Positions 1 through 32,942 of a stretch of DNA of 32,942 nt are shown piece by piece (position 1 is the stretch's first letter; the number at the start of each line of letters is the position of its first letter). Under the pieces are notes generated by a model. That model made no database searches, was not told the origin of the DNA, and worked only from the letters and a program-made list of their open reading frames with translations. Where the stretch lies: NCBI GenBank assembly GCA_018303505.1, contig JAGVYA010000031.1, positions 1 through 32,942 of the forward strand. Direction: 5' to 3'. The translations under genes and the position numbers were made by a program. Origin of the DNA: Candidatus Woesearchaeota archaeon (GTDB taxonomy: Archaea > Nanobdellota > Nanobdellia > Woesearchaeales > GW2011-AR4).

Positions 1-836
1 TCGTCATAAGGCGGTATATAATTACCATCTTTGAACTTAAGGGCTTCACATCTTTTTTTTATAATTTCTAAAACATTTTCCTCAGTTAAAGATTCTAAAA
101 TTGTTGGTTGGGTGAATACACTATGCACTTGAGGATATTTTTCTAAAGCAGATAGACACTTAGTGGGTCCAATAAAAATAGAATGGAATCCTTCAGTTTG
201 AATATAATCTTTTATTGTTCTGAAGAAATCCGCTAATTGATTACTATTTATATTTTCCATATTATCATAAGAAACAATTAATTGTTTACCGCACTCCCTA
301 AGTTCCAAACATAAATTGGTTAATAAATTTTCATAAACTTCTGGGCTTATGACAGAAGGCATACTTTTTGTTTCAGAGTATCCAGCTCCAATTATACCAA
401 CTGTTCCTTGAACAGCTTTTTGTGTCCCTATAGTCACATATTCTTCTATTTTTTTTAGTGATGGTAAGTTCATTCCATCTTCTTCCCATTTAAATATTAT
501 TGATGCGTAATGAATTGACGAAAGAGTAGATAACAAAAAGCTATTAGCATTCCAATTTGGTTGTATTTTTATTTCTATTGGGGTTGTTACAAATTCACTT
601 TTTGATTTTTCCTTCAAGCATAATACCCACTTTACAAAATTGACAAAAGTTGTCTTTCCAACTCCAAAATCACCTAAAACTAAGGTTCTGGTTGTATTTG
701 AAGAGATTAGTATCTTAATTAATCTTTTAGTTTCATCCTCTCTTCCTGAAAATACTTTCCCTATAGGAAGTGTATCTAATAAACGAGTGGGGGCTGTAAT
801 AAATGGACTTTCCCTAAGCAGACGGACTTCAAATCT
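1..836 (-). CDS. P-loop NTPase/AAA-like ATPase, partial (C-terminus beyond window start); 5' end lacks an in-frame start codon
   Basis: Reverse-strand open frame not in the ORF list: ...RFEVRLLRESPFITAPTRLLDTLPIGKVFSGREDETKRLIKILISSNTTRTLVLGDFGVGKTTFVNFVKWVL..., Walker A GDFGVGKTT near 640-690; open to position 1. Confidence 0.7.
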
Positions 837-1077
837 TCAGGCGATTTTTCTCCTTGTAGTACCATAATAGATGAGAAAGATGAACTAATATAAATACTTA
901 TGCTTTTTAATATAATTATTTAGTATTAAATAGTTATATAGTATTATATAATTATAGAAAAGTATATAAGTAAGTTTATCTTTCCTTAATATAAGGTGAA
1001 TAAAATGGAAAAAGCGAAATATGAAACAAGAAAGGCAAGAAGTTTAGAATAATATGATAATCAAGTTAAAATTTTGT

Positions 1078-2829
1078 CTATTTTCTTTTCTTTGCATTTG
1101 CATTCCTTTTCTTTACCAAGAAAGCCGCTATAAATCCGACTGCAACTCCGACAATAAACATGCCCAATAAATCTTTATCAATGTCAATCCATTTCTTCTT
1201 TCCGTTGCTCTCCTTGAAATAGATGTCAAGGTTGCCAAGCTCCAAGGCATATTCTGAGTAAAGCATAGCTGAGAACACATCGCTGTTTTTTAAGGAATTT
1301 GCATACTCGTAATAGCTGTATCCCAAGATTGGAAAGATGCCTTTTGCAGCCTCTTTTGCAATGTTATTTTTTACTATTTCCAGCTTTCTCTCAACAATAT
1401 TTTGGTATTGCTTGCTATCAACTCCAAACACGCTTAAGATAATGTCAACATCAGCCTTGGCCTTGCTTGCCTGCGACAGGCAAAGCTCATAGTTTCCTTT
1501 CTCAAGCTCTTCAGCTGCTTTATCAATTTCCTTTTTTATGGTATCCAAAGTTCCCGGGAAATACAATTCAACATACTGCTTTCTTTCGTCAGCCTCGCTT
1601 ATTTTGTTCTGGCAGGATTTTTTTAGAACATCCTTGTTTAAGTTGAATGCTTTGCCCTTTTTGCCCAGAAAAGTTGCCCATGAATATGCTGAGTTGACTC
1701 TTTCAGAAGCATAAGCCAAAGTTCTTGCAATCCTTTCCGTATTGTTTGTCCTGTTTAATGTTTCAAGAGATTGCGTTGCATACTCTTCTGCTTCTGCAAG
1801 CCTTTCCTTGACTACAATATAAGCTTCTAAATCCGTGATTGTCTTTTTGTCAAGGCTTTCAACTTTGTTGCGAAAATCAGATATCTCTTTATTTAACCTT
1901 TCAACTTCTTTTATTGCCTCGTCTTTGGAGAGGTTTTTTGACAGCAATAGCAAGGTAGAATACTCAACATTTGCTCCAAAGCAGTAGCTTGCAGATGAAT
2001 AAAATGTTTGCTTTTCAAAAGCCTCTTTTCCCTTGATTGTCAAATTCTGGGCATTTTCTTTCAATGCAGAAACATTAATCGAGTATTTCAAGTCTTTTGC
2101 CTCAGCCTTTAGCTTATTGCCCCTGTCGCACAAGTCTTTTGCCAAAGATTTCATTGTGTTTTTGTATTCCTCGCTTATTTCTATGCTCTTGAATCTCTGC
2201 TTTATCTCCCTGCCTGTAAATTCCTTGACAGCTTCGCTTAATGTTGATATTTCAATAATTTCAATGCTTAATTCTTTTGAAAGATTTTTTAAGTCTGTTG
2301 TTGTATTGTCAACCCTTACTATTATCTCGCCGGCAGGTATTAAAACCCTTTTTAGGCCATTTTTTTTTGCAGCCTCTATTTTCGCTTTTAAGCCTCCTAC
2401 AGGCCCTATTAAGCCGCCGGAATTTATTGTCCCGGTTATGGCATAGTTTTCATTTAATTCAAGGCTTTCAAGCATTGCCACTGTCAATACAGCGATTGAG
2501 GAGCCCGCGCTTGGCCCTGCTATAATCGCTGAATCAGCTGTTATTGTGTAAAAAAAATCAATGTCATCACAGTCTTTTTCAATAATATCGCATGCTATTG
2601 CCTTTGCAAACCTTGTTGACATTTGAGTATCTGTCCTTGTCAAGGGGAATGTCTCAAGAAATACTCTTCCAGAGCCTGGCTTTATCTCAAGGTACAAGTC
2701 AGCAATACCCCCCTCATATCCATTTTCTGTTTCCTTTACTGCCAATAGCTTCATATGGCCCTGCTTGGCAAAAACAGACGGCATTAAAATTAAATTTACT
2801 ACAATAAATAAAAACAATAACCTTTTCAT
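1078..2829 (-). CDS. Secreted/membrane-anchored Lon-like (S16) serine protease with C-terminal coiled region and TM helix
   Basis: Signal peptide MKRLLFLFIVVNLILMPSVFA; catalytic GPSAGSSIAVLTVAMLES and GGLKAKIEAAKKNGLKRVLIP typical of the Lon Ser-Lys dyad; C-terminal TM FIVGVAVGFIAAFLV followed by basic tail. Confidence 0.85.
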   Translation of the reverse strand: MKRLLFLFIVVNLILMPSVFAKQGHMKLLAVKETENGYEGGIADLYLEIKPGSGRVFLETFPLTRTDTQMSTRFAKAIACDIIEKDCDDIDFFYTITADSAIIAGPSAGSSIAVLTVAMLESLELNENYAITGTINSGGLIGPVGGLKAKIEAAKKNGLKRVLIPAGEIIVRVDNTTTDLKNLSKELSIEIIEISTLSEAVKEFTGREIKQRFKSIEISEEYKNTMKSLAKDLCDRGNKLKAEAKDLKYSINVSALKENAQNLTIKGKEAFEKQTFYSSASYCFGANVEYSTLLLLSKNLSKDEAIKEVERLNKEISDFRNKVESLDKKTITDLEAYIVVKERLAEAEEYATQSLETLNRTNNTERIARTLAYASERVNSAYSWATFLGKKGKAFNLNKDVLKKSCQNKISEADERKQYVELYFPGTLDTIKKEIDKAAEELEKGNYELCLSQASKAKADVDIILSVFGVDSKQYQNIVERKLEIVKNNIAKEAAKGIFPILGYSYYEYANSLKNSDVFSAMLYSEYALELGNLDIYFKESNGKKKWIDIDKDLLGMFIVGVAVGFIAAFLVKKRNANAKKRK

Positions 2830-2953
2830 AAATAAAGAAAATCCGCAATATTTAAGAATTTTTGGTTTAAATTCAATATATTTTGGTTTAATTAGTTTAG
2901 TGGAATTAATATGGACGGTTTAATAGAATAATTAATATTTCTATTATTAATTT

Positions 2954-4759
2954 TTATTTTAAGCTGTTTAATTTATCCTCAATCCTTTTCTTGTCCCTTG
3001 CGTAGCTTTCTTGTGAAATAAATCCTGACTTATAGGCTGATTCTAGAGCTGCAAGTTCTTTTTTTAATTTTTGCGCCTTCTCTTCTGCTTGCAATTGCTT
3101 TGCTTCGTCTGCTTTTGTTTTAGGCATTTTTTTCCTGATATAGCCAAATTGATAGGCTGAAAAAACAATAATGCCTGCTATCGCAATTACAGCGCCAAAT
3201 AATAAAATAACCTTGTAATCTTTGAACTGTATTGGGTACAATCTTATTGTCTTGGCAGTAACCTCAAATAAATCAGAGCTCGTTCCTACAGAGTCTGCAT
3301 AAGTGACTTTTGCAACTGCAACATAATTCCCAGGCCTTAAGCTGCTTGGCGCTGTTAATGCTCTTGTAAATTTTGCTTGAGTTTCAACAGCTAAAGTTTC
3401 ATGCTCATTAGCCACAACATTTCCTTGCAAGTCTTTTATTGCATACTCAACAACAACATCAACTCTTCCAAAACCCCTTACATTAAATAAATTAATCTCT
3501 AATAATATTTCTTCTCCTGGAAATACTTTTTTTGATCCTGATAATACCTCAACATCCACATCAAACAATGGCTCTGCAGAGTCTACTTCAATTATAGTGA
3601 TAACTTCCTTTTCTGTAGAAGGGCCTTTAAGCGAAATTTTCCCAGGATAAATATCCGGTTTTTCATTTTCTAATGCCTTAAAAACAAGCTCTATTGTCTT
3701 CTCTTCGTCCGGATTCAAAGTATGCGCTATCTCATTTGCTTCTGGACTGACTTTAAACTTCTCGATATCGCTTAAAAATGCTTTTACATCAAATATTGAT
3801 GTTCCTGTATTCTTAATGCTGAATGCCTCTGTTTTTGTCTGTCCTTGCTTAAGCACAACTTTAAGGGTGGTTTTATTCACGCTGAAATCTGTGACTATAG
3901 GAATAGCTGGCGCTGTGCCTCCCCCACCTCCACCTCCTCCCCCGCCTCCGCTTGTTGCCCCCCCTCCGCCGCTTGGTGCAGGCTCTGAAGGGGTTTCCTC
4001 TGAAGAATAAACAGTGAATTGCGTTACATTAAATATTAAAGTTCCTCCAGAATAAGAAACTTTGATGCATATACTGCTGGGGCATACAGCACCGTCTCTT
4101 AAAATTCTTGGATTGGAGAAAGTTAATCCGAATAGCTGTAGAGTTGCGGATTTGTTTAAAGCGCTAAGCGCAGTTGAATTAAGCTCAATTCTGTTGGATG
4201 ATATATTCACATATTTATTTAAATCTAAACCTTGGCTTAAATCTACATTTTCGCTAAAATTAATCTTACCATTAGATGATGCCTCAATTACAAAATTAGT
4301 TAAATTTCTTATGTCAGCTGAAGAGATATTGGTAGTGGTTCCATTAAAATTTGTCATTAAACTGACTGAAAATGTTCTTTCAGAGCTATTCCCCGCAAAG
4401 CCAAGATTGTCTGTGCAATTGATGCTCCAATTATAATTCCCAATAGCTGTATTATTCAATCTAAAATTTATTCGAGTGTTTTTTGTGATTGATATATCAC
4501 TTATGTTAATTTTATTGTTAATTATTAGAGTGCAATTATCTACAGTACTTGCATCGCTTGCATTATAAGAAAATGTGACATTTCCATGAATATTGCCAGA
4601 ATTGTTAATTGGCTCGATTAAATTAATTATAGGTCCGGAAGTGTCTGCTATTTGCAGGCCAATGCCCAAACCACCTTGACTATTCACAAAATTCATTAAA
4701 AATAATAGACTTAATATAAATAAACTTAACAAAAGTAAAAAAGGTCTCATTTTTTTCAT
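2954..4759 (-). CDS. Surface protein: Ig-like ectodomain, poly-Gly hinge, CARDB-like domain, TM helix, cytoplasmic SHOCT-like tail
   Basis: N-terminal hydrophobic signal; GGGGATSGGGGGGGGGGGTAP linker; C-terminal ALESAYKSGFISQESYARDKKRIEDKL after TM; paralogous to 28687-29583. Confidence 0.75.
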   Translation of the reverse strand: MKKMRPFLLLLSLFILSLLFLMNFVNSQGGLGIGLQIADTSGPIINLIEPINNSGNIHGNVTFSYNASDASTVDNCTLIINNKINISDISITKNTRINFRLNNTAIGNYNWSINCTDNLGFAGNSSERTFSVSLMTNFNGTTTNISSADIRNLTNFVIEASSNGKINFSENVDLSQGLDLNKYVNISSNRIELNSTALSALNKSATLQLFGLTFSNPRILRDGAVCPSSICIKVSYSGGTLIFNVTQFTVYSSEETPSEPAPSGGGGATSGGGGGGGGGGGTAPAIPIVTDFSVNKTTLKVVLKQGQTKTEAFSIKNTGTSIFDVKAFLSDIEKFKVSPEANEIAHTLNPDEEKTIELVFKALENEKPDIYPGKISLKGPSTEKEVITIIEVDSAEPLFDVDVEVLSGSKKVFPGEEILLEINLFNVRGFGRVDVVVEYAIKDLQGNVVANEHETLAVETQAKFTRALTAPSSLRPGNYVAVAKVTYADSVGTSSDLFEVTAKTIRLYPIQFKDYKVILLFGAVIAIAGIIVFSAYQFGYIRKKMPKTKADEAKQLQAEEKAQKLKKELAALESAYKSGFISQESYARDKKRIEDKLNSLK

Positions 4760-4780
4760 CTTGACAAGAATTTGTACTAT

Positions 4781-5356
4781 TCATTTATTTACTTTTCTAT
4801 ATTTTCTTCTTTTAGAAATAATTTTATGTTTTAGCAGATAATCTACCACCTTTTTGGGTATCTTTTTCTTGTCATTTTTTTGCAATAATAAGAATGCTAA
4901 TACTAATAATGCAACTGCAAGTGCCAAATTAAAATAGTTGATTTGGATTCTATTAGGATCTTCAATCACCTTTAAATTAAAAGTTCTATTGATTTTCAGC
5001 CTTATTGGCAAGCCCCCGCCGCCGCTTGGCTCTACCTCGCTTACAGTATAGCTCGCCTCATATACGCCTAATTTTTTAGGCGCAGTTACGTTGAATAAGA
5101 TGCTGTACCCTGTTTCTTTAGGAGCTAGAATGTATATTTCTTTGTAATCTATGACTTTCATAAAAGTATTGTCATAGTCCAATTTTAAGCCAACCTCGTA
5201 ATCAGTTGGATTTTGCAGCCTGATGCCATAGATTTTTGACTCGCCTTTTTTTAAAAATAGGGTGTCATTTGTTAAGTAATCAGAGGCAACGCTTATAGCA
5301 TTTACTTGCAGGCTTAATGTCGCCAAGGCTAGCAATAGAAATATTGTACCCCTCAT
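4781..5356 (-). CDS. Small membrane protein with signal peptide, one extracellular beta-sandwich-like domain and C-terminal TM/basic tail
   Basis: MRGTIFLLLALATLSLQVNA signal; LNYFNLALAVALLVLAFLLLQKNDKKK TM region. Confidence 0.65.
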   Translation of the reverse strand: MRGTIFLLLALATLSLQVNAISVASDYLTNDTLFLKKGESKIYGIRLQNPTDYEVGLKLDYDNTFMKVIDYKEIYILAPKETGYSILFNVTAPKKLGVYEASYTVSEVEPSGGGGLPIRLKINRTFNLKVIEDPNRIQINYFNLALAVALLVLAFLLLQKNDKKKIPKKVVDYLLKHKIISKRRKYRKVNK

Positions 5357-5394
5357 TTTTTCAATAAAAATAAAAAATTAAGTGTTAATAAACT

Positions 5395-6369
5395 TTACGG
5401 ATTATTAATGGCAGTTACATTCCAAGTTGCATTATAAAGCTGAGAACTTAATCCAGAGCTTGGGACATCTACCCATATGAATGCGCTTATATTCCCTTTG
5501 TCAGCATTTGGAGCAAACGCGCTTGTATGTCCATGTAAGAAGCTGACATTGCCTCCTGTAGCAGTATCCCTTAAGTTGACAATTCCATTAGCTGGGAAAT
5601 TCAATGCCAAATCACCATTGCTGCTGTTTGTCAAGTTCACATAAAAGTTAGTTACTCCTATGCTCTCAGTTGTTGTAGTTGTTCCAACTAATGCTGCTGC
5701 AGACATATTCACCATATCATAGTCATCATTTCCTGTGTTGTTAATTAGTAAATGAGGATATGCTAATACATTAGTTTGCCCAAGGTTTACATTGCTGAAA
5801 TTAACAAATGCATAAGGCAATGCTAATCCTGATACAAAGTTATATGTAAACCTTCCAGTGTCATTTCTTCCAACACCTCCAAATTTATCTTTTACACTTA
5901 TATTTATAACCCAAATAGCGCTTGCATTGGCGAAATATGGCAAAACAACAGTACAGTTTATAACAACAACTGTGCTTGATGGGCTATGATTAAAGCAAGT
6001 ACCAAATTCAGAGCTTGAGACAAAGGATTGATTTACATAATACTGCCCAGCATTACCTCCAAGAGTAAAGTTAACTACTGCTGTGCTAGCATTTATGTCG
6101 GCTGCACCATCTGCATCTGTAACATTAAAAGATATTAAAACTATTGCATTACCTCCAGAAATAGGATCAACAGAAAAGCTGCTTGCTCCTCCTGTCACAT
6201 TTGAAACATTTATTGATGGATTTCTATTTTGAATAACTAAATCAACCTTAAAGCCCGCTTTTCTGACTACATTTCCGCCTGTTTGAGCATAAATAAGCGG
6301 TATAAGCACTGCAAGAATTAGAAATGCCGCCACTATTAACAAATTTCTCTTTTTTATCTTTATAATCAT
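5395..6369 (-). CDS. Secreted protein, stand-alone paralog of the C-terminal domain of the giant surface protein
   Basis: Signal peptide; C-terminal ~180 aa nearly identical to the C-terminus of 8085-13661 (NVLAYPHLLINNTGNDD..., FLHGHTSAFAPNADKGNISAFIWVDVPSSGLS.QLYNATWN.TA.NNP). Confidence 0.8.
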   Translation of the reverse strand: MIIKIKKRNLLIVAAFLILAVLIPLIYAQTGGNVVRKAGFKVDLVIQNRNPSINVSNVTGGASSFSVDPISGGNAIVLISFNVTDADGAADINASTAVVNFTLGGNAGQYYVNQSFVSSSEFGTCFNHSPSSTVVVINCTVVLPYFANASAIWVINISVKDKFGGVGRNDTGRFTYNFVSGLALPYAFVNFSNVNLGQTNVLAYPHLLINNTGNDDYDMVNMSAAALVGTTTTTESIGVTNFYVNLTNSSNGDLALNFPANGIVNLRDTATGGNVSFLHGHTSAFAPNADKGNISAFIWVDVPSSGLSSQLYNATWNVTAINNP

Positions 6370-6617
6370 TTTGGGGTATTTTATTGCTTCTCCTTACACT
6401 ACTATTGCCCCCAAGACTTACCCCCGAGAAATATTAATATTTAAGAGTAAATCCAACCATTTAGCAGGTAATTATTAATCAAAGCCTTTAATTAAATAAC
6501 CTATATTTAAATATTTCGCTTTTCTTGTAGTATAGCTTTTTATATACTAATATTCAAATCACTTCTCATATAGCAAAAGACACAAATATTTGGACAATAA
6601 TCAATGTCTTTTGCTTG

Positions 6618-6690
6618 TCAAAAATCAAAGATTTTTGAGCATGCTCGGAAATTGTAACAATTTATTATTTTTTGTCCGTGAGTATAGCTT
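6618..6690 (+). repeat. Hairpin + TGCTCGG element, degenerate copy C
   Basis: TCAAAAATC-AAA-GATTTTTGA (6618-6638), TGCTCGG (6642-6648), then AAATTG-taa-CAATTT hairpin and CCGTGAG. Confidence 0.5.
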
Positions 6691-6712
6691 ATATTTACGT
6701 TTTTTATTGTTA

Positions 6713-7096
6713 CTACTGCCTTCTGGGATCTAGCCATTCTTTCCTAAATTTAGTGCTTCCATTAACCATAATTTCAGATAAATTTAATTTTATGTTATTG
6801 CATTCTATAAAACTGTCTGAGCTATTGCTAATCATATACTCCTTGTCATCGCATTTTACAAATAATTCATCATGGCAAAATATATGCTCATCTCTTTCCT
6901 CGCAAACAGCCTTTGTGATAATTTTGAAGTCATTTTTTTCAAAACTTATATTATTTTTTGAATCTTTCACAGCATACCCGGTTGCTTCTTTATTGTCAAT
7001 TAAAGCCAATGCAATGATTGCAACTATCAAAACAAATTCGACAATAAATAATACTTTGATCAGTTTACCAAACCGATTGCTTGCCATCCTTATCAT
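6713..7096 (-). CDS. Small single-pass membrane protein with TGYAV juxtamembrane motif
   Basis: FVLIVAIIALALIDNKEATGYAVKDS...; the overlapping + ORF 6672-7100 lacks protein-like features. Confidence 0.6.
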   Translation of the reverse strand: MIRMASNRFGKLIKVLFIVEFVLIVAIIALALIDNKEATGYAVKDSKNNISFEKNDFKIITKAVCEERDEHIFCHDELFVKCDDKEYMISNSSDSFIECNNIKLNLSEIMVNGSTKFRKEWLDPRRQ

Positions 7097-7241
7097 TTAA
7101 CTATTAAGTTACCTGTATTTCCTATGCTTAAATCATCGAATTATTATTTGTCAATTATTTTAATTGAGGTTATTTTTTTCAAATGTTGTATTAGAATGAA
7201 ATTCCTCAGAAAGTTTTAAATACTCACTTTTATTTTGCTTA

Positions 7242-7496
7242 TTGAGTGATGTTGATATGGTAGAGTTAAAGGTTGAAATTCCAGAAAGATTTACTAAGAT
7301 TATTGGAGATGAGCTTAAAAAGTCATCTACAAAAGCATTACTTAGGGAAGCTGTAGAAGAAAAACTTAAAGTATTACTTTTATTTAAAGCAGTTGATGGC
7401 ATATTAAAGAAAAGCAAACTTTCTGATGATAACTTCTCAAAACTAGTAGAAGAATATAGAGGCAACTTAGCTAAAAGATATGGCATCTCTTCATAA
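7242..7496 (+). CDS. Antitoxin-like protein preceding PIN toxin
   Basis: 84 aa, charged, ends 12 bp before the PIN ORF; TATA-like TTTTAAATAC just upstream. Alternative Met start at 7257. Confidence 0.65.
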   Translation: MSDVDMVELKVEIPERFTKIIGDELKKSSTKALLREAVEEKLKVLLLFKAVDGILKKSKLSDDNFSKLVEEYRGNLAKRYGISS

Positions 7497-7508
7497 AAGG
7501 CATTACAA

Positions 7509-7934
7509 ATGAGATTAATTGTTGTTGATGCATCCATCTTATTCTCATTCTTTAAACCAGAATCTTTTACAAGGAATCTACTTAAATCCATATATCTTAA
7601 AGGCGCTAAACTGATTGTTCCTGATTTTGCGCTGGACGAATTATACTTATTAAAACAGAAAATCTGCAAGTTTTGCGGAATAGGTGGCCTAGAATTTATA
7701 ATATCTTTTGCATTATTATCCGAAATAATTGATGTGGTTCCTAGGTCTGAGTTTAAAAAGTTTGAATCTAAGGCTTTGAAATTACTGCCAGGACATACAA
7801 AAGATATGCCGTATTTTGCACTAGCTTTATCTGCAGGCTGTGGAATTTGGTCTAATGAAAAGAGGTTTAAAGAACAATCAGAGGTTGATATTCTTTCAAT
7901 AAATGATATCAAAAGATTGTTTGATGTCGAATAA
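7509..7934 (+). CDS. PIN-domain toxin (VapC-like ribonuclease)
   Basis: VVDASILFSFF, DFALDELYLL, HTKDMPYFALALSAGCGIWSNEKRFKEQ: PIN acidic motifs in order. Confidence 0.85.
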   Translation: MRLIVVDASILFSFFKPESFTRNLLKSIYLKGAKLIVPDFALDELYLLKQKICKFCGIGGLEFIISFALLSEIIDVVPRSEFKKFESKALKLLPGHTKDMPYFALALSAGCGIWSNEKRFKEQSEVDILSINDIKRLFDVE

Positions 7935-8084
7935 TCACCTTCTATTTTAGGAACAGCTATTTCCATATCTTCGCTTGAACACTTAACCTCAACCATGTTG
8001 TATAATAACCTTTAATCTTTGACTCATAAATTTCTATTTGCCTGTAGCAAGCAATGCCTTAACCTTATTGCAAATTAACTACAT

Positions 8085-11000
8085 CTAAGGATTATTAACA
8101 GCAGTTAAATTCCAAGTTGCATTATACAATTGCGGACTTAATCCAGAGCTTGGGACATCTACCCATATGAATGCGCTTATATTGCCTTTGTCAGCATTTG
8201 GAGCAAACGCGCTTGTGTGGCCATGCAAGAAGCTGACATTGCCTCCTGTTGCAGTATCTCTCAAATTAACATTTCCATCAGATGGGAATTGCAATGCTAA
8301 ATCGCCATTGCTGCTGTTTGTCAAGTTTACAAAAAAGTTAGTAACTGCTATATTTTCAGATGTGGTTGTTGTTCCTGTTAAAGCCGCTGCCGTCATATTC
8401 ACCATATCAAAGTCATCGTTTCCAGTGTTGTTAATTAGCAAGTGCGGATATGCAAGCACATTTTGCTGCCCAAGGAAAACACTGCTAAAGTTTATGAATG
8501 TATTTGGTAAAGATATCCCAGATAAGAAGTTATAGGTAAACCTTAATGTATCGTTTCTTCCAACTGCGCCAGCGGTGTCCTGCACGCTAACATTTATAAC
8601 CCAATTAGCGCTTGCATTATCATAATACCTCAATAAAATTGTACAATTAATTATCATTGTAGAGCTTTCTGTGTGATTTCTGCAAGTTCCAAATTCTCCT
8701 CCAGCATCTGAAACATTAAACCTGAACTGCCCATCAAAGCCGCCTAAGGTTAAATTGACAATTGCTTTGCTTGCATTAATTGTTGCAACGCCATCTGCAT
8801 CTGTTACATTAAAAGAGATTAAAATTGCGGAAATTCCGCCAGAAACAGGATCAACAGCAAATCCTGTTGCATTGTTTAGTTTTATAATTGGCACTGCATT
8901 AGCAGCAGAAGCAACAGTAAATATTGTTTCATTCTGCTTTAAATTATTGCTTGTATCATTTACCAATCCAGTTACATTAACAACACAGCCAGATGCACAA
9001 GCAACTGTAAAGTTCTGTGAGAATTCTGCTCTTGTTCCGCTTAAAGTAAAGTTAAAGTACCTTTTAAAGCCAGTATCATTTATTATAACTTGTCCTGTGC
9101 TCAATCCTGTTTCATCAGTTGCGTTAAAGCTTGCATTTATAATATCATTTTGGAAAATATTGCTTATTGACTTGTTTAAAGTGCCGTTTATGACTGGTGA
9201 TGTTTCATCTGCGCCTGAAATAATCCTTACAATATGGTCTTGTGTATTATTGGTGCTAATGCTCGTGTTCTGCGAGCTGAAGTTAACATCAACGATTAGC
9301 TCAGAGCCAATAACACCAGTTGCGTTCACTGTCCAGTTCAGATAGCAAATTTGGTCTTTGCTCATGCTGCCGCAAGACTTCGGATTCTTTGCTCCAAACA
9401 GCTCGTATTGCGCCCACAAGCCGCTTGCTCCTCCGAGATAAACAACATGCTCGCTTGAATCATAAGCAGTTGTTAAGATATCTGTTGCTCCTATCCAGTC
9501 ATTTGCGTCTGTGTAATTTAAAGGCAATGTCGTATTTAAAGTTCTGTTGTAATAGCCAAATATGCCGCCGTCTCCAACCAAATAAACAAGCTTTTGAGCG
9601 CTGTCATAAGCCAAGCTCCTGATTGTGTTTTGGGCAATCCAGTTGCTCGGGTCGGTATCTGTTAGGTCATGGGTTATATTGGATGTTGTGTTGTAAAACC
9701 CAAACATTCCAAGGTCGCCTGCTATAAACACTAGTTTCTGGTCAGTATCAAAAGTTACTGCTCTTAAAGCATTGCTTATCACCCAGTCGCCTACATCAGT
9801 TTCGCTTAGGTCATGGGTTATATTGGATGTTGTGTTGTAAAACCCAAATTCGCCGCCATTAGCAACGAGATAAACTCTTTTCTGGTCAGAGTCAAATGTT
9901 AATCCATTTACGATTCTGTTGAGCCAGTTTCCAACATCAGTATCATTTAATGAATGAGTAATATTGGATGTTGTGTTGTAAAACCCAAAGACAATACTTC
10001 CAGCCAAATATACCCTTTTCTGGTCAGAGTCAAATGTCAATGCATTCAGCTGGCTTGTTGCGATAGAGTCTCCTGCATCAGTTGCAGTCAAGTCATGAGT
10101 AATATTGGATGTCGTGTTGTAAAACCCAAATTTCCCTCCGCTTCCAGCCAAATATATCCTTTTCTGATCAGAGTCATAAGCCAAAGCTCTTAAAGTTGTA
10201 GTGCCAACCCAATTGCCAACATCAGTGGCCCTTAAGTCAAATGTTACATTTGAAGTTATGTTGTAATATCCAAACTTGGCGCTTGCGCCAGCCAAGTAAA
10301 CAAGCTTTTGATCGTTGTCATGCGCTAATGCATTTACTCCGCTTGTGCTCAACCAGTTGTTTGTATCTGTAGCAGACAAGTCAATTGTGTCATTTACCAC
10401 GCTGTCCTCTGCCAAGTACAGCGGCGTGGCAACAAATCTTGATATCAAGCTGTTTGGCACGTCCCCTGAGCTGTTATACCTTGCATGCGCAATTACCTCG
10501 CCGCACTCTGCAAAAGAGCATTTGACAGTGGCATTCAGCGCAAATGTAGTGTTCTGTATCACTTGCGTGTTGTTTGCAGGAGCTGTGATGTTTGCAAGCA
10601 AGTTGCCGAAAGCAATCGTAAAAATAGTTTCATTGTATGCGAAAGTATTATTTGTGTCATTGACTGCAGCTGTAAAGTTTATAACACAGCCTATACCACA
10701 GCTGATTGTAATGTTTTGCGAGAATGTGTCAGCAGTTCCGCTTAAGGTGAAGTTAAAGTATCTTGTAATACCAGTGTCATTGACAATTACTTGCCCAAAG
10801 CTTAAACCAACATCGTCAGTTGTGTTGGCTGACAAATTAATTACATCATTCTGATAAATTCCATTTGCCGACTTGTTTAAGAATGCATTAACTACAGGAG
10901 GAACAATGCCCAGAGTTATATTTACAAAAGTATTGGTTGAAATATTAACTCTGAAAGAAGTTGGGGCATAGCTTTCTTTGCTTACATTAATGGTATGGTT

Positions 11001-13805
11001 GTTGAAGAAATTTGTTGTAGTTGAGGTCTGCCAATATTCAGTAATGTTTATTCTTTGTATATTGCCTGAAGAGTCTGTTGTTCCATTGAACAAAGGAGTA
11101 CTGCTGTTGTCAAATACGCTGACGTTGGCATTCGGCAGATTATTGCCAAGCTTGTCGCTCACATGCACATCCAAGTACCATTGCACATATATGATTGAGT
11201 CATCTGTCACACTTACAGTACTTTTTTTAAAGCTTGTGTTCAGGAACGTGTTATTGCCGCCGCGCTCCGCCAGTATAGGCCCGTCGGCAGCTCCGCTTAT
11301 ATTGGAGTCGATTATCACATTGCCAGACGCATTTGTAATCCTTATGCCCACAGTTGTGCTGTTAATCGACACCAAGTTTATTATTGTGTTGTTGGATGAA
11401 TTCTGATTAATGTAAAATCTTCTTCCAATTACTGTGTTGTTTATGAAAATGTTGTAGCTCGCTCCATTGCTTAGCTGCACTGAGGTTGCTGTGATGGTGT
11501 TGTTGACAACAGTTGTGTAATTGGAGCTTGTGAAATAAAATGGGCCTGAGTTGTTGTTGATGGTGTTGTGGATGATGGTGTTGTTAATTGAGTCAAGCAA
11601 GTAGATTGGCTCCAAGGCGCTTTTTTCTATTTTGCTGTATGATATGGTGTTATTGACGGAATTGCTAATATGTATTCCTTCATCTCCGCTTCCAAATACA
11701 GTTACATTTCTTATAATGTTGTGGTAGGCGCTGGTTAATGATATGCCATATTGGGTGTTGTTTCTTGTAATTGTATTGTTGATGTAGCTAAAGTTTGAGT
11801 TGAAGATTCTTACTCCCTGCATAAACATCGAGGCATTGCACTTATTTACAACTGTGTTTACAACATTCTGTATCTCTATGCCCCATGTGTCTATTGTAAG
11901 GCTGCCATTGATAAATAAGCCGTTACAATCTATAGTTACATTATTTGCCCCTACTGAAATGCACGTTGCTCCTTCTATGTAAAGATTTGAGCCGATAGTT
12001 ACATATTTGTTTGCAATGTCAGCTTCTGCATCGCAAGCAGCGCATGAATTGCAGTTTGAAACTGAAATAATTTGCTCGCTTTGGTTTATGTTGCCAGAAG
12101 TGTCATTAACAAGTACTGTAAAATTAATTACATTTCCCGATGATAATCTTATTGTGTAGTTTTGCGAGCATTGGTCATTAGTACCGACAACAGTCTTGTT
12201 AAAGTACGTTTTTGCTCCATTTGCCAAGCTTTGGTTGTCTATAAACTGGCAGAAGCTCAGCTGCAAGTCATCTGTCACATTTGCTGTCATGTTCACTACT
12301 TGATTTATATTTATAGACGTAGCATTCAATGAAGCGTTTATCCTCGGCTTGCCTAAACTAATATTCACAAACTTGCTTCTGTTAACAATCAAACTTGTTA
12401 GTTTATTATTGTAGCCACTTAAATTAACAGTTATATTATAAGGAGTAAAGCAAGTAAGGTTTTCTGTAGTTAATGTTGAAAGCAATTCTCTGCAGCTATC
12501 ATTTGTTGCCCATGGAACTGAGCCATTTTGAGTGTACTCTGTAACAATCTGAGTTGCAATGCCGCCAGTTGCATCAGTAGTTCCAGTAAATAGATTGACG
12601 GCAAAAGAATCATTAATAACAACTTCCGCATTTGCTATTGGATTATTGTTTGTTGAGTTTGTTACATTAACATTAAGGAACCATTTAACTGTTAAATTAT
12701 TCTTTTCTGTTGGAAATGATGGGTCTCTTGGAATAAACGCAACTCTTGATTTATTAAAGCTTACATTAACAAAAGTAATATCAGTTGCATTTGCTGTCAA
12801 AACAACATCATAGTAATTATTTGCGCACCCTGCATTGCATGGCACAATAGTGTCGTTAATGAATGTGTTAAATCTTGTTGTCTGGCTTATTGTTTGACCA
12901 GTTCCATTAACCAAAATTCCAATTGCTAACGATGAAATTTTATTTCTATAGAAAGTGTTGTTGTTGACATTTTGCAATAGATAAATTCCATAAGAACTTG
13001 TTATATTCTTAGTTGTTATGTTGTTGTCGTAAATTGTGTTGTTGTAGACGTTATCAGCGAGGTAAATTCCATAGCTTGTTATGTTTGATGTGGTTATATT
13101 ATTACTATAAACATTGTTATTATAAGCAGTGGTCAATAAAATCACCCCATAACCATTAGCCCCACTAGTTGTTATTGCATTGCCATAAATAGAATTATTG
13201 TAATTGGTAGTAGTTAAATACACCCCATACCCATTACTCCCACTAGTTGTTATATCATTGTTATAAATATTATTATTATAAGCAGTTGAAGTTAAATACA
13301 CCCCATACCCAGTACTCCCATTAGTTGTTATCGTATTACCATAAACAGAATTATTATAGGCAGTTGAAGATAACACCACCCCATACCCATCACTCCCATA
13401 AGTTGTTATAGTGTTATTAAACACAGTATTATTGCTCGCATTCTTAAATATATAAACACCATACGCAAATGAATTATCAGCAGCTAAATCAGCCTGCACA
13501 ATATTGCAGCTTTTTATTGTGCTGTAGTTATAGCTTGATATATTTACTCCATAACCTTCAACACTTTGAGAGTAATTAATCTCATACCCATGGCAATCCA
13601 AGCCAATATTATTAGCAGAAATGTAAAAGCAAGTTGCACCACTATTAGCATCACTTATCAAGGAATAGTTAGTATTTGCAGTTGTTAAATTAGCACAGTT
13701 AGCTATTTCTACCTCTGGCGTTACAATAACAATAGTATCATTTGTTCTGAAATTATTGCTTGTATCATTTGCTCTTGCAGTAAAGTTAATTATGCATTTT
13801 GAGCA
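8085..13805 (-). CDS. Giant surface protein, C-terminal segment (beta-helix/NosD-like repeats, Ig-like modules, beta-propeller-like repeats, conserved C-terminal domain)
   Basis: ORF called from TTG at 13661, but the frame is open to ~13805 (SCSKCIINFTARANDTSNNFRTNDTIVIVTPEVEIANCANLTTANTNYS...) and continues a repeat module; no signal peptide. Confidence 0.75.
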   Translation of the reverse strand, partial: CSKCIINFTARANDTSNNFRTNDTIVIVTPEVEIANCANLTTANTNYSLISDANSGATCFYISANNIGLDCHGYEINYSQSVEGYGVNISSYNYSTIKSCNIVQADLAADNSFAYGVYIFKNASNNTVFNNTITTYGSDGYGVVLSSTAYNNSVYGNTITTNGSTGYGVYLTSTAYNNNIYNNDITTSGSNGYGVYLTTTNYNNSIYGNAITTSGANGYGVILLTTAYNNNVYSNNITTSNITSYGIYLADNVYNNTIYDNNITTKNITSSYGIYLLQNVNNNTFYRNKISSLAIGILVNGTGQTISQTTRFNTFINDTIVPCNAGCANNYYDVVLTANATDITFVNVSFNKSRVAFIPRDPSFPTEKNNLTVKWFLNVNVTNSTNNNPIANAEVVINDSFAVNLFTGTTDATGGIATQIVTEYTQNGSVPWATNDSCRELLSTLTTENLTCFTPYNITVNLSGYNNKLTSLIVNRSKFVNISLGKPRINASLNATSININQVVNMTANVTDDLQLSFCQFIDNQSLANGAKTYFNKTVVGTNDQCSQNYTIRLSSGNVINFTVLVNDTSGNINQSEQIISVSNCNSCAACDAEADIANKYVTIGSNLYIEGATCISVGANNVTIDCNGLFINGSLTIDTWGIEIQNVVNTVVNKCNASMFMQGVRIFNSNFSYINNTITRNNTQYGISLTSAYHNIIRNVTVFGSGDEGIHISNSVNNTISYSKIEKSALEPIYLLDSINNTIIHNTINNNSGPFYFTSSNYTTVVNNTITATSVQLSNGASYNIFINNTVIGRRFYINQNSSNNTIINLVSINSTTVGIRITNASGNVIIDSNISGAADGPILAERGGNNTFLNTSFKKSTVSVTDDSIIYVQWYLDVHVSDKLGNNLPNANVSVFDNSSTPLFNGTTDSSGNIQRINITEYWQTSTTTNFFNNHTINVSKESYAPTSFRVNISTNTFVNITLGIVPPVVNAFLNKSANGIYQNDVINLSANTTDDVGLSFGQVIVNDTGITRYFNFTLSGTADTFSQNITISCGIGCVINFTAAVNDTNNTFAYNETIFTIAFGNLLANITAPANNTQVIQNTTFALNATVKCSFAECGEVIAHARYNSSGDVPNSLISRFVATPLYLAEDSVVNDTIDLSATDTNNWLSTSGVNALAHDNDQKLVYLAGASAKFGYYNITSNVTFDLRATDVGNWVGTTTLRALAYDSDQKRIYLAGSGGKFGFYNTTSNITHDLTATDAGDSIATSQLNALTFDSDQKRVYLAGSIVFGFYNTTSNITHSLNDTDVGNWLNRIVNGLTFDSDQKRVYLVANGGEFGFYNTTSNITHDLSETDVGDWVISNALRAVTFDTDQKLVFIAGDLGMFGFYNTTSNITHDLTDTDPSNWIAQNTIRSLAYDSAQKLVYLVGDGGIFGYYNRTLNTTLPLNYTDANDWIGATDILTTAYDSSEHVVYLGGASGLWAQYELFGAKNPKSCGSMSKDQICYLNWTVNATGVIGSELIVDVNFSSQNTSISTNNTQDHIVRIISGADETSPVINGTLNKSISNIFQNDIINASFNATDETGLSTGQVIINDTGFKRYFNFTLSGTRAEFSQNFTVACASGCVVNVTGLVNDTSNNLKQNETIFTVASAANAVPIIKLNNATGFAVDPVSGGISAILISFNVTDADGVATINASKAIVNLTLGGFDGQFRFNVSDAGGEFGTCRNHTESSTMIINCTILLRYYDNASANWVINVSVQDTAGAVGRNDTLRFTYNFLSGISLPNTFINFSSVFLGQQNVLAYPHLLINNTGNDDFDMVNMTAAALTGTTTTSENIAVTNFFVNLTNSSNGDLALQFPSDGNVNLRDTATGGNVSFLHGHTSAFAPNADKGNISAFIWVDVPSSGLSPQLYNATWNLTAVNNP
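9400..10420 (-). repeat. ~45-aa beta-propeller-like protein repeats (about 8 units)
   Basis: Repeated (A/T)YDSDQKR(I/V)YLAG...FGFYNTTSNITHDL.(A/D)TD.G.W. Confidence 0.75.
13000..13430 (-). repeat. 78-bp (26-aa) tandem parallel beta-helix repeats
   Basis: NNSVYGNTITTNGSTGYGVYLTSTAY / NNNIYNNDITTSGSNGYGVYLTTTNY / NNSIYGNAITTSGANGYGVILLTTAY ... Confidence 0.8.
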
Positions 13806-13807
13806 GC

Positions 13808-16231
13808 TTATCCTGTGTCATTAACTATAATCTGTCCTGTTGATAATCCAGTCTCATCAGTTGCATTTGCTGTTATGTTAATTATGTCATTAAGTTCTAT
13901 TTGCTGTAAAGACTTATTTAAGGTTGCATTAACAATTGGTGCTGTTGTGTCTGCTACGCTAACAGTAAATATAGTTTCATTCTGCTTTAAATTTCCACTT
14001 GTATCATTAACCCTTCCAGTAACATTAACAACACATCCTGCACAACTAACAGTAAAGTTTTGTGAAAATTGAGCAGTTGCTCCAGATAACGTAAAGTTAA
14101 AATATCTATTGGCACCAGTATCATTGATAATCATTTGACCTGTATGTAATGCAGTTTCATCTGTTGCATTAAAGCTTGCATTTATTACATCATTCTGCAA
14201 AATGTTTGAAATTGATTTGTTTAATGAGCCGTTAATGATTGGCGCTAATTTTGAAACAATATGAATCGTAACATTTGTAGAGTCATTGCTTGGCAATAAT
14301 GTGGAAGTTGCATTCACATCAATTAACCAAAATGTTCCTACAGAGCCTGTGGCTTTAATCGTATAATTGAGCTGACAATTGTCGCCTGCATTCATAATCC
14401 CGCATGATAAGTTGTTAAGCCTTTCATCATTGTCGGGATCGCCAATTTGAGCAGAATCGATTGACACTGAAAATGTATTAATAGTCGTATTTTTTTGAAT
14501 ATTAGAAATGTTCTCAAACAAGCTTAAATTAAGGTTCATTGCCGCAATAATATCAATTAATCCGTCATTTGTAGCATCTCCTATATCAATATCCCTACCA
14601 ACACCTGTTATGGATGAAGTTAAGTTTGTTTCTTTCCAACCACTGGTATTTTCGTAAAGTCTGGCTCTAGATGGTCCACCACTATCATCGTCTGTTATCA
14701 CTGCGATATCAATCCGACCATCGTGATTCGCATCACCAATATCTATACCATCAACAAGATAGCTAGTTTGGTTTGTGATATTGAATTGTACCCATACACC
14801 AGTTTCATTATCTATAATCACAAGCCTTCCAACAGTATTTGAACCAGCATTGTTATGGAAAGCAATAACAATCTCATTCCTACCATCATTGTCTGGATCC
14901 CCAATTTCTAGGCGCTCACCCATTATGTCTAGTCCTCTTTGCAATTCTGTTATATCTGTCCTCACCCATGTTAAGGAACTATTCTTAAACATACTTACCT
15001 GTGAAGCTTCGTTTTCATCACTGCTGACATTGGAGTACAGCACAACAATCTCATTCAAGCCATCATTATCAACATCTCCAATATCAACATCTTGCACGCT
15101 ATTAGTTACATCATTGCCGGTTATATTAGTTTCATTCCATACACCATCATTAAACTTATACATTCGCAGACGTGCTACATCTTTAGGCTCAGTAGTTGTA
15201 ATACGTTCTAAACCAATAACTATTTCATTCTTGCCGTCATTATCAGCATCACCAATTTCTAAATCTTCTATATGCAGAGTAGTATTGGTAATATTTGTTT
15301 GAATCCATGTGCCAGAAGAAACATTGTAATCATACACCATTAGATGTATTTTACTATTAGAATATAAGCCAGCTACAATTTCATTCATTCCATCATTATC
15401 TGCATCATCTATGTCGATTGCTTCAATTTGATCTGGAACATTTGAAATGTTTGTTTCGCGCCAGGCTCCATTAACATACTCATAAAGTCTTAATTCATTT
15501 AAGACTGGGAAAAGTGCAACCACAATATCTTGGTCACGTCTGCTCCTAAGTATGAAGAAAGGAGTTTCGTTTAGCAAGGTAGAAATATTAGTGGCAGGAC
15601 CAACATCACCACTTGCGTTATAGCGCGCTACAACATTCACATTACCACAAGAGCCTAAGTTACCACTACAAGTTATTGTAACATTGAAATCAAAGGTGCT
15701 TCCCTTTAATACCTCAATTGTATGATCTGTAGGAGGAGCATTCACAGTTGCATTTAGCTTTGCATAAGCAACAGTAAATATCGTTTCATTTTGCCGTAAA
15801 TTATTGCTTGTGTCATTAACCCTTCCAGTAACATTAACAACACATCCTGCTGCACAACTAACAGTAAAGTTTTGTGAAAATTGAGCAGTTGCTCCAGATA
15901 ACGTAAAGTTAAAATATCTATTGGCACCAGTATCATTAATAATCACTTGACCTGTATGTAATCCAGTCTCATCCGTTGCATTAAAGCTTGCATTTATTAC
16001 ATCATTCTGCAAAATGTTTGAAATTGATTTGTTTAATGAGCCGTTAATGATTGGCGCTGTCGCATCAGCTACAGTAATTAAAGTAGAATTTTGCTTTACG
16101 TTATTGCTAGTGTCAGTAGCGTACATAGTAAAGTTAATCACACCTCCAGAAGTTAGTTTTGTTGCATTGCTAACTTGAGCAGTTGTGCTGCTTAATGTAA
16201 AGTTAATTTTGGTAAGTATGCCGCTCCTCAT
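13808..16231 (-). CDS. Giant surface protein, central segment (Ig-like modules flanking FG-GAP/VCBS-like repeats)
   Basis: Repeated IDIGDADNDG.NEIV motifs (about 14400-15560) and PIINGSLNKSISNILQNDVINASFNATDETG modules; no signal peptide; ends abruptly at ...GQIIVNDTG*. Confidence 0.75.
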   Translation of the reverse strand: MRSGILTKINFTLSSTTAQVSNATKLTSGGVINFTMYATDTSNNVKQNSTLITVADATAPIINGSLNKSISNILQNDVINASFNATDETGLHTGQVIINDTGANRYFNFTLSGATAQFSQNFTVSCAAGCVVNVTGRVNDTSNNLRQNETIFTVAYAKLNATVNAPPTDHTIEVLKGSTFDFNVTITCSGNLGSCGNVNVVARYNASGDVGPATNISTLLNETPFFILRSRRDQDIVVALFPVLNELRLYEYVNGAWRETNISNVPDQIEAIDIDDADNDGMNEIVAGLYSNSKIHLMVYDYNVSSGTWIQTNITNTTLHIEDLEIGDADNDGKNEIVIGLERITTTEPKDVARLRMYKFNDGVWNETNITGNDVTNSVQDVDIGDVDNDGLNEIVVLYSNVSSDENEASQVSMFKNSSLTWVRTDITELQRGLDIMGERLEIGDPDNDGRNEIVIAFHNNAGSNTVGRLVIIDNETGVWVQFNITNQTSYLVDGIDIGDANHDGRIDIAVITDDDSGGPSRARLYENTSGWKETNLTSSITGVGRDIDIGDATNDGLIDIIAAMNLNLSLFENISNIQKNTTINTFSVSIDSAQIGDPDNDERLNNLSCGIMNAGDNCQLNYTIKATGSVGTFWLIDVNATSTLLPSNDSTNVTIHIVSKLAPIINGSLNKSISNILQNDVINASFNATDETALHTGQMIINDTGANRYFNFTLSGATAQFSQNFTVSCAGCVVNVTGRVNDTSGNLKQNETIFTVSVADTTAPIVNATLNKSLQQIELNDIINITANATDETGLSTGQIIVNDTG
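13985..14250 (-). repeat. Near-identical ~270 bp direct repeat, partner of 15785-16060
   Basis: Both encode NRYFNFTLSGATAQFSQNFTVSCA(A)GCVVNVTGRVNDTS and neighbouring sequence with very few differences and a 3-bp indel. Confidence 0.8.
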
Positions 16232-19200
16232 TCTGCTTTCTGTTGCTGGAGTTGTCTATTGCTATGCCCGTTATATTGATTACAGTTCCAGCACTCTCGC
16301 TTATGGTGAAGTTCTGGGAGCATTGCTGCGTATTTCCAGCAACATAGCTTGCAAAGCTGAAATTAAAGTATCTTACTGCTCCAGTTGAGTTTATTGTGAT
16401 GGTGCAGTTGAAGTCATCTGCATTGCTTTCATCTGTCATATTGAAGCTTGCGTTTATTACGTCATTTTGCAAGATGTTGCTTAATGACTTGTTTAAAGTT
16501 CCGTTTATGATTGGCTTTGTTGTGTCGCCTGCTGGTGCTGGACTTACAGTCAAACTAAAATTATCATCACCAAAAGCATTATTAGAAGAATTATCATAAC
16601 CTCTGCAATTCCAGATGTAATTTCCATCTGCTATGCTGCTTATTGCCCAACTGCTTGTGTTATAAAGCACAGGCTTATTGTCAGTTGCATTAAACGTAAA
16701 ATTAGCACTCCATCTTGAGCCATCAACAACAGCACCAGAAATGTTATGATACAATGTTATGTTAGTCAAGTTAATATTATCATTTGCAGAGCATTGGAAT
16801 GTTACACTGCCATCTGTGTCTGTTGTTCCATTAGCAGGACTATCAAGCCTTACCCCGCTAAGATTAATGCTATAGTTAGTGAATCTTGTTACATTGAAAG
16901 AAACTAAAGATAAGTCTCTTGTTGAATTTGTCTGTAAAGCACATCTAAAGTCATTATTATCAACACCAACACAGCCATCCCTAACACTATCCTTGCTTAT
17001 TCTTGTAACATTCAAAACCCCCAATCCATTTAAGTTATTTAAATTAATCTCAGCACTTTGGTTTAAATCGCTTGTAGTGTCAGAATCAACAAAAACCAAG
17101 TTTTTAGCTATCGAAATGTTATTATTAAAGTCAATCGTTGCAAAGCTTCCAATATTGTTCTTAAACCTTACTCTGCCAAATTCATTGAACCTTGCAACTT
17201 GAGGGCTTGGAGTTGGGGTTAATGAGCCAATAGCTAAAGAGCTGTTAAATTCAATCAAGATTGTGCCGTTTACATTTGAAGCGTCTAATTGTGCCTGCAC
17301 TTCAACGTAATTTCCCTTTAATGTAATATCGCCTGATACATCTCCAGTTACATTCATCCTTACAGTAGAACTTACATTCAAAACATTAGAAGCATTTATT
17401 GTTATTGATTTACCATCTCCATTAGTGCAAGCTCCTACTTCTCCTCTTATTGCTGTTATATTTCCACTATATGTTATGTTTTGACTGCCAACAATTGTTA
17501 TTGTTCCTCCATCTCCTCTGTTGCCATTAGTAGCAGTGCAAGTACCGCTATCTCCAGTCCCGCCTCTTGCGAATATGTTTCCGTTTATGTCAAAGCTGTT
17601 GGTAACATTCAATATCAAAGTGCCTCCATTGCCTCCATTGCCATTATTTGCAGCTCCTGAATGGTCGCCTCCATCCAAGCTTATGTTGCCATTAAAGTAC
17701 ATTGTAGTTGCTGTTATAGTTATTGAAGCTCCTGCACCTGCAAATTGTAATAAAATATCATTCATACCAAGCCCTTTTCCAGAAATTAATCCAGTCGTGG
17801 TTAAATTCAGAATATCAGCTACTATTGTCAAGTTAGCTCCAAGATTTCTTGCAGTAGGATTATTATTCCCATTGTTATTAGCTCCATATATTCCTGTTAT
17901 AGTTATGTTTGAGGCATTAATAGTCCCTGCAACTTTAATGTTTGTGCCGTTTATCTTCTGGGCATAGATTTCTGAATTTTTGTATTCACCATTAGGACAT
18001 GCACCTACCTCACCAGAAGATGTGTCAATATTTCCACCAATTGCAAGAGCATTTTTGTTTGTAATATTAACAGAGCCTCCATCGCCTCTAATGCCACTAC
18101 TTGCAGCGCAAACAGCGCTGTCTCCTGTTCCTCCTCTTGCAAATATATTGCCGTTAATGTCAAAACTGTTGGTTATGTCTAAAATTAAAGTTCCTCCATG
18201 TCCACCAGCACCATTATCTATAGTACCACTATGGTCGCCACCATCTAAGGTAATATTTCCATCAAAATACATTGTAGTTGCATTAATGTTTATGTTAGCT
18301 CCTGCTCCTCCAAATTCATTTTCAGCAACACCCAAATCAAGCCCAGTTCCTGATATTACTCCTGTAGAAGTTAAATTTAATATATCAGCTTTTATTGTCA
18401 AATTCTGCCCATTGTTTCTAACACCAGTAGCTTCCCCATTGCCATTACCATCAACTCCATAAACACCAGTTATTGTTATGTTTGAAGCATTTATTATTCC
18501 TGCAACTTTCACATTTGTTCCGTTTATCTTCTGGGCATATATTTCTGACTTTTTGTAAACACCTGAACGACAAGCTCCAGCCTCACCAGGAGATGTGCCA
18601 ATGCTTCCGCTGATAACATTAGCGTTTTTGTTTGTTATATTTACAGAACCACCATCTCCTCTTAATCCATTGTCTACATTATCACAGCCATTGCTATCGC
18701 TAGTTCCTCCTCTTGCAAATATATTGCCGTTAATGTCAAAGCTATTGGTTATGCTTAATATCACATCTCCAGCATCACCGCCACTGCCGCTATTTGTAGT
18801 TCCACTATGGTCTCCTCCATCAACTGTTATATTGCCGTTAAAATAGAATGTCTTTGCAGATATGTTTACAATGCCTCCTTTGCCTCCAAAACCTTGAGCA
18901 GTAGTGCCAGTATTCCTTCCCCCTGATGTTATTATTACCGCATCACTTGTTAAATTTACAACATCCGCTTCTATTGTAATATTTCCGCCAGAAAAGCAGG
19001 AAGCTCCAGCAGCAGGAACACATCCTGTGGCATTAAAGAAAATGCCTCCTCCGCTTCTTATTGTCAAGTTACCAGTTAGGTTGATGAATAGCTTGATTGC
19101 AGTTGCATTGACTAATCTGCCAGAGCCTGTAATAAGAACATTATTTGCGCTTAGAACATCAAAGCTGTTGTTTATTCTTTTGGTTGATGAAATAGTGCAT

Positions 19201-22200
19201 GTCGTTGTTAAATCTCCGCTATCACAGAAAGCTGCAGGCAGTGCTTGGTCGCTTGCAATCTGCCACTGCCTTGCTTCTTTCCAGTTGCCAATGTCCAGCT
19301 CTCCCAACAGATAAAACTCAGGCGAAATGTCAGGCGCATCAAACTTATAGGAAATAACATATTTAGAGCCTTTTTTCAAATTGGCATTTATGCTTATTAT
19401 TTTTGTATCATTGATTGTTGTGATCACTATTGGGCTGGATTGCGCTTGTGCTGAAGGAATTAAGGTGAAGAAATTGAGTATGTTATTTTTCAGATTTATT
19501 TCGTTATTGGAATTTTCTTTATTTAAAATAGAAACATTTTTATAGTTGATATACTCTTTTAGCTCTATAGTGTGAGATTCGGCAATTTCCGAGCCCAATA
19601 AGAATTCGTGTGAAATTCCTCTTAGCCAAACAGGTGTTTTGTCCAGACTACGTGTCTGTTTTCTTTCATTTTTTTCATTATCTACATTAACGTATAAGTG
19701 TGAGCGCGGCGAGATTTCCGAACCATTATCGAACCAGCATCTTCCTCTTAGCCAAAAAGGAGCTTTGTCCATTAAGCTACGCGCCCTTTCCACTACGTAA
19801 GCGTCAGTCTCATCAGAAACATTTATATAATTATGGGTAATATAAGAATCATATTCCCGTGAGTCGGAGAGGTGTTCTATCCATTGAGCTTCATTTTGAG
19901 ATGAGAGGGCTAAATACCCTCTGAACCCTTTATTTTCTTTTTCATTTAGTTTTGTTATTGAAGCTTCATTTATTAAGGATTCTAGTTTAATGCCTTTTGA
20001 CGCTGGGGGCGGGAGTTCCATTCCATTACGAATGAAATTTGAACCCGCGGATCTTTGTGGGAAACCAGATCCTCGGTCTGGCGCAATGGCCTGACTATGC
20101 GACCCCAGCCTCGTCAAAGCCTTTTCAACCGAAAGATATTTAAATAAGTATTGTTTTATAGACTCTGTCTTTGTGGAAACCAGATATTGTCTGGGTGCTA
20201 TGGCTTGGCTATGGAACCCGTTTTCTTCTTTTTCATTTAGTTTTGTTATTGAGCTTTGTATTAACGCTTTATTATCTACTTCAACTCCTGACAATATAAT
20301 TTCAGAAGGTTGCTCAACAACCTCATAAAACTCAACTTCGCTAATATCAAAAGAGCTTGGCACATACTCATTTATTATTCCATTATAATTTTTGTTTGCA
20401 ATTATTGAAATATTCATTGCATATGGAGCAGGAGGATAAATCCTTGTTGCTGAATGCCTTGCAACATCAAAGTCAACAGAGCTTGCAACAGTAAAATTGT
20501 CTTCTATGCTTCTTATGCCATTATAAGTCACAGCAGTTAAATTCATCAAATAAGTTCCAATTCCATTAACTTTATAGCTTGTATAATAATCTGATAATAT
20601 AGTTACACCTAAAGTATTGCATTCTGGGCTTATTTTTATATAGTTATTAGCAGTTGTTAATGTTGTTTTTTCATTCAATGGATTAGTAATTTCTAAAGTA
20701 ACATCTGCATCACAAACAATTTTGCCTTTGTCATCCAAAACAGCAATTCCAATAAAGCTATGCTCATTTGGCAAATAAATTGACTTGTTGACATTAATGG
20801 CTAAAACTCCCCAAGTAAAGTCCTGCTCTTGGGAATATGCAGCACCATCCTTTACCAGCTCTAATTTTATTGTGTATTTTCCAGCTCTAAATTGTCTTTG
20901 CTTTGGCAGCTTAAGCTCGAATTTGCCTTCTCTTAATTCTTCTATTTCTATATTAATGTCTTTTGAATTGCCTTCAGAATCAAGCACAAATGCCTCTAAA
21001 CTTTCATTTTGCTTTACAAACTTTTTCTTTTGTTTTTTAATTTCTGCAGCTTGAATACCAAATTTAGCTTTTTCATTTTTAATTTTTTGTCTCAAAACTT
21101 TTAATTCTTCTTCTGTTTTATCTGTTATTTCTTCATAAACCTCATATTCTTCTTTCCATTCATTTTGTTTAATCAATTCTTGTTTTGTCAAATACTCAAA
21201 GTCTATCTCAACATCTTCATCAAAGCTGAAATCTTTTTTCTTTAGAATTATGCTTGGAGTCAAATCAATTGTTGCATTCACCACATTGACAGAAAACACA
21301 TTTGAAACAGCTAAGCTGTCGCTTTTGTTTGCTGTTATATAAGTAAACACAGTTCCAACAAAATCTTTGTCAGGAATTATGGTTGCAATGTTGTTGTCAA
21401 ACAATATGCTAATTCCATCTTGCTTGAAGTAATTGAAGATTGTGTTTTCATCAATATTTGAGAAATAATTGCTTAAATTTAGAGTTGTATTTTCATTAAT
21501 GTTAATTGTTATATTTGGAATTTCCTTAATTAAGCCAAATTCCAGCAATGGCAAAATTGTTATATTTAAATTTCCTTCAATAAATCCAGGATCTTCTGCA
21601 GTTAATGTTAATTCATATTGCTGGCCTGGAATTAAATCTTTTATCTTAACCCATTCTCCAAAGCATACCTCGCTTTCATAGTCCCACTGCCTGCATTTGT
21701 ACAATGAATTTGCATTTGCAGTAGCAGTCAATTTGGCATTTTCAAACTCCAGCTCCTCAAGATTGACTGCGTACCTTTTCTTGACATCAACATTTTCAAT
21801 TAAAATTTTCCTGCTTACATTGTCAATTCCAATAGAGGCAGTTAATGGCTTGGTTATATTAGCATTTTCAATGACTAATTTGTCAATTACATTTTCTGTT
21901 GGCACAACCTCAATGTCATAATAGTCAGGCTCTACAAATCCTTCTGTAATTGGCACAGCAGCATTATCTTTGTAAAGCTGATAGCTGCCGGAAACTAATC
22001 CTTCGTCATTAATAACTTCCAAATTAAGCAATACCTTGCTTATTTCCTCAACAATTGAGTATGTTAAAGTCTTTAGGTCTAGTATCGCATTATCTATCTC
22101 AAATATCAGCTTGTAGCTTGTTTCATTAAAGTTGCTTAGTGCGCATGTTTCAACGCATACATTTTCAAAGTCTATAGTTGCAAAATAGTAATTTGCGCTT

Positions 22201-23120
22201 AAATTCTGCCACGAAGAATAATAAATTTCAGCATAGGGCTTTTCCCCTATTTTCCCATAATCAACATAAATGACTTGAGCGCTTGCAATATTATTTAATG
22301 TAGCCCCATACCGCCCGTATGTAGAATAAAACACCTCATTCCAAAGCTCTTTTGACGGGCTTAATCCTATAAAGCCGCAGCATTTATCGCTTCCATAGCA
22401 GACAGTTGTGCTTTTTTCATCCTCAACAGAGTAAACATCCCATCTTGCGCATAGATTGCTTTCATTTACGCTCCAGCTAAATAATGAATTTTCAACAGTC
22501 AAATCTATAACTCCTGATGTAGCTTCATAGCCATTATCATCTGCGTCATAATTAGTTCCAAGTTTGTATTGCAGATTAATTGTGATGATTTTTTCAGGCA
22601 CAATTAAAGCAACTTCCTTGCTTGTCGATTTATCGCCATCATCAGCAGTAAATTCTATTGTTGCAGTGAAGTTACTGCCGTCAGGAATTAAAGTAACTAA
22701 ATTATTTTCAATTGTTACGGATATTTTTTCCGGTGTTGTTGCAGCATAGCTGATTGTATCGTTATTTTCATCAAAGAAGTAATTGCTCAAGTCAATTATA
22801 GTTTTTCCTGCAGCAATAAACTCATTAGCGTCTGATTTCCATACAGGAGGCTTATTTGGCTCAGATTTCTCTGGCTTTTCTTTTTCTTCTTGTTTTGATT
22901 CTTTCTCTGGCTTTTCTTTAGGCTCTTGTGTTTCATTTATTGTAATGGCTGTAGTTTCCGTAGTTGTTGTATTATCATTTGTGTCATTTGTTGTTGCATT
23001 TTCATCTAAAACTGCAAATCCAGTTATTGTTGGTTTATTTAGCGAGAACATTAGAACTATTTGTAACACAATTATTAAAATTAAATAAATCAATCCTGTT
23101 TTTATTTTTAGTTTAATCAT
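16203..23120 (-). CDS. Giant surface protein, N-terminal segment (signal anchor, cadherin/Ig-like regions, tRNA-like insert region, Gly-rich beta-helix repeats)
   Basis: N-terminus MIKLKIKTGLIYLILIIVLQIVLMFSLNKPTITGFAVLDEN; repeated NSFDINGNIFARGGT.DS units; ends in an out-of-module tail EERHTYQN*. Confidence 0.8.
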   Translation of the reverse strand: MIKLKIKTGLIYLILIIVLQIVLMFSLNKPTITGFAVLDENATTNDTNDNTTTTETTAITINETQEPKEKPEKESKQEEKEKPEKSEPNKPPVWKSDANEFIAAGKTIIDLSNYFFDENNDTISYAATTPEKISVTIENNLVTLIPDGSNFTATIEFTADDGDKSTSKEVALIVPEKIITINLQYKLGTNYDADDNGYEATSGVIDLTVENSLFSWSVNESNLCARWDVYSVEDEKSTTVCYGSDKCCGFIGLSPSKELWNEVFYSTYGRYGATLNNIASAQVIYVDYGKIGEKPYAEIYYSSWQNLSANYYFATIDFENVCVETCALSNFNETSYKLIFEIDNAILDLKTLTYSIVEEISKVLLNLEVINDEGLVSGSYQLYKDNAAVPITEGFVEPDYYDIEVVPTENVIDKLVIENANITKPLTASIGIDNVSRKILIENVDVKKRYAVNLEELEFENAKLTATANANSLYKCRQWDYESEVCFGEWVKIKDLIPGQQYELTLTAEDPGFIEGNLNITILPLLEFGLIKEIPNITININENTTLNLSNYFSNIDENTIFNYFKQDGISILFDNNIATIIPDKDFVGTVFTYITANKSDSLAVSNVFSVNVVNATIDLTPSIILKKKDFSFDEDVEIDFEYLTKQELIKQNEWKEEYEVYEEITDKTEEELKVLRQKIKNEKAKFGIQAAEIKKQKKKFVKQNESLEAFVLDSEGNSKDINIEIEELREGKFELKLPKQRQFRAGKYTIKLELVKDGAAYSQEQDFTWGVLAINVNKSIYLPNEHSFIGIAVLDDKGKIVCDADVTLEITNPLNEKTTLTTANNYIKISPECNTLGVTILSDYYTSYKVNGIGTYLMNLTAVTYNGIRSIEDNFTVASSVDFDVARHSATRIYPPAPYAMNISIIANKNYNGIINEYVPSSFDISEVEFYEVVEQPSEIILSGVEVDNKALIQSSITKLNEKEENGFHSQAIAPRQYLVSTKTESIKQYLFKYLSVEKALTRLGSHSQAIAPDRGSGFPQRSAGSNFIRNGMELPPPASKGIKLESLINEASITKLNEKENKGFRGYLALSSQNEAQWIEHLSDSREYDSYITHNYINVSDETDAYVVERARSLMDKAPFWLRGRCWFDNGSEISPRSHLYVNVDNEKNERKQTRSLDKTPVWLRGISHEFLLGSEIAESHTIELKEYINYKNVSILNKENSNNEINLKNNILNFFTLIPSAQAQSSPIVITTINDTKIISINANLKKGSKYVISYKFDAPDISPEFYLLGELDIGNWKEARQWQIASDQALPAAFCDSGDLTTTCTISSTKRINNSFDVLSANNVLITGSGRLVNATAIKLFINLTGNLTIRSGGGIFFNATGCVPAAGASCFSGGNITIEADVVNLTSDAVIITSGGRNTGTTAQGFGGKGGIVNISAKTFYFNGNITVDGGDHSGTTNSGSGGDAGDVILSITNSFDINGNIFARGGTSDSNGCDNVDNGLRGDGGSVNITNKNANVISGSIGTSPGEAGACRSGVYKKSEIYAQKINGTNVKVAGIINASNITITGVYGVDGNGNGEATGVRNNGQNLTIKADILNLTSTGVISGTGLDLGVAENEFGGAGANININATTMYFDGNITLDGGDHSGTIDNGAGGHGGTLILDITNSFDINGNIFARGGTGDSAVCAASSGIRGDGGSVNITNKNALAIGGNIDTSSGEVGACPNGEYKNSEIYAQKINGTNIKVAGTINASNITITGIYGANNNGNNNPTARNLGANLTIVADILNLTTTGLISGKGLGMNDILLQFAGAGASITITATTMYFNGNISLDGGDHSGAANNGNGGNGGTLILNVTNSFDINGNIFARGGTGDSGTCTATNGNRGDGGTITIVGSQNITYSGNITAIRGEVGACTNGDGKSITINASNVLNVSSTVRMNVTGDVSGDITLKGNYVEVQAQLDASNVNGTILIEFNSSLAIGSLTPTPSPQVARFNEFGRVRFKNNIGSFATIDFNNNISIAKNLVFVDSDTTSDLNQSAEINLNNLNGLGVLNVTRISKDSVRDGCVGVDNNDFRCALQTNSTRDLSLVSFNVTRFTNYSINLSGVRLDSPANGTTDTDGSVTFQCSANDNINLTNITLYHNISGAVVDGSRWSANFTFNATDNKPVLYNTSSWAISSIADGNYIWNCRGYDNSSNNAFGDDNFSLTVSPAPAGDTTKPIINGTLNKSLSNILQNDVINASFNMTDESNADDFNCTITINSTGAVRYFNFSFASYVAGNTQQCSQNFTISESAGTVINITGIAIDNSSNRKQNEERHTYQN
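17400..19010 (-). repeat. Three ~570 bp (190-aa) Gly-rich beta-helix repeats
   Basis: Equivalent CTTGC(A/G)AATAT.TT positions at 17566, 18136, 18712 (periods ~571 and ~576). Confidence 0.8.
19570..19658 (-). other. tRNA-like sequence, degenerate, within CDS
   Basis: CAGACACGTAGTCTGGACAAAACACCTGTTTGGCTAAGAGGAA...GGGCTCGGAAATTGCCGAATCTCACAC; parallel to 19702-19786; translated QTRSLDKTPVWLRG. Confidence 0.5.
19702..19786 (-). other. tRNA-like sequence with 7-bp acceptor stem, within CDS
   Basis: GGGCGCG-TA-GCTTAATGGACAAAGC-T-CCTTT-TTGGCTA-AGAGG-AAGAT-GCTGGTTCGATAATGGTTCGGAAATCTCGC-CGCGCTC: acceptor, D and anticodon stems pair; T-arm disrupted. Translated RARSLMDKAPFWLRGRCWF. Confidence 0.7.
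19856..19926 (-). other. tRNA 5'-half-like sequence within CDS
   Basis: GAAGCTCAATGGATAGAACACCTCTCCGACTCACGGG: D-arm signature; translation EAQWIEHLSDSRE is the usual read-through of a tRNA 5' half. Confidence 0.5.
20002..20109 (-). other. tRNA-Leu(GAG)-like sequence with ~23-nt hairpin insertion in the T-arm, within CDS
   Basis: GCTGGGG...CCCCAGC acceptor; D-stem GCA/TGC; CCAGA-CCGAGGA-TCTGG anticodon arm; long variable arm; GCGGGTTCAAAT[TTCATTCGTAATGGAATGGAACT]CCCGC. C33 is atypical, so probably not functional. Confidence 0.75.
20161..20220 (-). other. Second tRNA-Leu-like sequence, degenerate, within CDS
   Basis: GGGTTCCATAGCCAAGCCATAGCACCCAGACAATATCTGGTTTCCACAAAGA aligns with 20002-20109; both translate HSQAIAP in the same frame. 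Confidence 0.6.
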
Positions 23121-23220
23121 TTTCTCTTTGCTCTTCTTTTTAATTTTAAATCAAAGCCCGAATCAAAAGATTTATATATTTGCACGTTTTCTAATATTCT
23201 CACGTAATCATGTGAATTCA

Positions 23221-23310
23221 TCAAAAATCGAAGATTTTTGAGTGTGCTCGGAAATCGCTGGTTTGCCTCTGCGCTGAATCCACAAAGTGTGTGCAATTGC
23301 GATTTCCGAC
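23221..23310 (+). repeat. Hairpin + TGCTCGG element, copy D, upstream of antitoxin operon
   Basis: TCAAAAATC-GAA-GATTTTTGA (23221-23241), TGTGCTCGG, then 11-bp stem TCGGAAATCGC (23248-23258)/GCGATTTCCGA (23299-23309). Confidence 0.65.
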
Positions 23311-23336
23311 ATATTAAAACTTGGAGGTTATCGAAA

Positions 23337-23495
23337 ATGCCAACAGTAACTATATCATTGCCAAAGGAGTTAAAGGAAAGATTGGACAAACACAAGGACA
23401 TAAACTGGTCTGAAGTATTCAGGAGAGCATTTGAAAAAAAGGTTAAAGAGTTAGAGGAATTTGAATTATTCAAGAGGCAAAGAGGTGAAGCATAA
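23337..23495 (+). CDS. RHH-like antitoxin 1 (52 aa)
   Basis: MPTVTISLPKELKERLDKHKDINWSEVFRRAFEKKVKELEEF; GGAGGT ribosome-binding site at ~23323; the listed start at 23238 runs through element D. Confidence 0.8.
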   Translation: MPTVTISLPKELKERLDKHKDINWSEVFRRAFEKKVKELEEFELFKRQRGEA

Positions 23496-23744
23496 ATGGC
23501 AAATGTATCATTAACTGTGCCAGACGAATTAAAGGTAAAAATGGACAAATTCCCATGGATAAACTGGTCCGAGGTTGCAAGAGAGGAAGCAATCAAGCGT
23601 GAAATGCTGCACGAGGATTTTGAAGAGTTTAATAGGATTGTTTCTAAATCTAAATTGACAGAGGAAGATGCCATGCGGTTGGCTAAAGAAGTTAATAGGG
23701 GAATGCACGAAAGATACAAGAAACTGTACCCTGGGTTAAGATAA
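23496..23744 (+). CDS. RHH-like antitoxin 2 (82 aa)
   Basis: MANVSLTVPDELKVKMDKFPWINWSEVAREEAIKRE; directly abuts both neighbours through TAAATG junctions. Confidence 0.8.
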   Translation: MANVSLTVPDELKVKMDKFPWINWSEVAREEAIKREMLHEDFEEFNRIVSKSKLTEEDAMRLAKEVNRGMHERYKKLYPGLR

Positions 23745-24134
23745 ATGGTTTTTGCTGTTGAATTATTGATAGCTGATTCTGGTATAATATTTACTGGACT
23801 TGTCGGTACAGGAGTGACAAAAACCTTGTTATTTTCCAAGAATTTAAAGATATTTGCACCTGAATATTTATTTGACGAGTTGAAGGAGCACTTGTCTAGG
23901 ATTAAATTGCTTTCTTCTTTATCTTCCAGCGAAGTTGACTCGTTAATTTCAAAATTGAAAGGACACATAAATATTGTTGAAAAATCTAAATTTGAAGCAT
24001 TCCTTGGCGAAGCCAATTCTTTGATTTCAGACCCTGATGATACAGAATACTTAGCTTTATCATTGTCAATGGATAAATGCCCTATTTGGTCAAACGACCC
24101 GCATTTTAAGGAGAGGAATTGGTTAGATTCTTGA
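23745..24134 (+). CDS. PIN-domain toxin (VapC-like)
   Basis: LLIADSGIIFTG, FDELKEHL, DPDDTEYLALSLSMDKCPIWSNDPHFKE. Confidence 0.85.
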   Translation: MVFAVELLIADSGIIFTGLVGTGVTKTLLFSKNLKIFAPEYLFDELKEHLSRIKLLSSLSSSEVDSLISKLKGHINIVEKSKFEAFLGEANSLISDPDDTEYLALSLSMDKCPIWSNDPHFKERNWLDS

Positions 24135-24194
24135 AAGCAAAAAAACTATTCTGATTTTTATGCTCTAAATCAAAAATTTTTTCATAGTCCATTT

Positions 24195-24704
24195 TCATTT
24201 TTTCTTTTTCTTTGCCCTTTGATAAACAGTCCAGATTGTCCTGTCATCTCTGTTTAGCAGCACGGCAATATTGTGATAAGTAAGCCCGAAAGTGTCTTTT
24301 AAGTAAACAGCAATATTCTCAAGAACGCTGATGTTTCTGTCCTGCAGTATAGAAACAGGAATGGAATAAGGCGAAATCTCTTCAACAACGAACCTTGATT
24401 CCATTTTTTTCTTTGCGTTTCTGTAAGTAACCGCTAATGCTATCTGATTTCTGTTTGTCAAAGAGCCAATTTGCTTGAAGCTGAGAAGCAGATTCTCTCT
24501 CAAATATTTTACAATATTTTCTAAAGAGCTTAAATAATCGTTATTGAAGACAGAAATTGGAACTTTAATCTCTTCCCTTACTTGCACCTTTAGATGCTTA
24601 TTCACAAGCCCAATAATTTCTTCAGAACCAAGCCCTTGTTTTTTTAGATAGTTTAATGTATCTAAAAGTCTTTTTTCAATTGCCTCAAACTCTTTTTTTG
24701 GCAT
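24195..24704 (-). CDS. Tandem helix-turn-helix DNA-binding protein
   Basis: Two copies of IPVSI(F/L)...LS.LENI..YL...(L/F).L.(F/Y)..I..L.NR....(I)W..Y..AKKK; paralog of 30227-30757. Confidence 0.7.
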   Translation of the reverse strand: MPKKEFEAIEKRLLDTLNYLKKQGLGSEEIIGLVNKHLKVQVREEIKVPISVFNNDYLSSLENIVKYLRENLLLSFKQIGSLTNRNQIALAVTYRNAKKKMESRFVVEEISPYSIPVSILQDRNISVLENIAVYLKDTFGLTYHNIAVLLNRDDRTIWTVYQRAKKKKK

Positions 24705-24743
24705 TATATACTATTTAAGTATTTTTATATACTATTTAAGTAT
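24705..24743 (-). promoter_or_regulatory. Two exact 18-bp direct repeats (TATATACTATTTAAGTAT) at promoter of 24195-24704
   Basis: 24705-24722 and 24726-24743, abutting the start codon. Confidence 0.75.
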
Positions 24744-24885
24744 AACATATATTTTATAGGTTTTTATAATTATTATGTAAGTATATTAAATTATAAGTTT
24801 ATCTCTTTAACACCTCACAAATCCTTTTCATAAAGCACTAAACTCCCCAAAGATTTACAGTTAAGAATTAGCTAGTCGAATGCTA

Positions 24886-24978
24886 GTGAGCGGTCGAATG
24901 CGAAAGCTCGGGTAGATGCGAGAGCTCGCCTCTCGCTCGCTCCTTCACCCGCTCGCTTATCTACCCGAACTCGCTCAC
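24886..24978. repeat. Long imperfect GC-rich hairpin
   Basis: GTGAGCG (24886-24892)/CGCTCAC (24972-24978) and TCGGGTAGAT (24908-24917)/ATCTACCCGA (24959-24968). Confidence 0.75.
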
Positions 24979-25233
24979 ATGTCACTGCTGCAAATCTAAA
25001 TTTTAGTGCTGAATTAAGTATAAATTTAATATTATGTAAGTAATAATATTTGGAAATAAATCTAATTTGTATCATTTAAACATATCTTGTAAGTAATTAA
25101 TATTTAAAGCTTTCTATTTCTAGTAATTATTTAGCTTTATGAAGTAAATTTTTAAATCCGTGCTTCGCACATGTCGATAAATTCCAAAGGAATTTTCGAT
25201 CACATTCGCAAATCTCTGATTTGCGATGAAATA

Positions 25234-25398
25234 TTGTGCTCGGCTTTTTTTGTCTGCCACTAAAAAAGCCAAGCCTATTTATTCATTAATTATTGAATAA
25301 ATTCGAGGCAAAAATTAGTGAGTTGCGTGCGAGAACGCTCGCGTTCAACTCAGACAATTTTTGCCGAGTGTAAATTTTGTGAGCGAAGCGAACGGATT
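25234..25398 (+). ncRNA. Putative structured RNA element, copy A
   Basis: TTGTGCTCGG; 9-bp stem GGCTTTTTT/AAAAAAGCC around TCTGCCAC; TTTATTCA/TGAATAAA hairpin; GGCAAAAATT/AATTTTTGCC with nested GAGTTG..GCGAG AACG CTCGC..CAACTC; GCGAAGCG...ACGGATT. Preceded by two hairpins (25174-25199; 25206-25226). Confidence 0.55.
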
Positions 25399-25529
25399 AA
25401 TATATCACTTCAGGATACTAAAGTATTACTATTTCTAAACTTTTGCACTTTACTCGTAAAAGCACATAGCAGTTATATAGGAAAACGCAAAAGTTTAGTA
25501 CTTTGAATATGGATTTTATCCAAATTTGA

Positions 25530-25753
25530 CATAAAAATTATCTTAGACGCATGCTTTGTGATATTACTAGCAAAGGCTTTTGTATTGGAGGACTTTTCAG
25601 CACAACAAAAGCTTAGATTGAAAAAGGCGCTAGACAAATACAGGAGTAGTTTCTATAGATAAAGCAGCAGAAATTGCTGGCATAACTGTAAATGAAATGG
25701 TGCAAGAAGCTGCTGCTCATGGCATCAAATCAGAAGAAACTTTAGAAGCATAG
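25530..25753 (+). pseudogene. Decayed toxin-antitoxin remnant: PIN N-terminus-like fragment joined to a frameshifted UPF0175-like antitoxin
   Basis: KIILDACFVILLAKA... then FVLEDFSAQQKLRLKKALDKYRS /frameshift/ VSIDKAAEIAGITVNEMVQEAAAHGIKSEETLEA*. Confidence 0.6.
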
Positions 25754-25810
25754 AAGGTTTAAACCTATTGGGTGTAAATAAAAAGAAATAACAAAAAGTG
25801 TGCAAATGAA

Positions 25811-25890
25811 TATCATTCAATCAATCATTCAAATGTTCATTCAAATGTAATACATACTTTATAAGTTTAAATATATAATATATAAGTAAA
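25811..25890. repeat. ~80 bp direct repeat with paired CATTCAAATG and TATA-like box
   Basis: Matches 26591-26670; CATTCAAATG at 25826-25835 and 25838-25847. Confidence 0.75.
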
Positions 25891-25970
25891 AATAACAAAA
25901 ATGATGTTAATGGTGTTAGAATCAGTAAAGGTTAAGCTTTATAAGCTCTTTTTGCATATTCATTGCATAA

Positions 25971-26105
25971 TTACTGCTCTAGATCACGCAAATACTCTGG
26001 CTTAAGCATTCTTTTGAGGATTCCTTCGTAGCTTTCGCCCTTTTTTCCCTTGCTCATAAGCCAGTCATGAAACCTCTTACTCACCATAATAGTCGTGTTT
26101 TCCAT
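25971..26105 (-). CDS. Small RHH/antitoxin-like protein (44 aa), missing from ORF track
   Basis: MENTTIMVSKRFHDWLMSKGKKGESYEGILKRMLKPEYLRDLEQ*; paralogous to the N-terminus of 26671-27213, with similar upstream sequence. Confidence 0.75.
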   Translation of the reverse strand: MENTTIMVSKRFHDWLMSKGKKGESYEGILKRMLKPEYLRDLEQ

Positions 26106-26590
26106 AAAAGCTATAGATATTATAACATCTATATTTACTTTTCTATTTTGTGAGCTTTGTTGGTTTTACGGCTGCTATAGATTCAAGATAAGCTTTATTT
26201 TCTGTAATTACTATTAATTAAATGTAAAAAATGTAAAATTTAAATTTAATAGATTCTATTTTTTCTTTATTTATTGCAGTACTTATGATAAAAAGCGCTC
26301 GCATATATTTTATAACTGCCATTTTTGCTAATGTTATATTGATTTTATTGAGAATATACAACATATAATGCCCATATATTTGATTAATAGCCAAAATAAA
26401 AACTATAGAAAGGATTTTAAAAATATCAATTAAAGATTCTATAGAGTTATTTTCTATATAGAAAATAAAATAAATTAACTTCAAGTAGAAATTTATTAGT
26501 AAATATCAAAGATTCTTGGTTAGCTTACAATAATTTTTAAGAATAATACTTAATCAACAATTCTAGAAAATATTTTAAAATTACTTGTAA

Positions 26591-26670
26591 TATCATTCAT
26601 ATAATCATTCAAATGTTCATTCAAATGGAAATTATATTTTATAAGTATTTATATGTACTATGTAAGTAAA
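26591..26670. repeat. ~80 bp direct repeat, second copy
   Basis: TATCATTCATATAATCATTCAAATGTTCATTCAAATG...TTTATAAGT...GTAAGTAAA; CATTCAAATG at 26606-26615 and 26618-26627. Confidence 0.75.
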
Positions 26671-27213
26671 TTATAATACTTTCTTTTGTTCTAACTCTTG
26701 TTTCAATTTTGCTAATCTAAGAGCTATCTCATTTATTTTGGCAGTATCATTAGACAGCTTAGCAAGCTCCAATTCTGTTTTCAAGCCCTGCAGCTCTAAG
26801 TTTTTTGTATATTGCCACTGCTTAAGTTCGTTACTAACTGCAATTTTTTCTGATTTGATAGGCAGATTTTCTGGAATCTTTTTTGCCTTCTTAGCCTTTG
26901 CGCTAGGCTTTGGTTTCTTCTTGACTGCTTGTGGCTTTAATGGCTTGGCTTTTGCTTGTTTTTCAGGCTTTTTTGCACTGGGCTTTGCAACAGGCTTCTG
27001 AACCTTTTTAACAGGCTTTTTCAGAACTGCTTGCTCTTGAACCAGCTTTGGCTTTTCTTTTGACTCAGCAGGACTTTGAAATTTTCTATAATCCTGCAGG
27101 AATTCCTGCCTAGCCATCCTCAATATTATGTGCTCGTAGCTTTCACCTTTTAGGCCATTTCTTTTAAGCAAGTCGTGCAGCTTACTGCTAACAGTGATTG
27201 TAATACCTTCCAT
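26671..27213 (-). CDS. RHH-like N-terminal domain with Lys/Pro/Ala-rich linker and C-terminal coiled coil
   Basis: MEGITITVSSKLHDLLKRNGLKGESYEHIILRMARQEF + KKPVKKVQKPVAKPSAKKPEKQAKAKPLKP... + LKTELELAKLSNDTAKINEIALRLAKLKQELEQK. Confidence 0.75.
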   Translation of the reverse strand: MEGITITVSSKLHDLLKRNGLKGESYEHIILRMARQEFLQDYRKFQSPAESKEKPKLVQEQAVLKKPVKKVQKPVAKPSAKKPEKQAKAKPLKPQAVKKKPKPSAKAKKAKKIPENLPIKSEKIAVSNELKQWQYTKNLELQGLKTELELAKLSNDTAKINEIALRLAKLKQELEQKKVL

Positions 27214-27369
27214 AACTTCTATAACTTTAATAACAACTATATTTATTTTTCTCTTTTACATGGATAAAGAATATACTGAGGAATCTGCCGTACCGTTAAT
27301 AAGCAACATAAGTAATTGTACAACAGTTTTCAAAATTAAATTTAAAATCTTCAATCTGCTCTGCAATTC

Positions 27370-27502
27370 TTGTGCTCGGTGTTGCTGTTCTGCCACATCG
27401 CAACACCTCGCCTATATTATTGTCAATTCATTTTCGAGGCGAAAATTTATTGGCAATAAAAATTTTCGCCGAGTGTATCTTTTGTCGCGAAGCGACGGAT
27501 TG
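27370..27502 (+). ncRNA. Putative structured RNA element, copy B
   Basis: TTGTGCTCGG; stem GGTGTTGC/GCAACACC around TTCTGCCAC; GGCGAAAATT/AATTTTCGCC; GTCGC-GAA-GCGAC; GGATTG. Confidence 0.55.
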
Positions 27503-27555
27503 AATTCCTAGAATTAATGTCATCCACTACATTATCAAAAAGTTTAAATAACAAT

Positions 27556-27565
27556 CATTCAAATG
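27556..27565 (+). promoter_or_regulatory. CATTCAAATG motif upstream of winged-HTH gene
   Basis: Same motif as in 25811-25890 and 26591-26670. Confidence 0.5.
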
Positions 27566-27618
27566 ACTGCATAAGTACATAAGTAGCTAGAAAATGTCAG
27601 AAATTTATTTAAGTAAAA

Positions 27619-28104
27619 ATGGTCAAGATTAACCTGCCTAAAGAGCTATTGCAAAAAGAAGCTTTCAAAACACTGCCTGCTAAGGAGAAAGAGGAGTACA
27701 TAACCAATATACTAATCAAAATATTGCAGCTTAATCCTGATGGTGTTACAACTTCTCAAATAAAAGAGGCTACAGGACTTACTTATTCTACACTTTGGCA
27801 TCATCTTGAGATATTGAAAAGCACTGCGCTAAGCCGTAAAATATCAAGGGGTAAAATAGATGTGTACTATCCTCTTGGAAATCTAAATTACTTAAGTGAC
27901 TACAATAAAGATAAGGTAGTCTATACATTTACTACAGTCGGAAATTCAGATGGCAGCTTTGTTTGCATCCATGAAAAAAGGGAGAACAGCTTAGGCTCTT
28001 ATACAGTTGTAAGAGGCATTGCTTTGCCAGTTGAGCTAATAGACGATATTATAAATACTCTTAAGAAAGCTAAAGAGCAATCAAAGAAGCACGCTAAAGA
28101 ATAG
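27619..28104 (+). CDS. Winged-HTH transcriptional regulator, 161 aa
   Basis: GVTTSQIKEATGLTYSTLWHHLEILKSTALSRKISRGKIDVYYPLG: ArsR-like wHTH and wing. Confidence 0.75.
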   Translation: MVKINLPKELLQKEAFKTLPAKEKEEYITNILIKILQLNPDGVTTSQIKEATGLTYSTLWHHLEILKSTALSRKISRGKIDVYYPLGNLNYLSDYNKDKVVYTFTTVGNSDGSFVCIHEKRENSLGSYTVVRGIALPVELIDDIINTLKKAKEQSKKHAKE

Positions 28105-28112
28105 CATATTTA

Positions 28113-28172
28113 CATTTGAATGTGTATGCGGATAGTCACTCTTATTAATCACCCACCTAATCGTTTGAATGA
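28113..28172. promoter_or_regulatory. CATTTGAATG and CGTTTGAATGA motifs between the two wHTH genes
   Basis: Reverse-complement forms of CATTCAAATG at 28113-28122 and 28162-28172. Confidence 0.5.
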
Positions 28173-28654
28173 TTAAAATGACATCGATTGTTTTGCCGCC
28201 TATGTTGGAAAAGGACAAGTATTTGTCATTGTCCGCTTCAGAGAAAGGAGAGTATGCGCACAACTTGCTAAAGGAAATCCTAAAGCTTAACCATGAAGGC
28301 TTGACTGTTCCGCAGATAGATACTGCCATATACCTAGGACACACTTCAATTTGGCACCACCTTGAAATATTGGCATCCAGGGCAGATTGCTTGAAGATAA
28401 AGCGAGGCAATGTGGAACTGTATTTTCCAAACAAGGTTATAGAGTCTTTAAAAGAATTTGACATGGAAGGAGAATATTATCATTATTCTTTTGAGTTGGT
28501 TGAGGATATATACGGAAAATTTGTAAGGCTCCAAACAAGAGAGAAAGGCGAATCTTCTTCAGCTGTTGAGTCTGGCGTGATTATGCGAGCGGATATTATT
28601 GGTGATATAATAAAATCGCTTACAAAGATAAAAAAGCAACATCTAAAAAAATAA
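28169..28654 (+). CDS. Winged-HTH transcriptional regulator, 161 aa, paralog of 27619-28104
   Basis: GLTVPQIDTAIYLGHTSIWHHLEILASRADCLKIKRGNVELYFPN; same length and layout. Confidence 0.75.
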   Translation: MIKMTSIVLPPMLEKDKYLSLSASEKGEYAHNLLKEILKLNHEGLTVPQIDTAIYLGHTSIWHHLEILASRADCLKIKRGNVELYFPNKVIESLKEFDMEGEYYHYSFELVEDIYGKFVRLQTREKGESSSAVESGVIMRADIIGDIIKSLTKIKKQHLKK

Positions 28655-28686
28655 ATTTGCTTCAAAAGAAATCAGGCATTACAATG

Positions 28687-29583
28687 TTATTTTTTTGATG
28701 TTTTTAGCCTGTCTTCAATTCTTTTCTTCTCCTTTTGGTAGGATTCTTGAGAAATAAACCCTGTTTTGTAAGCAGATTCCAAAGCCCTTAGCTCTTTTTC
28801 CAGTTTCTGCGCTTTTTCCAAAGGCATTTTTTCCTTTAGCTCGGCAATTTGTTTCTTCTTCCTTAATATGTTAAATCCATAAATCACTAAAATAGAAATA
28901 ATAACTATAGCGACTAAAACAGCAACTCCAATTATATAGTATTTCAGCTCTGGCGAATATTTATATTTAGACTTAACTTCAAAAGTGTCAGAGCCTGTCC
29001 CGGCTATAACATCAGTGGAGACTTCAACAAATGCCACGTAAGTCCCTGGCTTTATCTCGGCAGGTATAACCAATTTTCTTACGAATGTTGCTTGCGTTTC
29101 AACAAATATTGTTTCTTCCTCGCTTGCTACTAAATTGCCCTTGATATCTTTGATTGAGTAATGGACATTAACATTGCCAGACCCAAAACCCCTCAAATTA
29201 GTTAATTCAATCTGTATTAGTATTTCTTCTCCTTGGAATATGCTTTTGTATTCAGGCAAAACATGAATGTCTATATCAAACAACTGCTTTGTGCTGTCAA
29301 ATAAAAGGTATTTGCTGCCATTTTTTTCAATGTAAACCTTTGCAGTCCCATTGGATGTGACAGAGCCAGTTGCTTTAAGCGACTTAATGCTGCCTGGATT
29401 TTTTACATTCCATTCATAAGCGCCGCTTTCATTCACCTCCAAATTCAAATTTTCGCTGAAAATAGTTTCCTTGCCTTGGATAACTTTGCCTGTAATAGCG
29501 GGTTTTTGAAATATAAAAATGCCTATAAAAATTAAGGCTATTATTGGAATAATAACACCTCCAGAAATTTTTTGCCTTGTCAT
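28687..29583 (-). CDS. Membrane protein: TG-motif N-anchor, ectodomain, second TM, cytoplasmic SHOCT-like tail
   Basis: KPAITGKVIQGKETIF...; CARDB-like region and ALESAYKTGFISQESYQKEKKRIEDRL tail shared with 2954-4759. Confidence 0.75.
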   Translation of the reverse strand: MTRQKISGGVIIPIIALIFIGIFIFQKPAITGKVIQGKETIFSENLNLEVNESGAYEWNVKNPGSIKSLKATGSVTSNGTAKVYIEKNGSKYLLFDSTKQLFDIDIHVLPEYKSIFQGEEILIQIELTNLRGFGSGNVNVHYSIKDIKGNLVASEEETIFVETQATFVRKLVIPAEIKPGTYVAFVEVSTDVIAGTGSDTFEVKSKYKYSPELKYYIIGVAVLVAIVIISILVIYGFNILRKKKQIAELKEKMPLEKAQKLEKELRALESAYKTGFISQESYQKEKKRIEDRLKTSKK

Positions 29584-29666
29584 TCTCCTCTTTTGCGGTA
29601 CAACTTATTGATACTTCTTATTTTTTAATACCTAATCCTAAAGTTAATAAAATTTTGTATTTTTGC

Positions 29667-30230
29667 TTATTTATTTTGGTATATCAGGTATTTTTTCCCA
29701 TACTTTTCTATATAAACCTTAACAGTCCCGTTGCCAATAACACTTCCTGTTGCTTTAATTGAGCTTATCTTTCCTTGCTTGTCTAATGTCCATGTGTAAT
29801 TGCCGCTTTCATTTAACCTAAAGTTTAAGCTTTCATTATAAATCGTTTCTTTGCTCAAAACTGCATACCCGGTAGTAGATGGCTTTAATAAAAACAAACT
29901 GGTAATGATTAGCAATAAAACAATAAGTGGTGCTGTATATTTAACTAGCGGTTTTTGAATGAAATCTTGTGCAATTCTTCTTTTACTTCTTTGTTCAACT
30001 TCGTTTAATTTATTTTTGTACTCTTTAATTGATTTTGAATAAGCCTTAATCCATCCATCCAAATAAGAAATCTCTTCTTTTAATTCTAATAAATCTTTTA
30101 ATTTTGTGTTTTTTCTTCTGCTTAATTCAATAAGTATATTGATTAATATAATCTTTTGATTATTAAGTTGTTTTATTTCTTCTTCTAATTTAATCAGCGT
30201 TCTCTTCCAAATTTCCATTTCTTTATTCAT
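29667..30230 (-). CDS. Membrane protein with cytoplasmic coiled coil, single TM and short ectodomain (TGYAV motif)
   Basis: LLLIITSLFLLKPSTTGYAVLSKETIYNESLNFRLNESGNYTW...; 4-bp overlap with upstream ORF 30227-30757. Confidence 0.7.
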   Translation of the reverse strand: MNKEMEIWKRTLIKLEEEIKQLNNQKIILINILIELSRRKNTKLKDLLELKEEISYLDGWIKAYSKSIKEYKNKLNEVEQRSKRRIAQDFIQKPLVKYTAPLIVLLLIITSLFLLKPSTTGYAVLSKETIYNESLNFRLNESGNYTWTLDKQGKISSIKATGSVIGNGTVKVYIEKYGKKYLIYQNK

Positions 30231-30757
30231 TTTTTCTTCCTATAGCGATTATACACAGTCCAGATGTTGCGTTCGTCGCGATTCAGCAAAATTGAAATCT
30301 CCGAATATCGCAAATTGAAATTGTCCTTTAGATAGCTGATAATTGACTCAAGAACGCTAAAGCGCCTATTTTTGAAAATCGATAGGGGAATGTATAATTT
30401 TGACTCCTTTGCAATTAGTCTCTCTTTTTTCTTCCTAAATGCGTTTTTGTAAGTCGTCCATATCGTTCTGCTGTTTCTGTTCAGCAGCAAAGCAATTTTG
30501 CTGTAATTAAGCTCTAGCTCTTCCTTTAAATATTTGCAAATAACCTCTAAAGCGCTTAAGTTGCTAACCTCAAAAATGGAAACAGGAATAAGAATTTCTT
30601 TTGAAATCGGTTTTTCTTCAATTAAGCTTAAGATTTCATTAGAAGCAAGTTTATATTTTTCTTTTACCTCTTCAATAGCCAATTTTAGAATTTGAAAGGA
30701 TTTGTCTTCTTTAATGCTATCAATTTTTTCAGTTTTTTTACCAGAATTGTGCATCAT
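30227..30757 (-). CDS. Tandem helix-turn-helix DNA-binding protein, paralog of 24195-24704
   Basis: IPVSIFEVSNLSALEVICKYLKEELELNYSKIALLLNRNSRTIWTTYKNAFRKKK and IPLSIFKNRRFSVLESIISYLKDNFNLRYSEISILLNRDERNIWTVYNRYRKKK. Confidence 0.7.
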   Translation of the reverse strand: MMHNSGKKTEKIDSIKEDKSFQILKLAIEEVKEKYKLASNEILSLIEEKPISKEILIPVSIFEVSNLSALEVICKYLKEELELNYSKIALLLNRNSRTIWTTYKNAFRKKKERLIAKESKLYIPLSIFKNRRFSVLESIISYLKDNFNLRYSEISILLNRDERNIWTVYNRYRKKK

Positions 30758-30774
30758 TTTTAGGTTATTTTACC

Positions 30775-30842
30775 TATTATATATGTATTTATATATAAAT
30801 TTTTCTATATTTTTAAGAAATAATACTTATTATATATGTATT
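30775..30842 (-). promoter_or_regulatory. Two 15-bp direct repeats (TATTATATATGTATT) upstream of 30227-30757
   Basis: 30775-30789 and 30828-30842, 53 bp apart. Confidence 0.65.
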
Positions 30843-30910
30843 AATAGAATATAAAATGTTGGCAAAATACTTAACATGTATGTTTTAATGCCAGAATTAG
30901 CTGCTAATTG

Positions 30911-32942
30911 CTAATGACTACTTTCTAATTTTTCTGTATATCTGCACTTTGGGAACCTGTTGCAAGCAAAAAATTTACCGTAAATGCTGCTCCTCAGCAC
31001 AACATCGCCTTCATTACACCTAGGGCATTTCCTTTTGACATCGCCTTTTGCAATTGCCTTTGCTTGTATTCCTGCTTCTCCTTCAACATGCTTGCTTGGA
31101 CAGTTTGGATTTAAGCAAAATTCTAAAGGCTGTCTTGCCTTTTTTATTGCTAGCACCATTGGAAAACTGCAAACAACACAATTTTTTTTTGCAGGCTTTA
31201 TAAATGCATTTTTTGGCAATGAAAAAATTGTTTTGCAATCAGGGTATTTGTTGCATGCGGCAAAATTGCCAAATTTCCCTCTTCTTATTGTAATATTCCC
31301 CTCTTTGCATACAGGACAAATTCCAATAAAGGCCATTTCATCCTGGGTTGCCCGGTTTGCTTTTGAGAGGTCTGCCCCAATCTCCTTAATGTGCGATTTA
31401 AAATCAATCAAAATTTTTGTTATTGCATCTTCAGCTTCTTCCAAGATTTCTTCTTTCTTCTGTTTTCTTTCTCTTATCTTTTCCATCTCAATTTCAAAAT
31501 GCCGCGTTAAATCCTCATCGATTATTTTCGGGCAGTGCTTCTCCAGGGTTTCAATTGTCGAAATGCCAAGATTAGTAGCTTCTACGGCTTTGCCTTGAAC
31601 ATAGCCGCGCTGGAACAATGTATCAATGATTTCTGAGCGAGTTGATTTCGTGCCAAGTCCTCTGCGCTCAAGCTCTTTTATTATGGAAGCAGGAGTGTAT
31701 CTTTTTGGTGCTTGAGTCTCTTTGCTGAGCAGCTCTACTTTCAGAACTTTTACTTTGTCATTTTGCTTAACATTTGGCAATTCTATCTCTTCCAATTGTA
31801 CATATGGAGCATAATGCATATGCCAGCCTTTCTCTGTCGTTCTTGTTCCTTTTGCAACAAAAATTTCTTCATTGCAGTTAAGCTCAACAATTATTGTTTC
31901 CCTTACAGCATGCTCTGCAAATGTTGCAAGAAATCTTTTTACAATCAAATCATAGATTTTTACTTCCCTTTCCTTCAATCCTTTTTGGGCAATTCCTGTT
32001 GGAAATATGGCAGGATGGGCAGGATCTGTTTTCTTGCCGTTGTTTGGCAATATTTTTGATTCGTTTAGTAATTTTTTTGCTAATTCAGAATAATTTTTTT
32101 GCTTTGCTAGATCATTCATAATCCTTTCATAACCGATTGAAGAAGGCAATTGCTGGCTTGATGTTCTTGGATAGGATATAAGCCCGGATGTGTAAAGCTC
32201 CTGCGCAATTTCCAATGTTTCTTTTGGAGAAATATTAAAGCACCTGTATGCTTCTACTTGCAAAGAAGTTAAATCAAATGGAAAAGGTGGAGATTGATTG
32301 AACTGTTTTTTTTCAAGATTGTCTATTCCAGCTTCTTTCTGGCCTTTGGTTTTTTTCATAACAGCTTCTGCTTTCTCTTTCTGCCAGAATTTGTCTTCTT
32401 TATGCATCGCATTTATCTGCTGCCCTTTATGCTCTGCAGTCAATTGTATCTGCCAAAATGGAACTGGCTTAAAGGCTTTTATTTCTCTTTCTCTGTCAAC
32501 AATAATTTTTAATGCAGGTCCCTGGACCCTTCCAGTCGACATTATCTTAAATGCGCCTGTGCTTTTGATTGCTGAAGTCAAGGCTCGTGAGTAATTAATT
32601 CCATTAAAATAATCTAAATAATGACGGGTTTCTCCAGACTCAGCCTGCCCCCAATCTAAATGTGGTGTTTTATTTTCATAAGATTTCCTCAGATCATCTT
32701 TAGTTAAAGTTGAAAACTTCATTCTATTAGCATCTTTTTGATGAAATACATACCTGACAATATTAAGCCCAATGACCTCACCTTCAATGTCAAAATCTGT
32801 TGCAATCGTGAAAGAATCAGCCCCTTTTGATAGCTTCTTTAGCGTATTTAAATATTTTTTAGTGAATGCAGAGCTTTTTGTCGTTTCAGCTACAGGTTTC
32901 CATTCAATATCAAATACTGGAAAATGCCAACCTTTCTTTTCC
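30911..32942 (-). CDS. topA: DNA topoisomerase I (type IA), 5' end beyond window
   Basis: Frame stays open past the listed Met at 32722; STGRVQGPALKIIVDRE; active-site region GLISYPRTSSQQLP; three C-terminal four-Cys zinc-ribbon-like motifs. Confidence 0.9.
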   Translation of the reverse strand, partial: EKKGWHFPVFDIEWKPVAETTKSSAFTKKYLNTLKKLSKGADSFTIATDFDIEGEVIGLNIVRYVFHQKDANRMKFSTLTKDDLRKSYENKTPHLDWGQAESGETRHYLDYFNGINYSRALTSAIKSTGAFKIMSTGRVQGPALKIIVDREREIKAFKPVPFWQIQLTAEHKGQQINAMHKEDKFWQKEKAEAVMKKTKGQKEAGIDNLEKKQFNQSPPFPFDLTSLQVEAYRCFNISPKETLEIAQELYTSGLISYPRTSSQQLPSSIGYERIMNDLAKQKNYSELAKKLLNESKILPNNGKKTDPAHPAIFPTGIAQKGLKEREVKIYDLIVKRFLATFAEHAVRETIIVELNCNEEIFVAKGTRTTEKGWHMHYAPYVQLEEIELPNVKQNDKVKVLKVELLSKETQAPKRYTPASIIKELERRGLGTKSTRSEIIDTLFQRGYVQGKAVEATNLGISTIETLEKHCPKIIDEDLTRHFEIEMEKIRERKQKKEEILEEAEDAITKILIDFKSHIKEIGADLSKANRATQDEMAFIGICPVCKEGNITIRRGKFGNFAACNKYPDCKTIFSLPKNAFIKPAKKNCVVCSFPMVLAIKKARQPLEFCLNPNCPSKHVEGEAGIQAKAIAKGDVKRKCPRCNEGDVVLRSSIYGKFFACNRFPKCRYTEKLESSH

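Follow-up and report, generated by a model that had tools for sequence, protein, structure and literature searches.

tRNA cassettes with matched truncated copies inside a surface-protein gene of a Candidatus Woesearchaeota archaeon

Rickettsia palindromic elements are short palindromes that lie in frame in protein genes and are tolerated there, and the tRNA-Ser(CAG) of Candida, a Ser-type tRNA with a Leu anticodon, is a single essential recoding tRNA. The allo-tRNAs (Mukai et al. 2017, reviewed in PMC7609411) are class II tRNAs that combine Ser identity elements with non-Ser anticodons; one of them overlaps an ORF, some are found in polycistrons, and a link to mobile elements or toxin–antitoxin systems has been suggested (PMC7609411).

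The window considered here, the whole 32,942-nucleotide stretch of DNA that was analysed, is contig C30 of a 1.3 Mb draft genome (G000) from an archaeon that is tiny and uncultivated, and the relatives with which it was compared are Candidatus Woesearchaeota. One of its surface-protein genes contains an insert that we read as two cassettes, each consisting of a putative intron-bearing tRNA gene and a truncated sense copy of the same tRNA, termed the mimic below. The initial annotation had likened the insert to Rickettsia palindromic elements. The analogy holds for the toleration of a small non-coding element in frame within ORFs, but not for the element itself: the cassettes are not small palindromes but apparently intron-bearing tRNA genes with matched truncated copies in direct sense orientation, and they are also found between genes and in inteins. 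With Candida tRNA-Ser(CAG) they have in common a Ser-type tRNA with a Leu anticodon, whereas they are multi-copy and patchily distributed. The closest in kind are the allo-tRNAs, which the cassette tRNAs resemble in being class II, in G73 (39/39 in the family and 5/5 in an order-wide sample) and in their non-Ser anticodons. Allo-tRNAs are, however, bacterial and have an 8/4 or 9/3 acceptor branch, which was tested for and not found here; the cassette tRNAs are archaeal and 7/5, and have a T-loop insertion, mostly Leu anticodons and an adjoining matched truncated copy. Split and permuted archaeal tRNA genes (e.g. PMC3218864) are alike in being archaeal and in having separated tRNA parts and introns at odd positions, whereas in the cassettes a full tRNA adjoins the partial copy and no joining in trans is needed. 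A literature search found no paper combining Woesearchaeota, tRNA, intron and anticodon. We know of no family that pairs a tRNA with a matched truncated copy, and this pairing is the main novelty; the tRNA half alone would vary a known kind.

Anatomy of the insert

The host gene, P0001, encodes a 2305-aa surface protein on the minus strand (16203..23120, from the ORF list and translation). Its orthologues in relatives are 56–69% identical, and it has no confident Pfam domain, only a weak Ig-like match. Five tRNA-like stretches had been reported in one uninterrupted minus-strand frame; their coordinates and peptides are correct, and all lie inside this ORF. They are all tRNA-like but not equal, since 20002–20109 and 19702–19786 are complete cloverleaves, and 20161–20220, 19570–19658 and 19856–19926 are partial, without acceptor and T arms. 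Comparison with insert-free orthologues places the insert at 19440..20340 on the minus strand (edges approximate), corresponding to aa 927–1228 of P0001. It is absent from seven orthologues (G004, G010, G023, G027, G030, G035 and G048), in which aa ~927 joins ~1229 directly. Three orthologues contain it (G000, G001 and G003), with a composition that differs among them; the G001 insert contains stop codons and the G001 surface gene is split. The insert peptide, scanned against named genomes, gave no match.

All features of the insert are on the minus strand. They follow one another in transcription order as an A-rich linker, the class II mimic, a TATA-like box, a 108-nt class II tRNA, a second linker, a hairpin, a degenerate class I copy, a second TATA-like box, an 85-nt class I tRNA and the class I mimic. 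The A-rich linker, which encodes SITKLNEKE, lies at 20221..20255 and has its second copy at 19926–19960; an A-rich leader is present ahead of most mimics. The class II mimic (20163..20220; z = 16.1 against shuffles) comprises the D arm, the anticodon region and the 5' part of the V arm, has neither acceptor nor T arm, and finds its best match of 39 in its own tRNA. The TATA-like box TTTAAATA (20137..20144) is 27 nt upstream of the class II tRNA (20002..20109), which was defined by a covariance model (115 bits), alignment and folding, and has the anticodon GAG (Leu codon CTC), C33 and the discriminator G73. A 23-nt insertion in its T loop, located by alignment at 20014..20036, is a probable intron. 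Between the two tRNA units lies the hairpin GAGGGTATTTAGCCCTC (19905..19921), similar to one in L067, followed by the degenerate, incomplete class I tRNA copy (19851..19893; peptide AQWIEHLS; z = 6.1 when compared with the class I tRNA of G000). The TATA-like box TATATAAA (19821..19828) stands ahead of the class I tRNA (19702..19786; covariance model, 107 bits), which is characterised by a GGGCGCG acceptor, A73, the anticodon loop TTGGCTA, a T-loop insertion of about 13 nt and a mismatched T stem. Its mimic is downstream, at 19570..19658 (z = 12.5), with another TATA-like box, TATAAAAA, past it (19537..19544). A second class II unit in the same genome (L320; G000:C22, about 6868–7500) has an anticodon read as GAC and a palindromic insertion near the tRNA 3' end.

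ARAGORN and Rfam gathering-threshold scans of the window found no tRNA, both programs missing the two tRNAs because each T loop bears an insertion; a permissive Rfam scan gave weak tmRNA fragments only. Scoring with tRNA covariance models had been proposed as a check, and a purpose-built class I model returned six strong copies, with only weak matches elsewhere. The class II copy has its acceptor (7 bp), anticodon and T (5 bp) stems all paired, and its T loop reads as the canonical TTCAAAT once the insertion is removed. Folding of 20002–20109 is cloverleaf-like (z = −3.5; −5.7 in the G003 relative), and the class I tRNA alone (19702–19786) folds like shuffled sequence (z = −0.4; −2.3 in the G016 relative). 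Bulged hairpins were seen in folding, and the T-loop insertions are candidate BHB introns. Many introns, sometimes several in each gene, are also found in the ordinary tRNAs of the genus (G000 and relatives, e.g. L009, L011, L131 and L287), and L131 has an apparent tandem copy of its own anticodon arm. Where a functional tRNA has U33 and a purine at 37, the G000 class II tRNA has C33 and class I members have T37; other class II subgroups are mostly T33. Given C33 in the class II tRNA and the mismatched T stem of the class I tRNA, the window copies may be decaying. The tRNA likeness is beyond chance, because the units recur in about ten relatives and beyond the family.

Class II tRNAs and their mimics in the family and the order

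Two covariance models, one for each tRNA class, were constructed and run on 36 family genomes, and 80 class II matches were gathered with up to 230 bases upstream. The part of each tRNA from the D arm to the V arm was aligned to its upstream DNA and compared with dinucleotide shuffles. The outcome was bimodal, with an upstream copy in 39/80 (z 3.8–26) and none in 41/80 (z up to 3.65), the cut having been set post hoc and not being clean at its lower edge, where the weakest member, G012_C8 (z 3.82), is close to two ordinary tRNAs (3.65 and 3.54). This member was retained for its promoter motif, G73 and T-loop insertion. Two of the 39 look identical (both come from G019), and related genomes do not count as independent samples.

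The discriminator is G73 in 39/39 mimic-bearing tRNAs, and the other 41 are Leu tRNAs with A73 or Ser tRNAs with G73. A T-loop insertion of 11–38 nt is likewise present in 39/39, compared with 9/24 ordinary Ser and 1/17 ordinary Leu tRNAs, so that the insertion alone does not define the mimic-bearing group. The insertion was also rejected as the cause of the mimic, the nine ordinary Ser tRNAs having one without the other. The anticodon is Leu in 36 of the 39, the remainder being Val, Phe and Asp; two ambiguous anticodon loops were scripted as TCA and TGA and read by eye as CAG and GAG. The acceptor and D arm are nearer those of ordinary Ser tRNAs in 33/39, nearer Leu in four and tied in two. 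Most mimic-bearing tRNAs, and 0/41 of the others, can form an additional helix of 4 bp or more beyond the acceptor; it includes G73 in a base pair and leaves a bulge of 3 nt on the 5' side. An order-wide sample of loci not used before yielded a copy in five of 27 testable matches (z 6.2–23.4; z ≤ 2.1 for the other 22), and G73 and a T-loop insertion are present in all five tRNAs, whose anticodons, read by eye, are non-Ser.

These tRNAs are likely charged with Ser, because archaeal LeuRS has G73 as an antideterminant, and the anticodon plays no part in Ser identity (PMC9976931). Ordinary A73 Leu tRNAs exist in G000 for CAA, UAA and GAG; the tRNA inside the ORF is thus extra, and for these three anticodons it is ruled out that a G73 tRNA alone reads the Leu codons concerned. 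For CAG/UAG the search of G000 gave no A73 Leu tRNA, so some members could be real Leu tRNAs.

The mimic matches the tRNA at about 70–86% identity from the D arm through the anticodon arm to the mid V arm, and ends before the T arm; by region, identity is 0.86 in the mid V arm, 0.51 in the V-arm 3' third and 0.26 in the T stem. Its own tRNA is the best match for 31/39 mimics and the second to fourth best for the rest (mean score 43 versus 17.5), and stretches of about 40 nt are identical between mimic and tRNA in G016:C7 and G147. Loop and stem identity are similar in the D and anticodon arms, which gives no support to a copying of loops only. In the class I type (six strong copies) the matched copy is downstream of the tRNA (z 11–19), and class I mimics in different genomes match the anticodon-loop type of their own tRNA. 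In L289, L314 and L327 the mimic is not followed by a full tRNA, L314 apparently retaining acceptor ends only.

The folding of 31 cassettes was compared with that of the same cassettes with shuffled mimics. Pairs between mimic and tRNA amount to 0.53, against 0.72 with shuffled mimics, and the acceptor stem has a probability of 0.96, against 0.92. Pairing is lower and the tRNA folds better than with shuffled mimics, so the mimic was rejected as an antisense of the tRNA; by these models it imitates the tRNA and is not predicted to block it.

Genomic setting, reading frames and promoters

The same modules, which the initial annotation had suggested looking for in other ORFs, are present in about ten relatives. 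An open frame crosses mimic and tRNA in 10/39 units, all three frames being used across them. These ten units lie in surface-protein genes, in the split G001 surface gene (two units) and in one G009 intein (twice), the latter assigned by Pfam Intein_splicing (E = 1e-17). In the other 29/39 units, 0/87 frames are open. A class I unit of G016 lies inside another ORF with intein-like halves. Some units stand alone, and others are co-oriented between genes that resemble purine-synthesis genes, as judged by reading the sequence. At an orthologous intergenic site beside a Sua5-like gene, also read from the sequence, the unit is found in G000 and G016 and missing in G003.

The number of variable columns per codon position in six related units is 12/13/15 in the tRNA and 16/17/19 in the mimic. 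Changes between G000 and G003 at positions 1/2/3 are 41/28/74 and 69/47/138 in the host gene and 22/19/23 in the insert; this flat pattern, as opposed to the position-3 excess of the host, points to constraint on the RNA, not on the peptide. Comparison shows the cassette to be a repeated unit across Woesearchaeales; the frame mostly stays open where a cassette falls in a protein gene, and selection within the cassette acts on RNA or DNA, not on codons. These data agree with the proposal that an expanding element of tRNA origin is tolerated in frame within a linker under little constraint, with the insert in three orthologues and missing from seven, units recurring in unrelated ORFs, inteins and intergenic sites, and no codon-level constraint.

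The surface genes of these genomes also house other nested genes. An aspartyl-protease-like gene is antisense within the G001 surface ORF, beside the insert (L055:1035–1424, minus strand). Genes for DUF5615 PIN-like toxins lie antisense in or beside the same surface-protein ORFs of relatives, near tRNA units and with the sense frame open (L058:2020–2430, L061:696–1085 and L059:882–1274, all minus strand), the one in L061 being accompanied by a DUF433 gene. A Sigma-70 region 4-like helix-turn-helix gene is found upstream of surface-protein genes, in the window (24195–24704, minus strand) and in another genome (L062:849–1379, plus strand).

In the ordinary tRNAs of these genomes the TATA box is mostly 22–27 nt upstream. 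Cassettes with their own upstream promoter have a TATA box only 6–20 nt before the tRNA, which is too close for a leaderless start. The motif ACTGGACAT..GTGAAnTATWTAAA is found ahead of many stand-alone units and has about fifty matches in 16/20 genus genomes, with none for a reversed control pattern. Among 44 distinct motif sites with enough sequence, 12 precede a G73 class II tRNA; other sites precede phage-type integrases, LAGLIDADG endonucleases, DUF5131, DUF763, an RNase-H-type protein and a zinc-ribbon mini-gene. The shared motif suggests common control with mobile- or repair-type genes but does not identify one of these as the mover of the unit; a stress or repair regulon may be what it marks. 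Four pattern scans of viral contigs, run to look for a virus origin, were empty, and no mobility protein or target-site duplication attributable to the unit was found. We infer the mobility of the cassette from its distribution.

Origin and role of the cassettes

The reading that we favour, with a probability of about 0.62, is that the insert consists of two tRNA cassettes that spread selfishly or horizontally and are tolerated in frame, the tRNA being spliced and Ser-charged and the mimic acting as a decoy. Such units would persist in ORFs where the frame stays open, the frame around them being kept presumably because the surrounding protein needs it. The tRNA would arise either by transcription from the TATA box that lies between it and the mimic or as part of the host transcript; after splicing at the T loop it would receive Ser and therefore misread Leu codons. 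The mimic, unable to form an acceptor or a T arm, would lure away any factor that recognises the tRNA through its D, anticodon and V arms; we infer this decoy role, which is the least certain step. A wider interpretation, possible but rather doubtful, is that the missense tRNA, with a Ser body and a Leu anticodon, and its dedicated imitating RNA would form a selfish or regulatory unit of a new class, a tRNA-based toxin/decoy or diversity system in DPANN archaea that can reside in coding sequence and inteins and leave them intact.

The mimic might instead be a scar of site-specific recombination. In that case an element would have inserted into the tRNA gene close to the V arm and supplied it with a new 5' part; after the loss of the element the displaced 5' part would have remained upstream, as in attL/attR. 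The sharp end of the mimic at the V-arm 3' strand, the perfect matches over about 40 nt in G016 and G147, and the promoter motif that tyrosine recombinases and LAGLIDADG genes have in common with some cassettes would all fit this origin, which we nevertheless consider unlikely: 0/41 ordinary Leu/Ser tRNAs show such a copy, mimics continue to match their own tRNA across genomes, and the class I copy lies downstream. The matching of mimic and tRNA, maintained across the order, also speaks against the improbable idea that ordinary tRNA genes or pseudogenes were accidentally captured by a dispensable surface gene and that their pairing is functionless. Some copies are indeed defective, the G001 insert has stops and surface genes contain other nested genes, but ordinary Leu/Ser tRNAs differ in the discriminator and are without mimics.

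Two further explanations have very little in their favour. A mimic that lies upstream in the same transcript and has the 5' strands of the tRNA stems could be an antisense or misfolding leader that prevents tRNA folding within the host mRNA, a role made highly improbable by the folding of the 31 cassettes, which contradicts it at equilibrium. We give hardly any credence to an ancient protein domain with incidental tRNA likeness; the frame is open in many genomes and peptide motifs recur, but the insert is missing from seven orthologues, three frames are used, the codon pattern is flat, cloverleaves are complete and the same units stand between genes without an open frame.

If the favoured reading of two spreading tRNA cassettes is true, archaeal genomes contain a repeated unit in which a tRNA is accompanied by a truncated imitation of itself. 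Annotation would overlook the cassette, since T-loop introns escape tRNA finders and gene callers report a single long ORF; DPANN tRNA counts and some surface-protein sequences would then need correction. The cassette would be a natural example of RNA genes lying in sense orientation within protein genes and inteins, and the misreading of Leu codons as Ser in some archaea would become testable.
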